A stretch of DNA of 64,000 nucleotides, taken from Agromyces aurantiacus (GTDB lineage Bacteria > Actinomycetota > Actinomycetes > Actinomycetales > Microbacteriaceae). Positions within the stretch are counted from its first letter, which is position 1, and each line of letters starts with the position of its first letter. The DNA lies in assembly GCF_016907355.1 (NCBI RefSeq), contig NZ_JAFBBW010000001.1, positions 868,001 to 932,000 of the forward strand, given 5' to 3'. Positions 1 through 64,000 of the stretch are shown here, piece after piece. Position numbers and translations under genes: made by a program. The notes below the pieces were generated by a model. It was not told where the DNA came from, did not search any database, and saw nothing but the letters and a program-made list of their open reading frames with translations.

Positions 1-1302
1 GGCGTGCAGCGCGCGCACGTCGAGCAGGCCGTCGTCGAGCGTGCGCCGCTGCAGCGGCGCGGGCAGGTCGCGGTCGTTGCGGCCGACGCCGACGAAGAGC
101 GTCCACACCTGCGCCCGCCGTCCGTCGACCACGACCGTGACGGGGTCGGAGCGGCGCAGCACCCGTTCCGCGGCGATGATCGCCGAGAGCCACTTGTTGC
201 CGAGCCGGTGCTGCAGGCGTTCGCGCTCGGCCACGAAGTCGGGGTAGACCCCGACCGACGCGACGTTCGTGACCGTGATCGGCTCGTGCTCGCCGAACGT
301 CAGCTCGGCGACATCCACCCGCACGCCCTCGCCGCGCTGCACCGCGTCGACCGCGGCGTCGACGGACGGCACGCCCGCGGTGCGCGCGAAGTGGTTGAAC
401 GTGCCCGCCGGCACGACCATCAGGGGCACGCCCGCGCGCCGCGCGTCGTCGGCGACGCACGCCACCGAGCCGTCGCCGCCGCAGACTCCGACGATGCGCG
501 GCGGCGTGGGCCGCGCGAGCGCCGCGCGCACGGCCTCGCCGGGGTCCTCGCCGGGCTCGAGCACGCGCAGCTCAGCCTTCGGCAGTCGCTCGGCGAGCAC
601 ATCCAGGGGGTCGGCGCGCACGACGCTCGTGCCCGCCGACCGGTTGACGACGACGAACACGCCGTCGCCGTCGGGCGAGGCGGGCAGTTCGCGGTCGGCA
701 CCCGGCGGCACCGGCGGCGGGGGCGGACCGGGACGCGGGCGGATGATCGCCGCGCCGGCGGCCGCGACGCCGACGCCCAGCGCGAGCCCGCCGACCACGT
801 CGGAGAGCCAGTGCGCGCCCGTGTGCAGTCGCGAGTACGCGACGCCCAGCGCGACCGGTGCGAGTGCGGCGCCGACCCGCGGCGACTCCAGCGCGACGCC
901 CGTCGTGAACGCGGCCGCGCTCGCCGAGTGCCCCGAGGGGAACGTGCGGCTCGACGGCTGCACGGGGAGCCGTCGCCCGATGGGCACGTCCTCGAGCGTG
1001 GGGCGGTCGCCCCCGAAGACGCGCTTGGCGATGAGGTTCGTCAGCGCGCTCGCGGCGACGAGCGACAGGATGCCGCGGGCCGCCGCGCGCGGACGGCCGA
1101 CGGCCGCGAGCACGCCCGCCGCGGTGAACCACAGCACGCCCTTGTCGGCGAAGCCGGTGAGCCGCGACCAGAACCGGTCGACGTGCGGATGGGTGTGGCG
1201 GGCGTTGATGCGGCGCGCGGCCGCGCCATCCGCTCGCTTCACCCACGCGGGCAGCAGGCGCGCACGCCGTGCCGCGACCCGCACGCCCGTGACCATGCCC
1301 AT
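1..1302 (-). CDS. PAP2 phosphatase / diacylglycerol kinase-like fusion protein (3' end outside window)
   Basis: 434 codons are visible and the C terminus is cut by the window edge. The N-terminal half is a type 2 phosphatidic acid phosphatase: K93 to R100-P101, PSGH at 122-125 and SRLHTGAHWLSD at 157-168 are the three family motifs, set in hydrophobic segments. After a proline-rich linker near residue 205 comes a diacylglycerol/sphingosine kinase catalytic domain with a GGDGS motif near 290, then the P-x-G-T-x-N-x-F-A-R block, and finally a YegS-like LDDGLLDV stretch just before the cut. The two activities are opposed on lipids (dephosphorylation and phosphorylation), and such fusions are known in actinobacteria. 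The ATG at 1302 was chosen; a second in-frame ATG lies at 1296. It is 57 bases after the response-regulator stop and may be read through from that operon. The substrate is unknown. Confidence 0.9.
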   Translation of the reverse strand, partial: MGMVTGVRVAARRARLLPAWVKRADGAAARRINARHTHPHVDRFWSRLTGFADKGVLWFTAAGVLAAVGRPRAAARGILSLVAASALTNLIAKRVFGGDRPTLEDVPIGRRLPVQPSSRTFPSGHSASAAAFTTGVALESPRVGAALAPVALGVAYSRLHTGAHWLSDVVGGLALGVGVAAAGAAIIRPRPGPPPPPVPPGADRELPASPDGDGVFVVVNRSAGTSVVRADPLDVLAERLPKAELRVLEPGEDPGEAVRAALARPTPPRIVGVCGGDGSVACVADDARRAGVPLMVVPAGTFNHFARTAGVPSVDAAVDAVQRGEGVRVDVAELTFGEHEPITVTNVASVGVYPDFVAERERLQHRLGNKWLSAIIAAERVLRRSDPVTVVVDGRRAQVWTLFVGVGRNDRDLPAPLQRRTLDDGLLDVRALHA

Positions 1303-1359
1303 CCGCCCAGCGTACGGCCCGCCGGCCCGGGCACGGGGCAGGCGGCGTGCGCCCGTCGG

Positions 1360-2025
1360 CTACTCGGAGCCCGGGCCGGCCAGGAGCCCGAACTCCATGG
1401 CCCGGGTCACCGCGCGCGTGCGGTCGTTCACCTCGAGCTTCTCGAAGACGTGGATGAGGTGCGTCTTCACGGTCGCCTCGCCGATGTGCAGCATCCGGGC
1501 GATCTCGGGGTTCGAGCGGCCGTGGGCCACGTGGCGCAGCACCTCGAGCTCGCGCGGCGACAGCGAGGGCGGCGTCGGCGCGGTCGCGTCGGCGCGCACG
1601 CGGCGCACGAGCTTCGCGGCGATCGACGGCGCGAGCACGGTCTCGCCCGCGACGACCGAGCGGATGCCCGCGAGGATCTCCTCCTGCGGCGCGGCCTTCA
1701 GCAGGTACCCGCTCGCGCCCGCCTCGATCGCGGCGAGGATGTGGTCGTCGGTCTCGTAGGTGGTGAGCACGAGCACGCGCGTGGGTCGGACTCCCGGGCC
1801 CGCTGCGGCGAGGATGCGCTCGGTCGCGGCCGCGCCGTCGAGCACGGGCATGCGCAGGTCCATGAGCACGAGGTCGGGTCGCAGCTCGGCCGCGAGGGCG
1901 ACGGCGTCGGCGCCGTCGACCGCCTCGCCCACCACCTGGATGCCCGGTTCGGCGTCGAGCAGCCCCACGATGCCCGCGCGCACGATCGGGTGGTCGTCGG
2001 CGACCAGCACGCGGATGGGGATCAT
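1360..2025 (-). CDS. NarL/LuxR-type response regulator
   Basis: This is a 221-residue two-domain regulator. The receiver domain (about 1-120) has the acidic pair D10-D11, phosphoacceptor D56 in LVLMDLRMP and a conserved lysine in YLLKA. The C-terminal LuxR-type helix-turn-helix (about 155-215) contains SPRELEVL and a recognition region ending in VKTHLIHVFEKL. Its ATG overlaps the stop of the kinase gene by four bases (ATGA at 2022-2025), so translation is coupled. Together with the kinase and the ABC exporter upstream it resembles LiaRS/DesKR-like systems that control a drug or envelope-stress exporter; the exporter operon is the likely target, by inference from position. Confidence 0.95.
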   Translation of the reverse strand: MIPIRVLVADDHPIVRAGIVGLLDAEPGIQVVGEAVDGADAVALAAELRPDLVLMDLRMPVLDGAAATERILAAAGPGVRPTRVLVLTTYETDDHILAAIEAGASGYLLKAAPQEEILAGIRSVVAGETVLAPSIAAKLVRRVRADATAPTPPSLSPRELEVLRHVAHGRSNPEIARMLHIGEATVKTHLIHVFEKLEVNDRTRAVTRAMEFGLLAGPGSE

Positions 2026-3227
2026 GCCTCCACTCCCGTCGTCGTGCCCGCCGCTTCGGCCGCGTCGTCCGCGCCCCCGGCGAGGGGGACGAGCACCCGC
2101 AGCACGGCGCCGCCCGCATCGCCCGGCCCGAACGCCACGCGCCCGCCGACGAGCGCGACCCGGTCCCGCATGCCGGCGAGGCCGAAGCCGCGGTCGCCGG
2201 CCACGCCCGGACCCGGACCGTCGCCGTCGTCGCGCACCTCGAGCACGACCTCGCCGTCGAGCCGCGCCACCTCGACCTCGGCCGTCGTGGCGCGCGCGTG
2301 CTTGCGCACGTTCGCGAGCGCCTCCTGCGCGCAGCGCAGCAGCACCACCTCGAGCTCGCGATCGAGTCCCGAGACGTCCGCTGTCACCGTGACGCGCACG
2401 CCCGTCTCGCGCTCGAACCCCGCCGAGAGGCGGCGCAGCGCCTCGGCGAGCCCCGTGTCGGGGTCGACGGGCGCGAGCGACGCCACGAGCCCGCGCGCCT
2501 CCGTGAGCGCATCGCGCGCCATCTGCTCCATGAGCTCGACGTCGTCGCCAGCGGATGCCGCGGCCTCGCCCTCGACCGGCGCGAGCCGCCGCGACGTGCG
2601 CTGGGCCACCATCACGAGCCCGGTCAGGCTCTGCGCGATCGTGTCGTGGATCTCGCGGGCGAGCCGTGCGCGCTCGTCGACGACGCCCGCGTCGCGGTGC
2701 ATCGCGGCGAGCTGCCCCTGGGCGGCCTGCAGGTCGGCCAGCAATCGCGCGCGCTCCTCGCCGTACTCGGCGATCCGGGTGATCCAGAGGCCCAGCGCGA
2801 TGCTGAACACGACGGAGAGGGTGGCCACGGCCGCGCCCGTGGCGAACCCCTCGAGGCCGAACCGCGCGGTGTAGCCGACGACGATGGCGATCGCGACGAG
2901 CACGTTGGCGACGATCGCGCTGCGCACCGACGGGGCGGTCGACCACACGAACGGGTACAGGAACGCCTGCATGATCGAGAACGTCGGATCGAAGGTCGTG
3001 CCGACCGCGAGCAGGACCGCGTAGGCGATGGAGATCGCCAGGTGCGGGCCGGCGGCGACCTCGGGCACGCACCGGCGGCCCCAGGCCAGGTGCACCAGCA
3101 GGAAGGTGCCGGCGACGATCCACGTGCCGACATCGCGCGGCCCGTAGGGCGGCTCGATGAGCGAGAGGGCGACGATCACGGCGGTGACCGTGATCGCCGC
3201 GGCATCCCACCACCGCACGTTCTGCAT
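2022..3227 (-). CDS. HisKA_3-type sensor histidine kinase
   Basis: 401 residues. The N-terminal 150 residues hold four to five membrane segments with very short loops, so sensing probably occurs within the membrane. A short coiled-coil-like linker follows, then the dimerisation and phosphotransfer helix with LAREIHDTIAQS and phosphoacceptor H194. The HATPase domain has the N box around N306 (QEALANVRKHA) and glycine-rich boxes at about 332-351. The architecture matches NarL-partnered kinases. The gene starts 21 bases after the permease stop and overlaps the response regulator by four bases, giving the operon order ATPase, permease, kinase, regulator. Confidence 0.95.
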   Translation of the reverse strand: MQNVRWWDAAAITVTAVIVALSLIEPPYGPRDVGTWIVAGTFLLVHLAWGRRCVPEVAAGPHLAISIAYAVLLAVGTTFDPTFSIMQAFLYPFVWSTAPSVRSAIVANVLVAIAIVVGYTARFGLEGFATGAAVATLSVVFSIALGLWITRIAEYGEERARLLADLQAAQGQLAAMHRDAGVVDERARLAREIHDTIAQSLTGLVMVAQRTSRRLAPVEGEAAASAGDDVELMEQMARDALTEARGLVASLAPVDPDTGLAEALRRLSAGFERETGVRVTVTADVSGLDRELEVVLLRCAQEALANVRKHARATTAEVEVARLDGEVVLEVRDDGDGPGPGVAGDRGFGLAGMRDRVALVGGRVAFGPGDAGGAVLRVLVPLAGGADDAAEAAGTTTGVEA

Positions 3228-3248
3228 GCCGTCAGACTCCCACAGTCC

Positions 3249-4145
3249 TCAGGCGTCGCGCCGGATCCAGCGGAACGTGAGCCGGCTGGCCACGAGGCCG
3301 ACGACGAGCCAGGCCGCGAGCGCGACGGCCACCCAGCCGAGGTCCCACGACTCGTGCTGCTCGAGCACGGCGAAGTCGTCGGGCAGGAATGCGGCGCGCA
3401 TGCCCTGCGCCATCCACTTGAGGGGGAAGAGGCTCGCGAGGTTCTGCATCCACTCCGGCAGCGCGCTGAACTGGAGGTACACGCCCGAGATGAACTGGAG
3501 CACGAGCATGATCGGCACGACCACGGCGCTCGCCGACTTGCCCGAGCGCGGCAGCGCCGAGAGCGCGATGCCGAGCAGGGCCGACGTGGTGATGCCGAGC
3601 ACGAACACCCACGCGAACGTCAGCCACGCCTCGGGCTCGGTCGGCAGCGCGATGCCGAAGACCGTGCCCGCCGCGAGCAGCAGCAGCGCGGCCTGCAGCG
3701 CGCCCGTCACGAACACCTGCCCGAGCTTGCCGATGAAGTAGGACACCGGCGAGAGCGGCGTTCCGCCGAGGCGCTTGAGCGTGCCGTCGGATCGCTCGGT
3801 CGCGATGTCGACCGCGAGGTTCTGCACGCCCGAGAGCAGCAGGCCCGCCGCGAGCATGCCGGGCAGGTAGTACGCGCCGACCGAGATCGCCTCGGCGTCG
3901 GGCCCCGGCTGGATCTCGCCGGCCGAGCTGAAGGCGGCCGTGAAGATGCCGAGCATGATGAGCGGGAACAGGAACGTGAAGAACACGGTGTCGGCCGAGC
4001 GGAAGTAGCCGCGCACCTCGTGGCCGATGCGCGCGGCGCCGACGGCCGGTCGGCCGGGCCGCTTGGCCGTGCCCCGCGGGCCCCCGCCGTCGACGGCCCG
4101 GATGTCGCGGCGCGAGCCGGCCGCGGTCGTCTCGATGGTGCTCAT
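3249..4145 (-). CDS. ABC-2 type transporter permease
   Basis: 298 residues with a polar N-terminal tail of about 40 residues and six predicted membrane spans, ending in a short charged tail. The ABC-2 pattern is visible: a first span near residue 55, the amphipathic NLAVDIATERSDGTLKRL loop, then paired hydrophobic spans. It forms the membrane channel for the ATPase encoded immediately upstream, and the two genes overlap by four bases (4142-4145). Such pairs export hydrophobic drugs, antibiotics or lipids. The substrate cannot be read from the sequence. The adjacent two-component system suggests induction by envelope stress or an antibiotic. Confidence 0.93.
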   Translation of the reverse strand: MSTIETTAAGSRRDIRAVDGGGPRGTAKRPGRPAVGAARIGHEVRGYFRSADTVFFTFLFPLIMLGIFTAAFSSAGEIQPGPDAEAISVGAYYLPGMLAAGLLLSGVQNLAVDIATERSDGTLKRLGGTPLSPVSYFIGKLGQVFVTGALQAALLLLAAGTVFGIALPTEPEAWLTFAWVFVLGITTSALLGIALSALPRSGKSASAVVVPIMLVLQFISGVYLQFSALPEWMQNLASLFPLKWMAQGMRAAFLPDDFAVLEQHESWDLGWVAVALAAWLVVGLVASRLTFRWIRRDA

Positions 4146-5041
4146 GCGAGCGCCCCCTCCTCGTCACGGGCGTCGGCCGCCGCCGCGCCCACCAGGTCCA
4201 GGTAGATGTCCTCGAGGCTCGGACGGATGACCTCGAGCCCCTCGGGCTCGCCGTCGAGCGATCGCGCGATCGAGGCCACGAGCTCGGCCGGCCGCTCGGC
4301 GCGCAGCTCGCGCGGCGTGCCGTCGGGGTCCCGCCAGCGCACGAGCGGCACGCGCGCCCCGGCGCCGCCGAGCTCGTCGATCGGCGCGACGTCGACGAGG
4401 CGCCCGCCGAGGATGACTCCGGCACGGTCGCCGAGCTGCGCCGCCTCGTCGAGGTAGTGCGTCGTGAGCAGGATCGTCGTGCCCTCGTCCTTGAGCGAGC
4501 GGATGAGCCGCCAGAACTCGCGGCGCGCCTCGGGGTCGAAGCCCGTGGTCGGCTCGTCGAGGAACAGCAGCTCGGGCCTGCCGATGATCCCCAGGGCGAC
4601 ATCCACACGGCGACGCTGCCCGCCGGAGAGCTTCGAGATGCGCGTGCGCGCCGTCGCCTCGAGGCCGACGGCGGCGATCACCTCGTCGACGTCACGCGGG
4701 TCGGGGTAGAGGCGCGCGAAATGGGCGAGCTGCTCGCGCACGGTGTACTGCCCGGGCTCGGTCGCCGACTGCAGCACGATGCCGAGCCGTGCCTTCCAGT
4801 CGAGCCCGCCACGCGCCGGATCCTCGCCGAGCACGCGGACCTCGCCCGCCGTGCGCAGGCGATAGCCCTCGAGGATCTCGATCGTGGTCGACTTGCCCGC
4901 CCCGTTCGGGCCGAGCAGCGCGAACGTCTCGCCGCGCGGGATGTCGAGGTCGATCCCGTCGACCGCGGTGGTGCCGCCGTAGTCCTTGCGGAGGCCGCGG
5001 ACGCGGATCGCGGGGCCCTCTTCGGAGGTGGTGTGGTCCAT
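4142..5041 (-). CDS. ABC-2 transporter ATP-binding protein
   Basis: 299 residues. Walker A GPNGAGKS lies at 44-51, the ABC signature LSGGQ at 138-142, Walker B LLFLDEP at 158-164 and the switch histidine at H195. A C-terminal extension of about 80 residues, typical of the DrrA/CcmA-like exporter subfamily, follows the nucleotide-binding domain. The ATG at 5041 is preceded by GGAGG at very short spacing, so the ribosome-binding arrangement is imperfect, but no better start is visible. It is the first gene of the four-gene exporter and two-component operon. Just upstream lies the inverted-repeat element at 5189-5279. Confidence 0.94.
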   Translation of the reverse strand: MDHTTSEEGPAIRVRGLRKDYGGTTAVDGIDLDIPRGETFALLGPNGAGKSTTIEILEGYRLRTAGEVRVLGEDPARGGLDWKARLGIVLQSATEPGQYTVREQLAHFARLYPDPRDVDEVIAAVGLEATARTRISKLSGGQRRRVDVALGIIGRPELLFLDEPTTGFDPEARREFWRLIRSLKDEGTTILLTTHYLDEAAQLGDRAGVILGGRLVDVAPIDELGGAGARVPLVRWRDPDGTPRELRAERPAELVASIARSLDGEPEGLEVIRPSLEDIYLDLVGAAAADARDEEGALA

Positions 5042-5188
5042 GCCTCCGAGCCTGCCGTGGCTGCGCGCCGGACGGCAGCCGTGGGCCGGTCGATCTTGCC
5101 CTCCACCGACCGGTGGATGCCCGGGCAGCCCCGCCGCACGCTCCCTGCTCCGCTTGTCCCGCGTCAGCGGCCGGACCCTGCACGCTTC

Positions 5189-5279
5189 GGTCCAGATCCG
5201 CGGATATACGATCCGCCGCGCCGACGAAGTCGTGCCGGCACCGGGGTGGCGGATCGTATATCCGCAGGAATGGACGCCG
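5189..5279. repeat. Intergenic inverted-repeat element, copy 1
   Basis: Perfect 18-bp arms at 5200-5217 (GCGGATATACGATCCGCC) and 5248-5265 flank a 30-base spacer. A second copy at 43819-43909 has the same arm length, the same spacer length, a similar spacer sequence and a shared right flank containing GGACGCCG. Both copies lie downstream of a minus-strand gene and upstream of the next minus-strand gene. No poly-T follows, so it is not a classical terminator, and no transposase is nearby. The gap of 301 bases (5042-5342) contains this element and nothing else recognised. The family is not one I can name. Confidence 0.8.
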
Positions 5280-5342
5280 GCGGCCGGCGCGGGCGGGCGG
5301 GGCGGGGCGGGGGCGGCGCGGCGGCGGGCGGCGGCGCCGCGA

Positions 5343-6686
5343 TCAGTCGGCGGGGTGGGTGGGCCCGAGCTCGGCGAGGCGGCGCTCGAGGAAGCGGCGC
5401 TCGGGCGCGGTGGGCGCCAGGGCGATCGCGTCGCGGTAGCGCGCGGCCGCGGCATCCGCCTCGCCCAGGCGGCGGAGCAGGTCGGCCTGCGCGGCGGGCA
5501 GCAGGTGGTAGCCCTCGAGGCGTCCGGATGCCTCGAGCAGCGCGAGATCGTCGAGCCCGTGCCGCGCACCGAACGCGAGGCCGCGCGCGATCGCGCGGTT
5601 GAGGGCGACGAACGGCGAGTCGGCGAGCATCGCGAGCGCGTCGTAGCGGGCGGCGATCGCGGCCCAGTCGGTCTCGTCGGCCGAGCGCGCGACGGCGTGC
5701 GCCGCCTGGATCTCGGCCTGCAGGCGGTACGGCCCGGGCGGTGCATCCCCGGCGCCTGCGGTGCCCCCGTCGAGCAGCGCGAGCCCCTCGGCGATCTCCG
5801 CGGCGTCCCAGCGCGAGCGGTCCTGCTCGGGCAGCGGCACGAGGTCGCCGGCGGCGTCGACGCGGGCCGCCGAGCGCGCGTGCTGCAGCAGCATCATCGC
5901 GAGGAGCGCGCGCGCCTCGTCGGCATCGGGGAGCAGCGCCACCACGAGCCGGGTGAGCCGGATCGCCTCGGCCGCGAGGTCGAGCCGCTGCAGCGCGTCG
6001 CCGTGCGAGGCGAGGTACCCCTCGTTCGCGATGAGGTAGAGCACGGCGAGCACGCCGTCGAGCCGCTCGGGCAGCAGGTCGGGCGTGGGCACCCGGTACG
6101 GGATGGCCGCGTTCCGGATCTTGCGCTTCGCGCGCGAGATGCGCTGCCCCATGGTGGGCTCGGGCACGAGGAACGCGCGCGCGATCTCGCCGGTCTCCAG
6201 GCCTCCGACGGTGCGCAGCGTGAGCGCGACGCGCGATTCCATCGGCAGCGCGGGGTGCGCGCACGTGAAGACGAGGCGCAGCCGGTCGTCCCACTCGGGC
6301 GACGGCTCGGCCACGACGTCCGCCGGGTCGGGCGGCCCGTCGCCGTGCCCCTCGAGCTCCTGCATCGCCATCCACTCCAGGACCTTGCCGCGTTCGACGC
6401 CGCGCCGGCGAAGCCGGTCGAGCGCGAGGTTCCGCGCGGCGGTCGTGAGCCACGCGCCGGGGGTGCGCGGCACGCCGTCGCGGGGCCACGCCTGCGCGGC
6501 CCGTTCGAAGGCGCCCGCGGCGGCCTCCTCCGCGACATCCCAGTCGCCGGTGACGCGGATGAGCGTCGCGACGACGCGCGCCCACTCGGAGCGGTACGCG
6601 TCGCGCAGGGCGGCCGAGACGCCGGGCGCGAGCGGGGCGGGCCCGCCGGCGCCCGGCGCCTCGTCCGAACCGGGTGCGTCGGTCAG
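5343..6686 (-). CDS. ECF42-type RNA polymerase sigma factor with C-terminal extension
   Basis: About 447 residues, much longer than a usual ECF sigma factor of some 200. Region 2 is visible in GDWDVAEEAAAGAFERAAQAW, region 4 in the LETGEIARAF and TMGQRISRAKRKIR stretch. A helical TPR-like C-terminal half (about 190-447) contains the hallmark YLIANEGY stretch of the DUF6596 region. ECF42 factors are known for this extension and for linkage to DGPF proteins, which is exactly the upstream neighbour. No ATG, GTG or TTG lies in frame near the expected start. The likeliest start is CTG at 6686, which overlaps the upstream stop as CTGA, with GGGG about seven bases before it. Initiation is therefore probably coupled, and the start is uncertain. 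Confidence 0.85.
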   Translation of the reverse strand: MTDAPGSDEAPGAGGPAPLAPGVSAALRDAYRSEWARVVATLIRVTGDWDVAEEAAAGAFERAAQAWPRDGVPRTPGAWLTTAARNLALDRLRRRGVERGKVLEWMAMQELEGHGDGPPDPADVVAEPSPEWDDRLRLVFTCAHPALPMESRVALTLRTVGGLETGEIARAFLVPEPTMGQRISRAKRKIRNAAIPYRVPTPDLLPERLDGVLAVLYLIANEGYLASHGDALQRLDLAAEAIRLTRLVVALLPDADEARALLAMMLLQHARSAARVDAAGDLVPLPEQDRSRWDAAEIAEGLALLDGGTAGAGDAPPGPYRLQAEIQAAHAVARSADETDWAAIAARYDALAMLADSPFVALNRAIARGLAFGARHGLDDLALLEASGRLEGYHLLPAAQADLLRRLGEADAAAARYRDAIALAPTAPERRFLERRLAELGPTHPAD

Positions 6687-7519
6687 AGCGCGGCCCCGGC
6701 GAGCGCCTCGGCGGCGGGCGGCTCGAGGCGACGGAACCGGTCGGCCCCCTCGCGCGCCTCCCGCACGAGGGGGTCCTCGTGCACGTCGAACGGCCAGAGC
6801 GGGCGCAGCTCGATCGCCCCGCCCCGGGCCATCGGATGCTTCGCCGCGACCTCGATCGCCTCGGCCAGGTCGCGCACCTCGATGAGGTCGAAGCCGGCCA
6901 CCCACTCCTTGGCCTCGGCGAACCCGCCGTCGGTCACGAGCACCTCGCCGTGGCGGCGCTGGACGAACGTGGCGTCGGCCGGCGGGCGGAGCACCTCGCC
7001 GAACTGCCGCACGCCGCGGCCGTCCATCTCGCGCACCCACGCCTCGGGGTCGTCGTCCTCGGGCGTGCTGCCATCGACGGCGCCGCGCTCGCCGCCCGGT
7101 TCGGCGACGACGAGCATGAGGTAGCGGCTCCCGGCCGCGGAACGGTCGGCGAAGCCCGCGGGAACGACGCGCGAGCCCGGCTCGGCGTCGGGCCAGCGGA
7201 CGAACGGGCGGATCTCGACCCGCCCGAATGAGGCGACCGGATGCTTCGACGCGACCTCGATCGCCTCGTCGAGGTCGCTCGCCTCGATCACGTCGAAGCC
7301 GCCGATCGACTCCTTCGACTCGGTGAACGGGCCGTCGACCACGAGCACCTCGCCGCCGCGCACGCGGACGGTCGTGGCATCCTGCTCGGGCCGCAGCCGC
7401 TCGCCGTACTCGGACACCCCGCGGGCCTCGACCTCGTCGACCCATTCGCCGACGTTGTCCTGCTCGGGCACGTACGGCAGGGCATCGGCGCCCTCGGCGT
7501 AGAACAGTGCGTACTCCAT
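6683..7519 (-). CDS. Tandem YCII/DGPF-domain protein
   Basis: 278 residues made of two YCII-related (DGPF) domains. The first carries VDGPFTESKESIGGF near residue 60. The second carries the variant TDGGFAEAKEWVAGF near residue 195. Each domain is about 115 residues, and the family usually has one domain per protein, so this is a gene-internal duplication or fusion. DGPF proteins accompany ECF42 sigma factors; their biochemical role is unclear. The ATG at 7519 is preceded by GAGAGGAT. The stop overlaps the presumed sigma start, and a promoter matching the recalled ECF42 signature lies directly upstream, suggesting autoregulation. Confidence 0.9.
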   Translation of the reverse strand: MEYALFYAEGADALPYVPEQDNVGEWVDEVEARGVSEYGERLRPEQDATTVRVRGGEVLVVDGPFTESKESIGGFDVIEASDLDEAIEVASKHPVASFGRVEIRPFVRWPDAEPGSRVVPAGFADRSAAGSRYLMLVVAEPGGERGAVDGSTPEDDDPEAWVREMDGRGVRQFGEVLRPPADATFVQRRHGEVLVTDGGFAEAKEWVAGFDLIEVRDLAEAIEVAAKHPMARGGAIELRPLWPFDVHEDPLVREAREGADRFRRLEPPAAEALAGAAL

Positions 7520-7556
7520 GGCGGAATCCTCTCTCTCGGTCACGCTACGCAGGTAC

Positions 7557-7583
7557 GACGAACGAGGGAACCCGGTTTCGACA
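7557..7583 (-). promoter_or_regulatory. Candidate ECF42-dependent promoter
   Basis: On the minus strand TGTCGA (7583-7578) is followed after exactly 17 bases by CGTC (7560-7557), about 38 bases before the DGPF-protein ATG. From memory, the published ECF42 promoter signature is TGTCGA in the -35 region and CGA/TC in the -10 region; the match to both elements makes autoregulation of the sigma operon likely. It has not been tested here beyond inspection. Confidence 0.6.
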
Positions 7584-7599
7584 CCGATCCCGGAATGCC

Positions 7600-8604
7600 T
7601 CAGGCGCCGACGAGGAGGTGCGGGTGCTGCGCCTCGACCACGTTCGGGTGGGCCCGCAGGCGGCTCTTCAGCCAGTTCTCGCCGAAGACCGCGTGCAGCG
7701 GGTTCGCGGGGTCCTCGGTGACGCCGCGGGCCTCGGCCGCGAGCGCCGGCGGCAGCTCGATGGTCGGGATGGTCGCGTCGAGCGACGGCCCGTGGAAGTA
7801 GGGGATCGAGATGCGCTCGGTGCCCGGCGCGGGCGAGACCACGCGGTGCAGCGTGGCCTTGAGGTAGCCGCCCGTCGCGATCTCGAGCAGCTCGCCGATG
7901 TTCACGACGAACGCGCCGGCGGGCGGGGTCACGTCGATCCACTCGCCGTCCTTCTCGACCTGCAGGCCCGCCTTGCCCTCCTCGACCGAGAGCAGCGTGA
8001 GCACCCCGAGGTCCTTGTGGGCTCCGACGCCCTGCGCGGGCTGCTCGGCCTCGACGCCGGGGTACCGGGCGATCTTCATGTACGGCGAGGGCGTGGCGAA
8101 CGCCGCGTCGAAGGCGTCGGATGACGCGCCGAGCGCCTCGGCCCAGGCGCGCAGCAGCCGCGTGGCGACCTCGTCGAGGCGGGCGATCCACTCCTCGGCG
8201 ACCTCGCGCAGCTCGGGCAGCGCGGCGGGCCAGAGGTTCGGGCCCTGCAGGATCCAGTAGTCGGGCGTGTCGGCGGTCATCGCCACCGCCGGGCGCTCGG
8301 CGCCGAGGTCGATCTGCTCGCGGATGTCGACGCGGCCGAGGGTGCGCTCGCCGCCCATGCGCGTGTAGCCGCGGAAGTGCGGGCTCGTCACGTTCTCGAT
8401 CGCGAGCTTGTGCGATTCGGGCAGCGCGAAGAACGCGCGCGCGACGTCGTAGGCACGGTCGATGAGCTCGGCGGGCACGCCGTGGCCGATGAGCGAGAAG
8501 AAGCCCACCTCGTGGGTCGCGCGACGCAGGTCGTCGCGGAAGCGCGCCTGCTGCTCGGGCGTGCCGTTGAGGAGGGAGAGGTCGAGGACGGGGATGCCGG
8601 ACAT
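7600..8604 (-). CDS. Isopenicillin N synthase-like 2-oxoglutarate/Fe(II) oxygenase
   Basis: 334 residues. The non-haem iron triad is H196 and D198 (GAHKDLG) with H253 (TLHRVV), and R264-x-S266 is the co-substrate carboxylate clamp. The N-terminal DIOX_N-like domain begins with IPVLDLSLL. This family oxidises diverse small molecules; the substrate here cannot be assigned. The ATG at 8604 has a good ribosome-binding site (GAAAGGACC). About 215 bases upstream, on the same strand, is an 11-codon cysteine-rich ORF followed by a hairpin, so expression may respond to cysteine or sulfur supply. That would fit a role in sulfur-compound oxidation, but this is inference. Confidence 0.9.
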   Translation of the reverse strand: MSGIPVLDLSLLNGTPEQQARFRDDLRRATHEVGFFSLIGHGVPAELIDRAYDVARAFFALPESHKLAIENVTSPHFRGYTRMGGERTLGRVDIREQIDLGAERPAVAMTADTPDYWILQGPNLWPAALPELREVAEEWIARLDEVATRLLRAWAEALGASSDAFDAAFATPSPYMKIARYPGVEAEQPAQGVGAHKDLGVLTLLSVEEGKAGLQVEKDGEWIDVTPPAGAFVVNIGELLEIATGGYLKATLHRVVSPAPGTERISIPYFHGPSLDATIPTIELPPALAAEARGVTEDPANPLHAVFGENWLKSRLRAHPNVVEAQHPHLLVGA

Positions 8605-8797
8605 GTGCTGGTCCTTTCGAGGTGCCGGGATGGTGCGCCGACGGTGAGGCGGCCCCGGCATCCTTCGACGTCGGCTGCGTGACATCCGGTTCGAGACGTG
8701 TGCCTCGAGAGCGGATGCCGCGGAGCTGACGCGGACGCGTCGGATGCGGCGTGAGCACGGGGGCTGCGGTCGGCGGCGCGGAGGAATCGCGCCCTGG

Positions 8798-8816
8798 GGT
8801 CGTCGGGGAGACGACC
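8798..8816 (-). promoter_or_regulatory. Hairpin after the cysteine-rich leader ORF
   Basis: Perfect 7-bp arms (GGTCGTC and GACGACC) with a five-base loop start two bases beyond the stop codon of the leader ORF. A ribosome stalled on the cysteine codons, or one terminating normally, would affect whether this hairpin or an alternative fold forms, as in attenuation. No T-run follows, so control at the level of translation or Rho access is more likely than intrinsic termination. Confidence 0.5.
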
Positions 8817-8818
8817 GC

Positions 8819-8854
8819 CTAGCGGCGACAGCAGCGACAGGTGGTGGTGCTCAC
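8819..8854 (-). CDS. Cysteine-rich leader peptide (candidate attenuator ORF)
   Basis: GTG at 8854 opens an 11-residue ORF reading MSTTTCRCCRR, three cysteines in six residues, ending with TAG. A -10 box TAGCGT (8870-8865) lies ten bases upstream, so the transcript would begin only a few bases before the start codon. Short ORFs rich in cysteine are known in actinobacteria as cysteine-responsive attenuators of downstream operons. Here the downstream gene on the same strand is the 2-oxoglutarate oxygenase. The peptide is too small for statistical support; the residue composition, promoter position and following hairpin are the evidence. Confidence 0.6.
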   Translation of the reverse strand: MSTTTCRCCRR

Positions 8855-8877
8855 GATGCCCGACACGCTAGCACGGC

Positions 8878-9564
8878 TCAGGCGGGCAGCACGAGCGAGA
8901 CCGCGATCGCGAGCATCACGACCGCGATGACGCCGTCGAGGATGCGCCACGAGCGCGGGCTCGCGAGCACCCGGCCGAGCAGCCTCGCGCCGTACGCGAG
9001 CGAGAAGAACCACACCGCGCTCGCGAGGATCGCGCCGGCCGCGAAGACCCAGCGCTGGTCGCCGTGCGTCGCGCCGACCGATCCGAGCAGCACGACGGTG
9101 TCGAGGTAGACGTGCGGATTCAGCCAGGTCAGGGCGAGGCAGGTGAGCACGACCGGGATCACGGCCGGTCGGGTGAGGACCCCGGTGGCGGGGGAGGAGG
9201 CGCCCCCACCCCTCCCCGCCCCGCCCGGTGCACCGCCGGTCTGCTGATCCTCGGAGGACACGGCGAGCCCCGACTCCGATCCGCGCAGCGCGCGGCGTGC
9301 GGCGAGGAACGCGTAGCCGACGAGGAACGCGGCACCCGCCCATCGCGCGACGCCGACCAGCCAGGGCGCCGCGTTGAGCGCCGCGCCCATGCCGCCGACG
9401 CCGGCGAGGATGAGGGCCGCGTCGGATGCCGTGCAGATCGCCGCGACGATGAGCACGTGCTCGCGGCGGATGCCCTGTCGCAGCACGAACACGTTCTGCG
9501 CGCCGATGGCGACGATGAGCGAGAAGCCCAGGCCCAGGCCGGCGAGGAGCGCGGAGAAGTCCAT
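8878..9564 (-). CDS. lysE: LysE/ArgO family amino-acid exporter
   Basis: 228 residues with five to six membrane helices. The N-terminal GAQNVFVLRQG stretch and TWLNPHVYLDTVVLLG near residue 150 are family signatures. A glycine- and proline-rich cytoplasmic loop (about 103-130) is longer than usual and low in complexity. The protein exports basic amino acids, lysine or arginine. It is divergent from the LysG/ArgP regulator at 9634, the classic arrangement. A TAGCCT box (9576-9571) sits six bases before the ATG, so the mRNA is probably leaderless. Assignment to lysine rather than arginine is not certain. Confidence 0.92.
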   Translation of the reverse strand: MDFSALLAGLGLGFSLIVAIGAQNVFVLRQGIRREHVLIVAAICTASDAALILAGVGGMGAALNAAPWLVGVARWAGAAFLVGYAFLAARRALRGSESGLAVSSEDQQTGGAPGGAGRGGGASSPATGVLTRPAVIPVVLTCLALTWLNPHVYLDTVVLLGSVGATHGDQRWVFAAGAILASAVWFFSLAYGARLLGRVLASPRSWRILDGVIAVVMLAIAVSLVLPA

Positions 9565-9633
9565 GCCTCGAGGCTAGGTTCCGGGCTCAATGAAAACCAG
9601 CTCAGGATTCTTCATCAGCATTAGCATCACTTC
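9565..9633. promoter_or_regulatory. lysE-lysG divergent promoter region
   Basis: This 69-base gap holds two back-to-back -10 boxes, TAGCCT for lysE (9571-9576, minus strand) and TAGCAT for lysG (9622-9627, plus strand), each six bases from its start codon. Between them a loose dyad begins with TGAA at 9591 and ends with TTCA at 9614; it is AT-rich for this genome and is the likely LysR-type operator. Confidence 0.65.
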
Positions 9634-10545
9634 ATGCAGATTCCGCTCGACCTGGCCCGAACCCTTGCGACGGTGCTCGACGCCGGCACGTTCGAGGCGG
9701 CGGCGGCCGACCTGGGCATCACGCCCTCGGCGGTCTCGCAACGCGTCAAGCAACTCGAGCTGCGGCTCGGGCGCGTCCTCGTCGTGCGCTCCAAGCCCGT
9801 GCGCGTCACCGACGCCGGCGCGGCCGTCGTGCGGCTCGCGCGCCAGCTCGCCCTGCTCGAGCACGACGCGCTCGCCGCGTTCGGCGGCGGCGACGCGACA
9901 TCCGCCCGCCCCACGACCGTGCCCCTCGCCGTCAACGCCGACTCGCTCGCCACCTGGTTCCTGCCCGCGCTCGCGCGCATCGCCGAGCGGCACTCCGTCG
10001 TGTTCGACCTGCACCGCGACGACCAGGACTTCACCGCGGGCCTGCTCGAGTCGGGCGCCGTGATGGGCGCCGTCACCTCGCAGGCGACGCCCGTCGCGGG
10101 CTGCCTCGTGCGCCCGCTCGGGGTCATGCGCTACACCGCCGTGGCCACGCCGGGCTGGGTCGCCCGGTGGTGCCCCGATGGGGTGGACGCCGCGGCGCTC
10201 GCGGGCGCACTCGCCGCCGCGCCGCGGGTCGACTTCGACCGGCGCGACGACCTGCAGGCCGAGTACCTGCGGCGCATCGGGGCGGATGCCGCGGAGCCGC
10301 CGCGGCACTACGTGCCCGCGTCGAACGACTTCGCCACCGCGATCAAGCTCGGGCTCGGATGGGGGCTGCTGCCCGGCTTCCAGTCCGCCGCCGAACTCGA
10401 GCGCGGCCAGCTCGTGGCGCTCGGCGGCCCGCCCGTCGACGTGCCGCTGCACTGGCAGCAGTGGAACCTCGGGTCGCCGCTCCTCGACGCGATCGCCGAC
10501 GGCATCACGACCGCGGCGCGCGCGGCGCTGACCTCGGCGAAGTAG
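9634..10545 (+). CDS. lysG: LysR-type regulator of amino-acid export (LysG/ArgP family)
   Basis: 303 residues. The N-terminal winged helix (1-60) includes TFEAAAADLGITPSAVSQRVKQLE, written here only to locate the HTH at about 18-42. The effector domain ends with HWQQWNL near residue 275, which is typical of the ArgP/LysG branch. In Corynebacterium LysG activates lysE when lysine, arginine or histidine accumulate; the same role is inferred here from the divergent neighbour. The ATG is six bases after a TAGCAT box, so the transcript is probably leaderless. The stop codon abuts the stop of the convergent dGTPase gene with no gap. Confidence 0.92.
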   Translation: MQIPLDLARTLATVLDAGTFEAAAADLGITPSAVSQRVKQLELRLGRVLVVRSKPVRVTDAGAAVVRLARQLALLEHDALAAFGGGDATSARPTTVPLAVNADSLATWFLPALARIAERHSVVFDLHRDDQDFTAGLLESGAVMGAVTSQATPVAGCLVRPLGVMRYTAVATPGWVARWCPDGVDAAALAGALAAAPRVDFDRRDDLQAEYLRRIGADAAEPPRHYVPASNDFATAIKLGLGWGLLPGFQSAAELERGQLVALGGPPVDVPLHWQQWNLGSPLLDAIADGITTAARAALTSAK

Positions 10546-12060
10546 CTACAGGTTCTGGCCGATGTCCCAGAGCCGGTCGGGCCGGCCGTCGATCGCCTCC
10601 GAGACCGCGAGCGCCTGGTCGTCGGAGAGCGAGGCGACGTAGTCGATCACCCCTCGGCCGACGCCGAGCGAGCCGACCGCGGATGCCTCGGGCACCGGCA
10701 CCCCGTCGGGCGCCGACTCGCGCAGCCGCGCGTAGGCGTCGGTCGCGATCTCCACGAGCTCCTTCAGCCGCTGCGGCACGCGGTCGCGATCGTCCTCGTC
10801 GCGGATCCACGCGGTCAGGCCCTTCACCGCCCGCGTGAGCACGCGGCTGAGACCGCGCTGGTACATCACGATGTCGGAGCGGTCGAGGATGAAGTGCCGG
10901 TGCACGAACTTGAGGATCTCGACCTCGTGCCACGCCGGCCCGTCGAGCGTCACGAGTCCGGCGCGGACCACGCCCTCGGGCGCGGGCACGACCGACGACT
11001 GCAGGTGGGTGATCCACCGGTTCGTGAATGACGACAGGGCCCGCTCCGAGGCGATGGAGCCGTCGAAGGGGCTCGCGAGCAGGCCGTCGACGAGGTCGTC
11101 GGCGACGACGCCCACGGCGGCGCGGAACGTCTCGTCGTCGGCGATCCACGGGTCGCTCGCATTGAGCTTGCGCCGGAGCGCCTCGAGCGCGCTGCCCGGC
11201 GGCGCCGTGCGCCCGACCAGCTCGTCGGCGGCGAGACCTGCGAGCCGCACGCACGACTCCATCCAGCCGCGGAACTCGCGTGCCACCGCGCCCTGGCTGA
11301 GCAGGCCGGCCCGGTGGAAGTCGTCGACGTCGTGGATCGAGTACGCGATGTCGTCGGCGACGTCCATGATCGAGCACTCGAGCGACTGGCGCAGCGGCGG
11401 GAGGCCTCGGCGGGCCTCGTCGAGGTCGGCCGCGTCGATGCCGTACGCCGAGTACTTCGGCACGTCGACGCCGTCGGCCGTGCGCCGGAGGCCGCGCGGC
11501 AACGGGCCATCGCCGAGCGCGTCGACGTCGAGGAAGCGCGTCCACGGGTACTTCGCGACCGCCGTGCGCACCGCGGCGGTGAGGTTGAGGCCGCGCGGGG
11601 CCATCTCGCTCACGTCGAGCGCGGTGATGATCCGGTAGCTCTGCGCGTTGCCCTCGAACCCGTCGGGCAGGCCGAGCGTCTCGCGCGCGAGCCGGTCGAG
11701 CACGCGCTCGCCGAGGTGGCCGAAGGGCGGGTGCCCGAGGTCGTGCGCGCTCGCCGCCGCCTGCACGACCACCGCGTCGCAGCCGTGCGCGAGCGCGAAC
11801 GCACGGTACGGCGAGGCGGCGTCGGTGAGCGACACGGCGATGGCACGAGCGACGGCCGTGACCTTGATCGAGTGCGTGAGGCGGTTGTGGATGAGCGGCC
11901 CGGCGCCGGGCTGGGCGATCACCTGGGTCACCGCCGAGAGCCGCGAGAAGTACGGCGAGAACCGGATCCGCTCGAGGTCGAGGCGGAACTGCGAATGCTC
12001 GCCGATGACGTCGGCGCTGCTGCGCGGTTCGGGTACCAGGCGCGACGCGCGGTCGATCAT
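10546..12060 (-). CDS. dgt: Deoxyguanosinetriphosphate triphosphohydrolase-like protein
   Basis: 504 residues of the HD-domain dGTPase family, which cleaves dNTPs to the nucleoside and triphosphate. Metal-binding elements are visible: H63 in LTHSIKV, H106-D107 in SAHDLGHPPFGH and a later aspartate in MDVADDIAYS. Length and N terminus (HSQFRLDLERIRFSPYFSRLS region) match actinobacterial Dgt. It begins 13 bases after the aminotransferase stop with no clear ribosome-binding site, implying translation coupled to that gene. In actinobacteria dgt often lies close to dnaG, but no dnaG is seen in this window. Confidence 0.93.
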   Translation of the reverse strand: MIDRASRLVPEPRSSADVIGEHSQFRLDLERIRFSPYFSRLSAVTQVIAQPGAGPLIHNRLTHSIKVTAVARAIAVSLTDAASPYRAFALAHGCDAVVVQAAASAHDLGHPPFGHLGERVLDRLARETLGLPDGFEGNAQSYRIITALDVSEMAPRGLNLTAAVRTAVAKYPWTRFLDVDALGDGPLPRGLRRTADGVDVPKYSAYGIDAADLDEARRGLPPLRQSLECSIMDVADDIAYSIHDVDDFHRAGLLSQGAVAREFRGWMESCVRLAGLAADELVGRTAPPGSALEALRRKLNASDPWIADDETFRAAVGVVADDLVDGLLASPFDGSIASERALSSFTNRWITHLQSSVVPAPEGVVRAGLVTLDGPAWHEVEILKFVHRHFILDRSDIVMYQRGLSRVLTRAVKGLTAWIRDEDDRDRVPQRLKELVEIATDAYARLRESAPDGVPVPEASAVGSLGVGRGVIDYVASLSDDQALAVSEAIDGRPDRLWDIGQNL

Positions 12061-12073
12061 CGGCGGCGCCCGC

Positions 12074-13291
12074 TCAGGCGAAGAGGCGCTGCAGGCGCTG
12101 CACGCCCTCGAGCAGCGGCGCGTCGCCGAGCGCGTAGCTGAAGCGCAGGAACCCGCTCGGCCCGAACGCCTCGCCGGGCACCGCCGCGACCTCTGCTCGC
12201 TCGAGGATCAGGTCGGCGAGCTCGAGCGAGGTCGTGGGCGTCACGCCGCCCCACTCGCGACCGAGCAGCCCCGAGACATCCGGGTACACGTAGAACGCCC
12301 CCTGCGGGACGGGCACGGTCAGGCCCTCGATCTTCGACAGCTCGGCGACGATCGTGCGCCGGCGCCGGTCGAACGCGCGTCGCATCTCCTCGACCGCATC
12401 CTGCGGGCCGGTGAGCGCCGCGATCGCGGCACGCTGCGAGATGTTCGAGACGTTGGAGGTGAGGTGCGACTGCAGGTTCGCGGCGCCCTTCATGACGTCG
12501 GCGGGGCCGACCATCCAGCCGAGGCGCCATCCGGTCATCGCATAGGTCTTCGCCACGCCGTTCACGAGGATCGCCTGGTCGGCGAGGCCGGGGACCGCCT
12601 CGACGATCGACAGCGCCCGCGGCGGGGTCGCGGACTCGTCCTCGGCGTACGTGAGGTTCTGGTAGATCTCGTCGGAGATCACCCAGATGCCGTGCTCGAG
12701 CGCCCACTCGCCGATCGCCTTCACCTGCTCGGGCGGGTACACGGCGCCCGTCGGGTTCGACGGCGACACGAACAGCAGCGCGCGCGTGCGCTCGGTGCGA
12801 GCCGCCTCGAGCTGCTCGACCGTGACCAGGTAGCCCTGGTGGCTGCCCGCGAACACGTCGACCTGACGACCGCCGGCGAGCTTGATCGCCTCGGGGTAGG
12901 TGGTCCAGTACGGCGTGGGCACCAGCACCTCGTCGCCGTCGTCGAGCAGCACCTGGAACGCCTGGTAGACGGCCTGCTTGCCGCCGTTGGTGACGACGAC
13001 CTGGCCCGCGCCGACCTCCAGGCCGGAGTCGCGCAGCGTCTTCGCCGCGACGGCCTCGCGCAGCTCGGGCAGGCCCGCGGCGGGCGTGTACCGGTGGTTC
13101 TTCGGGTCGCGCACGGCCTCGAGCGCCGCCTCGACGATGTGCGCGGGCGTCGGGAAGTCGGGCTCGCCCGCCGCGTACGAGATCACCGGCCGACCCTCGG
13201 CCTGGAGGGCCTTCGCCTTCGCATCGACCTTCAGGGTCGCGGACTCGGCGATGGCGGAGATTCGGGCGGAGAGACGGCGCTGATCGGTCAC
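12074..13291 (-). CDS. Class I PLP-dependent aminotransferase (aspartate aminotransferase type)
   Basis: 405 residues, fold type I. The PLP lysine is K248 in [16 protein letters not shown], with N179 (SNPTG), D207 and R256 as other cofactor or substrate contacts. [10 protein letters not shown] near residue 40 is characteristic of the aspartate/prephenate aminotransferase subgroup. It transfers amino groups between aspartate or glutamate and oxoacids. The GTG at 13291 is seven bases after TAGGCT, so the mRNA is probably leaderless. dgt follows in the same operon. The exact substrate (aspartate versus aromatic) is not decided by sequence alone. Confidence 0.92.
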
Positions 13292-13397
13292 GACTCCCAG
13301 CCTAGGATGCGCGGCCGCCGCCTGTCAGCGGGCCCGCGCGATCGCGACGCGTGCGCGGCGACCGGGCCGCCCCGCGCCGGGCTCCTACACTGGCGCC

Positions 13398-13790
13398 ATG
13401 TCGACCACGACGGCTCCGTACGACGGCCCCGAGGGGCTCTGGAACGCCGATCCGATCGAGCTGGCCACGGCGTTGTTCCGGCAGGCGTTCGCGCCGCTGG
13501 CGGCGTCGCCGCTGCCGGAGCAGCGGATCGACCGGTTGCCCGACGACCTCGCGGCGCTCGGCGGGTTCGCACTCGGGATGGTCCGCGTCCGCGGCCAGCA
13601 GCCCGGCGCCATGCTCCTCCAGCTCGCCCTCGAGTGCGTCCTCGTCTGGGAACGCGCGGGCATCGCCGCACGCGAGTCCACGGGAACGAACCTGAACGTC
13701 GTGCACGTCGTCGTGATGCTGCGCATGGGCGTCGCGGTGCTCGCCTCGCCCGACCCCGAGGCCACCGTCCGGCAGCTCCTCGGGCGCTGA
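13398..13790 (+). CDS. Hypothetical protein, 130 residues
   Basis: No family was recognised. The predicted protein is soluble and largely helical, with LPDDLAALGGFALGMVRVRG and ALECVLVWERAGIAARES stretches, and no signal peptide. Support for it being real is the TACACT box at 13386-13391 placed six bases before the ATG, the typical leaderless layout, and normal codon use with strong third-position GC. It is divergent from the aminotransferase gene and convergent with the small membrane protein at 13890. Confidence 0.75.
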   Translation: MSTTTAPYDGPEGLWNADPIELATALFRQAFAPLAASPLPEQRIDRLPDDLAALGGFALGMVRVRGQQPGAMLLQLALECVLVWERAGIAARESTGTNLNVVHVVVMLRMGVAVLASPDPEATVRQLLGR

Positions 13791-13825
13791 TCGGGCCGGC
13801 CGCCGCCGCCGCCGGGGCGCAGAAG

Positions 13826-13857
13826 GGCGCCGCGGCGGTTCCCCAGGCCGCGGCGCC
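13826..13857. terminator. Hairpin between convergent genes
   Basis: Ten-base perfect arms GGCGCCGCGG (13826-13835) and CCGCGGCGCC (13848-13857) with a 12-base loop lie between two convergent stop codons. There is no T-run; the hairpin could serve both directions. Confidence 0.5.
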
Positions 13858-13889
13858 GGCGCCCGCCCCCACGGGCGCGCCTCTGCGGG

Positions 13890-14297
13890 TCAGGCCTCCC
13901 TGACCGCGAGCTCCTTGCCGTGCACCGTCAGTGCGTAGATCACGAAGATGTCGAGCGCGATCACGATGAGCGACCACCACGGCTGCGAGGGCAGCAGGAA
14001 GATGTGGCCCACCGCGTTGAGCGAGGCGAGGATGACGGCGACCACGCGCGCCCACGTCGCGCCGGTGAACAGCGCCAACCCCACGAGGATCAGCAGGACG
14101 CCGATGAGCAGGTGCCACCAGCCCCAGCCCGCCACGTCGAACAGGAACAGCGTGCCGCTCGTGACCACGAAGTACGCGCTCCCGGGTTGCAGGATCGCGA
14201 TGAGGCCGTAGATCGCATCGATGGCGCCGGCGATGATGAGGATGGTGCCGGCGAACCAGCCCCAGCCGACCCAGCCGGTGACACGGACGTCGCTCAT
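13890..14297 (-). CDS. Small four-helix integral membrane protein
   Basis: 135 residues with four hydrophobic helices and tryptophan-rich turns (GWVGWGWFAG near the N terminus, WGWWHLLIG mid-protein). It resembles the DUF7144-type membrane proteins common in actinobacteria, which have no known function. The ATG at 14297 has GAAGGGAG upstream as ribosome-binding site. Its promoter region shares the gap 14298-14451 with the double operator of the divergent glycosidase, so the same repressor could affect both. Confidence 0.85.
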   Translation of the reverse strand: MSDVRVTGWVGWGWFAGTILIIAGAIDAIYGLIAILQPGSAYFVVTSGTLFLFDVAGWGWWHLLIGVLLILVGLALFTGATWARVVAVILASLNAVGHIFLLPSQPWWSLIVIALDIFVIYALTVHGKELAVREA

Positions 14298-14390
14298 GTC
14301 GTGTTGCTCCCTTCCGGAGCGGGCCCGTCGCCGGTCGGCGACGCCCGTGCCGCTCTCGCGTCACGGTACCGCCGGGCGCGAGGGGTCGGA

Positions 14391-14444
14391 TGGGACATTC
14401 GTCCCGTGCGAGAAGTGGGACGATCGTCCCACTCGTGCTAGCCT
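14391..14444 (+). promoter_or_regulatory. Double palindromic operator and -10 box of the GH67-like gene
   Basis: A perfect 18-bp palindrome GTGGGACGATCGTCCCAC lies at 14415-14432, and a related half-dyad TGGGACATTCGTCCCG at 14391-14406. Their centres are 25 bp apart. The first overlaps the expected -35 position of a TAGCCT -10 box at 14439-14444, which stands seven bases before the GTG start. The geometry suggests repression by a dimeric regulator bound cooperatively at two sites. No regulator gene is adjacent. Confidence 0.7.
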
Positions 14445-14451
14445 GCGCCCC

Positions 14452-17400
14452 GTGATGACGCGCCCCCGGCAGGCCCTGCGTGTCGGGGTCGCTGTCCTGG
14501 TCCTGCTCGCCCTGGGGGCGGGCCTGGCCGCCGTGCTCACGGATGCGCTCGGCATCCGTTCAGAGGCGGCGGAGATCCCGGCCGAATCTGCGGCAGTCGC
14601 GGAGGCGGCGCCCACCGTCCTGCCACCTCGGTTCAGCGGGATCGCCGCACCCGACCGGCCCCGCATCGCAGCGGCCCTGGCCGAACTCGACGACGCGGTC
14701 GCCGATGCCGCCGGCACCTCGGGCACGGCCACCCTCACCGTCGAGGCCGGGGCCGCCCCCGAGGACGAGTCGTATCGGCTCGAGGGCACGCCGGACGCGC
14801 TCCGCATCGTCGCCCCCGGCGAGACCGGCGCCGCCCTGGCCGTGCACGACCTCGCGGCCGCGGTGCGGGACGGCCGATCGATCGCCGACCGCCTCGGCGA
14901 GACGGTCGCGCCCAGGCTGGGATTCCGGATGGCGGACCTCGGCGCCGTCGGCGTGGCCGTCGACGAGCAGGCGTGGGCCGCCGGCGACGACTACTCGCAC
15001 AACTCGCGGGCGTTCGAGGACGTCATCCTGCCCGAGGCGCCCTACATCGACGAGGACGCCCTCGCCGTCGCGCGCGACGAGTTCGACGCGTACGTGGCGC
15101 ACCTCCTCGCCGAGGGCTACAACGCCGTGACCGTGCCGGGCCTGCTCGAGTACCTGACCTTCTCGGATGTCGGCGACGGCAGCGAGGTGTACCAGCTCGA
15201 CGATGAGCACGTCGCCCGGGCCCTCGCGATGCGAGACGCCTTCGGGCCGATGTGGAAGTCGGCGCACGACGCGGGACTCGAGGTGTTCCTCCGCACCGAC
15301 ATGCTGGTGCTCACGACGCCGCTCGAGCAGTACCTCCACGACCGCTTCGGGGGCCTCGCGACCGAGGATCCGGCGTTCTGGGAGGTGTACTCGGCGGGGT
15401 TCGACGAGCTCTACCGCGAGATGCCGTACCTCGACGGCGTGCTCATCCGCATCGGCGAGGCGGGCCAGGTCTACGACCTGCCCGAGTGGGACTACCGAAG
15501 CGAGCTCGCCGTCACGACCGTCGATGCCGTCCGCGCCATGCTGACGACCCTCCTGGCCCAGGCCGAGCGGTCGGAGCGCGAGCTCATCTTCCGCACGTGG
15601 AGCGTCGGCGTCGGCGCCGTGGGCGACATGCACACCAACCGCGACTCGTACCACGCTGTGCTCGACGGCATCGACTCGGACCGGCTGATCGTGTCGACCA
15701 AGTACACGCTGGGCGATTTCTACAGTCACCTGCCGATCAACGACACCCTCGAGATCGGCGACCAGCGCCGCATCATCGAGTTCCAGAGCCGCCGCGAGTT
15801 CGAGAACTTCGGCGCCTTCCCCAACGACCTCGGCCCGCTCTACGCGGGAGCGCTCGACCGGCTGCTCGCCGCGAACCCGCGCATCGAGGGCATCTGGACC
15901 TGGACGCAGGACGGCGGGCCCTGGCGCGCGGGGCCGCTCTCGCTCGAACTGAAGGCGGGGCTCTGGCAGCTCGCCGAGCTGAACACCGAGCTCGCCGTGC
16001 GCCTCGCGCGCGACCCCGGCACCGACCCCGCGAGCGTGACCGCCGACTGGGCGCGGCGCTGGTTCTCGGACGACCCGGGGACGGTTCGTGCGATCGCCGA
16101 GGCGATGGCCTCGTCGCGCGAGGCGATCACCGACGGCCTCTACATCGCGCCCTTCGCCGACCGCCGCGTGTACGCGATCGGGCTCGAACCGCCGCCCATG
16201 ATGTGGATCTTCGAGTGGGACATCCTCACCGGCGACAGCGCCTCGCTCGACGTCATCTACGAGATCTCGCGCGACCGGCTCGACGAGGCGATCGCCGGCG
16301 GACAGCAGGCCGTCGAGGCGGTCGAGCGCATGCGCGCGTCCATCGCGGCGACCGACCCGGCGACGTGGAAGGACGCGGCGCGGCACCGCGCGTTCCTGGA
16401 CACCCTCGATTACGAGGCGTCGACGCTGCACATGCTCGCCGACTACCGCGCCATGGTGCTGCACGGCGCCGAGTGGCACGACACGCGCTCCGCCGACGCT
16501 CGGGCGGCCTGGGATGCCGCGCGCGCGGCCTTCGTCGAGAGCGCCGCGTCGCACGAGGCGGCCTACGCCGGCGACCCCTACCTGCCCGCCTACAACCTGA
16601 CGGCCGCGCGCCTCGGGCTGGATCGCGCCGAGCGCGACCCGGCGATGGCGTTCGCGTCGGGGGTCCTGCTCGCCGCTGTGCTGGCCTGGATCGCGTTCGG
16701 CGTCGCGGCCCGGTCGCCACGTGTCGCGCGGTGGCCCGCCGCCCGCGCGGCGCGGGCCACGTGGATCGCCTCGACGCAACCGTGGCGCGCCGCCGAGGCG
16801 ACTGCGGAACTGGGTCGCGCCGATCGGGCCCTGCTCCTCGCCGTGCCCGCCGCGGGGCTCGTGCTCAGCCGCGCCATCCTGACCTGGTTCGCGGCGCCGG
16901 CGCACCTCGTCGCGACGCTCGGCGCCTGGGCGGTCTTCGCGCTCGTGCTGGCCATCGTGACCAGGCTGGTGCGTGCGCCGTGGCCGGCCGTCGCCGCCGC
17001 GGTCGGCGGGGCGGCGCTGCTGCGCGTCGCGCTCCTCAGCGCCGTGCTCGTGCCGACGGGGCCCGGCGGGTACTGGTTCGGCTTCTGGACGGACCCCGCG
17101 GCGCGCTCGCTCTACACCGCGATCGCGTTCGCCCTCTTCGCCTGGGTGCTCGTCGCCGGCGCGTGGGCGCTGGCCGCCCCGCTCGGGGGCCGACGGGCCG
17201 CCGGGGTCCTCCTGCTCGCCGCGGGCATCGCCCTCGCCGCCGTCGCGGCCCTGGTGGGGGTCATCGGGCTGGAGCGCGCGCTCACGGCCTGGAACGACCA
17301 GATGGCGCTCCTGCCGTGGGGCCTGTCGCGCATCCTCGGCATCACGGTCTACCTCGGGATCCCGGCGGAGACGCCCTGGTGGATCGCCGCCGCGGGCCTC

Positions 17401-17547
17401 GGCATGGCGCTCGCGGGCGCCGTGCTCGTCGCGATCGCCCGGCGAAGCCCCGCCCGCGGGGCCGGTTTGGCGGACCATCCGGCGTCGCATACACTTGGTG
17501 AGGTTGTTGAAGTCAGCCAAGATCGATCGCGCCCTCGAACGGTTTGA
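14452..17547 (+). CDS. Membrane-anchored GH67-like glycoside hydrolase with C-terminal multi-span domain
   Basis: 1031 residues. One N-terminal membrane segment (about 8-30) is followed by an extracellular region: a small alpha/beta domain like that preceding GH20/GH67 barrels, then a TIM-barrel segment. Glutamates in LIRIGEAG (about residue 336) and IIEFQSRREF (about 443) occupy places like the catalytic acid and base region of alpha-glucuronidases; this is a comparison from memory. Residues from about 733 to 1000 form eight or so membrane helices, not usual for GH67 enzymes. The GTG at 14452 fits leaderless initiation; ATG at 14455 is the alternative. The last 25 codons also contain the promoter for the tRNA-Trp operon. 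The substrate is unknown, perhaps a glucuronoyl or related polysaccharide. Confidence 0.75.
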   Translation: MMTRPRQALRVGVAVLVLLALGAGLAAVLTDALGIRSEAAEIPAESAAVAEAAPTVLPPRFSGIAAPDRPRIAAALAELDDAVADAAGTSGTATLTVEAGAAPEDESYRLEGTPDALRIVAPGETGAALAVHDLAAAVRDGRSIADRLGETVAPRLGFRMADLGAVGVAVDEQAWAAGDDYSHNSRAFEDVILPEAPYIDEDALAVARDEFDAYVAHLLAEGYNAVTVPGLLEYLTFSDVGDGSEVYQLDDEHVARALAMRDAFGPMWKSAHDAGLEVFLRTDMLVLTTPLEQYLHDRFGGLATEDPAFWEVYSAGFDELYREMPYLDGVLIRIGEAGQVYDLPEWDYRSELAVTTVDAVRAMLTTLLAQAERSERELIFRTWSVGVGAVGDMHTNRDSYHAVLDGIDSDRLIVSTKYTLGDFYSHLPINDTLEIGDQRRIIEFQSRREFENFGAFPNDLGPLYAGALDRLLAANPRIEGIWTWTQDGGPWRAGPLSLELKAGLWQLAELNTELAVRLARDPGTDPASVTADWARRWFSDDPGTVRAIAEAMASSREAITDGLYIAPFADRRVYAIGLEPPPMMWIFEWDILTGDSASLDVIYEISRDRLDEAIAGGQQAVEAVERMRASIAATDPATWKDAARHRAFLDTLDYEASTLHMLADYRAMVLHGAEWHDTRSADARAAWDAARAAFVESAASHEAAYAGDPYLPAYNLTAARLGLDRAERDPAMAFASGVLLAAVLAWIAFGVAARSPRVARWPAARAARATWIASTQPWRAAEATAELGRADRALLLAVPAAGLVLSRAILTWFAAPAHLVATLGAWAVFALVLAIVTRLVRAPWPAVAAAVGGAALLRVALLSAVLVPTGPGGYWFGFWTDPAARSLYTAIAFALFAWVLVAGAWALAAPLGGRRAAGVLLLAAGIALAAVAALVGVIGLERALTAWNDQMALLPWGLSRILGITVYLGIPAETPWWIAAAGLGMALAGAVLVAIARRSPARGAGLADHPASHTLGEVVEVSQDRSRPRTV
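17467..17495 (+). promoter_or_regulatory. Vegetative promoter for tRNA-Trp / secE region, inside the upstream gene
   Basis: TTGGCG (17467-17472) and TACACT (17490-17495) are separated by exactly 17 bases, a good sigma-A pattern. It lies within the last 30 codons of the glycosidase gene and about 115 bases before tRNA-Trp. No other good promoter was seen before the tRNA. Confidence 0.65.
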
Positions 17548-17611
17548 ATCGCTCGGGAGCGCGTCGTTCCGGCAGGCTTCGACCCTGTGATCCGGCTCCG
17601 TCGGGTCGCAT

Positions 17612-17684
17612 AGGGCGGTGGCTCAATTGGTAGAGCAGCGGTCTCCAAAACCGCAGGTTGCAGGTTCGAGTCCTGTCCGCCCTG
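17612..17684 (+). tRNA. tRNA-Trp (anticodon CCA)
   Basis: The acceptor stem pairs 17612-17618 (AGGGCGG) with 17677-17683 (CCGCCCT), discriminator G17684. The anticodon loop CTCCAAA is closed by GCGGT/ACCGC, giving anticodon CCA. The T-arm GGTTCGAGTCC is normal, and CCA is not encoded. Position directly before secE-nusG is the standard actinobacterial order. Confidence 0.97.
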
Positions 17685-17725
17685 CGAGCCGGCCGGCGAT
17701 GGCCGGCCCATGAAAGGTGTACGAG

Positions 17726-18001
17726 GTGGCCCGGAAAGTACTCGACGAGCCCAGCGAGGACGTCGTCGCCAATGCCAAGCGCGAGCGCGCGGCACGGCGC
17801 AACCCCTTCGCCAGGATCGCCCTGTTCATCCGGCAGGTCATCGGCGAGCTGAAGAAGGTCGTCACGCCCACCCGCAAGGAGCTCTTCAGCTTCACGACGG
17901 TGGTGCTGGTCTTCGTGGTGATCATGATGGCGATCGTCTGGGCGCTCGACCAGGTCTTCGGACTTGCGGTCCTGTACGTCTTCGGAACGCCGGGGGTCTG
18001 A
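17726..18001 (+). CDS. secE: Preprotein translocase subunit SecE
   Basis: 91 residues from the GTG at 17726, with a charged N-terminal tail, the conserved cytoplasmic amphipathic stretch FIRQVIGELKKVVTPTRKEL and a single membrane helix near the C terminus. SecE clamps SecY in the Sec channel. An upstream in-frame GTG at 17717 exists, but GAAAGG at 17712-17717 gives eight-base spacing to the 17726 start, which was preferred. It lies 41 bases after tRNA-Trp and 66 bases before nusG and is surely cotranscribed with them. Confidence 0.95.
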   Translation: MARKVLDEPSEDVVANAKRERAARRNPFARIALFIRQVIGELKKVVTPTRKELFSFTTVVLVFVVIMMAIVWALDQVFGLAVLYVFGTPGV

Positions 18002-18067
18002 TCGGGCCGTCGGCCCGTACCCGCCGCGCGGATTCCGCCGGTTCGGCAAGCAAAGGATTGGAACACA

Positions 18068-18991
18068 GTGACGAGGAACGAGCGCGAGGACGTCGACTGG
18101 GCCACCGCCGCTGAGCAGTCGTCCGAGGTCGAGGAGGCCCAGGAGGGCGCCACCCAGGAGCGCGACGAGGACTCGGTCGAGCCGGCCGAGCACCGCGCCG
18201 TCCACATCGTCGACGACGAGGGCACCGAGATCGACCTCGACGCCGTGCTCGACTCGCTCGCCGAGGCATCCGACCCCGAGGCCGACGCCGTCGTCGACGA
18301 CGCGCTCGACATCGACTCCGTCGAGGAGGCCGAGGCCGCCTTCGAGGCGGTCGTCGAGGAGGACGAGGAGCACGACCCGTACGAGGCGTTCCGCAACGAG
18401 CTGCGCTTCCTCCCGGGCAAGTGGTACGTCGTCCACTCCTACGCGGGGTTCGAGCGCCGTGTGAAGGCGAACATCGAGCAGCGCCGCGAGACCATGGCGA
18501 TGGCCGACTTCATCCACCAGGTCGAGGTGCCGATGGAGGACGTCGTCGAGATCAAGAACGGCCAGCGCAAGATGGTCACGCGCGTCCGCGTGCCCGGCTA
18601 CGTGCTGGTCCGCATGGACCTCAACGAGGAGAGCTGGTCGGTCATCCGCCACACCCCGGGGGTCACCGGCTTCGTCGGCAACGCGCACAACCCCACGCCG
18701 CTGCGCTTCGAAGAGGCATTCAACATGCTCAAGCCGCTGGTCGACCTCACCGAGGTCGCCCCGGCGAAGGGCGCGAAGGGCGCCGCCGCCGGCGGTGCCG
18801 CCCGCCAGGTGCCCGCCGAGGTCGACTTCGAGATCGGCGAGACCATCACCATCAAGGACGGCTCGTTCGCGGGCCTGCCCGGCACGATCAACGAGATCAA
18901 GCCCGAGAGCGGCAAGCTCACCGTGCTGGTCTCGCTGTTCGAGCGCGAGACCCCGGTCGAGCTCAGCTTCGACCAGGTCACCAAGCTCTAG
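18068..18991 (+). CDS. nusG: Transcription termination/antitermination factor NusG
   Basis: 307 residues. The NGN domain is about 117-225 ([20 protein letters not shown] start) and the KOW domain about 256-290 ([18 protein letters not shown]). A 110-residue N-terminal extension is strongly acidic and probably disordered; such extensions are common in actinobacterial NusG but absent from the Escherichia coli protein. An alanine/glycine-rich linker (230-250) joins the two domains. NusG couples RNA polymerase with ribosomes and Rho. The GTG at 18068 is the start used. Confidence 0.96.
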
Positions 18992-19142
18992 ACCGAACAC
19001 AGCATCCGCGCAGCGACCCTCCGGTATCATCGCAGGGTTGTGCTGCGTTCCGCACACACAGACCACCGCAACCCGGATCCGCCGGGACCTGCGGGAGAGT
19101 GCCCCGGCCCAGGCCGGGCGTTCGAACAGGAAGAGAGAAATC

Positions 19143-19571
19143 ATGGCACCGAAGAAGAAGGTCACTGGTCTGATCAAGCTTCAGATCAAGGCCGGCGCCG
19201 CCAACCCCGCCCCGCCGATCGGCCCGGCGCTGGGTCAGCACGGCGTCAACATCATGGAGTTCTGCAAGGCGTACAACGCCGCGACCGAGGCCCAGCGCGG
19301 CAACGTCATCCCGGTCGAGATCACCGTCTACGAGGACCGCTCGTTCACGTTCGTCCTCAAGACGCCGCCCGCCGCCGAGCTGATCAAGAAGGCCGCCGGC
19401 GTCGCCAAGGGCTCGGGCGTCCCGCACACCACCAAGGTGGGCAAGATCACGCAGGCCCAGGTCCGCGAGATCGCCGAGTCGAAGATGGTCGACCTCAACG
19501 CCAACGACATCGACGCCGCGTCGAAGATCATCGCGGGCACCGCTCGCTCGATGGGCATCACGGTCGAATAA
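19143..19571 (+). CDS. rplK: 50S ribosomal protein L11
   Basis: 142 residues, the standard length. [15 protein letters not shown] opens the N-terminal domain, and the GTPase-centre features [12 protein letters not shown] and [11 protein letters not shown] are present. The ATG follows GGAAGAGAG. The 151-base gap after nusG contains a TATCAT box at 19025-19030 that could serve as an extra promoter, although its -35 match is weak. Confidence 0.98.
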
Positions 19572-19715
19572 GGCCCTCGGTCGTCGAGTCGCGCCGCTCC
19601 GCCGGCGCGTCTCGAGACCTGAGACGGATGCCACGCGGCATCCGTCACCACAGAACTCCCATTCGTGGCAGCGCCCGCCAGGCGCGATGACCACACTCTC
19701 GCAAGGAGAACCAAC

Positions 19716-20405
19716 ATGGCACAGAAGTCCAAGGCCTACCGGGCCGCGGCCGAGAAGATCGAGGCCGGCAAGTACTACACCCCGAGCGACGCCGTCGCGC
19801 TCGCGAAGGAGACCGGCTCGGCGAAGTTCGACTCCACGGTCGAGGTCGCGCTGAAGCTCGGCGTCGACCCCCGCAAGGCCGACCAGATGGTGCGCGGCAC
19901 CGTCATCCTCCCGCACGGCACCGGCAAGACCGCTCGCGTCATCGTGTTCGCGACCGGCCCGGCCGCCGAGGCCGCGATCGCGGCCGGCGCCGACGAGGTC
20001 GGCGGCGCCGAGCTCATCGAGAAGGTCGCGGGCGGCTACACCGCGTTCGACGCGGCCGTCGCCACGCCCGAGCTCATGGGCCAGGTCGGCCGTCTCGGCA
20101 AGGTCCTCGGCCCGCGCGGCCTCATGCCGAACCCCAAGACCGGCACCGTGACCCCGAACCCGGCGAAGGCCGTCGAGGAGATCAAGGGCGGCAAGATCGA
20201 GTTCCGCGTCGACAAGCACGCCAACGTGCACTTCGTCGTCGGCAAGGCCTCGTTCTCGCAGGACCAGCTCGACGAGAACCTCAAGGCCGCGCTCGAGGAG
20301 GTCGTGCGTCTCAAGCCGTCGAGCGCCAAGGGCCGCTACATCCAGAAGGGCGCCGTGTCGACCACGTTCGGCCCGGGCATCCCGCTGGACGTCAACGCCA
20401 TCTGA
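19716..20405 (+). CDS. rplA: 50S ribosomal protein L1
   Basis: 229 residues, the expected length. The signature [19 protein letters not shown] lies near residue 125. The ATG at 19716 has a strong AAGGAG site. Between rplK and rplA (19572-19715) a hairpin with ten-base arms GACGGATGCC/GGCATCCGTC (19623-19646) is present. In other bacteria L1 binds its own mRNA leader, but no clear mimic of the rRNA site was identified here. Confidence 0.98.
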
Positions 20406-20420
20406 GTCGCCTGACTCGTC

Positions 20421-20456
20421 ACGAGGGGCCCGCCGGTTCGCCGGCGGGCCCCTCGT
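20421..20456 (+). terminator. Strong hairpin terminator of the secE-rplA operon
   Basis: A perfect 16-bp stem (20421-20436 with 20441-20456) is closed by a TTCG tetraloop, 15 bases after the rplA stop. The sequence after it is CGTT, with no long T-run, as is common in high-GC actinobacteria. Confidence 0.9.
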
Positions 20457-20561
20457 CGTTCCCACCGGTTCAGTGCCCGCCCCGTGGTCGTGGGCCCGCC
20501 CGCGGGCGTACCCTGCTGCCAGGGTCGCGGCACCGTCGCGGCATGCGGGCAGGACGGGAGG

Positions 20562-21785
20562 ATGTCGCCGGAGCTCGGAGAGATCGCGCCGACCCTCGTC
20601 GTCGTCGAGGGCCGGCGAGCCGGCGAGCGCGTCCCGCTGGAAGCCGGCGAGACCACGGTCGGTCGAGACGCAATGTCGGAACTCGCGTTCGACGACGAGG
20701 GGGTCAGTCGCCACCACGCGCTGCTCATACGTGCGGCCGACACGGTGACCATCCGCGACCTCGGCTCCACCAACGGCACGTGGGTCAACGGCCGTCCGGC
20801 GCACGACGAGATCGAGCTGCACCCAGGCGACACGGTGCAGGTGGGTCTCGCGGCGTTCACGCTCGAGGGGGCCCGTGCCTCGGCCGTCGTCTCGCCCGTG
20901 CCGGTGTCGACGCGCTCGCCGGGAGCCGCGCCCACGCCCTCGACGCCCGTCCCGGCGGCGCCGGCACCGCGCCGGCTGGGGCGCGTCCGGGTCGGCAGGG
21001 TCGTGCTGGTGGGCGGCCTCGCGAACCTCATCATCGTCGGCGCGGGCGTCGCCATCCAGTTCGCGACCGATTGGACCGGCATCGGGACGTGGCTCGCCGC
21101 ACCGCTCACCGGCATGGTGGCCGCGCTGGTGGCGCTGATGAAGGACGCCATGACCCGGCCGCCGGAACCGGGGCCGGCACCGCCGGGCGGGGTTCCAGTG
21201 CCGGCGCCGGGCGTCGCGGCGGGACCTCCGCCGGGCGCGACGGCCCCCACCGGCGTCGTGCCGCCGCCACGGCGTCGCGGCGGCGTGAGCGTCGCCGTCG
21301 GGCTCCTCGTCGCGGTCCTGGTGATCGGCGGCGGCGGCGTGCTCGTGACCTATGCCGTCGCCACCGTCAGCGGCTTCATCACGGGCAACCAGGTGGGCGT
21401 CGACCGGCTGCAGAACGCGCCCGTGGTCGTCGACTCGAGCGGCGTCGTGACCACCGTCGAGCGGGTGGAGCACACCGCGGACTTCACGCGGGTCGAGCTC
21501 ACGGTGCGCAACGGCCTGGCGAACACGATCACGCTGCCGCTCTACGGCAACGCGACGCTCAGTGCCGAGGACGGCACGACCCTCGTGGCCGACGGCTTCC
21601 GCAGCTCGTGGAGCGACACGATCCCGCCGGGGCAGCTGCGTCGCGGCACGATCGTGTTCACGGGTCACCTGCCCGACGCGGGCACCGTCGCGACGCTGTC
21701 GTTCGCGACGGTGTTCGAGCAGGGCTTCACCGGGCCGCAGTCGATCGCGGTGGGCGGGCTCGAGATCGCACCGTTCGACGGCTGA
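20562..21785 (+). CDS. FHA-domain membrane protein
   Basis: 407 residues. The FHA domain (about 10-100) has GRDAMSELAF, SRHH at 49-52 and LGSTNGTWVNG at 67-77, so it should bind phosphothreonine peptides. A proline-rich linker leads to a membrane helix (147-167), a second proline-rich stretch (200-238), another helix (243-268) and a beta-rich extracellular domain of about 130 residues. The layout suggests a scaffold linking Ser/Thr kinase signalling to the envelope; no kinase gene is nearby. ATG at 20562 was chosen because AGGA lies seven bases upstream. Confidence 0.85.
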   Translation: MSPELGEIAPTLVVVEGRRAGERVPLEAGETTVGRDAMSELAFDDEGVSRHHALLIRAADTVTIRDLGSTNGTWVNGRPAHDEIELHPGDTVQVGLAAFTLEGARASAVVSPVPVSTRSPGAAPTPSTPVPAAPAPRRLGRVRVGRVVLVGGLANLIIVGAGVAIQFATDWTGIGTWLAAPLTGMVAALVALMKDAMTRPPEPGPAPPGGVPVPAPGVAAGPPPGATAPTGVVPPPRRRGGVSVAVGLLVAVLVIGGGGVLVTYAVATVSGFITGNQVGVDRLQNAPVVVDSSGVVTTVERVEHTADFTRVELTVRNGLANTITLPLYGNATLSAEDGTTLVADGFRSSWSDTIPPGQLRRGTIVFTGHLPDAGTVATLSFATVFEQGFTGPQSIAVGGLEIAPFDG

Positions 21786-21809
21786 TCGACGCGGCGCGAG
21801 GAGCGGCGC

Positions 21810-22085
21810 TCAGCGCTCGGGCACCGTGCCGTCGCCCGGATCGGCCGGGTCGACGGGCGAATCGGCGTCGCGGTCGACCTCGAGAACCTCGTCCTCGTCG
21901 GTGATGACCCCCGTCTCGTCGGACTCGAGCACCACGTGCCGCGTGCCGAGCGTGGCCGCGAGCTCGCGCCCGGCGTCGATCGCCTCCTGTTTCGTCCGGT
22001 AGCTCTGCGAGCGCTCGGGCTCGCCGATCACGCGGTTCACCCACTGCCCGCGCTTCGACACGGTCTCCACGTCGCCATCCGCCAT
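21810..22085 (-). CDS. DUF2188-like small protein
   Basis: 91 residues. The core GQWVNRVIGEPERSQSYRT followed by EAIDAGRELAATLG resembles the DUF2188 fold (small beta-alpha protein of unknown function), and the tail of about 30 residues is acidic. ATG at 22085 is favoured over GTG at 22088 because GGAG is spaced six bases before it. It sits downstream of the acidic 66-residue protein gene on the same strand, with a gap of 27 bases. Confidence 0.75.
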   Translation of the reverse strand: MADGDVETVSKRGQWVNRVIGEPERSQSYRTKQEAIDAGRELAATLGTRHVVLESDETGVITDEDEVLEVDRDADSPVDPADPGDGTVPER

Positions 22086-22112
22086 CACTCGCTCCGTCCT
22101 CGTCGTTCCCGG

Positions 22113-22313
22113 TCAGACCTCGTCGAGGTCCTCGTCGTCCTCGTCCTCGTCCAGGTCCTCGTCGACCTCGTCGAGGCCCTCGCGCTCGAGCGCCTCGAGG
22201 TCGAGCTCCTCGTCGGTCGGCACGTGCTCGCCGGCGACCGCGTCGTTGACGACGCGCTCGCGCCACTGCTCCTCGTCCTCGTCGGCCGGGTCGTCGCCCC
22301 AGGGGTCGCCCAT
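22113..22313 (-). CDS. Acidic hypothetical protein, 66 residues
   Basis: The protein is extremely acidic, with an Asp/Glu-rich C-terminal half (LDLEALEREGLDEVDEDL and beyond). The N-terminal motif GDPWGDDPADEDEEQWRERV is the only varied part. GAGAGGAG lies upstream of the ATG. No function is known. It precedes the DUF2188-like gene and follows the acylphosphatase gene, and all three are probably one transcript. Confidence 0.65.
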   Translation of the reverse strand: MGDPWGDDPADEDEEQWRERVVNDAVAGEHVPTDEELDLEALEREGLDEVDEDLDEDEDDEDLDEV

Positions 22314-22359
22314 GTCGCGTCTCCTCTCGTGCGTCGGTGTCGCGGATGCCGGGGTGCCC

Positions 22360-22629
22360 TCACCCGGTGATCCGGAAGCCCTGCTCGCCGGTCGGGTGCA
22401 GGTCGGCGGTGCTGATGGAGGTGACGTCGGCGCCGGGCGGGCCCTCGTCGAACCACGACAGCATCGCGTCGACCGAGGGCGCGTCGCCCTCGATCTCGGC
22501 CTCGACCGCGCCGTCGGAGCGGTTGCGGATCCATCCGGCGACCCCGAGCCGCTGGGCCTCGACGCGCGCGCTGTACCGGAACCCGACCGCCTGAACGCGG
22601 CCGTGCACGATGACGCGCTGCCGGATCAC
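22360..22629 (-). CDS. acyP: Acylphosphatase
   Basis: 89 residues, the usual length. The signature GRVQAVGFRYSAR holds catalytic R18, and N36 in WIRNRSDG is the second catalytic residue. The enzyme hydrolyses carboxyl-phosphate bonds in small acyl phosphates. The start is GTG at 22629 with GGGGG a few bases upstream; a TACCCT box lies further upstream. Confidence 0.93.
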   Translation of the reverse strand: MIRQRVIVHGRVQAVGFRYSARVEAQRLGVAGWIRNRSDGAVEAEIEGDAPSVDAMLSWFDEGPPGADVTSISTADLHPTGEQGFRITG

Positions 22630-22714
22630 GAGACCCCCACGTCACGAGGGTAGACCGCGCGGGCGGCCGGCGCACGGATGCCGCGGCGCGCCGCCCGAGC
22701 GTACGATGACGCGC

Positions 22715-23071
22715 ATGGGGGAGATGACCGACTACATCGCGGGCATCGAGGAGCCCGACCGCTCGGCGATGGCGGAGGTGCAGCGCGCGGCGCTCGCGCT
22801 CGTGCCCGACGCGGTCGAAGGCGTGAGCTACGGCATGCCGGCGCTCCGGTACCGCGAGCGTCCGCTGCTGGCGGTCATGCAGGCCAAGGGACACATCGGG
22901 CTGTACCCCTTCAGCCCGGCGGTGGTGTCGGCGGTGTCCGAGGCGCTCGACGGGTACTCGTGGTCGAAGGGGACCATCCGCTTCACGGCCGAGCGGCCGC
23001 TGCCCGACGGCCTGGTGGACCGGATCGTGGCCCTTCGCCGCGACGAGATCGACGCGGCATCCGATCGGTGA
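22715..23071 (+). CDS. DUF1801 / YdhG-like domain protein
   Basis: 118 residues. The motif VSYGMPALRYRERPLLAVMQ followed by KGHIGLYPFSPAVV and SWSKGTIRFTAERPLPDGLV is the standard DUF1801 pattern. The function of the family is not established, with an iron-chaperone-like fold reported for relatives. TACGAT at 22702-22707 is seven bases before the ATG, indicating a leaderless mRNA. It is divergent from acylphosphatase and 28 bases upstream of the LuxR regulator, with which it may be cotranscribed. Confidence 0.85.
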   Translation: MGEMTDYIAGIEEPDRSAMAEVQRAALALVPDAVEGVSYGMPALRYRERPLLAVMQAKGHIGLYPFSPAVVSAVSEALDGYSWSKGTIRFTAERPLPDGLVDRIVALRRDEIDAASDR

Positions 23072-23099
23072 TCGCGTGACCCCGGCCGGAGGCGGCGAC

Positions 23100-24722
23100 A
23101 TGACCGAGCCACGGGCGCTCGACTCGGGCCGTGCCGCGGCCCGGCAGCGCCGCTGGACCGACGCGTACGAGGCGTTGTCCCGCGCCGATGCGACGGAGGA
23201 CCTGGAGCCGACCGACCTCGAACTCCTCGCCACGGTCGCGTTCCTCCAGGGTGAGGGAGAGGCGGCCGTGAACGCGCTGACGCGGGCGCACGCGGCGTGG
23301 CTCGAAGTGCGTGATGCCGAGGGGGCGGCTCGCACCGCGGCCTGGCTCGCACTGTTCCAGATCGAGCTCGGAGAGCTCACCGCGAACTTCGAGTGGATGC
23401 CGCGAGGGGCGCGGCTCGCACGGGGGATCACGGGCGCGAGCCCCGTCATCGGGCTGGTCCAGGTGGCACCGGCCGTGGCGCAACTGGCCAGCGGGGACGC
23501 ACTCGGCGCCGAGCAGCGGTTCCGCGAGCTCGGCGCCATGGCGGAGCGTCTCCAGGACCACGACCTCGCGGCGCTCGCATGGTTCGGGCGCGGCAAGTCC
23601 CTCCTGCCCCTCGGCCACGACACCGAGGGTTTCGCGTGCTTCGACGCGGCGGTGGCCGAGGTGTCGAGCGGCGCGGTGTCGCCGATCCCGAGCGGCATCA
23701 TCCTGTGCACGGTGATCTGGGATGCGTACTTCGGGTTCGACCTGGCGCGAGCGGTGGAGTGGACCGCCGTACTCGACGAGTGGTGCCTCGCGCAGCCCGA
23801 CCTGGTGGCCTACACGGGCCAGCGCCACGCGCTGCGGGCCGCTCTCCTCACGCTCCGCGGCGCCTGGCCCGAGGCCGGCGCCGAGTCCGAACTGGCCCTC
23901 GCGCGCCTGCGCGCCGGTGACTACCGGTCGGGGTTCAGCGCACCCTACGTCCACGCCGAGCTGCAGCGGCTCCGCGGGGCGAACCACTCCGCTGCGCGCT
24001 CATACCAGAGGGCCGCCGAGACCTCATGGAACCCGCAGCCGGGGCGCGCACGGCTGCTGCTGGCGGAGGGCCGGCTCGAGCAGGCTGCGGCGCAGATCCG
24101 CGCGGCCGCGGCCGCCGCGGACCCCTTCACGCTCCGCCATCTGCTGCCCGCCGTGGTCGAGGTCGAAGTCGCCGGAGGCGACCTCACCGCCGCGCAGCGG
24201 GCGCTGGAGGAACTGCGAACCCTCGGTGGTCCGGAGCCGACGGCGATGTGCGCCGCCTCGATCGCGTTCGCCGAGTCCCAAGTGCGGCTGGCCGAAGGCT
24301 CAGGGGAGCGCGCCCTCCGTTCGGCACGTCAAGCCGAGGAGGTATGGCGCGAGCTCGACGCGCCGTACGAGGCGGCGCGGAGCCGGACGCTCGCCGGGCG
24401 CGCCCTGGTTGCGCTCGGCGACGCGCCGGCCGCGCACGCCGAGTTCGATCGGGCGCGGCGTGTGTTCCTCGGGCTCGGAGCCGACCCGGCGCTCGCCGAA
24501 CTCGATCGGGTCGTCGGCGCTCGCCGCGCGGGCTCGCTCACGGCGCGGGAGCTCGAGGTGCTGCAGCTCGTGTCGACCGGTCTGACCAACCGCGCGGTCG
24601 GCGAGCGGCTCTCCCTCAGCGAGAAGACCGTTGCACGCCACCTCGCCAACATCTTCGGCAAGCTCGGCCTCTCGACGCGGGCCGCAGCGACGGCGTACGC
24701 CTACGAGAACGGGCTCGTCTGA
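23100..24722 (+). CDS. LuxR-family regulator with TPR-like helical domain, no ATPase
   Basis: 540 residues. The C-terminal LuxR helix-turn-helix (about 478-540) reads SLTARELEVLQLVSTGLTNR followed by a VARHLANIFGKLGL recognition segment. The preceding 470 residues are alanine-rich helical repeats like those of the MalT-type arm, but the STAND ATPase with Walker motifs is absent. Ligand and targets are unknown. ATG at 23100 was chosen over GTG at 23076 because GGAGG lies eight bases before it. Confidence 0.85.
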   Translation: MTEPRALDSGRAAARQRRWTDAYEALSRADATEDLEPTDLELLATVAFLQGEGEAAVNALTRAHAAWLEVRDAEGAARTAAWLALFQIELGELTANFEWMPRGARLARGITGASPVIGLVQVAPAVAQLASGDALGAEQRFRELGAMAERLQDHDLAALAWFGRGKSLLPLGHDTEGFACFDAAVAEVSSGAVSPIPSGIILCTVIWDAYFGFDLARAVEWTAVLDEWCLAQPDLVAYTGQRHALRAALLTLRGAWPEAGAESELALARLRAGDYRSGFSAPYVHAELQRLRGANHSAARSYQRAAETSWNPQPGRARLLLAEGRLEQAAAQIRAAAAAADPFTLRHLLPAVVEVEVAGGDLTAAQRALEELRTLGGPEPTAMCAASIAFAESQVRLAEGSGERALRSARQAEEVWRELDAPYEAARSRTLAGRALVALGDAPAAHAEFDRARRVFLGLGADPALAELDRVVGARRAGSLTARELEVLQLVSTGLTNRAVGERLSLSEKTVARHLANIFGKLGLSTRAAATAYAYENGLV

Positions 24723-24829
24723 GCCGTGCAGCGCGGGTCGTCTGCACAGGATGACCCATTCCGCTGCCCGCACGAAGATGGGGCGTCCGCCCGACGCGGT
24801 AGACGGATACGGCGCCTACCGTTTCGGTC

Positions 24830-25180
24830 ATGGACATCCCATTGATCGCCGGCACGGCCTCGACCGTGGTCTTCGCGGTCAGCAACCTGCCGATGCTGCG
24901 CAAGGCGCTGCGCACGCGGGATGTCTCGTCGTACAGCCTGTCGAGCGTGGCCATGATCAACGCCGCGAATCTCGCGTACTCCTGGTATGTGTTCAGCCTG
25001 CCGGTCGGGCCGGTCTGGGCGCTGCACGCGTTCTACCTCGTCTCCTGCGCCATCCTGCTCGTGCTGTGCGTCGAGCAACGGCGCCGCGGCAGCGGGAGGA
25101 CCCCCGAACACGACGACGGCGCACGCGCCGGGACGCCTGAGGTCCCGGGCTGCGCCGTCGCGTGCGGGCCGCCTACTTGA
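24830..25180 (+). CDS. SemiSWEET / PQ-loop-like small membrane protein
   Basis: 116 residues with three hydrophobic helices. LPMLRKALRTRDVSSYSLSS includes a PQ-loop-like turn, though the canonical proline-glutamine pair is replaced by PM, and an asparagine (AANLAYSWYV) lies in helix 3. SemiSWEETs of about 90 residues dimerise to transport sugars; assignment is tentative. TACCGT (24817-24822) is seven bases before the ATG, indicating a leaderless mRNA. The last codons overlap the convergent permease stop by eight bases (25173-25180). Confidence 0.7.
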   Translation: MDIPLIAGTASTVVFAVSNLPMLRKALRTRDVSSYSLSSVAMINAANLAYSWYVFSLPVGPVWALHAFYLVSCAILLVLCVEQRRRGSGRTPEHDDGARAGTPEVPGCAVACGPPT

Positions 25181-26693
25181 TCGTGGCGGTCGCCCCCGTG
25201 CGCGACGGGTGCGAGCGAAGGGCCTCGGCCACCTCGATCGCGTCGCCGGCCGGTGCGTCGGAGAGGCGGTCCGGTCGGGCGGCGAACAGGTAGATCAGCC
25301 CGGTCCCGAGCACGACGCCGAGGCCGATGAGGACGATCCAGTCGGTGACGGGGTCGCCCGACGTGCCGGGCGTCGCGAGCAGGATCATCGCGAACACGCC
25401 GTAGGCGAGCGCGACGACGTTGACGATGACGCCCCAGCGGCCGAGCGAGAACGGCCCCGCGGGCTTCCATCCCTTGACGCGCTGGCGCAGCGAGGCGAGC
25501 ACGACCATCTGGAAGGCGACGTAGATGCCGAGCACCGCGAAGGCCGTCACCGGGTAGAGCAGGTCGGCGTTCAGCCAGACCAGGATCGCGATGAGCGCGG
25601 GCACGGTGCACGCGACGATGAGCGCGTTCGCGGGCACCTTGCTGCCCTCGGTGACCTTCGACAGCCAGCGGTGGCCCGGGATCATGCCGTCGCGCGCGAA
25701 GGAGAACAGCAGGCGGCTCGCGGCGGCCTGCAGGCTCAGCACGCACGAGAGGAAGGCGGTGATCGCGACGACGAGGAAGAGCTTCGCGCCGACCGGCCCG
25801 AGCGTGGCCTCGAGGATCGCGGGGATCGGGTCGGCGTCCTCGCCGGCGACGATCGCCGCGAGGTCGGGGGCCGCGAGCACGTAGCCGCCGAACGAGAAGA
25901 GCGCCGAGACGCCGCCGACGAGGATGGTCAGCATCATCGCGCGCGGGATGCGGCGAGCCGGGTTCTCGACCTCCTCGGCGACGTCGCCGCAGGCCTCGAA
26001 GCCGTAGAAGAGGAAGAGGCCGGCGAGCGCCGCGCCCATGAACGCGGTCAGGTAGCTGCCGTCGCCCTCGACCCCCATGGTGTCGAAGAACACGCTGAAC
26101 TCCTGCTTGCGCTGGAAGATCAGGAGGTACAGCCCGAGCCCGATGACGCCGATGAGCTCGGCGGCGAGGCCGATGCGCGCGACGCGCGCGAGCCACTTCG
26201 TGCCCGACAGGTTGATCAGGAGCGCGATCAGGAGCAGGCCGAGCGTGATCCAGAGCGTGGTGTCGGCCGTGTGCTCGACGCCGAAGAGGCTGGCAGCGAA
26301 GCCCGAGCCGTACTCGGCGACCGCGGTGATCGTGACGATCATGGCCCAGATGTAGACCCATGCCGCCATCCACGCGTACCGGCGACCCCAGAGGCGTCGC
26401 GCCCACGGATAGATGCCGCCGTGGATCGGGTACTGCGAGACGACCTCGCCGAACACGAGCGACACGAGCAGCTGTCCCGCGCCGACGATGACGATCCACC
26501 AGATCGACGGCGGGCCGCCCACGGTGAGCGCGAGCGCGAACAGCGAGTAGACGCCGACGAGCGGGGAGAGGTAGGTGAAGCCGAGGGCGAAGTTCGCCCA
26601 CAGGCTCATGGAGCGGTTGAACGAGTCCTCGTAGCCGAGGACCTTGAGGTGCTCGCCGTCGCCGAGGTCGGCGGGCTTCACGGGTTCGGACAT
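25173..26693 (-). CDS. APC-family amino acid permease
   Basis: 506 residues with about twelve membrane helices. The helix-1 region (WANFALGFTYLSPLVGVYSL) and EYGSGFAASLFG fit the amino acid/choline transporter branch of the APC superfamily. It imports an amino acid or amine; neighbours suggest a precursor of glutarate such as 5-aminovalerate or lysine, but this is inferred. ATG at 26693 has GAAAGG upstream. About 95 bases before it lies a box (AAATCATTT) shared with two other promoters in this block. Confidence 0.9.
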   Translation of the reverse strand: MSEPVKPADLGDGEHLKVLGYEDSFNRSMSLWANFALGFTYLSPLVGVYSLFALALTVGGPPSIWWIVIVGAGQLLVSLVFGEVVSQYPIHGGIYPWARRLWGRRYAWMAAWVYIWAMIVTITAVAEYGSGFAASLFGVEHTADTTLWITLGLLLIALLINLSGTKWLARVARIGLAAELIGVIGLGLYLLIFQRKQEFSVFFDTMGVEGDGSYLTAFMGAALAGLFLFYGFEACGDVAEEVENPARRIPRAMMLTILVGGVSALFSFGGYVLAAPDLAAIVAGEDADPIPAILEATLGPVGAKLFLVVAITAFLSCVLSLQAAASRLLFSFARDGMIPGHRWLSKVTEGSKVPANALIVACTVPALIAILVWLNADLLYPVTAFAVLGIYVAFQMVVLASLRQRVKGWKPAGPFSLGRWGVIVNVVALAYGVFAMILLATPGTSGDPVTDWIVLIGLGVVLGTGLIYLFAARPDRLSDAPAGDAIEVAEALRSHPSRTGATATIK

Positions 26694-26788
26694 GCTGGCC
26701 TTTCGATGATCTTCATTGATCGCGTCCGCCCACCCCAGACGCCGGTTGCGCCAGCTTGCCATACCTCCGGCGCTAAAGCTATAGCACC

Positions 26789-26797
26789 AAATGATTT
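26789..26797 (-). promoter_or_regulatory. AAATCATT box 1, upstream of the permease
   Basis: AAATCATTT on the minus strand sits inside a wider 17-bp imperfect dyad (26785-26801, seven of eight pairs) next to a TATAGC -10-like box. The same box in the same orientation precedes the aldehyde dehydrogenase (29768-29776) and the CoA-transferase (31316-31324). It is a candidate operator of the GntR regulator at 30496. Confidence 0.55.
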
Positions 26798-26828
26798 TGT
26801 GACCCGCTCTCCTCCCGAGCTCGATGGG

Positions 26829-26868
26829 CGACGGCCCGCCCCGGCCGCGAAGCCGGGACGGGCCGTCG
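26829..26868 (-). terminator. Terminator of the PhoX-like gene
   Basis: 17-base arms (26829-26845 and 26852-26868) with one mismatch and a six-base loop lie 15 bases downstream of the minus-strand stop at 26884. Confidence 0.8.
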
Positions 26869-26883
26869 TCGAGGTGCGGGGAC

Positions 26884-28119
26884 TCAGCGCTTCGAGATGG
26901 TCCAGGTGCCGTCGGCGAGCGCCTTCTCGGGGTGCTGGATGTTCAGGAACAGCGTCTTCGGGTCCTTGCCGAAGTAGATGCCCGAGATCTCGGCGTCGGT
27001 GTCGCGCAGCGACGCGAAGTGCTCGACCGTGTCGGCCGCGCCGTCGCCGTCGGCGTCCAGGCCGGCGGCGAAGACGTCCGAGAGGTAGTTGTCCTCGACG
27101 ATCCAGAGCCGGCCGTCGGGGCCCTGCGCGAGGTTGTCCGGGCTGTTGAGCCCCGTCACCTTCGCACCCGCGTCCTCGACCGGCACGTTGAGCCCGGCCT
27201 CGACGAACGACGAGAGCTGCTGCGACGCGAGGTCGATCGCGACCACCCGGTCCTCCGAGGTGTTGGCCACGTAGAGGGTGCGGCCGATGACTTCGACGTC
27301 CTCCGGGCGGCCGAACTCGGTCGCGGCGACGGCGTTGGCCGCGGCATCCGCGTCGACGACGACCTGGTCCGTGTCGAGGGCGACCCACTCGAAGGCGCCC
27401 ACCTTCTCGTCATAGGTCGACGAGCTCCACTTCTGCTGGGCGTCGCTGAGGCCCGTGAGCTTGAGTGCGTAGAGCTGCCCGTCGGACAGGTCGCCGCGGC
27501 GCGTGGGCTCGAACTTGTAGATCGAGCCGCCGTTCAGCTCGTCGATCACGAACACCGTGCCGTCGGCGAGCGCCTCGATGCCCTCGTGGCGGAGGATGCC
27601 CGCCTCGGAGCGCTGCTCGACGCGCGTGACCACCGTCGGGTCGCTCGGGTCGAGGAACGCCTCGAAGAGCCGGCCGCCCGCGGTCTCCTCGGCGAAGAGC
27701 AGCGTGCCCCACGGGGTCCAGCGCAGGCCGTCCAGGCGGCGCCAGTCCTCGCGCTGCACCAGGACCTTCGCCTCGCCGGTCTTCAGGTCGACCACCGAGA
27801 GCGCGCCGTTGGCGCCGACCTCGTGCGTGCGGTAGAGGAAGCGGCCGGCCTGCGGGCCGGTCTCGTTCACGGTGTTCATGTCGGTGAGGTCGTCGGCGCC
27901 CGCGTAGACGTCGAGCTGCGTCTCGTCGACGACGCGCTGCTGCGTGAAGCCCTGGGGGATCACGAACGGTTCGGTCCAGTCGGCGGCGGCGACGTCGTAC
28001 GCGGTGCCGGCGATGGGCTCGAACCCGATGGGGCCGTCGGCGGCGGTGGCCGCGCCGGCCGGGACGAGGGCGAAGGCGGTCGCGCACACGGCGGCGCCTG
28101 CGATGGTGCGAATACGCAT
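26884..28119 (-). CDS. Secreted PhoX-like (DUF839) phosphatase family protein
   Basis: 411 residues with a clear signal peptide (positive MRIRT start, hydrophobic core, AGAATAADG cleavage region near 27). The mature part is a beta-propeller-like protein with PEDVEVIGRTLYVANTSEDRVV, TGLNSPDNLAQGPDGRLWIVED and a calcium-loop-like DADGDGAADTV, consistent with the calcium-dependent PhoX family. Whether it is an active phosphatase is uncertain: it is shorter than classical PhoX. It lies between permease and aldehyde dehydrogenase on the same strand but is bounded by terminators on both sides, so it is probably a separate unit. Confidence 0.75.
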   Translation of the reverse strand: MRIRTIAGAAVCATAFALVPAGAATAADGPIGFEPIAGTAYDVAAADWTEPFVIPQGFTQQRVVDETQLDVYAGADDLTDMNTVNETGPQAGRFLYRTHEVGANGALSVVDLKTGEAKVLVQREDWRRLDGLRWTPWGTLLFAEETAGGRLFEAFLDPSDPTVVTRVEQRSEAGILRHEGIEALADGTVFVIDELNGGSIYKFEPTRRGDLSDGQLYALKLTGLSDAQQKWSSSTYDEKVGAFEWVALDTDQVVVDADAAANAVAATEFGRPEDVEVIGRTLYVANTSEDRVVAIDLASQQLSSFVEAGLNVPVEDAGAKVTGLNSPDNLAQGPDGRLWIVEDNYLSDVFAAGLDADGDGAADTVEHFASLRDTDAEISGIYFGKDPKTLFLNIQHPEKALADGTWTISKR

Positions 28120-28250
28120 CTCGGTCGATCTCCGATCGTCGGTGTGGGAGTGCGGCGCCACGCTGCGGTGGGGCCGACGACGACGATCCCGCGCCACGGT
28201 GATCGCCCGGTGAGGGATGCGTGAACGGGGCGTGCCGATCGGGGGAACGA

Positions 28251-28288
28251 CGACGCGCCCCGGAGCCGTGGGGGTCCGGGGCGCGTCG
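28251..28288 (-). terminator. Terminator of the aldehyde dehydrogenase gene
   Basis: Perfect 13-bp arms (28251-28263 and 28276-28288) with a 12-base loop lie 16 bases after the minus-strand stop at 28305. Confidence 0.85.
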
Positions 28289-28304
28289 AGCGGATGCGAC
28301 GGCG

Positions 28305-29669
28305 TCAGCCGATGCGGATCATCTTCTTGTTGACGAACTCGTCGGCGCCGAAGCGGCCCAGCTCGCGGCCCGAGCCGGAGCGCTTGATGCCGCCGAAGGG
28401 CAGTTCCGCGCCATCCGCGAGCACGAGGTTCACGAAGACCATGCCCGCCTCGATCGCGTTCGCGACGCGGTCGGCCTGCTCGGGGTCGGTCGTGTACACG
28501 TACGAGCCGAGGCCGAAGGGGATGTCGTTGGCGATCGCGACCGCCTCGGCCTCGTCCTTGGCGCGGTAGACCTGCGCGACCGGGCCGAAGAACTCCTCCT
28601 TCGAGGCGGGGTTGTCGCTCGACACATCCGTCAGCACCGTGGTCTGGAAGAACGCGCCGTCGCGCGTGCCGCCGTGCACGAGCTTCGCGCCGTGCTCGAC
28701 CGCGCGCGTGACCTGCTCCTCGAGGCCCTCGGCCGCGCGGAGCGACGACAGCGGCCCGAGCGCCGAGTCGGACGAGGTCGGGTCGCTGGCCTCGACCTCG
28801 GCGATCTTGGCGGTGAACTTCTCGAGGAACGGCTCGTAGAGCTCGTCGATCACGATGAAGCGCTTGGCCGCGTTGCACGACTGGCCGCTGTTGTCGAGGC
28901 GCGCGTCGACCGCGTTCTGCACGGCCGAGTCGAGGTCGTCGGTCGAGAGCAGGATGAAGGGGTCGGAGCCGCCGAGCTCGAGCACGACCTTCTTGAGGTG
29001 ACGGCCCGCGATCTCGGCGACCGCGGCGCCCGCGCGCTCGGAGCCCGTGAGCGAGACGCCCTGCACGCGCGGGTCGGCGATGACGGTCTCGATCTGCTGG
29101 TGCGAGGCGTAGATGTTCACGTACGCGCCCTCGGGGAAGCCCGCGTCGGCGAAGATCTGCGCGATCGCGGCGGCCGATTCGGGGCACTGCTCGGCGTGCT
29201 TGAGCAGGATCGTGTTGCCGATGATGAGGTTCGGGCCGGCGAAGCGCGCGACCTGGTAGTACGGGAAGTTCCAGGGCATGACACCGAGCAGCACGCCGAG
29301 CGAGCTGCGGCGGATGACGGCGCTGCCCTCGCCCGCGAGCAGGTGCACCGGCTCGTCCTTCAGGAACTCGGCCGAGTGGTCGGCGTAGTAGGTGTAGATG
29401 TCGCCCGCGAAGTCGGCCTCGGCGAGGGCCTGCTCGATGGGCTTGCCCATCTCGCGCACGATGATCTCGGCGAGCTCCTGGCGGCGCTCGACGTGCAGTT
29501 CGCCGACGCGGCGTATGAGCGCGGCGCGCTCCTCGACGGTGGTCGACTTGGCCCAGGTGCGGTGCGCCTCGGCGGCCGAGGCGATGGCCGCCTCGAGCTC
29601 GGCGTCGGTGATCGTCGGGTAGGTCTTCAGGACCTCACCGGTCGCAGGGTTGGTCACGGCATAGCTCAT
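28305..29669 (-). CDS. NAD(P)-dependent succinate/glutarate semialdehyde dehydrogenase-type enzyme
   Basis: 454 residues of the aldehyde dehydrogenase superfamily. Catalytic C265 lies in NSGQSCNAAKR and general base E231 in LELGGSDP; the cofactor pocket has MPWNFP near 131-136. The C265 context and length fit GabD-like enzymes that oxidise succinate or glutarate semialdehyde. The CoA-transferase and glutaryl-CoA dehydrogenase nearby favour glutarate semialdehyde. ATG at 29669 has GGAGAACC upstream. A box shared with other genes of the block lies about 100 bases upstream. Confidence 0.88.
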   Translation of the reverse strand: MSYAVTNPATGEVLKTYPTITDAELEAAIASAAEAHRTWAKSTTVEERAALIRRVGELHVERRQELAEIIVREMGKPIEQALAEADFAGDIYTYYADHSAEFLKDEPVHLLAGEGSAVIRRSSLGVLLGVMPWNFPYYQVARFAGPNLIIGNTILLKHAEQCPESAAAIAQIFADAGFPEGAYVNIYASHQQIETVIADPRVQGVSLTGSERAGAAVAEIAGRHLKKVVLELGGSDPFILLSTDDLDSAVQNAVDARLDNSGQSCNAAKRFIVIDELYEPFLEKFTAKIAEVEASDPTSSDSALGPLSSLRAAEGLEEQVTRAVEHGAKLVHGGTRDGAFFQTTVLTDVSSDNPASKEEFFGPVAQVYRAKDEAEAVAIANDIPFGLGSYVYTTDPEQADRVANAIEAGMVFVNLVLADGAELPFGGIKRSGSGRELGRFGADEFVNKKMIRIG

Positions 29670-29767
29670 GGGGTTCTCCTTCTCGGTGCATCGCGCCATC
29701 GGTCCCCGAGCCGGTCGAAGGGTCGTCTGCCGCGGTGCATACGCTCGTCAGTCAAAGATATATCAAC

Positions 29768-29776
29768 GAATGATTT
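29768..29776 (-). promoter_or_regulatory. AAATCATT box 2, upstream of the semialdehyde dehydrogenase
   Basis: AAATCATTC on the minus strand overlaps the last bases of the cache-domain gene and lies about 100 bases before the dehydrogenase ATG. It is followed by an AT-rich TTGATATATC stretch that is striking in this GC-rich DNA. Confidence 0.5.
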
Positions 29777-30515
29777 ATTTCGAGGCGGATGCCGCGGGCC
29801 GCACGAGCACCCGGAACGGCGTGCCGGGACACGGCTCGGCGTGCTCCCACGCGAGCGCGAGCTGTCCGACCTGCAGCGTCGGCTCGGTCGACACGACGAC
29901 CCGGCCGTCGTCGTTGACGAGCGCGAGCGGCTCGGGCACGTCGAGGAACGCGGCGAGCAACTCGTGCTCGAGGCGGCGCACCGCGACATCCGCCCCCACG
30001 ACCCCGACCATGCGGGCGTCGCCGGCCGGGCCGCCGGCCGCATGCACGGGCATCGTGAGCGTGAGGATGTAGTCGCACGTGCACAGGTGGTCGACGTAGG
30101 GGCCGGTCACGTGCGCGTGCCGCGTCGTGGCCGGGATGCGGTACCACTCGAGCGCGCGGAAGTCGCGCAGGTACTCGGTGTAGCCGCGCGTCGTGAGGTC
30201 GAGCCGCGTGGGCTCGGTCGTCGAACCGAGCACGGGGTTGGCCTCGAGCGGGCCGAGCCACCACGCGAAGTGCACGTCGCGGCCGCGCACGATCTCGCCG
30301 TCGGCGATGAAGCCCGCGCCCACGAGCAGCGGGTCGGCCTCGACCAGGCGCGGGATCACGAGGTCGGCGACCGCCGTGTCGAGGTCGGCGGGGCGCACCT
30401 CGGGCGAGGCGGCGATGAGTTGCTCGATGGGGGCCCGCCATGCGGCGAGCTGGTCGAACACCGACGTGAAGACGCCGGCCACGCTCGCCGCGACCTCACG
30501 CGCTGACCGGCTCAT
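29775..30515 (-). CDS. Cache (PDC-like) sensor-domain protein
   Basis: 246 residues with no membrane helix or output domain. The sequence pattern FVIPRLVEADPLLVGAGF-like core, FAWWLGPLEANPVLGST, then RDFRALEWYRIP and a C-terminal VGADVAVRRLEHELLAAF helix matches stand-alone actinobacterial cache-domain proteins. These normally bind carboxylates, amines or amino acids. The ATG at 30515 overlaps the 3' end of the GntR gene by 20 bases, so both are one operon and the protein may feed ligand information to the regulator. Function is unproved. Confidence 0.75.
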   Translation of the reverse strand: MSRSAREVAASVAGVFTSVFDQLAAWRAPIEQLIAASPEVRPADLDTAVADLVIPRLVEADPLLVGAGFIADGEIVRGRDVHFAWWLGPLEANPVLGSTTEPTRLDLTTRGYTEYLRDFRALEWYRIPATTRHAHVTGPYVDHLCTCDYILTLTMPVHAAGGPAGDARMVGVVGADVAVRRLEHELLAAFLDVPEPLALVNDDGRVVVSTEPTLQVGQLALAWEHAEPCPGTPFRVLVRPAASASK

Positions 30516-31266
30516 CGAGCGCACCTCCCCGTTCGATGCGGGCCTTCGCGGCGAGCAGGCGCTCGGAGAGTCCCCGCACGAGGGCTCCGGCGGCATCGCG
30601 CGCCTTCGCCGGCCGGTGGGCGGCGACCGCGCGGACGATCGCGCGATCGCGCGCGACGACCTCGACGCGTGCGCCCTCGTCGTCGAGCCCGAGCAGCAGC
30701 AGCGGCCCGAACTCGGCCTGCAGGCGGATCTGCTCGCGGACGAGCCGAGCCGACTGGCTGAGCACCGCGACCTCGAGGAAGAACCCGCCCTGGTTCGTGC
30801 GGGCGGATGCCGCGGTGCCGAAGTCGGCCGCCGCGAGCCACGCGGCCAGCCGCTCGCCGTCGCCCTCGGCCGCGCGCTCGGCGGCGCGCTCGGCGGCGCC
30901 CGCGAGGATCGCGCCGAAGTACACGGCCATGTCGCTGAGCTCGACCTGGGCGAGCGCGCGCAGCCGGGTCGTGAGCAGCGAGCGATGCCCGCCCTCGTCG
31001 TGCGCGACGAAGCTGCCGCCGTCGCGGCCGCGGCGGGTCTCGACGAGTCCGGCCTCGCGGAGGATGCCGAGTCCCTCGCGCACGGTGATGAGCGCGACGC
31101 CGAAGCGTCGGGCGAGCTCGGGCTCGCTCGGGAGCCGCTCGCCGGGGTGCAGCACGCCGAGCACGATGCCGTCGGTGAGGCGCTGGGCGACCTGCTCGGC
31201 GCGGCCGGCGTCGGCGAGCTGGGCGAACACGGCTTCGCGCGCGCCCGGACCCACCCTCGTCTCCAT
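30496..31266 (-). CDS. GntR-family (FCD subgroup) transcriptional regulator
   Basis: 256 residues. The winged helix (about 15-85) contains GERLPSEPELARRFGVALIT and REGLGILREAGLVETRRGRGG-like wings; the helical C-terminal domain (about 95-250) is of the FCD type that binds carboxylates or acyl compounds. ATG at 31266 is seven bases after TAGCCT (31279-31274), so the mRNA is probably leaderless; longer starts are less likely. It is divergent from the CoA-transferase and is the obvious local regulator, with box 3 in the shared gap. Confidence 0.9.
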   Translation of the reverse strand: METRVGPGAREAVFAQLADAGRAEQVAQRLTDGIVLGVLHPGERLPSEPELARRFGVALITVREGLGILREAGLVETRRGRDGGSFVAHDEGGHRSLLTTRLRALAQVELSDMAVYFGAILAGAAERAAERAAEGDGERLAAWLAAADFGTAASARTNQGGFFLEVAVLSQSARLVREQIRLQAEFGPLLLLGLDDEGARVEVVARDRAIVRAVAAHRPAKARDAAGALVRGLSERLLAAKARIERGGALDEPVSA

Positions 31267-31315
31267 GCGACTCAGGCTAGTCGAGCGGAACCGGCCGGAG
31301 TGGCGCCGCGCGGAA

Positions 31316-31324
31316 AAATCATTC
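31316..31324 (+). promoter_or_regulatory. AAATCATT box 3, between GntR and CoA-transferase genes
   Basis: AAATCATTC is followed directly by AATATAGG, a plausible -10 for the CoA-transferase transcript. It has the same orientation relative to the gene as boxes 1 and 2. The AT-rich run stands out against the GC-rich surroundings. Confidence 0.55.
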
Positions 31325-31382
31325 AATATAGGAGGAATTCACCCGCGACCGACGACGGTCGCCCCACGCGAAGGCGGACGCG

Positions 31383-32546
31383 ATGCCCGAGGGACCCACC
31401 GGACCGCTCGCCGGCGTGCGCGTGGCCGACTTCTCGCGCGTCCTCGCCGGGCCCTACGCGACCATGCTGCTCGCCGACTTCGGCGCCGACGTGATCAAGG
31501 TCGAGTCGCCCGCCGGCGACGACACGCGCCAGTGGCTGCCGCCCGTCGACGCGGCCGGACGCTCGACGTACTTCGGCGGCGTGAACCGCAACAAGCGGTC
31601 GGTCGTGCTCGACCTGACGGATGACGCGGGGCTCGCCGAGGCGCGCCGGCTCGCGGCATCCGCCGACGTCGTCATCGAGAACTTCCGCCCCGGCGTCATG
31701 GCCCGGTTCGGGCTGGACTACGACCGCGTGCGTGCCCGGAATCCCGGCGTCGTCTACTGCTCGATCACGGGCTTCGGCACCGGCGAGGGGGCCGCGCTCG
31801 CCGGGTACGACCTGCTCGTGCAGGCGGTCGGCGGGCTCATGAGCATCACGGGCGACCCCGACGGCGACCCGACCAAGGTCGGCGTCGCGCTCGTCGACGT
31901 CCTCACCGGGCAGAACGCGCTCGCCGGCATCCTGCTCGCGCTGCGCGAACGGGATCGCACGGGCGAGGGGCAGCTCGTCGAGGTGACCCTCCTGCAGAGC
32001 CTGCTCTCGGCGCTCACCAACCAGGCCTCGTCGACGCTCGCGACGGGCGTGCCGCCCCGCCGGCTCGGCAACCAGCACCCGAGCATCGCGCCGTACGCGG
32101 TGTTCCGCGCGGCCGACCGCGACCTCGTGATCGCGGTCGGCAACGACAGGCAGTTCCGCGCGCTCGCGCGGGTGCTCGGCGCCCCCGCGCTCGCCGATGA
32201 CGCGCGATACGCGACGAACACCGATCGGGTCGCGCACCGCGACGAGCTGCGCGCTGAGCTCGAGCAGGCGCTCGCCGCGGCATCCGCCCGGCAGTGGGTC
32301 GACGAGCTCACAGACGCGGGCGTGCCGGCCGGGCTCGTCAACGACGTGGCCGAGGCGATCGACTTCGCCGAGGGGCTCGGCCTCGCGCCCGTCGCCGAGG
32401 TCGCGACGGCGGATGCCGCGGCATCCCACCGCTCGGTCGCGAACCCCATCGGGCTCGCGGCGACCCCGCCCCAGTACCGCACCGCGCCGCCCGCACTCGG
32501 CGAGCACGACGGCGCCGACTGGCTTCCCGCCCCGCTGGTCGAGTGA
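31383..32546 (+). CDS. Class III (CaiB/BaiF) CoA-transferase, probably glutarate-specific
   Basis: 387 residues. The N terminus LAGVRVADFSRVLAGPYATMLLADFGADVIKVE (quoted in part: VRVADFSRVLAGP) and the GYDLLVQAVGG motif with candidate catalytic D143 define the family. These enzymes move CoA between acids. Pairing with glutaryl-CoA dehydrogenase 45 bases downstream resembles the human SUGCT/GCDH pair, so succinyl-CoA:glutarate transfer is likely. The ATG has CGAAGGCGG upstream. Confidence 0.88.
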   Translation: MPEGPTGPLAGVRVADFSRVLAGPYATMLLADFGADVIKVESPAGDDTRQWLPPVDAAGRSTYFGGVNRNKRSVVLDLTDDAGLAEARRLAASADVVIENFRPGVMARFGLDYDRVRARNPGVVYCSITGFGTGEGAALAGYDLLVQAVGGLMSITGDPDGDPTKVGVALVDVLTGQNALAGILLALRERDRTGEGQLVEVTLLQSLLSALTNQASSTLATGVPPRRLGNQHPSIAPYAVFRAADRDLVIAVGNDRQFRALARVLGAPALADDARYATNTDRVAHRDELRAELEQALAAASARQWVDELTDAGVPAGLVNDVAEAIDFAEGLGLAPVAEVATADAAASHRSVANPIGLAATPPQYRTAPPALGEHDGADWLPAPLVE

Positions 32547-32591
32547 CGCGAAGCGCGCATCGAGACCCAGAACTCCGCGAAAGGACCCACC

Positions 32592-33806
32592 ATGACCGCC
32601 ACCGACACCGCGACCGTCGACGTCACCGCGCCCCGCATCGACGCCGTCTTCGACCTCGACGCGCTCCTCACCGACGAGGAGCTCGAGTGGCGCGACCGCG
32701 CGCGCCGCTTCGCGCAGCAGCGCATCGCGCCGATCATCGAGCAGGACTTCGAGGACAAGCGCTTCCGCCGCGAGCTCGTGCGCGAGGCGGGCGAGCTCGG
32801 CTTCCTCGGCATGCACCTGACGGGGTACGGATGCGCCGGGGCCGGCGCCGTCGCATACGGGCTCGTGTGCCTCGAGCTCGAGGCGGCCGACTCGGGCTGG
32901 CGCACCTTCGTGTCGGTGCAGGGTTCGCTCGCGATGAGCGCCATCCACAAGTACGGCTCGGAGGAGCAGAAGCAGCGCTGGCTGCCGGGCATGGCGAAGG
33001 GCGAGCTCATCGGATGCTTCGCGCTCACCGAGCCCCAGGGCGGCAGCGACCCCGCCGCGATGACCACGGTCGCGCGCCGCGAGGGCGACGAGTGGGTCAT
33101 CGACGGTGCGAAGCGCTGGATCGGGCTGGCGTCGCTCGCCGATGTCGCGGTCGTGTGGGCGAAGGTGTCGGATGACGCGGGGGAGGACGCCGGCGTCGTG
33201 CGCGGGTTCCTCGTGCCGACCTCGACGACGGGATTCACCGCGACGCCCATCGACGGCAAGCTCTCGATGCGCGCCTCGGTGCAGTGCGACGTGACCTTCG
33301 AGGGCGTGCGCCTGCCCGCCGACGCGATCCTGCCGGGCGCGCGCGGGCTCTCCGGTCCGTTCGGGTGCCTCAACGAGGCCCGCTACGGCATCGTGTGGGG
33401 CGCGATGGGCGCCGCGCGCTCATGCCTCGAGTCGGCGCTCGATCGTTCGATCACGCGCGAGGTGTTCGGCAAGCCGATCGGCGCGAACCAGCTCATCCAG
33501 GCCAAGCTCGCCGACATGCTCGTCGAGGTCGAGAAGGGCGTGCTGCTCGCACTGCACCTCGGTCGACTGAAGGAGCGCGGTGCGCTCACGCCCGCTCAGA
33601 TCTCGGTCGGCAAGCTCAACTCGGTGCGCGAGGCGCTGAAGATCGCGCACGAGGCGCGCGCCATCCTCGCCGGCGACGGCATCACGAACGAGTTCCCCGT
33701 GATGCGGCACGCCGCGAACCTCGAGTCGGTGCGCACCTACGAGGGCACCGACGAGGTGCACCAGCTCATCATCGGCCGCGCCCTGACGGGCCTGAACGCC
33801 TTCTGA
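32592..33806 (+). CDS. gcdH: Glutaryl-CoA dehydrogenase
   Basis: 404 residues of the acyl-CoA dehydrogenase family. The catalytic base is E384 in RTYEGTDEVHQL, the TYEGT form typical of glutaryl-CoA dehydrogenase. FALTEPQGGSDPAAMTT and WVIDGAKRWIGLAS are the FAD-binding blocks, and FVSVQGSLAM matches this subgroup. It oxidises and decarboxylates glutaryl-CoA to crotonyl-CoA with electrons passed to ETF. It ends the putative glutarate operon begun by the CoA-transferase. A long inverted repeat follows at 33841. Confidence 0.93.
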   Translation: MTATDTATVDVTAPRIDAVFDLDALLTDEELEWRDRARRFAQQRIAPIIEQDFEDKRFRRELVREAGELGFLGMHLTGYGCAGAGAVAYGLVCLELEAADSGWRTFVSVQGSLAMSAIHKYGSEEQKQRWLPGMAKGELIGCFALTEPQGGSDPAAMTTVARREGDEWVIDGAKRWIGLASLADVAVVWAKVSDDAGEDAGVVRGFLVPTSTTGFTATPIDGKLSMRASVQCDVTFEGVRLPADAILPGARGLSGPFGCLNEARYGIVWGAMGAARSCLESALDRSITREVFGKPIGANQLIQAKLADMLVEVEKGVLLALHLGRLKERGALTPAQISVGKLNSVREALKIAHEARAILAGDGITNEFPVMRHAANLESVRTYEGTDEVHQLIIGRALTGLNAF

Positions 33807-33840
33807 CCGCGCCTCGCCGGCTCCCGGCGCGGCCATCGCC

Positions 33841-33900
33841 GCGAGGGTATGCCGAACATCGCCGTTCCGGGGGCGACGGCGTGGTTCGGCATACTCTCGC
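33841..33900. repeat. Long inverted repeat with GGTATGCCG core, copy 1
   Basis: 17-base arms (33841-33857 and 33884-33900) have one mismatch; after a 2-nt internal loop a further 6-bp stem (33860-33865 with 33876-33881) closes on a 10-base loop. The core GGTATGCCG is shared with the palindrome at 35139-35170, 1.3 kb away. It lies between two plus-strand genes and could terminate the glutarate operon, but lacks a T-run. Confidence 0.75.
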
Positions 33901-33957
33901 GGACGCGGGGCCGGCGCGGAAGAAAGTGGAGGCGGCCCACGCCGATAGGGTCGTGCG

Positions 33958-34608
33958 ATGGACCTCGAGGACGTCTGGCCCCTCTTCCGCCTGCGACTGC
34001 GCACGCCCCGGCTCGAACTGCGCCTCGCGCGCGACGAGGACCTCGGGCAGCTCGCCGACGCGGCGCTCGCCGGCATCCACGACCCGGCCGTGATGCCGTT
34101 CGCGACGCCCTGGACCGACGCCGAGCCCGCCGAGCAGGCCCGCGGCATCGCGCAGCACGTCTGGCGGCAGCGCGCCGAGTGCACGCCCGACGACTGGACG
34201 CTGCTGTTCGCCATCCGGCACGAGGGCCGGGCGATCGGCCTGCAGGACGTGCGCGGCCACCGCTTCCCGACGCGGCGGACGATCTCGACCGGCTCCTGGC
34301 TCGCCGGGCCCATGCACGGCCGGGGCCTCGGCACCGAGATGCGCGCCGCGGTGCTCGCGTTCGCCTTCGACCACCTCGGCGCCGAGGTCGCCGAGACGAG
34401 CGCGGCCGACTGGAACGGCTCGTCGCAGGGCGTGACGCGCAAGCTCGGGTACCGCGAGAACGGATTCGGCCGCATCGAGACGCGCCCAGGTCGGATGTCG
34501 GTCGATGTGCGATTCCGGCTCGAGCCGTCGTGGTTCGTGCGACCCGGGTGGACGCTCGAGGTCGAGGGCGTCGGCGACGCGCGGCGCGAGCTCGGACTCG
34601 AGGACTGA
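33958..34608 (+). CDS. GNAT-family N-acetyltransferase
   Basis: 216 residues with the GNAT pattern: LRTPRLELRLARDEDL at the start, GSWLAGPMHGRGLGTEMRAAVLAFAF as the acetyl-CoA pyrophosphate loop and helix, and NGSSQGVTRKLGYRENGFG as motif B. The RimJ/RimL-type organisation suggests acetylation of an amine or protein N terminus; the substrate is unknown. TAGGGT (33946-33951) is six bases before the ATG, indicating a leaderless mRNA. Confidence 0.88.
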   Translation: MDLEDVWPLFRLRLRTPRLELRLARDEDLGQLADAALAGIHDPAVMPFATPWTDAEPAEQARGIAQHVWRQRAECTPDDWTLLFAIRHEGRAIGLQDVRGHRFPTRRTISTGSWLAGPMHGRGLGTEMRAAVLAFAFDHLGAEVAETSAADWNGSSQGVTRKLGYRENGFGRIETRPGRMSVDVRFRLEPSWFVRPGWTLEVEGVGDARRELGLED

Positions 34609-34647
34609 GCCCGGTCGCTCGGACGCGCCGGCGCCCGGACGCGCTGA

Positions 34648-34675
34648 AGGCCGGCGCCCTGGGCGGCGCCGGCCT
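34648..34675. terminator. Hairpin between convergent genes
   Basis: Perfect 11-bp arms AGGCCGGCGCC (34648-34658) and GGCGCCGGCCT (34665-34675) with a six-base loop lie between the acetyltransferase and the small membrane protein; it probably serves both strands. Confidence 0.8.
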
Positions 34676-34697
34676 CCGACCGTGTGCTGATCCCGGG

Positions 34698-35027
34698 TCA
34701 GTTCAGGCCCGGGATGATGATCCACTTGTTCACGAGCACGAGCCAGATCACGGTCAGCACGAGCGCGATGATTGTGAGCGTGCGTCCGGTGCGTCCGCCG
34801 GCGAACATGGCCACCGCGAGCACGATGGCCAGCGCGACGCCGAGCACGAGCGAGCCGAACGGGATGCCGGGCAGGAACAGCGAGAGCAGGAAGAGGCCCG
34901 CGACGACGATCTCGATGATGCCGACCACGGTCGAGCCGCCGCGCGCCCGCAGGCGCCAGATGCCGTCGACGAGGCCGAGCACGCCGGCGGCGAGGGCGAT
35001 GAGGAGGAGCCAGGACAGAGTGATCAT
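34698..35027 (-). CDS. Small integral membrane protein, 109 residues
   Basis: Four hydrophobic helices with very short loops (N-terminal SWLLLIALAAGVLGLVDG, second STVVGIIEIVVAGLFLLSL). No domain was recognised. The ATG at 35027 is preceded by GAAGGAA. It is downstream of the sulfatase gene on the same strand, but the palindrome at 35139-35170 separates them. Confidence 0.8.
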   Translation of the reverse strand: MITLSWLLLIALAAGVLGLVDGIWRLRARGGSTVVGIIEIVVAGLFLLSLFLPGIPFGSLVLGVALAIVLAVAMFAGGRTGRTLTIIALVLTVIWLVLVNKWIIIPGLN

Positions 35028-35138
35028 GGGGTTCCTTCGGTTGGTGTGGGGTCACCGCGACGAGGGATCCGGTCCCTCGACGGCGCCAGCATAGCCATCC
35101 GGTGGCAGCGGCCGCCGCCGCTTGCGGGCAGGGGCGCG

Positions 35139-35170
35139 AGTGCGGTATGCCGCGCGCGGCATACCGCACT
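35139..35170. repeat. Perfect 32-bp palindrome with GGTATGCCG core, copy 2
   Basis: Positions 35139-35154 (AGTGCGGTATGCCGCG) and 35155-35170 are exact reverse complements with no spacer. The nine-base core GGTATGCCG recurs in the inverted repeat at 33841-33900. It lies 15 bases downstream of the sulfatase stop on the minus strand. Confidence 0.8.
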
Positions 35171-35184
35171 GGACGGGGCGGCGA

Positions 35185-37560
35185 TCAGTGCCGGCCCATG
35201 GCGATGCGCAGCCGGTCCTCCGCCGTGATCAGGTGGTCCTGGGCGAGCGCGTCGTCGCCGAGGTCGATCTGCACCCACGCGATCCGGCCGGTGAAGGCGT
35301 TCCCGCCCGCGGGGTAGTCGTCGCTCACCGGCGAGGCGAGGTCCTCGCCGATGTCGGTCGTCTCGTCGCCCGAGAAGATCATCGGCACCGTCTGCTCGAG
35401 CCGGCCCTCGCCGACCGACGTGCCGTCGACCTCGAGCCGGAGCGCTCCGCCGCGACCGAGCCCGCCGCCGTCGTACGCGAACTCGACGCGCAGTTCGTGC
35501 ACGCCCTCGGGCACCGGTTCGGCGCAGAACACCTTCACGCGCGTGAGGCCGAACAGGTTGTAGCAGAACGCGGGCCGGCCGCCGAGCAGGTAGAGGCTCC
35601 ATCCGCCGAATGCGCCGCCCTGCGCGATGACCACGCCCTCGGCGCCGCCGGACGGCACGTCGACCGCGGCCGTGATCGCGAACGAGCGGTTCTTGACGTT
35701 GAGCACGCAGTTCTCGGGCAGGCGCCCCATGCCGGCGAACAGCCGCTGCGTGGTCCCGGCGATGAGCGTCGGCCGGCCCGCGAGGTCGGGGTTGAACCGC
35801 TCGATGCGCCGGTCGTCGAGCGGCAGCACGCCGTACTTGACCGCCTCGATCAGGAAGAGCCGCTGCAGCTCCCTCAGCTTCTCCGGATGCTCGGCCGCGA
35901 GGTCGCGCGACTGCGTCCAGTCGTCGGGGCCGTAGAGCTCCCACACGTCGTCGTCGATCGCGGGCAGCGGCTCGACGATCCACGGCGTGCTGTGGCGGGT
36001 CACGGCGGTCCACCCGCGGTGGTAGACGCCGCGGTTCACGAAGCACTCGAAGTACTGCAGGTCGTGCGACTCGGGCGCGTCGGCGTGGGCGAACGTCGGT
36101 GCGAGGCTCGTGCCGTGCAGCGGCATCTGCTCGATGCCGTTCACCGACCGGGGCACCGGCAGCCCGGCGAGCTCGAGCACCGTCGGCGCGATGTCGACGA
36201 CGTGCGTGAACTGGTCGCGGCGACCCGCCGCGTCGATGCCGCGCGGCCAATGGGCGATCATCGCGTTGCGCGTGCCGCCCCAGTGCGAGGCGACCTGCTT
36301 GGTCCACTGATACGGCGTGACGGTCGCGTGTGCCCAGCCCACCGCGTAGTGGTTGTACGCCGTGGGTCCGCCGAACTCGTCGATCTTCGAGGCCATGAAC
36401 TCCGGCGTCTCGAGGTGCGCGGCGCCGTTGAAGACGAACGACTCGTTGAAGCTGCCGTTGATCGTGCCCTCGGCCGACGCGCCGTTGTCGCCGATGAGGT
36501 AGAAGACGAGCGTGTCCTCGAGGATGCCCAGTTCCTCGAGCGTGTCGACCAGGCGGCCGACGTGGTGGTCGGTGTGCTCGAGGAACCCGGCGAAGATCTC
36601 CATCTGCCGCGCGAGCACGGGCTTCAGCTCTGCGGGCATGTCGTCCCACGCGGGGATCTCGGCCGGGCGCGCCGTGAGCTCGGCATCGGCGGGGATCACG
36701 CCGAGTTCCTTCTGGCGCGCGAACGTGCGCTCGCGCAGCGCGTCCCAGCCGTCGTCGAACGCGCCGGCGTAGCGCTCGGCCCAACCCGGCGGCACGTGGT
36801 GCGGGGCGTGCGTCGCGCCCGGCGCGAAGTAGAGGAAGAACGGGCGGTCCGACGCGAGCGAATGCTGCGCGCGCAGCCAGTCGACCGCGTGGTCGGCCAG
36901 GTCCTCGGTGAGGTGGTAGCCCTCCTCGGGCGTGCGCGGCGGCTCGACCGGCGTCGTGCCGAGGTAGAGCGACGGGTAGTACTGGTTCGTCTCGCCGCCG
37001 ATGAAGCCGTAGAAGTGCTCCATCCCGCCGCCGCCCGTCGGCCACGCGTCGAAGGGGCCGACGGCGCTCGCCTCCCAGACGGGCACCTCGTGGCACTTGC
37101 CGAACTGCGCCGTCGAGTAGCCGTTCAGGCGCAGGACCTCCGCCAACGGCGCGGCCGAGCGCGGCCGGACCGACGAGTACCCCGCGGCCGCCGTCGCCAG
37201 CTCGGTGACCGCGCCCATGCCGACCGCGTGGTGGTTGCGCCCCGTGAGCAGGGCGGCGCGCGTCGGCGCGCACAGCGCGGTCGTGTGGAATCGCGTGTAG
37301 CGCAGCCCGCGCTCGGCGAGTCGGTCGGCGGTCGGCGTCGACACCGGCCCGCCGAACGTCGCGGCGGCACCGAAGCCGATGTCGTCGAGCAGCACGAGCA
37401 GCACGTTCGGCGCCCCGGCCGGCGGTCGCAGCGGGCGGATCGGGTCGTCCGCCGCGGCGGGATCCGTCGCCTCGTACGCCGTGTACCGTGCGCTCGCGCG
37501 GTCGGGGAGCGGCAGCGTCGCCCTCCGCGCGCGATCGTCGGCGTCGTGGTGCTCGGACAT
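35185..37560 (-). CDS. Type I arylsulfatase
   Basis: 791 residues. The formylglycine motif is C97-A-P-T-R101 followed by AALLTGRN; metal ligands D59-D60 lie in [12 protein letters not shown]. The protein is of the long arylsulfatase type (about 780 residues) with a C-terminal beta-sandwich. It hydrolyses sulfate esters and needs a formylglycine-generating enzyme, not found in this window. No signal peptide is visible, so it is presumably cytoplasmic. The ATG at 37560 follows GAAGGGAG. It is divergent from an amino-acid ABC transporter. Confidence 0.93.
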   Translation of the reverse strand: MSEHHDADDRARRATLPLPDRASARYTAYEATDPAAADDPIRPLRPPAGAPNVLLVLLDDIGFGAAATFGGPVSTPTADRLAERGLRYTRFHTTALCAPTRAALLTGRNHHAVGMGAVTELATAAAGYSSVRPRSAAPLAEVLRLNGYSTAQFGKCHEVPVWEASAVGPFDAWPTGGGGMEHFYGFIGGETNQYYPSLYLGTTPVEPPRTPEEGYHLTEDLADHAVDWLRAQHSLASDRPFFLYFAPGATHAPHHVPPGWAERYAGAFDDGWDALRERTFARQKELGVIPADAELTARPAEIPAWDDMPAELKPVLARQMEIFAGFLEHTDHHVGRLVDTLEELGILEDTLVFYLIGDNGASAEGTINGSFNESFVFNGAAHLETPEFMASKIDEFGGPTAYNHYAVGWAHATVTPYQWTKQVASHWGGTRNAMIAHWPRGIDAAGRRDQFTHVVDIAPTVLELAGLPVPRSVNGIEQMPLHGTSLAPTFAHADAPESHDLQYFECFVNRGVYHRGWTAVTRHSTPWIVEPLPAIDDDVWELYGPDDWTQSRDLAAEHPEKLRELQRLFLIEAVKYGVLPLDDRRIERFNPDLAGRPTLIAGTTQRLFAGMGRLPENCVLNVKNRSFAITAAVDVPSGGAEGVVIAQGGAFGGWSLYLLGGRPAFCYNLFGLTRVKVFCAEPVPEGVHELRVEFAYDGGGLGRGGALRLEVDGTSVGEGRLEQTVPMIFSGDETTDIGEDLASPVSDDYPAGGNAFTGRIAWVQIDLGDDALAQDHLITAEDRLRIAMGRH

Positions 37561-37817
37561 GGCGCTCCCTTCCCCTCCGCGTGCGGGGCGTGCGAGCGGG
37601 GGTCTCCGTCATCGAACGCCATCGCACCGGCGCCGTCCGGGACTTCGGTCCCGCCGCCCGCACCGTCGATTCCGTCCGATCGGGAATGGAAACGGGGCGT
37701 CATCCGGTTTCACCTCGTGGCCGCCGGCGTGATGGACTGTCGCGCCGCGGCTCCGCCGCCGCGGCGCTCGGCCCACGACGCCGAGCCGCCCACGAACGTC
37801 ACGAACGGAGCATCCGC

Positions 37818-38642
37818 ATGCCTCTCGCCCGCACCCGCACCCTCCTCGGCCTCGCCGCCGCATCCGCCGCCGTCCTGGCGCTCGCCGCGTGCTCGAGCGG
37901 CGACGGCGGCTCCGGAGCCGGCGACGCGGAGGGCGCCGGCGACGCGTACGGGCTCGTGAAGGCCGGCACCCTCACCGTCGCGACCGAGGGCACCTACCGG
38001 CCGTTCAGCTACCACGACGAGGGCTCCGGCGACCTCGTCGGCTACGACGTCGAGGTGGCCGAGGCGGTCGCCGACAAGCTCGGCCTCGACATCGCGTTCC
38101 AGGAGACGCAGTGGGATGCGATCTTCGCGGGCCTCGACGCGGGCCGCTTCGACGTCATCGCGAACCAGGTCTCGATCACGCCCGAGCGCGAGGAGCAGTA
38201 CCTCTTCAGCGAGCCCTACACCGTGTCGCGCGGCGTCATCGTCGTGAACGAGGGCGACTCGTCGATCTCGTCGTTCGACGACCTCGAGGGCAAGACCACG
38301 GCGCAGTCGCTCACGAGCAACTGGTACGAGCTCGCCACCGAGTCGGGCGCGCAGGTCGAGTCGGTCGAGGGCTGGGCCCAGGCCGTCGCGCTGCTGCAGC
38401 AGGGCCGCGTCGACGCGACCATCAACGACCAGCTCACCTTCCTCGACTACGTGAAGGCCACGCCGGATGCCGCGATCGAGGTCGCCGCCGAGACCGACGA
38501 CACCTCGTTGAGCGCACTGGCCTTCACGAAGAAGAAGCCGGCGCTCGTCGACGCCGTCGACGAGGCGCTCGCCGAGCTGAAGGACGAGGGCGTGCTCGCC
38601 GAGATCGGCGAGAAGTACTTCGGCCAGGACGTCTCCGAGTAG
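37818..38642 (+). CDS. Amino-acid ABC transporter substrate-binding lipoprotein
   Basis: 274 residues with a lipoprotein signal (lipobox LAAC, lipidated C25). The SBP_bac_3 fold is shown by LTVATEGTYRPFSYHD, GYDVEVAEAVADKLGL and WDAIFAGLDAGRFDVIANQVSIT. It captures a polar amino acid such as cystine or glutamine outside the membrane and delivers it to the permease downstream. The 130-base gap to the permease holds a strong hairpin that would lower expression of the downstream genes relative to the binding protein. Confidence 0.93.
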   Translation: MPLARTRTLLGLAAASAAVLALAACSSGDGGSGAGDAEGAGDAYGLVKAGTLTVATEGTYRPFSYHDEGSGDLVGYDVEVAEAVADKLGLDIAFQETQWDAIFAGLDAGRFDVIANQVSITPEREEQYLFSEPYTVSRGVIVVNEGDSSISSFDDLEGKTTAQSLTSNWYELATESGAQVESVEGWAQAVALLQQGRVDATINDQLTFLDYVKATPDAAIEVAAETDDTSLSALAFTKKKPALVDAVDEALAELKDEGVLAEIGEKYFGQDVSE

Positions 38643-38668
38643 GCCGGCTCGCCCGAGCGCTCCCGTTC

Positions 38669-38706
38669 GTGCCGGGCGTCGCCCGCCGGACGGGAACGCC
38701 CGGCAC
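38669..38706 (+). terminator. Intra-operon hairpin (attenuating terminator)
   Basis: Arms GTGCCGGGCGT (38669-38679) and ACGCCCGGCAC (38696-38706) pair perfectly, and a nested CCCG/CGGG stem lies in the loop. Located between binding-protein and permease genes, it probably causes partial termination or protects the 5' mRNA from decay. Confidence 0.75.
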
Positions 38707-38772
38707 GGATGGCACGATGGGGCCCAGGGGTCGCGCACGCGGCATCCGTGAGGCCCGGAAGGACGTGAGCCG

Positions 38773-39438
38773 GTGAACGAGAGCCTGCAGCTGTTCCTCG
38801 AGTCGTTGGGACCCATCGTCCTCGGGGGCCTCACGGGCACCATCCCGCTCGCCGTCGCGTCGTTCGCGATCGGACTCGTGCTCGCGCTCGGGGTCGCGCT
38901 CATGCGGCTGTCGAGCAATCCGGTGCTCGCGAACATCGCCCGGTTCTACGTCTCGGTGATCCGCGGCACGCCGCTGCTCGTGCAGCTCTTCGTGATCTTC
39001 TACGGCCTGCCGGCGATCGGGCTGGTGATCGACCCGTGGCCGAGCGCGATCGCGGCGTTCTCGCTGAACGTCGGCGGGTACGCCGCCGAGATCATCCGCG
39101 CCGCGATCCTGTCGGTCCCGAAGGGCCAGTGGGAGGCGGCCTACACGATCGGGATGTCGCGTGCGACCGCGCTGCGCCGCGTCATCCTGCCGCAGGCCGC
39201 CCGGGTGTCGGTGCCGCCGCTGTCGAACACGTTCATCTCGCTCGTGAAGGACACGTCGCTCGCGTCGCTGATCCTGGTGACCGAACTGTTCCGCGTCGCG
39301 CAGCAGATCGCGGCGTTCAGCCAGGAGTTCATGCTGCTCTACCTCGAGGCGGCGTTGATCTACTGGCTGTTCTGCCTCGTGCTGTCGGGCGCGCAGGCGA
39401 GACTCGAGAAGAGGCTGGACCGCTATGTCGCCCACTGA
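38773..39438 (+). CDS. Amino-acid ABC transporter permease (HisM-like)
   Basis: 221 residues with five helices. The EAA loop ([32 protein letters not shown], quoted here as [17 protein letters not shown]) is near residues 120-155. The start is GTG at 38773. It ends by overlapping the ATPase start by 14 bases (39425-39438). Together with the binding protein and ATPase it forms a complete polar amino-acid importer. Confidence 0.93.
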
Positions 39439-40258
39439 CCCGCCCCGCCCGCCGGTGCACGGCGACCCGCTCGCCCCGCAGGGCACCGGCTCGGCGGATG
39501 CCGCGGTGCTGCTCTCGGCACGCGGCATCCGCAAGTCGTTCGGCTCGAACGAGGTGCTGCGCGGCGTCGACTTCTCGGTGCGGCGCGGCGAGGTGGTCAC
39601 CCTGATCGGCCCGAGCGGGTCGGGCAAGACGACCGTGCTGCGCTCGCTCAACGGGCTCGAGACGCCGGACGGCGGTGCGCTCGAGTTCGACGGCGGGCCC
39701 GCCATCGACTTCTCGCGTCCCGTCGCGAAGGCCGACCGCATCGCGATGCGCGACCGCTCGGCGATGGTGTTCCAGCAACACAACCTGTTCCCGCACATGA
39801 CCGTGCTCGAGAACGTGGTCGAGGGTCCGATCCGCGTGCAGCGCGTGCCGAGGCCCGAGGCGATCGCGGCCGCCGAGGCGCTGCTCGAGCGCGTCGGCCT
39901 CGCCGAGAAGCGCGACGCGTACCCGTTCGAGCTCTCGGGCGGCCAGCAGCAGCGCGTCGGCATCGTGCGCGCGCTCGCGCTGAAGCCCGACCTGCTCCTC
40001 TTCGACGAGCCCACGAGCGCGCTCGACCCCGAGCTGGTCGGCGAGGTGCTGCACGTGATCAAGGAGCTCGCCGACGAGGGCTGGACCATGGTGGTCGTCA
40101 CGCACGAGCTCGCGTTCGCCCGCCAGGCCGCCCATGAGGTGCTCTTCATGGACGGCGGGGTCATCGTCGAGCGCGGTGCGCCGGCGCAGATCTTCACCGA
40201 GCCGCGCGAGGAGCGCACACGGCGTTTCCTCGACCGGATCCTCCGGCCGCTCGACTGA
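39425..40258 (+). CDS. Amino-acid ABC transporter ATP-binding protein
   Basis: 277 residues. Walker A GPSGSGKT is at 62-69, the signature [10 protein letters not shown] and Walker [15 protein letters not shown] follow. The N-terminal 30 residues are a variable proline-rich tail, so a later start is possible, but none has better support. HLLVVT-type switch histidine is in [12 protein letters not shown]. Substrate class (polar amino acids) follows from the similarity to the GlnQ/HisP type. Confidence 0.93.
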
Positions 40259-40268
40259 GCGGCGTCGC

Positions 40269-40290
40269 CGCCGGGACCTCGGTCCCGGCG
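40269..40290 (+). terminator. Terminator of the amino-acid ABC operon
   Basis: Ten-base arms CGCCGGGACC and GGTCCCGGCG surround two bases (TC), so the real loop is CCTCGG-like. It lies ten bases after the ATPase stop. Confidence 0.75.
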
Positions 40291-40321
40291 CGGCGTCCCC
40301 ACGTGGGCGGACCATGGGGGC

Positions 40322-41455
40322 ATGGCGACGAACGTGCTCATCCTCGGCGCGGGCTTCGGCGGGCTCGAGCTCGCGACGCTCCTCTCGGAACGCCTTCAGG
40401 GCGAGGTCGAGGTGACGCTCGTCGACCAGTCGGAGACGTTCTTCTTCGGCTACTCCAAGCTCGACGTGCTCATGGGCCGGGCGACGCCCGACGAGATCCG
40501 CCTGCCGTACGCGCGGTTCTCCAAGCCGGGTGTCGAGTTCCGGCGGGAGCGGGTGCTCGAGATCGATCCGGCGACGCGCCGGGTGGTGACGGATGCCGCG
40601 GGCTACGACCCCGACGTGCTCGTGATCGCGCTCGGCGCGGGCTACGACCCGGCGGCGACGCCGGGGTTCGCCGAGGGCGGCTTCGAGTACTACACGGTGG
40701 AGGGCGCCGCCCGGCTGCGCGACGAGCTCGCGGCCTTCGACGGCGGACGCATCATGCTCGCGGTGCTCTCGATCCCGTTCAAGTGCCCGCCCGCGCCGTA
40801 CGAGGGCGCGCTGCTGCTGCACGAGCTGCTCGTCGCCCGCGGCATCCGGGAGGCGAGCTCTATCCGTGTCGTGAGCCCGCAGCCCTCGCCGATCCCGGTG
40901 TCGAGGTCGGTGTCCCAGGCGCTCGAGCAGGCCATGGCCGACCGCGGGATCCGGTACACGAGTCGGCATCGCGTGCACGGGATCGACCCCGGCGCCCGCG
41001 TCGCGCATCTCGCCGACCACGACGAGCCGTACGACCTGTTCATCGGCATCCCCGTCCACCGCGTACCCGACGTGCTCGTCGGGGCCGGCCTCACCACGGA
41101 CGGGTGGGTGGCGGTCGACCCCGCCACCTCCGAGACCCGCTTCCCCGGCGTGTACGCCATCGGCGACTGCGTCGAGGCGGGCGTCCCCAAGGCCGGCACG
41201 CTCGCCGAGGCCGCCGCGCGCGTGGTGGCCTCGGCGATCGTGCGCCGGGTGCGGGGCGAGGGCGAGCTCGAACGCGGCGGCGCCGGAACCTGCTTCGTCG
41301 AGTTCGGCGCCGATGAGGTCGGCCGGGTCGAGGTCGACTTCGGCGCGCCCGGCGGTCCGAGGGCGGATCTCGTCGGTCCGTCCGCCGCGTTCGCGGGCGA
41401 CAAGGCGGAGTTCGGCGCCGCCCGACGCGCGCGCTGGTTCGGCATGGACGCCTGA
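40322..41455 (+). CDS. Sulfide:quinone oxidoreductase-like / NDH-2-like flavoprotein
   Basis: 377 residues. The FAD-binding motif GAGFGGLELA opens the protein, VYAIGDCVEAG near 285 is the second FAD site, and the C terminus is charged. A cysteine lies in PFKCPPAPYEGALLLHELL, the position that is conserved in SQR-like proteins; further cysteines occur at GDC and GTC. It may pass electrons from sulfide or NADH to quinone, but the classical SQR disulfide cannot be confirmed by eye. It stands alone between a terminator and the next gene. Confidence 0.8.
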   Translation: MATNVLILGAGFGGLELATLLSERLQGEVEVTLVDQSETFFFGYSKLDVLMGRATPDEIRLPYARFSKPGVEFRRERVLEIDPATRRVVTDAAGYDPDVLVIALGAGYDPAATPGFAEGGFEYYTVEGAARLRDELAAFDGGRIMLAVLSIPFKCPPAPYEGALLLHELLVARGIREASSIRVVSPQPSPIPVSRSVSQALEQAMADRGIRYTSRHRVHGIDPGARVAHLADHDEPYDLFIGIPVHRVPDVLVGAGLTTDGWVAVDPATSETRFPGVYAIGDCVEAGVPKAGTLAEAAARVVASAIVRRVRGEGELERGGAGTCFVEFGADEVGRVEVDFGAPGGPRADLVGPSAAFAGDKAEFGAARRARWFGMDA

Positions 41456-41493
41456 CTCGGCGTCGGCGCAGCCCGGGCGGCTAGCGTGGTGGC

Positions 41494-42240
41494 ATGCCCG
41501 CGACCGTCACCGGCTCCGCCGCACGGGTGACGAGCTCGGATGCCGCGGGGCCGTCGCGCCGCGACGGCGCGACGACCGCGCGCCGAGCGCTCGGGGTCTT
41601 CCGCCTCGCGATCGCGGTCGTCGAGGTCGTCGCGCTCATCGGCAACTACCAGTACGTGCTCGAATTCCCGCTGTTCGCGTCGGTCAACTTCTTCAGCTAC
41701 TTCACCGTCCTCTCGGCCATGCTCGCGGTCGCGACGCTGCTGGTGGCCGCGTGGTACGCACTGCTGCGACCCGTCGACCCGCCCCTGCTCGGCGCGTTCC
41801 GCACCATGGTGACCGCGTACCTGCTCGTGTCGGGCATCGTGTTCGGGCTCATCGCCCTCCAGGCGTCGACGCGCGACTACCGGCTCGAGGTGCCGTGGTC
41901 GGATACGGTGCTGCACTTCGTCGTCCCGCTGCTCGCCCTCGTGGCCTGGACGGTCGACGCCGTCATCGCCGTGAACCCGCCCGTGCCGTGGGCGACGGTC
42001 GGCCTCGTGCTCGTGCTCCCGTCGCTCTGGCTCGTGTACACGCTGCTGCGCGGGGCCGACCTCGGCTGGTACCCGTACTTCTTCCTCGACGCCTCGCAGG
42101 TCGGCGGCTACGCGGGCGTCGCCGCGTACTGCGTGCTCGTGCTGCTCATCTTCGTCGCGATCACGGCGGGACTCGTCGCGGTGCACCGGGGGCTCGCGGC
42201 GCGGGCCGCTCGCATGCGGGCGGTCCCGCACTCCGGCTAG
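41494..42240 (+). CDS. Pr6Pr family membrane protein
   Basis: 248 residues with six helices after a polar N-terminal tail. The pattern VEVVALIGNYQYVLEFPLF, then NFFSYFTVLSAMLAV, VPWSDTVLHFVVPLLAL and WYPYFFLD matches the Pr6Pr (FAR-17a/AIG1-like) family of actinobacteria; its function is unknown. TAGCGT (41482-41487) is six bases before the ATG, so the mRNA is probably leaderless. It is convergent with the amine oxidase gene at 42265. Confidence 0.85.
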   Translation: MPATVTGSAARVTSSDAAGPSRRDGATTARRALGVFRLAIAVVEVVALIGNYQYVLEFPLFASVNFFSYFTVLSAMLAVATLLVAAWYALLRPVDPPLLGAFRTMVTAYLLVSGIVFGLIALQASTRDYRLEVPWSDTVLHFVVPLLALVAWTVDAVIAVNPPVPWATVGLVLVLPSLWLVYTLLRGADLGWYPYFFLDASQVGGYAGVAAYCVLVLLIFVAITAGLVAVHRGLAARAARMRAVPHSG

Positions 42241-42264
42241 CGCGCCGGCGCGCCCCGCGCCGCG

Positions 42265-43758
42265 TCAGGCGACCGTCGCGAAGGGCTCCAGTGCCTCGAG
42301 CACGACCTCGAGGGCCGCGTCGTCGTCGAGCTCGGCGATGCGGCGGGCGTGCTCGGCGGCGAGCATCCCGACGAGCACCGGGCGCCGCGGGTCGGCCCCG
42401 AGGTCGAGCCACGCCGCCACGGTCGGCGTGGCGCCCACGAGGGTGAGCACGTTCGGCGCCTCCGAGACCGGCGGCGGCGTGCCCGGGGCATCCGTCGCCG
42501 ACCGCCAGAAGGCCTCGTCGAATCGCAGCCACACGAGGTCGAGCGCGCCCATCGCGATCGTCGAGATCGCCCGCTGGTGCAGCAGCGGCAGCGGCGGGTC
42601 GAACGTGACCGTGTCGGTGCGCAGCACCCCGATCGACGCGGTGACGATGAGCCGGTGCGTGCGCAGCGACTCGCCCGAGTCGAGGCGGAGGCTGACCCCG
42701 TCCGCGTCCACGGCGATATCGGTGACCGCGCTCGACCCGGCGATGTCGAGGCCGTTCCCGAGGTCCTCGATGAGGGCCGTCCACCCGCTCGTGACCTGGT
42801 CCGTCGGGTGCCACACGAGCGCGGGGTCGAACCGCTGCGCCGAGACCCGCGTCGCCGACGCGCCCGTCGTCGGCTCGACGCCCGTCGTGAGCGCGTTCAC
42901 GAACCAGTCGCGCTCGCTGAGCGCGTCGGGCCCGGGCTCGTCGGAGACCGGCACGGCGCCCGAGCGCACGAGCGCGGTGGAGAGGGGCGTGTCGGTCGAG
43001 TGCGACGCCGCCCACGCCTGGGCCTCGGCGATGACGGCCCATCCGGCGTCGGAGGACGCGACGGCGACGCCCTCAGGGGTCCGCGACCCGAGCCGCGGCG
43101 TGAACGGCCGCGTCGCGACCCCGCTGTCGGCGAGCACGGATCGCATGACGCCCCCATCGGACACGAACGGACTGCCGAGCTCGACCGGCGCGCCGAAGTC
43201 TCGATCCTCCACCGAGCGAAGGCGTCCGCCGAGGTGCTCGCCCGCCTCGATCACGACCACCTCGAAGCCCTCGTCGGCGAGCGTGCGCGCGGCGGCGAGG
43301 CCGGCGATGCCCGCGCCGATCACGGCGATCCGATCGCCCTCGTCGGCGAGGTCGGCGATCGCTCGCGCTGCGCGCAGGCCTTCGGCGTACGCGCCGTGCA
43401 CGGTTCCGGGCGCATCCGGCGAGGTGGCCTCGCCGGCGATGACGAGACGACCCTCGACGGGCTCGCCGAGCGCCCGCCTGAGGTCGGGCGTCGCGCCGAC
43501 CGAGTCGAAGCTGAACGCGCCCCGCATGAAGGGGTCGGCGCTCCACCGCGAGCGCTGGAAGGCGACGGGGCGCGGCACGCCGCCGGGGGAGGCCGTGGGG
43601 GTCGGGGTCGCCGCGCCCGTCGGCGTGGGGCTGGGGGTCGGCGACGGCGGGGCGCCGCCGTCGGTGCACCCCGCGAGCGAGGCCGCCGCGACGCTGCCGA
43701 GCGCCGCGGCGAGGAACGCGCGTCGCGGCATCCCCCCGGCGGGCCCCCGTGCGTCCAT
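42265..43758 (-). CDS. Circularly permuted flavin amine oxidase, lipoprotein
   Basis: 497 residues. A lipoprotein signal ends at C31 (SLAGC) and is followed by a Thr/Pro/Ser-rich linker (35-60). Residues 72-135 (RWSADPFMRGAFSF, then IAGEATSPDAPGTVHGAYAEG) are the FAD-contacting block that ends normal monoamine and polyamine oxidases. Only after it comes the Rossmann entry IAVIGAGIAGLAAARTLADEG (GAGIAG at 148-153, E171), which normally begins the protein. The C terminus stops where the missing block would otherwise continue. This is a permuted order in one uninterrupted frame. TAGCCT is seven bases before the ATG. Substrate unknown, presumably an amine oxidised outside the membrane. Confidence 0.85.
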   Translation of the reverse strand: MDARGPAGGMPRRAFLAAALGSVAAASLAGCTDGGAPPSPTPSPTPTGAATPTPTASPGGVPRPVAFQRSRWSADPFMRGAFSFDSVGATPDLRRALGEPVEGRLVIAGEATSPDAPGTVHGAYAEGLRAARAIADLADEGDRIAVIGAGIAGLAAARTLADEGFEVVVIEAGEHLGGRLRSVEDRDFGAPVELGSPFVSDGGVMRSVLADSGVATRPFTPRLGSRTPEGVAVASSDAGWAVIAEAQAWAASHSTDTPLSTALVRSGAVPVSDEPGPDALSERDWFVNALTTGVEPTTGASATRVSAQRFDPALVWHPTDQVTSGWTALIEDLGNGLDIAGSSAVTDIAVDADGVSLRLDSGESLRTHRLIVTASIGVLRTDTVTFDPPLPLLHQRAISTIAMGALDLVWLRFDEAFWRSATDAPGTPPPVSEAPNVLTLVGATPTVAAWLDLGADPRRPVLVGMLAAEHARRIAELDDDAALEVVLEALEPFATVA

Positions 43759-43818
43759 GTGCCTCAGGCTAGCCGCTCGCGCTCGACGGGGCCGGAGCCG
43801 GCCGCGGGACTGCAGGGT

Positions 43819-43909
43819 TGTTCCATTCAGCGGAGATACGATCCGGCTCGCCGCCGAATGCCCGAGGCCACCGGCGCGCCGGATCGTATCTCCGCGGAAA
43901 CGGACGCCG
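43819..43909. repeat. Intergenic inverted-repeat element, copy 2
   Basis: Perfect 18-bp arms at 43830-43847 (GCGGAGATACGATCCGGC) and 43878-43895 surround a 30-base spacer. Compared with copy 1 at 5189-5279 the arms share GCGGA-ATACGATCCG with compensating changes in both arms, and the spacer and right flank are alike. It is again downstream of one minus-strand gene and upstream of another. Confidence 0.8.
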
Positions 43910-43966
43910 CCCGCCCGATGCGAGGGTCGGGCGGGCGGCAGTCGGTGCAGAGCGGATGCGGCGGCG

Positions 43967-45397
43967 TCAGGCGAGCTCGGCGTCGGCGATCTCGAGCGCC
44001 GCGTCGATGATGTCGAGGCCGCGCACGAGCTCGTCCTCCGTGATGACGAGCGGCGGGGCGACGTGCATCCGGTTGAAGTGCACGAACGGCCAGAGGCCGG
44101 CCTGCTTGCACGCGGCCGCGACCTTCGCCATCGGCGCGGCATCCGCCCCCGACGCGTTGAACGGCACGAGCGGCTCGCGCGTCTCGCGGTCGCGCACGAG
44201 CTCGATCGCCCAGAACAGGCCGAGTCCGCGCACCTCGCCGACCGACGGATGCCGCTCCGCGATCTCGCGCAGGCGCGGCTCGACGACGCGCGACCCGAGG
44301 TCGCGGACGCGCTCGAGGATGCCGTCGCGCTCGAACACCTCGAACGTCGCCACGCCCGCGGCGCAAGCGAGCGGGTGCCCCGAGTACGTGAGCCCGCCCG
44401 CGAACGGCACGGTGTCGAAGTGCGACGCGATGCGCTGCGAGATCACGACGCCGCCGAGCGGCACGTAGCCCGAGTTCACGCCCTTCGCGAAGGTGATGAG
44501 ATCGGGCGTCACGCCGAAGTGGTTCACGGCGAACCACTCGCCGACGCGGCCGAAGCCGACCATGACCTCGTCGGCGATGTAGACGATGCCGAACTTGTCG
44601 GCGATGCGGCGCACGCCCTCGAGGTAGCCGGGCGGCGGCACGAGCACGCCGTTGGTGCCGACGACCGTCTCGATGATGATGGCGGCCACGGTGTTCGCGC
44701 CCTCGAGCGTGATGACCTGCTCCAGGTGCGCGAGGGCGCGCTCGGTCTCCTCCGCCTCGCTCGACGCGTGGAACGACGAGCGGTACGGGTACGGCCCGAG
44801 GAAGTGCACGACGCTGCCGTCGCTCGGCTCGTTCGCCCAGCGGCGCGGGTCGCCCGTGAGCGAGATCGCGGTCGCGGTGCCGCCGTGGTAGCTGCGGTAC
44901 ATCGAGAGCACCTTGCGCCGGCCCGTGACGGCGCGCGCCATCCGCACCGCGTGCTCGTTGGCGTCGGCGCCGCCGTTGGTGAAGAACACCGTGTCGAGGT
45001 CGCCGGGGGCCACCTCGGCGATGCGGCGCGCGAGCTCGCCGCGCACGTCGTTCGCGAGCGCCGGCTGGATGGTCGCGAGGCGACCCGCCTGCTGCTGGAT
45101 GGCGGCGACGAGGTCGGGGTGCTGGTGGCCGAGGTTGAGGTTCACGAGCTGGCTCGAGAAGTCGAGGTACGCGTTGCCCTGGTAGTCCCAGAAGGTCGAG
45201 CCCTCGCCCGCGGCGACGGGCAGCGGGTCGATGAGGGCCTGCGCGCTCCAGGAGTGGAACACGTGGGCGCGGTCGTCGGCGCGCACCTGCGCCTCGGCAG
45301 CGGCGTCGGGCAGCGGATGGCGCGTGCCGTGCCGGTCGACGTACGACGCCGCGATCGCGGCATCCGTCGTCGCTTCGGGGATGAGCGTGTCGGTCAT
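43967..45397 (-). CDS. Class III PLP-dependent aminotransferase (omega-amino acid type)
   Basis: 476 residues. The PLP lysine is K305 (ITFAKGVNSGYVPLGG), with D276 in IADEVMVGFGR and the YHGG-type contact at 170-173. It transaminates omega-amino compounds such as beta-alanine, GABA or polyamine-derived amines, giving semialdehydes for the dehydrogenase encoded just upstream. ATG at 45397 follows GAAAGGAC. A hairpin separates it from the dehydrogenase gene, so the pair is transcribed as an attenuated operon. Confidence 0.92.
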   Translation of the reverse strand: MTDTLIPEATTDAAIAASYVDRHGTRHPLPDAAAEAQVRADDRAHVFHSWSAQALIDPLPVAAGEGSTFWDYQGNAYLDFSSQLVNLNLGHQHPDLVAAIQQQAGRLATIQPALANDVRGELARRIAEVAPGDLDTVFFTNGGADANEHAVRMARAVTGRRKVLSMYRSYHGGTATAISLTGDPRRWANEPSDGSVVHFLGPYPYRSSFHASSEAEETERALAHLEQVITLEGANTVAAIIIETVVGTNGVLVPPPGYLEGVRRIADKFGIVYIADEVMVGFGRVGEWFAVNHFGVTPDLITFAKGVNSGYVPLGGVVISQRIASHFDTVPFAGGLTYSGHPLACAAGVATFEVFERDGILERVRDLGSRVVEPRLREIAERHPSVGEVRGLGLFWAIELVRDRETREPLVPFNASGADAAPMAKVAAACKQAGLWPFVHFNRMHVAPPLVITEDELVRGLDIIDAALEIADAELA

Positions 45398-45417
45398 GCG
45401 AAGTCCTTTCGACCGGT

Positions 45418-45469
45418 GAGGTGACGAACGGTCGTTCCATCCGGAACCGTCGACGGTTCGCGTCACCTC
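45418..45469 (-). terminator. Intra-operon hairpin between dehydrogenase and aminotransferase genes
   Basis: Nine-base arms GAGGTGACG (45418-45426) and CGTCACCTC (45461-45469) enclose an inner perfect palindrome AACCGTCGACGGTT. It occupies most of the 90-base gap and could reduce transcription into the aminotransferase or act as an mRNA processing site. Confidence 0.6.
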
Positions 45470-45487
45470 GGCGGAGGAGTCAGTGGG

Positions 45488-47053
<1,566 letters not shown>

Positions 47054-47165
47054 ATCAGTCCTTCGGTGGGGATGCGGTGCCGCCGGACGCCGGGATCGGA
47101 CAGATCGACCGGTGTCGTCTAGGCTGGCGTTTCCCCAGTCTGACAGAGGTGGAGAGGCCGAACCG

Positions 47166-48854
47166 ATGCCATACCGTCGCGAAGACGAGTCGAACCGGAC
47201 GGATCGTCCGGCTGAACTGACGGCGACGTCGGCCGCGGATGCCGGCCTTCCGACCGTGCGCGAGATCCTCGCGCTCGACGCGGTCGCGGGGGGCGTGCCC
47301 GAGGTGCTCGTGGGCGGCGCGGCGCTCGATGCCCGCGTGCGATGGCTGCACGTCTCGGACAGTGCGGGCGTCGCCCGGCTCCTGAACGGCGGCGAGCTGC
47401 TGCTCTCGACCGGCTCGGGCTGGCCTGCCGAGCCCGACGAGCTGCGGGCGTTCATCGGCGCGCTCGTCGAGGCCGGCATCGCGGGGCTCGTGCTCGAGCT
47501 CGGCTCGCACTACCGCTACGTGCCCGCCGTCGTCGTGCGGGCCGCGACCGATCACGGGCTCGCGCTCGCCGCGCTGCATCGCGAGGTGAAGTTCGTCGCG
47601 CTCACCGAGGCCGTGCACCGGCGCATCATCTCCGAGCAGACCGTCGCGCTGCACGCGCGCGACGAGGTGCGCGAGCGGTTCACGGCACTCGCCCTGCGCG
47701 GCGCGCCCGCCGATCACATCGTGCAGCAGCTCGCACAGACGCTGGGCGCGCCGGTCGTGCTCGAGAACCTCGCGCACGAGGTGGTCGCCGCCGACCTGCC
47801 GCCCGACGCCGAGGAGGAGGTGCTCGGCGGATGGCAGCTGCGCTCGCGCGACGCCCACCGTCGGGCCGCGCTGGGAGCGGCCGGCGCCGACCGGTGGCTC
47901 ATCGTGCCGGTCGAGGCGCGCGGCATCCGCTGGGGTCACCTGATCGCGCTGCCGGGGCCGGCGCATCCGGCCGGCCGCACGAGCGTGCTCGAGCAGGGGG
48001 CGATCGCGCTCGCGCTGGGGCGCCTGGCCGACGGCGAGGATGACACGTGGGCCCGCATCGGCCGGCAGCGCCTCGTCGAGCACCTGCTCACGGGCCGCTT
48101 CGGCAGTGCGGGCGGTGCGGCGGCGCGGCTCGCCGCGGCAGGGCTCGAGCTCACGGGGACCGACCTGTACGGGTTGGTCGCGACCGGGCGCACCCGCGAG
48201 GGCGCGGCCGACGACGCGGCGCGTCGCCTCGGCGGGCGGGCGCTCGAGGGGCGCCCGTCGTCGGGGGAGGCTCCGGCATCCGCGCGCATCGCGCTCCTGT
48301 CGCTGCCGGCCGGCACCCGGTTCGACGACGCGGCGGCGGAGGGCTTCGCGGCGTCGATCGCGGCCGGGGCGGGCGCCGGGGCGGGCGTCGGCGCGACCGC
48401 GGACGGCGCGGGCGTCGCGCTCGCGATCGGCTCGATGGCGCACGACCTCGACGGACTGCTCGTCTCGGTGCAGGAGGCCCTCGACCTCGCGCGCACTCCG
48501 CCGGCGCGCCCGTCGCGAGGGGTGCTGGTGCGCCGCTCGCAGGATCGCCCGCTGGTGCGCCTGGTCACCTCGTTGCGCGACGACCACCGGCTGCAGGAGC
48601 TGGGCGAGCGGATGCTCGCACCGCTCATCGAGTACGACCTCGCGCGCGGCGGCGACCTGCTCGACGTGCTCGGCGCGATGCTCGCGCATCCGGGCAACCG
48701 CACGGCGGCCGCGCAGGCGAGCCACCTGTCGCGGTCGGTGTTCTACCAGCGGCTCGCGCTCATCGGCGACCTGCTCGGAGCCGACCTCGACGACGGCGAG
48801 ACGCTCACGGCGTTGCACCTCGCGCTGCTCGTGCGCCGCAGCGGCGGGCGCTGA
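47166..48854 (+). CDS. PucR-family transcriptional regulator
   Basis: 562 residues. The N-terminal PucR domain (about 28-150) has LPTVREILALDAVAGGVPEV and GGELLLSTGSGWP; the C-terminal HTH_30 (about 500-560) reads DLLDVLGAMLAHPGNRTAAA followed by HLSRSVFYQRLALIGDLLG. PucR regulators sense purine or amine catabolites and usually control adjacent catabolic genes, here the divergent mmsA and aminotransferase. ATG at 47166 has GGAGAGG upstream. A TAGGCT box further upstream could drive it. Confidence 0.92.
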   Translation: MPYRREDESNRTDRPAELTATSAADAGLPTVREILALDAVAGGVPEVLVGGAALDARVRWLHVSDSAGVARLLNGGELLLSTGSGWPAEPDELRAFIGALVEAGIAGLVLELGSHYRYVPAVVVRAATDHGLALAALHREVKFVALTEAVHRRIISEQTVALHARDEVRERFTALALRGAPADHIVQQLAQTLGAPVVLENLAHEVVAADLPPDAEEEVLGGWQLRSRDAHRRAALGAAGADRWLIVPVEARGIRWGHLIALPGPAHPAGRTSVLEQGAIALALGRLADGEDDTWARIGRQRLVEHLLTGRFGSAGGAAARLAAAGLELTGTDLYGLVATGRTREGAADDAARRLGGRALEGRPSSGEAPASARIALLSLPAGTRFDDAAAEGFAASIAAGAGAGAGVGATADGAGVALAIGSMAHDLDGLLVSVQEALDLARTPPARPSRGVLVRRSQDRPLVRLVTSLRDDHRLQELGERMLAPLIEYDLARGGDLLDVLGAMLAHPGNRTAAAQASHLSRSVFYQRLALIGDLLGADLDDGETLTALHLALLVRRSGGR

Positions 48855-48879
48855 GTCGCCCGCCGCCGATCTCCTCTAA

Positions 48880-48913
48880 CTTGCTATTGACAAGTGCACT
48901 TGCAAAGAGCAAG
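48880..48913 (+). promoter_or_regulatory. Extended symmetric operator upstream of the VOC/HxlR pair
   Basis: A central perfect 12-bp palindrome CAAGTGCACTTG (48891-48902) is flanked at equal distance, five bases on each side, by CTTGCT (48880-48885) and AGCAAG (48908-48913), which are also complementary. TTGACA (48887-48892) overlaps it as a -35. About 28 of 34 positions obey the dyad. It is a candidate operator for the HxlR regulator encoded two genes downstream. Confidence 0.7.
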
Positions 48914-48958
48914 CTGGGCGCATCACGGATCATCCGCTCATCACCACCGGAGGACATC

Positions 48959-49414
48959 ATGACCACCAGCATCTTCGTGAACCTGCCGACGACCGACCTC
49001 GACCGGTCCAAGGCGTTCTACGAGGCGCTCGGCTTCCGCATCAACCCGGCCTTCACCGACGAGAACGCCGCGTGCGTCGTCCTCGACGAGAACATCTACT
49101 TCATGGTGCTCACGCGCGAGTACCTCGGCACCTTCACCGACAAGCAGATCGTCGACCCGAAGACCCAGGCCCAGACGAGCATCGCGTTCACCCGCGACTC
49201 CCGCGACGAGGTCGACGAGGTGCTCGCCAAGGGGCTCGCCGCCGGCGGGACCGAGCCGCGCGATGCGCAGGACTACGGCTTCATGTACTCGCGCGACCTG
49301 GAGGACCCCGACGGCAACATCCTCGGGTTCCTGTTCATGGAGCCCGCGGCGGCCGAGATGGGCCCCGAGGCCTACATGGCGCAGCAGGGCGCCGGCCAGC
49401 CCGGCACGGCCTGA
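48959..49414 (+). CDS. VOC-family (glyoxalase/bleomycin resistance-like) protein
   Basis: 151 residues. Opening TSIFVNLPTTDLDRSKAFYEALGF and the second half DLEDPDGNILGFLFMEP are the two beta-alpha-beta-beta-beta halves of VOC proteins; the E of NILGFLFME is a possible metal ligand. The function may be resistance or metabolism of a small molecule. GGAGGACATC precedes the ATG. It is 16 bases from the HxlR gene and the two surely form an operon under the operator at 48880. Confidence 0.88.
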   Translation: MTTSIFVNLPTTDLDRSKAFYEALGFRINPAFTDENAACVVLDENIYFMVLTREYLGTFTDKQIVDPKTQAQTSIAFTRDSRDEVDEVLAKGLAAGGTEPRDAQDYGFMYSRDLEDPDGNILGFLFMEPAAAEMGPEAYMAQQGAGQPGTA

Positions 49415-49430
49415 TCGGCCGGGCACCCGC

Positions 49431-50189
49431 ATGGCGACGCGCGCCGCGCGCGGCTTCGGCCAGTACGACGGCGTGGCCCGCGCGATCGAGCGGGTCGGGG
49501 AGCGGTGGGCATTGCTCATCGTCCGCGACCTGCTCGTCGGCGCGCGGCGGTACGGCGACCTCAAGGCCGCGCTGCCGCGCATCCCGACGAACATCCTCGC
49601 CGACCGGCTGCGCGAGCTGCAGGAGTGGGGCGTCGTGCGACGCGTGCCGACCGTGCGCGGCGGCTACGAGCTGACCGCGTTCGGCCGCGAGCTCGCGCCT
49701 GTCGTGCTCGCGCTCGAGCGGTGGGGGTGGTCGGCGCTCGGCGATCCCGCCGAAGGCGAGCTGGTGACGCGCGAGGGCGTGATCACCGCGCTGCGCGCCG
49801 CATTCCGGGCGGATGCCGCGACCGGCACGCCCCCGACCGAGTACGTGCTGCACGTGGCCGCGGCATCCGTCGCCGCCGTCGTCGTGGGTGGCACGCTCGA
49901 GGTCGTGGCGATCGGAGAGGGCGCGGTGGCGCAGCCCCGCCGGGCGGCACCCGAGCCCGCGTTCGAGGCGTCGCTCGAGCTCGCCCTCTCGCCCGGCGAG
50001 TTCCGGGACCTCCTCGCCGGGCGGCTCGGGGCGCGCGACGTCTCGATCCTCTCGGGCGAGTCGGCGACGCTCGAGCACTTCCTGCGCACGTTCCGCATCA
50101 CCCCGGTCGGCGCGCCGGACACGGGCACGGCCGCCGGCCCGGCCGCCGACGTCGCCGCGAACGGCGACTCGGCGAGCTCCGTCGCCTGA
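49431..50189 (+). CDS. HxlR-family regulator with C-terminal SCP2-like domain
   Basis: 252 residues. The HxlR winged helix (about 10-100) has RVGERWALLIVRDLLVGARRYGDLKAALP (quoted in part: GERWALLIVRDLLVGARRYG) and PTNILADRLRELQEWG. The C-terminal 130 residues resemble the sterol-carrier (SCP2-like) domain often attached to actinobacterial HxlR proteins and may bind a lipid-like ligand. It probably represses its own operon with the VOC gene. No clear Shine-Dalgarno precedes the ATG, suggesting coupling to the gene before it. Confidence 0.85.
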   Translation: MATRAARGFGQYDGVARAIERVGERWALLIVRDLLVGARRYGDLKAALPRIPTNILADRLRELQEWGVVRRVPTVRGGYELTAFGRELAPVVLALERWGWSALGDPAEGELVTREGVITALRAAFRADAATGTPPTEYVLHVAAASVAAVVVGGTLEVVAIGEGAVAQPRRAAPEPAFEASLELALSPGEFRDLLAGRLGARDVSILSGESATLEHFLRTFRITPVGAPDTGTAAGPAADVAANGDSASSVA

Positions 50190-50231
50190 CAACCCGTGGC
50201 ACCGCGCCCGCCGACACGGTAGAACGGCTTC

Positions 50232-51926
<1,695 letters not shown>

Positions 51927-51952
51927 GGGGCAACGGATGCCGCGGCGCGCGG

Positions 51953-52324
51953 CTACGGCGCCACGTACACCTTGCGCAGCGTCTCGTGCACGATCCACAC
52001 GGTCCGCATTCCCGCGTCGAGGCGCACGAGCGACCCGGGCACGAGCTCGATCGCCGGCAGGGCGGGGTCGACGAACTCGACCGTCGCCCGCCCGGCGAGC
52101 ACGACGAACACCTCGTCGGCCTCGGTGTCGCGCATGGCGCCGGGGGACATCTCCCACACCCCGACCGCGCGCCCGCCGGCGAGGTCGAGCTCGGCGTGCC
52201 CCGTGCTGGGCGCGCCCGACACGACCTGGTCGGACGGCACAGGCTCGGGCGCGAGCGCGAGCGTCGCGGCATCCGTCACCGCGCCGGCCGCGAGCCGCGC
52301 GGGCAGGCCGTCGCCGCCGGTCAC
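51953..52324 (-). CDS. Cupin-domain protein (EutQ/DUF861-like)
   Basis: 123 residues. A single cupin barrel is shown by GVWEMSPGAMRDTEADEVFVVLAGRATVEF and PGSLVRLDAGMRTVWIVHETLRKVYV. The GTG start at 52324 overlaps the oxidase stop by four bases (GTGA), so it is translationally coupled to the FAD amine oxidase. Such cupins often accompany amine oxidases in proteobacterial and actinobacterial putrescine pathways; their own reaction is unknown. Confidence 0.85.
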   Translation of the reverse strand: MTGGDGLPARLAAGAVTDAATLALAPEPVPSDQVVSGAPSTGHAELDLAGGRAVGVWEMSPGAMRDTEADEVFVVLAGRATVEFVDPALPAIELVPGSLVRLDAGMRTVWIVHETLRKVYVAP

Positions 52325-53769
52325 GAGTCGAACCCGAGGCCGAGGGCGTCGAGGGTCTTCAGCAGCATGTTGCGTCGTCCTCCGTTGTGGTCGGCGCGGT
52401 CGAGCGACCAGCGCGTGGCGTTGATGCCGAGGGATGCCGCGGGCTCGGGCGGGAAGGGCAGCGGGCGCGTGCGCACCATCTTCAGGCGCGTCCGCTCGGT
52501 CTCGCGGCCCGCGAGCAGGTCGAGCATCGTCTCGGCCATGAACCGCGTCGAGGCGACGCCGAGCCCGGTGAAGCCCGAGGCGTAGGCCACGCGGCCCTCG
52601 CGCGCGAGCCCCGTGAATGCAGTGAACTGCGTCGAGGTGTCGATCGCGCCCGCCCACCGGTGGGTGAAGGTCAGCCCCTCGAGCTGCGGGTACGTCGTGA
52701 AGAAGTGGCTCGCGAGCGTGCGGAAGCTCTCGGGGCGGCGTTCGTACTCCTCCCGGACGCGCCCGCCGTAGTGGTAGATCGCGTCATAGCCGCCGTAGAG
52801 GATCCGCCCGTCGCGCGTCATGCGCGAGTAGTGGAACTGGTTGGCCAGGTCGCCGATGCCCTGGCGGTTCGCCCAGCCGATCGAGGCCTGCTGCTCGGCG
52901 GTCAGCGGCTCCGTCATCAGCACGTAGTCGTAGACCGGTACGGTCATGAGCCGGTTGCGGGTCAGCAGCGATGGGAAGACGTTCGTGGCCAGGACCGCCC
53001 GCTCGGCGTCGACGCGGCCGTGCTCGGTGATCAGCTGCACGGTGCCGGTCGACCCGTGCGTCTCGAGCCGCTTCACGGGGGAGTGCTCGAGGATCTCGAC
53101 CCCCGCCTCCTCGGCGACGCGCGCGAGCTCGGCGGCGAGCTTCGCCGGGTGCAGGATGGCGCTCGTGCGCGTGTTCCAGATCGCGCCCAGGTAGGCGGGC
53201 GAGTCGACCTGCTCTCGCAGCTGGTGCTCGTCGAGCAGCCGGACCGTGCCGTCGCCGCGCGAGGCGGCATCGGCGGCGGCCTCGTGCAGCCACTCGACCT
53301 GGTGCGGCTCGACCGCCACGTCGAGCGAGCCGTTGCGCTCGAAGTCGAAGCGCATGCCGTACTCGGCCTCGCTCGCCTCGATCGCGTCGAGGTTGGCGAG
53401 GCCCAGGCGGTCGAGCTCGTCGATCTCGTCGGGCCAGCGCGCGAGGCCGTTCTCGCGGCCGTGGGTGAGGCTCGCCTCGCAGAATCCGCCGTTGCGGCCC
53501 GAGGCTGCCCAGCCGACCTGGCGGGCCTCCAGGAGCACGACGCGGAGGTCGGGGTCGGCGCGCTTGGCGAGCACGGCCGTCCAGAGTCCGGTGTACCCGC
53601 CGCCGACGATCGCGAGGTCGGCGACGCGCGCGCCCTCGAGGCGGGCGCGGGGGCGCCTGGCGTCGTCGGCCAGGTCCTCGATCCAGAACACGGACTGCCG
53701 GGTGGGGGCGAGGCTGTGGTCGATGACGGATGCCGCGGGGCGGCGGCGCTCGTAGACGGTCGTTCCCAT
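52321..53769 (-). CDS. FAD-dependent amine oxidase (gamma-glutamylputrescine oxidase-like)
   Basis: 482 residues of the DAO/GlxR family. The Rossmann motif DLAIVGGGYTGLWTAVLAKR starts near residue 50 and E of VVLLEARQVGWAASGRNGGF follows; GFTGLGVASTRFMAETMLDLLAG near 420 is the C-terminal FAD block. The order is normal, unlike the amine oxidase at 42265. It resembles PuuB-type oxidases which oxidise gamma-glutamylputrescine, but substrate is inferred. Its ATG is preceded by GGAG at nine bases. A hairpin element lies upstream. Confidence 0.88.
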   Translation of the reverse strand: MGTTVYERRRPAASVIDHSLAPTRQSVFWIEDLADDARRPRARLEGARVADLAIVGGGYTGLWTAVLAKRADPDLRVVLLEARQVGWAASGRNGGFCEASLTHGRENGLARWPDEIDELDRLGLANLDAIEASEAEYGMRFDFERNGSLDVAVEPHQVEWLHEAAADAASRGDGTVRLLDEHQLREQVDSPAYLGAIWNTRTSAILHPAKLAAELARVAEEAGVEILEHSPVKRLETHGSTGTVQLITEHGRVDAERAVLATNVFPSLLTRNRLMTVPVYDYVLMTEPLTAEQQASIGWANRQGIGDLANQFHYSRMTRDGRILYGGYDAIYHYGGRVREEYERRPESFRTLASHFFTTYPQLEGLTFTHRWAGAIDTSTQFTAFTGLAREGRVAYASGFTGLGVASTRFMAETMLDLLAGRETERTRLKMVRTRPLPFPPEPAASLGINATRWSLDRADHNGGRRNMLLKTLDALGLGFDS

Positions 53770-53841
53770 CGCGGGATCACTCCAAGTCGGTCGGTGCCAC
53801 CATCATGCCACGTATTGCACGCGTGGACAATAAGCCGCCCC

Positions 53842-53923
53842 GCGCAACGCAGGTGCGGAGCGCGGGTCGCGCCCACGGCGGCCGGATGTCGCGGGCGACG
53901 CGCGCTCCGCACCTGCACTGCGC
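53842..53923. repeat. Long inverted repeat in divergent gap
   Basis: A perfect 16-bp stem (53849-53864 with 53901-53916) extends, after two mismatches, by five more pairs to 53842 and 53923. The gap 53770-53969 separates the divergent amine oxidase and GH16-like genes and contains only this element plus the promoters. Its sequence is unrelated to the repeats at 5189 and 33841. Confidence 0.7.
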
Positions 53924-53969
53924 CGGGGAGGTGGGCCGGGTGTCGGAGGGCTTCGGCAGGATCGTCGAC

Positions 53970-54767
53970 ATGCCGCCCGCCCCGCCCGTGCCCCCGCCCG
54001 TGCCCGACCTGCTCGAGTTCGACGCCGACTTCTCCGGCCCCGAGCTCGACCTGCGCCAGTGGCTGCCGTACTACCTGCCGCAGTGGTCGAGCCGCGAGCG
54101 CACCCGCGCGCGCTACGACGTGGGCGACGGGGTGCTGCGCCTGCGCGTCGACGCCGACCAGCCCCCGTGGTCGGTCGAGTACGACGGCCAGACCCGGGTG
54201 TCGAACCTGCAGACCGCCGTGCGCTCCGGTCCGGTCGGGTCGGATGCCGGCCAGCACCCGTTCCGCGAGGGGCTCGTGGTGCGCGAGGCCCAGGGCGACC
54301 GGCGCCTCTACACGCCGCACTTCGGGCGCATCGAGGTCGTCGCGGCGATCGACGGCATCGACGAGCACGCGATGGCCGCGCTCTGGATGATCGGCCTCGA
54401 GGAGGAGCCGGAGCAATCGGCCGAGATCTGCGTGTTCGAGGTGTTCGGGCGCGACATCCGCCCCGACGGCAGCGCGCTCGTCGGCATGGGCGTGCACCCG
54501 TTCCGCGACGCGTCGATCACCGACGAGTTCGAGCGCGTGCCGTTCGCGGGCGACGTGCGAGAGCCCCACCGCTACGCCGTCGACTGGCGACCCGACGAGG
54601 TCGTGTTCTCGATCGACGGCATCGTCGCGAAGCGCGTCGCCCAGTCGCCGCAGTACCCCATGCAGCTCATGCTCGACGTCTTCGCGTTCCCGCCCGAGCC
54701 GCCCGCCGTCGCCGCCTACCCCGAGTCGTTCGCGGTGCACGCGGTACGCGGCTACCGGCTCGGCTGA
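53970..54767 (+). CDS. GH16-like concanavalin-fold protein
   Basis: 265 residues. LLEFDADFSGPELDLRQWLPY opens a laminarinase-like fold; PHFGRIEVVAAIDG, EICVFEVFGRDI and HRYAVDWRPDEVVFSIDG are the matching strands of glycoside hydrolase family 16. The catalytic E-x-D-x-x-E signature is altered (AEICVFEVFG), so activity is doubtful or different. No signal peptide is seen. ATG at 53970 was chosen because AGGA is spaced eight bases upstream; GTG at 53940 is an alternative. Confidence 0.75.
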   Translation: MPPAPPVPPPVPDLLEFDADFSGPELDLRQWLPYYLPQWSSRERTRARYDVGDGVLRLRVDADQPPWSVEYDGQTRVSNLQTAVRSGPVGSDAGQHPFREGLVVREAQGDRRLYTPHFGRIEVVAAIDGIDEHAMAALWMIGLEEEPEQSAEICVFEVFGRDIRPDGSALVGMGVHPFRDASITDEFERVPFAGDVREPHRYAVDWRPDEVVFSIDGIVAKRVAQSPQYPMQLMLDVFAFPPEPPAVAAYPESFAVHAVRGYRLG

Positions 54768-54780
54768 CGCCGGGGCTGCC

Positions 54781-54920
54781 GGTCATCCTCGCGGCGCGTG
54801 CGCGTCGAGACGGTGCCGGTCATCCTCGCGGCGCGGGCGCGTCGAGACGGTGCCGGTCATCCCCGAGGCGCGTGCGCCTCGAGACGGTGCCGGTCATCCC
54901 CGAGGCGCGTGCGCCTCGAG
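54781..54920. repeat. 37-bp tandem hairpin repeat, 3.8 copies
   Basis: Units begin at 54781, 54818, 54855 and 54892, each starting GGTCATCC. The last unit contains the ramB stop codon and its final eight codons; the other three lie beyond the stop, between the convergent GH16-like gene and ramB. Every unit can form a stem (perfect CGAGGCG/CGCCTCG in the two ramB-proximal units, a GU-containing variant in the distal two). It fills the whole intergenic gap and could act as a tandem terminator for both genes. Confidence 0.9.
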
Positions 54921-56399
54921 GAACTGGTACACCTCGGTCTGGTCCACGCCGGGGAACGTGCCGGTCGGCAGCGCCGCGAGCAGCGAGGTCGGCGTGCGCG
55001 CCGCGGGCCACGACGCATCCGCCCAGCGCTCGGCGAGCTCGGAGGGCGCGCGCCGGCAGCACGACTCGTCGGGGCACCGCGACACCGCGCGATGCGGTGT
55101 CTCACGGCCGCGGAACCACTTGACGTGCTCGAACGGCACGCCCACCGAGACCGAGTACTCGCCCTCCTTGGCCTTCTCGATGCGCGAGGTGCACCAGAAC
55201 GTGCCCGACGTCGTGTCGGTGTACTGGTACCAGGGGCTGAAGCGGTCCTCGACGTCGAACACGGTGCGCGCCGTCCAGTTGCGGCACACCGTGGTGCCCT
55301 CGACCGCGCCGAGCGCGTCGGACGGGAAGCGCACCGAGTCGTTCTCGTACGCCTTGATGATGGTGCCCGACTCGTGCACCTTCATGAAGTGCACGGGGAT
55401 GTCGAGGCGCGCGGTCGCGAGGTTCGTGAACCGGTGCGCGGCCGTCTCGTACGAGACCGCGAAGTGGTCGCGGAGCTCCTCCATCGAGATGCGTCGCAGG
55501 TTCTTGGCCTCGGAGAGGTAGCGCACCGCAGCCTGCTCGGGCAGCAGGATCGCGGCCGTGAGGTAGTTCGTCTCGATGCGCTGGCGCAGGAAGTCGCCGT
55601 AGTTGGCCGGCTCCTCGTGGCCGAGCAGGTGGCTCGCGAGCGCCTGGAGGATCGGCGAGCGCGAGTCGCGCGACGGCGACTGCTGCGTCGGCAGGTAGAT
55701 GCGGCCGTGGCGCTTGTCGGTGACCGAGCGCGTCGAGTGCGGCAGGTCGCCGACGTAGTGCAGCGAGTAGCCGAGGTGGCTGGCCATGTCGGCGACGAGC
55801 TGGTGCGAGACCGGGCCGCCGCTGTGGCCGACGGCCTCGAGCAGCTCGGCCGCCTTCGCCTCGAGCTCGGGGTAGAAGTTGTCGCGGGCGCGCATCTCGG
55901 CCCGCAGCTGGGCGTTGGCCCGGCGCGCCTCCTCGGGCGTCGCCGCTCGCTCGCGGTGCAGCCGGTCGATCTCGTGGTGCAGCGCGAGGATCGTCTGCAG
56001 CGTCTGGTCGCTCATGGTCTTCGCCACGCGGAACGGCTCGAGCCCGAGCGCCGCGAACACCGGCCCGCGTTGCGCGCGCTCGACGGCGATCTCGAGCGCC
56101 GCGCGCTCCGAGGGCGGGTCGGGTCTGAGCAGCTCGTCGGCGGTCGTGCCGAGCGCGAGGGCGATCGTGCGGAGCATCGACAGCCGAGGCTCGCGCTTGC
56201 CGTTCTCGATCGCCGAGACCTGGCTCGGCGCGCGGTCGATCGCGGCCGCGAGTTCGCCGAGCGTGAGCCCGGCGGCGAGGCGACGGTCGCGGATGCGGCG
56301 GCCGAGGGTGAGCGCGTCGACCTCGTCGGGCGCGGGTTCAGGCGCCTGCGCGAAGGCGGCGGCGAGGGCCGTGGAACGGGCGCGATCGGCGGTGACCAT
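54894..56399 (-). CDS. ramB: RamB/MerR-like short-chain fatty-acid metabolism regulator (XRE + ImmA/IrrE-like + DUF2083)
   Basis: 501 residues. The XRE helix-turn-helix (about 25-95) contains LGRRIRDRRLAAGLTLGELA; an ImmA/IrrE-like zinc metallopeptidase fold (about 200-330) includes LASHLLGHEEPANYGDF; the C-terminal DUF2083-like region has scattered cysteines and a CPDESCC cluster near 463-470. RamB represses acetate and propionate catabolism genes in Corynebacterium. Two GAAGAATCG motifs upstream may be its own operators. The C-terminal residues FLEAHAPRG are encoded by the first unit of the 37-bp repeat. Confidence 0.9.
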   Translation of the reverse strand: MVTADRARSTALAAAFAQAPEPAPDEVDALTLGRRIRDRRLAAGLTLGELAAAIDRAPSQVSAIENGKREPRLSMLRTIALALGTTADELLRPDPPSERAALEIAVERAQRGPVFAALGLEPFRVAKTMSDQTLQTILALHHEIDRLHRERAATPEEARRANAQLRAEMRARDNFYPELEAKAAELLEAVGHSGGPVSHQLVADMASHLGYSLHYVGDLPHSTRSVTDKRHGRIYLPTQQSPSRDSRSPILQALASHLLGHEEPANYGDFLRQRIETNYLTAAILLPEQAAVRYLSEAKNLRRISMEELRDHFAVSYETAAHRFTNLATARLDIPVHFMKVHESGTIIKAYENDSVRFPSDALGAVEGTTVCRNWTARTVFDVEDRFSPWYQYTDTTSGTFWCTSRIEKAKEGEYSVSVGVPFEHVKWFRGRETPHRAVSRCPDESCCRRAPSELAERWADASWPAARTPTSLLAALPTGTFPGVDQTEVYQFLEAHAPRG

Positions 56400-56401
56400 G
56401 C

Positions 56402-56517
56402 CTCATGCTCACATGAGCGGGCCGACGTCGCAAACCGAAGAATCGAGTAAGTTCTGCGAACGAGGTGACGCTGGCCGGATTTCGCTCCGTTCTCGCGCTC
56501 GCACGCGCGAAGAATCG
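56402..56517 (-). promoter_or_regulatory. ramB upstream region with repeated motifs
   Basis: GAAGAATCG occurs at 56437-56445 and again at 56509-56517, 72 bases apart, in an otherwise GC-rich gap. A perfect dyad CTCATG...CATGAG with four-base spacer stands at 56402-56417, immediately before the ramB start codon. They are candidate autoregulatory sites; no single consensus could be confirmed. Confidence 0.45.
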
Positions 56518-56538
56518 CAAGAATACCGCGACACCGGC

Positions 56539-57000
56539 TCAGCGGGTGACGGCGAGCACTGCCTCGTCGGCGGCTGCCGAGTGACGTTCGCGCGACTCGA
56601 GCACCTCGGGCACGTGGGCCTCCGCCCACGTGCGCATCGCATGGATGGGCTCGAGCAGTGAGCGGCCCAGCGGGGTCAGCGAGTACTCCACGCGAGGCGG
56701 CGAGTCCTGGTAGGCCCGGCGCTCGACGAGGCCGTCGGCCTCGAGCGCCCGGAGGGTCTCGGTCAGCACCTTGGGTGTGACGACGCCGACCTTCGCGCGC
56801 AGCTGAGTGAACCGCAGGGTGCCGCCGGCCAGTGCGAGGATCACGAACATCGACCAGCGCTCGCCGATGCGGCCGAAGACGATCCGGCTCGGGCAGTCGG
56901 GGTCGAGCACGTCGAGGTCGCCGACCTCGCACGGCCCGTCGAGCGGGGCTGCGCCAGGGGAGCGGTGGCGCTCGATCTGCGCGGGGCTGGTGCTCGCCAT
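56539..57000 (-). CDS. HxlR-family transcriptional regulator
   Basis: 153 residues. IVFGRIGERWSMFVILALAGG and TLRFTQLRAKVGVVTPKVLTE with RRAYQDSPPRVEYSLTPLG are the helix-turn-helix and wing. The single HTH domain has no extension, unlike the HxlR protein at 49431. It is divergent from the SDR gene at 57129, which it probably regulates. ATG at 57000 follows GGAGGACC. Confidence 0.9.
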   Translation of the reverse strand: MASTSPAQIERHRSPGAAPLDGPCEVGDLDVLDPDCPSRIVFGRIGERWSMFVILALAGGTLRFTQLRAKVGVVTPKVLTETLRALEADGLVERRAYQDSPPRVEYSLTPLGRSLLEPIHAMRTWAEAHVPEVLESRERHSAAADEAVLAVTR

Positions 57001-57071
57001 GGGGTCCTCCTCGATTCCGCCGCCGGGCGCTCGTGCCGCAGTCCGGCGCGGGCCCGGTCGTCGCCGCCCGG

Positions 57072-57121
57072 TTCCCTCGAGGGAAGTTCCGTTGAAGTTA
57101 CCGGTATCCAATCCATACCGT
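57072..57121 (+). promoter_or_regulatory. HxlR-SDR divergent control region
   Basis: A perfect 14-bp palindrome TTCCCTCGAGGGAA (57072-57085) is followed by TTGAAG (57092-57097) and TACCGT (57116-57121) with 18-base spacing, seven bases before the SDR start codon. TACCGGTATCC and TACCGTATTC are near repeats within the promoter and could be the HxlR operator. Confidence 0.6.
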
Positions 57122-57128
57122 ATTCTCC

Positions 57129-57992
57129 ATGAGAACGCTACTGACCGGGGGAACCGGATTCATCGGATCGGCCGTGCTCGACGTGCTCGTCGGTGCGGGA
57201 CACGAGGTGCGGGCCGTCGTGCGCAGCGCCGACGCCGCGGAGGACGTCGCCCGGCGCGGCGCCACGCCGGCGCGGGTCGACCTGAGCGACGCCGCGGCCG
57301 TCGCCGCCGCACTCGCCGACGTCGACGCCCTGGTGCACACCGCCGCACCGGCCGACGGCGCCGACGCGCTCAACGCCGCGGTGGTCGACGCGGCCATCGG
57401 CGCCTTCGCCGACGGGCGCCGGGTCGTGCTCACGAGCGGCGTCTGGGTGTACGGCGAGGGCGAGGATCTCACCGAGGACCACCCGCTGGACCCGCCGGAG
57501 CTCGTCGCGTGGCGCGTGCCCATCGAGGAGCGACTGCTCGCGTCATCCGTCGACGCCCGCGTCATCGTGCCCGGCGTCGTCTACGGGCGCGGCCGCGGCA
57601 TCGTGCCGATGATCGCCGACGGCCCGCGGACGCCCGACGGCGCCATCCGGCTGGTGGGCGACGGGAGCCAGCATTGGACGCTCGTGCACGTCGACGACCT
57701 CGCCCGGCTCTACCTCGCGGTGCTCGAGCACGACGGTCCGCTCGGCCGCGTGATCGCCTCGGACGGCTCGCCGACCACCGTGCGGGCGATCGTCGAGTCG
57801 GTCGCGGGCCCCGCCGGCGTGGTCCCCGAGACCGCGGCGGCCTCGCACGACCGGTTCGGCGCCGCCTTCGCCGACGCGCTGCTCCTCGACCAGGCGGCGA
57901 GCGGCGCCGCGGCCCGGGCGCTCGGCTGGACCCCCGAACACCGCAGCGTGCTCGACGAGCTCGCCCGGTCCGCCGAGCGAACGGCCGCCTGA
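57129..57992 (+). CDS. NAD(P)-dependent epimerase/SDR family protein
   Basis: 287 residues of the extended/atypical SDR family. The NAD(P) motif TGGTGFIGSAVLDVL starts at residue 6. The usual YxxxK pair is not clear: WVYGEGEDLTEDHPL and VAWRVPIEERLL occur where it is expected, so catalysis may be atypical. HxlR-SDR divergent pairs are common in actinobacteria and respond to quinones or reactive compounds. The mRNA is probably leaderless. Confidence 0.82.
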   Translation: MRTLLTGGTGFIGSAVLDVLVGAGHEVRAVVRSADAAEDVARRGATPARVDLSDAAAVAAALADVDALVHTAAPADGADALNAAVVDAAIGAFADGRRVVLTSGVWVYGEGEDLTEDHPLDPPELVAWRVPIEERLLASSVDARVIVPGVVYGRGRGIVPMIADGPRTPDGAIRLVGDGSQHWTLVHVDDLARLYLAVLEHDGPLGRVIASDGSPTTVRAIVESVAGPAGVVPETAAASHDRFGAAFADALLLDQAASGAAARALGWTPEHRSVLDELARSAERTAA

Positions 57993-58156
57993 CCCGCACC
58001 GCGCCGGGGCCGTGAGGCGACGAGCCGTCGACCTCACGGCCCCGTTCGCGCGTGCGGAGGTCGGGCCCGGTCGAGCGCAAGGGCGTTCACGGCACCGCGC
58101 GGATGTGCCAGAGTGACCAGCACCGCGCCTCGTGCGCGCGAACGGAGGACCCGAAC

Positions 58157-58669
58157 GTGACGACCCGACGACGCACCATCCGGCCCGCCGCGGCCCTCGC
58201 CGTGCCCCTGCTCGCCCTCGCCCTCGCGGGGTGCGCCGGCCTGCCCGTGGCGCCGCCCGCCTCGAGCGGCGGCCCCGGGAGCACCGACTCCACCACCTCC
58301 GCCCCCGATGCCGGGGGCGCCGAAGGGCAGACGGTCGCGCAGGCCTGCGACACGCTCGCCGCCGGCATGCAGGAACTCGGCCAGGTCGACGCGAGCAACA
58401 TCCAGGACGACCTCGTCAACGACCCGGAGGCGGCGCTCGCGACGATCGATGCGGCCGAATCCGCGATCCTCGACGCGACCGACGCGATCACGAACGACGA
58501 GATCCGGCCGTACGCCGAGAAGGCCGCCGACGCGACCCGCACCTACTTCGGGATCGTCCGCGACGCGGCCGAGGATCCGTCCGGCGCCGACTACGACGGC
58601 ATCCAGGCCGACCTCTCCGAGTTCACGGCCGCGATCGTCGAGCTGCAGACCGCCTGCGCGGCGGGGTGA
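58157..58669 (+). CDS. Putative lipoprotein
   Basis: 170 residues. Signal peptide with positive N terminus and lipobox LALAGC (lipidated near residue 23), followed by a Ser/Thr/Pro/Gly-rich spacer and a helical domain beginning VAQACDTLAAGMQELGQVD. A pair of cysteines (in QACDTL and QTACAAG) may form a disulfide. Start GTG at 58157 is supported by GGAGG eight bases before. Function unknown. Confidence 0.8.
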   Translation: MTTRRRTIRPAAALAVPLLALALAGCAGLPVAPPASSGGPGSTDSTTSAPDAGGAEGQTVAQACDTLAAGMQELGQVDASNIQDDLVNDPEAALATIDAAESAILDATDAITNDEIRPYAEKAADATRTYFGIVRDAAEDPSGADYDGIQADLSEFTAAIVELQTACAAG

Positions 58670-58682
58670 GCCGTCGCCCGGC

Positions 58683-59645
58683 TCAGCCCGCGACCAGCGC
58701 GGGCCTGAGCTCGTCGGTGAAGAAGCCGAAGAACCCGTCGGGGTCGGGGCCGAGGTTCATGATCGCGATGCGGTCGTAGCCGGCCTGCTCGTAGGCGCGC
58801 ACCGACTCCACGTGCGCGGCGAGGTCGGGCCCGCACGAGAGCTGGTCGCGGACGTCGTCGAGCCGGACGAACACCGAGGCCTCCTCGAAGTTCGCCGGGT
58901 TCGGCAGCTCGCTCATGACCTTCCAGCCGAGCAGCGACCAGCGGGCGGTCTCGTGCGCGGCGCGCGCCGCCGCATCGGCGTCGGGAGCCCACGCGATGGC
59001 CGCCTCGCCGTAGCGCGGCCCGTCGCCGCTGCGCGCCCAGTACGCCTCGACGAGCGCACGATCCGGGTCGGTGCCGAACATGGCGTCGCCGAGCTCGGCG
59101 GCCAGCCCCGCGGCATCCGGCCCGCCCGCGGCCACCGCGATGAGGGGCGGCTCATCGGGCAGGTCGAAGATCCGGGCATCCTCCAGGGTCAGGTACTCGC
59201 CGTCGTACGAGTGGTACCCGCCCGACCAGAGCAGCCGGATGATCTCGATCGCCTCGCGCAGCATGCGCTGCCGGTCGGAGACGTGCGGGTAGCCCGCGCC
59301 GACGACGTGCTCGTTGAGCCGTTCGCCCGAGCCGAGGCCGAGCGTGAACCGCCCCTCGCTGAGGATCGCGAGCGTGGCCGCGGCCTGCGCGATGATCGCC
59401 GGGTGGTACCGAACGGTCGGGCACGTCACGCCCGTGGCCAGTCCGATGCGCTCGGTCGACGCCGCGATCGCCCCCAGCACCGACCAGGCGAACGGCGAGT
59501 GGCCCTGCGAGTCGAGCCAGGGGTGGAAGTGATCGCTGATCTCGACGAAGTCGAAGCCGGCCTCCTCGGCCAGTCGCGCCTGGCGCACGAGCTCCACCGG
59601 GCCGAACGCCTCGGCGGCGAGCTTGTAGCCGTACTGGACGGGCAT
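58683..59645 (-). CDS. F420-dependent LLM-class oxidoreductase
   Basis: 320 residues of the luciferase-like monooxygenase superfamily. GYKLAAEAFGPVELVRQARLAEEAG and FVEISDHFHPW begin the barrel; LGLGSGERLNEHVVGAGYP is the F420-type loop. It matches the F420-dependent TIGR03557-like subfamily related to glucose-6-phosphate dehydrogenases. It transfers a hydride to or from coenzyme F420; substrate unknown. ATG at 59645 follows AGGAGGGAG. Its upstream gap is divergent to the 59931 operon. Confidence 0.9.
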   Translation of the reverse strand: MPVQYGYKLAAEAFGPVELVRQARLAEEAGFDFVEISDHFHPWLDSQGHSPFAWSVLGAIAASTERIGLATGVTCPTVRYHPAIIAQAAATLAILSEGRFTLGLGSGERLNEHVVGAGYPHVSDRQRMLREAIEIIRLLWSGGYHSYDGEYLTLEDARIFDLPDEPPLIAVAAGGPDAAGLAAELGDAMFGTDPDRALVEAYWARSGDGPRYGEAAIAWAPDADAAARAAHETARWSLLGWKVMSELPNPANFEEASVFVRLDDVRDQLSCGPDLAAHVESVRAYEQAGYDRIAIMNLGPDPDGFFGFFTDELRPALVAG

Positions 59646-59836
59646 GCACGTCTCCCTCCTGCCGCGGGCGGTCCGGGCGCGCGGCTCTCGTGCACGGCGA
59701 ACCTACCGAGTCGCCCCGACGCCCGGCACCCGGTTGCATCTCGCCGGAGAGGTGTGTAGCGGCAGGCGGACGACGGGCCTCGCGCGGCCGCAGCGCACGC
59801 GCGTTATACGCCCCCGACCGAGCCGGTGCAAGACCC

Positions 59837-59865
59837 TTGGGACCCGAGAACCGCCCACCTAGCGT
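59837..59865 (+). promoter_or_regulatory. Promoter of the envelope/stress operon
   Basis: TTGGGA (59837-59842) and TAGCGT (59860-59865) are separated by 17 bases, about 65 bases before the ATG at 59931. The gap 59646-59930 otherwise holds nothing that I recognise. Confidence 0.5.
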
Positions 59866-59930
59866 GGCCATGCACAATCCGCCGTCGAGACCGTGCGCGT
59901 GGCCCGGTCTCGGAGAGGAAAGGGGCGAAC

Positions 59931-60713
59931 ATGGTGAACACCGCAGGGACCGGAACTCCCGATCTCAAGCAGGAAGCGGGTGCGGCCGGCCACCGGGTCG
60001 CCGACACCGCGAAGCAGGAGGCGCGCTCCGTCGCGTCCGAGGCCAAGTACCAGGCGCGCCGCCTGGTCGACAGCGTCGGCAGCGAGGTTCGCTCGCAGGC
60101 CTCGACGCAGCAGCACCGCGCCGCCGGTGGCATCCGCGACGTCGGGTCGCAGTTCTCGGAGATGGCCGCGACGTCCGGCCGGTCCGGGATGGCGCGCGAC
60201 CTCGTCGAGACCGTGGGAGCGCGCGCCGACTCCGTCGCGACCTGGCTCGACCAGCGCGAGCCGCAGGACCTCCTCGAGGAGGTCAAGCGCTACGCCCGCC
60301 GTCGTCCGGGGGTCTTCCTCGCGATCGCCGCGGGTGCGGGCATCGTGATCGGCCGCCTGACGCGGTCGCTGGCGACCCCGAGCGACTCGTCGTCGACGAG
60401 CGGACGGCGCCTGACCGGCACGGCCGACACCACCGCGTACCCGGCCCAGCTGCCCGACACGTCGGCCGCGTACGCGACCACCGGCGGCGTCTACCCGGGC
60501 ACCACCGGCACGTATGCGGGCACCGACGGGGCCTACACCGGCACAGGCGATGCCTACGGCACCGGAGCCGCCGGGAGCACCGGCGCGCACGTCGCCGAGC
60601 CCGACACGACCTGGGCGGCCGAGCCGACCGGCGTCACGGGCACCGAGCCCCCGTACACCGAGCCGTTTCCCGGCGAGGGCACCGGCCGGGGTGACGTGAC
60701 GGGAGCCCCGTGA
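59931..60713 (+). CDS. Hypothetical protein with one membrane helix and Thr/Gly-rich tail
   Basis: 260 residues. A helical N-terminal half (about 10-110) of apolipoprotein-like amphipathic repeats is followed by a hydrophobic helix near 137-152 (PGVFLAIAAGAGIVIGRL) and a low-complexity Thr/Gly/Tyr/Pro-rich tail. It resembles the first protein of the common phage-holin/DUF3618 operons. GGAAAGG precedes the ATG. Its stop overlaps the next start by one base (TGATG). Confidence 0.8.
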   Translation: MVNTAGTGTPDLKQEAGAAGHRVADTAKQEARSVASEAKYQARRLVDSVGSEVRSQASTQQHRAAGGIRDVGSQFSEMAATSGRSGMARDLVETVGARADSVATWLDQREPQDLLEEVKRYARRRPGVFLAIAAGAGIVIGRLTRSLATPSDSSSTSGRRLTGTADTTAYPAQLPDTSAAYATTGGVYPGTTGTYAGTDGAYTGTGDAYGTGAAGSTGAHVAEPDTTWAAEPTGVTGTEPPYTEPFPGEGTGRGDVTGAP

Positions 60714-61207
60714 TGAGCGGCGCGCACATCGGAGGGGTCGACCCGCGGTCGTCGGGCGCGCATGTCGCCGGAGCGACATCCGCCCCGGCCGTGGACCTGC
60801 CCACGCCGTCCGAGCAGAAGGCCGCGACGACCTCGCTGGGCGACCTGGTCGCCGAGGTGACGCGCGACATGTCGACGCTCATGCGGCAGGAGGTGGAGCT
60901 GGCCAAGGCCGAAGCCACCCAGTCCGCGAAGCGCGCGGGCAAGGGCGCGGGCTTCTACGGCGGGGCGGGCGTGTCCGGATGGTTCACGCTGCTGTTCCTG
61001 TCGGTCGCGCTGTGGTGGGGGCTCGGCGCCCTGATCGACAACCTGGGCTGGTCGGCCGTGATCGTCGCGATCATCTGGGGCATCATCGCCGCCGTCCTGT
61101 ACTCCATCGGCAAGCGCGAGTTCGATCGGGTCCAGGGCATGCCCCGGACGATCGACACCCTCAAGGAGATCCCGGACACGTTGAAGAGGAATGAGGAGAA
61201 CCGATGA
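60713..61207 (+). CDS. Phage holin family / DUF1469-like protein
   Basis: 164 residues. A soluble helical N terminus with LGDLVAEVTRDMSTLMRQEVELAKAE leads to two membrane helices (about 82-105 and 108-128). The pattern is the actinobacterial holin-superfamily (DUF1469-like) protein; despite the name it is chromosomal and not a lysis gene. ATG at 60713 is preferred over GTG at 60710. Stop and next start overlap by four bases. Confidence 0.88.
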   Translation: MSGAHIGGVDPRSSGAHVAGATSAPAVDLPTPSEQKAATTSLGDLVAEVTRDMSTLMRQEVELAKAEATQSAKRAGKGAGFYGGAGVSGWFTLLFLSVALWWGLGALIDNLGWSAVIVAIIWGIIAAVLYSIGKREFDRVQGMPRTIDTLKEIPDTLKRNEENR

Positions 61208-61782
61208 CTACCGATCCCAATGCCATTCGTTCCGACATCGAGCGGACGCGAGTGGAGCTCGGCCAGGACGTCGACGCCCTCGCCGACAAGGTGAACCCCG
61301 GCAAGGCGGTGCACCGCCAGACCGAGAAGGTCAAGGGCGTGTTCCGTCGCGCGAAGGACCGCGTGATGGGCAGCGCCTCCGACCTGGCCGATTCGACCGG
61401 CGACGCCATGCACTCCGCCGGTGAGGCAGCCGTCGGCGAGGCGCCGCAGCGCGTGGCGTCGGCGACGCGGGGGAACCCCATCGCCGCCGGCCTGATCGTC
61501 TTCGGCGCGGCGTGGCTCGTCTCGTCGCTGATCCCGGCCTCGCGCCCCGAGCGCGACCTCGCCGAGAAGGCGAAGGACGCGGCGGCGCCGCTCGTCGACG
61601 AGGTGAAGAACGTGGCGCAGGATGCCGCGGCGCACCTCAAGCCCGAGGCGCAGGACGCCGTCGGCTCAGTCAAGGACCGTGCGGGCGAGGCGGTCGAGAA
61701 CGTCAAGACCGAGGGTCAGGTGGCGGCGGCCGACGTCAAGGACGCCGCGCAGCAGAGCCACTCGCCGCAGTACGGCTACTGA
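61204..61782 (+). CDS. DUF3618-domain protein
   Basis: 192 residues. The DUF3618 signature IRSDIERTRVELGQDVDALADKVNPGK is at 8-34 (quoted in part in the middle). One hydrophobic segment near 98-113 (NPIAAGLIVFGAAWLVSSL) is followed by amphipathic helices rich in Asp, Ala and Lys. Proteins of this operon are tied to envelope or osmotic stress by association only. Ends before a strong terminator. Confidence 0.88.
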   Translation: MTTDPNAIRSDIERTRVELGQDVDALADKVNPGKAVHRQTEKVKGVFRRAKDRVMGSASDLADSTGDAMHSAGEAAVGEAPQRVASATRGNPIAAGLIVFGAAWLVSSLIPASRPERDLAEKAKDAAAPLVDEVKNVAQDAAAHLKPEAQDAVGSVKDRAGEAVENVKTEGQVAAADVKDAAQQSHSPQYGY

Positions 61783-61796
61783 GCCGCATCGAAACC

Positions 61797-61836
61797 GACC
61801 CGGTGCGCCGCCGACCCGAACGGCGGGCACCGGGTC
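61797..61836 (+). terminator. Terminator of the envelope/stress operon
   Basis: Perfect ten-base arms GACCCGGTGC (61797-61806) and GCACCGGGTC (61827-61836) with a nested CGCC/GGCG stem lie 14 bases after the DUF3618 stop, between convergent genes. Confidence 0.85.
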
Positions 61837-61869
61837 GCTCCCTGTCCGGGCGCGGCCGCGAACGGCAGC

Positions 61870-63528
61870 TCAGGCGTCGTGCGCCGCGTGCACGCGCTCG
61901 CCCTCCACGAAGGTCTGCAGCACGCGCGTCGCGCCGATCTCCTCGGCCGGGCGGGCGAACGGGTCGCGGTCGAGCACGGCGAGGTCGGCGTACTTGCCCG
62001 GCGTGATCGTGCCGGTGACCTCGTCGAGGTGGTTGACCCACGCGGAGCCCGCCGTGTAGGCGGTGAGCGACGTGCCCAGGTCGATCGCCTGCTCGGGCAG
62101 GAAGGCGTCGTACTCGCCCTCCTCGTACCCGGGTGCGGCCGTCCGGTTGACGGCGACGTGGATCGCCGCCATCGGGTCGGGCGTCGAGACCGACCAGTCG
62201 CTGCCCGCGGCGAGCACCGCGCCGGAGCGCAGCAGGTCGCCGAACGGGTACTGCCATGCGCTGCGCGGCTCGCCGAGGAACGGCAGCGTGAGCTCGACCA
62301 TCTGCGGCTCGAGCGCCGCCCAGAGCGACTGCATGTTGGCGGCGACCCCGAGCTCGCGGAACCGCGGCACGTCCTCGGGGTGCACGACCTGGATGTGCGC
62401 GACGTGGTGGCGGTTGCCGCCCCGCCCGTTCGCGGCGATGGCGTGCTCGACCGCGTCGAGGCATTCGCGCACGGCGCGGTCGCCGATCGCGTGGAAGTGC
62501 AGCTGGAAGCCGAGCCGGTCGAGCTCGACCGCGGCGGGGTTCAGCACCGCCGGATCGACGAACGAGATCCCGGAGTTGTCGGTGAAGTGCCCATGGCCGT
62601 CGCAGTACGGCTCGAGCATCGACGCCGTGAAGTTCTCGGCCACGCCGTCCTGCATGATCTTGATGCTCGTCGCCGCGAACCGGCCGCCGCGGTAGCGCTC
62701 GCGCCGTTCGACGAGCGACGGGATCTGCTCGAGCCCCGCGGTGCGGTCCCACCAGAGCGCGCCGACCACCCGCGCGGTGAGCCGGCCGGATGCCGCGGCC
62801 GCGAGGTACGCGGGGCCGGGATCGCCCGCGTCGCCGTAGCTGCCGACGATCGCGTCCTGCCACGCGGTGATGCCGAACGAGTGCAGGTACCGCTGGCCGA
62901 GCAGCAGCGCCTCGGTCAGCGTCTCGAGGCTCGTCTCGGGCAGGTGCCGGTTGACGAGCGTCATCGCGCCCTCGTGCAGCGTGCCGGTCGGCGTGCCGTC
63001 GGCGTCGCGCTCGATGCGTCCGTCGGCGGGGTCGGGGGTGTCGCGGTCGATGCCCGCGAGTCGGAGCGCGGCCGAGTTGACCCACGCGCCGTGGCCGTCG
63101 CGGTTGGGCAGGAAGGCCGGCCGGTCGGGCACGACCCGGTCGAGGGCCGCGGCCGTCGGCGTACCGCCGGGGAAGGCCGACATGGACCATCCGCCGCCGA
63201 GCACCCACTGCTGGTCGGGGTGCCCGGCCGAGTAGGCCGCGATGCGCTCCAGGTACTCGGCCTCGGTCGACAGCTCCGAGAGGTCGCAGCGCATGAGGTC
63301 GAGGCCGCCCCAGACCGGGTGCACGTGCGCGTCCTGGAAGCCGGGCACGAGCAGGCGCCCGGCGAGGTCGACCACCTCGGTCGACGGCCCGATGAGGTCG
63401 CGCACGTCGTGGTCGGCGCCCACCGCGACGATGCGCCCGCCGCGCACGGCGACGGCCTCGGCGCGCGAGCGCACCGTGTCGGCGGTGAACACGGGTCCAC
63501 CCGTGAAGACGAGGTCGGCGTGGGTCAT
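61870..63528 (-). CDS. Amidohydrolase (YtcJ-like)
   Basis: 552 residues. The metal-dependent hydrolase motif is FQDAHVHPVW near residue 68, with later histidines in LHFHAIGDRAV and HVAHIQVVHP and aspartate in AAGSDWSVSTPDP. Members hydrolyse amides or related bonds; the substrate is unknown. ATG at 63528 lies ten bases after the permease stop with AGGAGG overlapping that stop, so it is cotranscribed with a polyamine-type ABC transporter, suggesting that it processes an imported compound. Confidence 0.88.
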   Translation of the reverse strand: MTHADLVFTGGPVFTADTVRSRAEAVAVRGGRIVAVGADHDVRDLIGPSTEVVDLAGRLLVPGFQDAHVHPVWGGLDLMRCDLSELSTEAEYLERIAAYSAGHPDQQWVLGGGWSMSAFPGGTPTAAALDRVVPDRPAFLPNRDGHGAWVNSAALRLAGIDRDTPDPADGRIERDADGTPTGTLHEGAMTLVNRHLPETSLETLTEALLLGQRYLHSFGITAWQDAIVGSYGDAGDPGPAYLAAAASGRLTARVVGALWWDRTAGLEQIPSLVERRERYRGGRFAATSIKIMQDGVAENFTASMLEPYCDGHGHFTDNSGISFVDPAVLNPAAVELDRLGFQLHFHAIGDRAVRECLDAVEHAIAANGRGGNRHHVAHIQVVHPEDVPRFRELGVAANMQSLWAALEPQMVELTLPFLGEPRSAWQYPFGDLLRSGAVLAAGSDWSVSTPDPMAAIHVAVNRTAAPGYEEGEYDAFLPEQAIDLGTSLTAYTAGSAWVNHLDEVTGTITPGKYADLAVLDRDPFARPAEEIGATRVLQTFVEGERVHAAHDA

Positions 63529-63538
63529 GGAGATCCTC

Positions 63539-64000
63539 CTAGTTGCCGGTCATGGTGCGGGCGATCTGCGTGGCGGAGTCGCCCGCCCGACGCAGCACGA
63601 CCGCCACGAGCGCGAGGGCGACGAGCGTGAGCAGGAGCATGATCGTCGAGACCGCGGCGATCTCGGGGCGCAGGCCCGATCGGAGCGCGCTCAGCACGTA
63701 GACCGGCCACGGCGTGGTGCCCGAGACCTGGACGAAGGCGGCGATGACCGTGTTGTCGAGGCTCAGCGTGAACGAGAGCAGGAAGCCCGCGAGCACCGCC
63801 GGCATCGCGAGCGGCAGCGTCACGCGGCGGAACGTCGTGAGCGGCTTCGCATAGAGATCGGCCGACGCCTCCTCGAGCTGCCCCTCGAGCCCGACCAGCC
63901 GCGCCCGCACGATGTACGACACCACCGCGATCGAGAACAGCGAGTGCCCGATCACGAGCCGCACGATGCCGTCGCTGAAGATCGCGAGGCCGAGGTCCTG
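63539..64000 (-). CDS. ABC transporter permease, PotC-like (5' end outside window)
   Basis: 153 codons are visible; the N-terminal part lies beyond the window edge. The EAA loop EEASADLYAKPLTTFRRVTL with following PLAMPAVLAGFLLSFTLSLD and three to four membrane helices are visible. FxxSLDNTVIAAFVQVSG is typical of PotC-type spermidine/putrescine permeases. It is the last transporter gene before the amidohydrolase. Confidence 0.88.
   Translation of the reverse strand, partial: QDLGLAIFSDGIVRLVIGHSLFSIAVVSYIVRARLVGLEGQLEEASADLYAKPLTTFRRVTLPLAMPAVLAGFLLSFTLSLDNTVIAAFVQVSGTTPWPVYVLSALRSGLRPEIAAVSTIMLLLTLVALALVAVVLRRAGDSATQIARTMTGN

Follow-up and report, generated by a model that had tools for sequence, protein, structure and literature searches.

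Within the flavoprotein amine oxidoreductase (FAO, PF01593) superfamily, the protein described here is almost certainly a natural circular permutant, with a permuted FAO fold. It is encoded in a 64,000-nucleotide stretch of Agromyces aurantiacus DNA, hereafter the window, by an open reading frame on the minus strand (42265-43758) that runs through 497 codons and a stop codon without a break, as had been stated in the first-pass annotation. The gene, the parts of its product and the adjoining gene are as follows:

42265..43758, minus strand: permuted FAD-dependent amine-oxidase-fold lipoprotein of 497 aa (P0001), from the reading of the ORF and its homologues
43766..43771, minus strand: TAGCCT, a -10-like box 7 nt upstream of the ATG (putative leaderless start), from the comparison of Agromyces loci
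43666..43758, minus strand: residues 1-31, predicted twin-arginine signal (R12-R13) and lipobox ending at Cys31, from sequence motifs
43582..43665, minus strand: residues 32-59, Pro/Thr/Ser-rich spacer, from the sequence and low pLDDT
43351..43581, minus strand: residues 60-136, canonical C-terminal block, now N-terminal (W72, F82, E110-A-T, T119), from PF01593, the LSD2 alignment and a pLDDT of about 95-98
43333..43350, minus strand: residues 137-142, new linker from the old C-terminal helix to the Rossmann strand, from the comparison of linker lengths
42286..43332, minus strand: residues 143-491, Rossmann entry (GAGIAG, 148-153) and the remaining FAD and substrate domains
42535..42540, minus strand: residues 407-408 (Asp-Leu), 408 being the flavin-N5 lysine position, lost, from the joint alignment
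41494..42240, plus strand: Pr6Pr-family membrane protein (NF038065, 102.4 bits, cut-off 30), convergent neighbour with the stop codons 24 bp apart

The canonical order, with the Rossmann entry first and the GEAT...GTVHGA block last, is absent from the 497-aa protein. The Pfam Amino_oxidase model (PF01593) matches it with 173.4 bits against a cut-off of 19.8 in three stretches, which along the gene correspond to model positions 369-442, then 1-71 and then 200-364. The first stretch, residues 60-136 (RSRWSADPF...GEATS...GTVHGAYAEGLRAA), covers model positions 369-442 with an E-value of 1.8e-16, and the Rossmann FAD motif GxGxxG comes next, as GAGIAG at residues 148-153, with E171 and R179 conserved as well. 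In a phmmer search against PDB sequences, residues 143-490 were matched to residues 346-699 of human LSD2 (4gu1) and residues 60-135 to residues 707-782, so that the permutation proposed at first is borne out: each block is homologous to a part of the same canonical chain, the order of the two being exchanged. The block had initially been placed at residues 72-135; its position before the Rossmann motif stands, but it is slightly longer, extending from residue 60 to 136. According to these comparisons, the protein is a single canonical domain that has been opened within a loop and joined anew where its original ends lay.

For wider comparison we used a joint alignment of 336 sequences, made up of 297 permuted (163 Agromyces-like, 41 from other Microbacteriaceae and 93 distant) and 39 canonical ones. 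It was derived from 349 sequences, of which seven short ones (six permuted, one canonical) were dropped and six loci were unreadable or had blocks that were too weak; four copies of the window's own locus and an incomplete Naasia frame (L026) had been left out beforehand. The order was classified by the positions of the phmmer matches of the C-terminal and the Rossmann block. A duplication, with a second canonical C-terminal block in the same protein, or a misassembly of two genes is a practically untenable explanation. No second block was flagged in the listed homologues and loci checked, where the protein search has an upper limit of 1.75 query lengths and a long double-copy fusion would escape it; beyond L490 the permuted chains run on for a median of 5 to 10 residues; and the swapped order recurs in 297 rows, which include near-copies and come to 96 after thinning at 70% identity. 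Both explanations were therefore ruled out, in agreement with the original reading of the gene as intact.

The AlphaFold model has a pLDDT of 90 and a pTM of 0.86, and the structure prediction proposed at the outset is confident over both blocks, with a pLDDT of about 95-98 for residues 60-136. The match of the model to LSD2, LSD1 and the maize polyamine oxidase extends approximately to where the C-terminal block starts, and a sequential aligner superposes its residues 139-497 on LSD2 (339 residues, 2.6 A). Both Foldseek and VIA-align work sequentially; in the VIA-align rows, residues from about 60 to 138 have no placement. That residues 60-136 sit at the FAD site is therefore a prediction from homology and the confidence of the model. 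By sequence and by fold, the closest solved relatives are LSD2/LSD1, spermine oxidases and polyamine oxidases. The monomer prediction is also compatible with a domain swap, in which the front block would complete a neighbouring chain to give an active dimer with the canonical order in space and the blocks supplied in trans. We regard such an arrangement as very improbable, as the linker length hardly varies and each of the two blocks is modelled with confidence in the monomer.

The search for homologues with the C-terminal block ahead of the Rossmann motif revealed that this order is common to many sequences from other genomes. Among the nearest homologues of the window protein (the best 120 of 558), 120 of 120 are permuted; when the junction of an Acidimicrobiia relative was used as the query, 97 of the 120 listed matches (the best 120 of 6621) were permuted and 23 canonical. 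The ORFs of a first set of loci comprise 91 permuted and 3 canonical ones, with four copies of the window's own gene and some recurring genomes among the 91. A phylum-wide search of 396 genomes returned 26 loci, 14 of them canonical and 12 permuted, where some of the 12 repeat one gene or loci already counted. Of the 37 genomes from the same genus, 35 contain a copy spanning at least about 82% of the query; the other two, which are fragmented assemblies, contain pieces of the gene. In the Microbacteriaceae, at least 45 of 150 genomes hold a full or near full-length copy, a lower bound with 10 candidates scored per genome, and two more hold pieces. The permuted form is also present in five other actinobacterial families, as assigned by group code, and its named sources include Agromyces, Cryobacterium, Herbiconiux, Frigoribacterium, Microbacterium, Naasia (incomplete frame) and Acidimicrobiia MAGs. 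Canonical-order relatives were found too, for instance at two Microbacterium loci and in one Binatia MAG. Two same-genus permuted copies (G001:C15:5437-6867 and G005:C1:562461-563906) contain one TGA each inside the match and are possibly decayed or affected by a sequencing error. A permuted fragment (P0183) is labelled as coming from a Thermoproteota archaeon MAG, which might reflect spread to archaea or a mis-binned contig.

Where the listed homologues bear a source label, it is an ordinary one (for example 'monoamine oxidase', 'flavin monoamine oxidase family protein', 'FAD-dependent oxidoreductase', 'polyamine oxidase', 'NAD(P)-binding protein', 'hypothetical protein'), and the rearrangement is thereby hidden. 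In the first-pass annotation no described family with this order had been known, and likewise no description of a permuted amine oxidase or FAO was found among the titles and abstract beginnings listed from the open-licence PMC literature. The main text of the CIRPIN preprint (PMC12667903) contains none of the terms oxidase, flavin, FAD, oxidoreductase or Rossmann, and the main text of PMC12224317 does not mention permutation ('permut'). The finding is larger than it first seemed, as the protein belongs to a broad permuted part of the amine oxidoreductase superfamily that is apparently undescribed.

In the canonical relatives (n=39), 18-19 residues separate the equivalents of L490 and W72. Permuted chains end a median of 8 (Agromyces-like), 5 (distant) or 10 residues (other Microbacteriaceae) after L490, so the new ends lie inside this canonical loop, although some permuted proteins have longer tails (95th percentile of 34 in the other Microbacteriaceae). 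At the new junction, the distance from A131 to the first Gly of GxGxxG has a median of 17 residues in both Microbacteriaceae groups and of 16 in the distant group (5-95%: 15-17). Judged from the alignment, both of the new chain ends map to a single loop of the canonical protein, and the common cut loop and linker length argue for one permutation event. On the trees, a single origin of all permuted forms is not apparent. The permuted label needs five changes on a quick tree of 86 rows and four on a careful tree of 59 rows, for which canonical L113 had been left out; a single change was obtained in 0% of the 200 bootstrap trees of the latter, and the permuted rows do not form one clade in the best trees. 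An AU test did not reject one permuted clade (p 0.185); the deep branches are weak, the canonical sequences L113 (quick tree) and L124 (careful tree) are long-branched, and part of the Microbacteriaceae rows had been left out.

The lipoprotein signal noticed at the beginning is widely shared. In an alignment of 78 chosen permuted homologues R12, R13 and C31 are at least 90% conserved, and a motif search detected the RR and lipobox patterns in fractions of 1.0 and 0.96 of the 163 Agromyces-like sequences, 1.0 and 1.0 of the 41 from other Microbacteriaceae, and 0.87 and 0.66 of the 93 distant ones, some of which are incomplete. The protein is probably a lipid-anchored flavoenzyme. The start also looks leaderless on comparison: the TAGCCT box is conserved, and a TAnnnT box stands at leaderless spacing in 11 of the 12 Agromyces loci counted, the twelfth (L012) having the same box further upstream of a start position that had been taken wrongly. 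Between the start of the oxidase gene and the 3' end of an aminotransferase gene lies a palindromic element (window 43826-43899) with 28-nt arms that are 93% complementary and 18 nt apart. Its core, GGAKATACGATCC, has 27 matches in the genome at up to two mismatches compared with one for a reversed control; 24 of the 27 form 12 inverted pairs with a constant 47-nt offset, and another copy is found at 5202-5263 of the window. The element is classed as a REP/MITE-like family.

The active site differs between the groups. At the flavin-N5 position, lysine is present in 39/39 canonical and 92/93 distant permuted sequences, with His in the remaining one, but in 0/163 Agromyces-like rows, which have T (68), L (48), V (42) or other residues (5). 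In the other Microbacteriaceae the lysine is kept in 9/41 and lost in 32/41 rows, so that it is lost in 195 of 204 Microbacteriaceae rows altogether. The Cryobacterium L024 and Acidimicrobiia L029 proteins are examples of permuted relatives that keep it. The window protein has Leu408 at this position, opposite a lysine in the LSD2 alignment that we take to be the N5 lysine of LSD2. The equivalent of a second residue, presumably Tyr761 in LSD1 numbering, is Tyr in 39/39 canonical sequences, Phe in 144/163 Agromyces-like ones and a mixture of F, T, V, H and A in other Microbacteriaceae. In contrast, E171, R179, G195, E110, T119 and W418 are near-invariant in all groups, canonical and permuted. 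Within one lineage, the catalytic face has thus changed, with the loss of the N5 lysine and the altered Tyr761 equivalent, and the FAD-binding residues have been retained. The designation 'amine oxidase' given at first is doubtful as a function of the window protein, because Leu408 takes the place of the N5 lysine.

The loss of the lysine could equally mark a pseudoenzyme, that is, the same permuted fold as an inactive or scaffold flavoprotein in which FAD would serve for structure or sensing and the amine chemistry would be gone. Such a protein would account for the missing lysine, the retained FAD residues and the replaced Tyr761 equivalent. Yet the Agromyces-like group keeps W72 (161/163), W418 (162/163), W450 (163/163) and D407 (163/163), NG86 dN/dS values of 0.26-0.59 in five pairs of Agromyces genes indicate that the gene is under purifying selection, and the loss of the lysine also fits catalysis without O2. 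We consider a pseudoenzyme unlikely, though with a chance worth reckoning with.

Compared with the amine oxidase domain of LSD2/LSD1 (KDM1B/KDM1A), the window protein has the C-terminal block first, has lost the lysine and is predicted to be an exported lipoprotein; unlike LSD2/LSD1, it gave no SWIRM match in a Pfam scan. The tower insert is a feature of LSD1. Maize and animal polyamine oxidases and bacterial putrescine and monoamine oxidases also differ from the window protein by their canonical order and their N5 lysine, which in the maize polyamine oxidase is Lys300, as named in PDB titles. The NCBIfam models of hydroxysqualene dehydroxylase, phytoene desaturases and protoporphyrinogen oxidase match the window protein mainly at the Rossmann entry and far below their curated cut-offs, and its C-terminal block is of the LSD/PAO type. 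Those enzymes have the canonical order and are not known to carry the lysine.

In most Agromyces loci, the gene adjoins genes for a class-III aminotransferase and an aldehyde dehydrogenase, which in the window is of the methylmalonate-semialdehyde type, and in most of them genes for an amino-acid ABC transporter and a PucR-like regulator, both identified by eye, are present as well; L006 is without these neighbours. Outside Agromyces, the constant neighbour is the Pr6Pr membrane protein gene, located convergently downstream in 59 of 60 loci (L036-L065, L079-L108), the exception being L085, where the sequence stops 53 bases past the oxidase match. The distance is mostly short and reaches about 1 kb in L106. 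A Pr6Pr match was found in 27/27 Microbacteriaceae oxidase loci (L001-L026, L034), in L006 about 1.8 kb away, and none was found in the Acidimicrobiia loci L027 and L029 with tblastn at 1e-10. All 45 oxidase-bearing genomes have a Pr6Pr gene somewhere, compared with 128 of 150 Microbacteriaceae genomes overall. Since convergent genes are no operon, we take this as evidence of a long-kept pairing and not of co-transcription. The pairing and the loss of the lysine are not locked together, because the lysine-keeping rows (9/41) with a readable downstream side also carry Pr6Pr.

The Pr6Pr protein of the window (41494-42240, plus strand) is confidently modelled; the model shows six long helices and has no clear counterpart in the PDB. 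Across 48 chosen Pr6Pr sequences, His141 is invariant, Thr71 is near-invariant and a G-W-Y-P-Y-F-F-L-D motif stands at 191-199. No protein of the genome, the Pr6Pr neighbour included, matched PF04750 (Far-17a/AIG1 family) at E-values up to 10. Two Microbacteriaceae loci (G135:C1:1544567-1547080 and G197:C3:273298-275812) have a Pr6Pr gene on both sides of the permuted oxidase gene. A further protein encoded in the window (40322-41455, plus strand) is of the Pyr_redox type, with a type III sulfide:quinone reductase as its best NCBIfam match (174.7 bits, cut-off 525).

According to published work, the N5 lysine is nearly universal in FAOs and promotes the reaction with O2, and an FAO in which it is replaced had the lowest O2 rate among those tested (PMC12224317, PMC12272882). 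For the window protein's branch, a dehydrogenase is more likely than an O2-using oxidase. Our tentative first choice for the Microbacteriaceae branch is a dehydrogenase or another FAD oxidoreductase, which would bypass O2 and deliver its electrons to a membrane acceptor, perhaps with Pr6Pr. Precedents for Tat-exported FAO dehydrogenases are NicA2 and Pnao, which like the window protein combine a Tat-type signal with membership of the FAO family; however, they use a cytochrome c partner and keep the lysine, and the lysine is also kept by nearly all of the enzymes identified in that work (PMC12224317). The withholding of electrons from O2 is shown for NicA2 and Pnao (PMC12224317) and proposed here for the window protein, and the dehydrogenase suggested by us would thus be a different solution. 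An easy reading of this kind is countered by the report that most of the tested Tat-signal FAOs with no cytochrome c gene close by react readily with O2 (PMC12224317). The same report would favour a lipid-anchored amine or polyamine oxidase with a scavenging role, which would react with O2 even though it lacks the lysine, and so would the closest solved relatives, LSD2/LSD1 and the spermine and polyamine oxidases, and the aminotransferase and aldehyde dehydrogenase genes adjoining it in most Agromyces loci. As the N5 lysine is absent, no aminotransferase match was obtained in the non-Agromyces Microbacteriaceae loci (one locus set with 1.5-kb flanks) and a single weak one (31%) was detected in Acidimicrobiia L029, we think that such an oxidase is rather doubtful.

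Taken together, we hold it to be likely that the protein is a permuted, lipid-anchored FAO whose Microbacteriaceae branch acts as a dehydrogenase sooner than as an O2-using oxidase. The permutation presumably arose when a tandem duplicate was fused and its outer parts were then lost, and the resulting chain would fold with FAD into the LSD/polyamine-oxidase architecture. The Tat system would export the folded holoprotein, and the lipid on Cys31 would anchor it to the membrane, with the tether leaving the fold from the cut loop and not from the Rossmann N-terminus. Distant members, with their N5 lysine, probably oxidise amines, whereas in the Microbacteriaceae branch, which has mostly lost the lysine and kept the FAD-binding residues, the reduced flavin would be reoxidised by a membrane acceptor instead of O2, perhaps with Pr6Pr. 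As a bolder and, in our view, improbable extension, one might speculate that one ancient permutation gave rise to a large exported, lipid-anchored FAO branch with a re-sited tether, from which the Microbacteriaceae, on losing the lysine, evolved a membrane-coupled dehydrogenase with Pr6Pr as its dedicated partner; if true, this would be a new type of actinobacterial respiratory-chain donor. A natural permutation in such a much-studied flavoenzyme fold tests which chain connections are needed for FAD assembly and Tat export, and the lysine-losing branch provides a natural experiment on the control of the O2 reaction, a question of current work (PMC12224317, PMC12272882).
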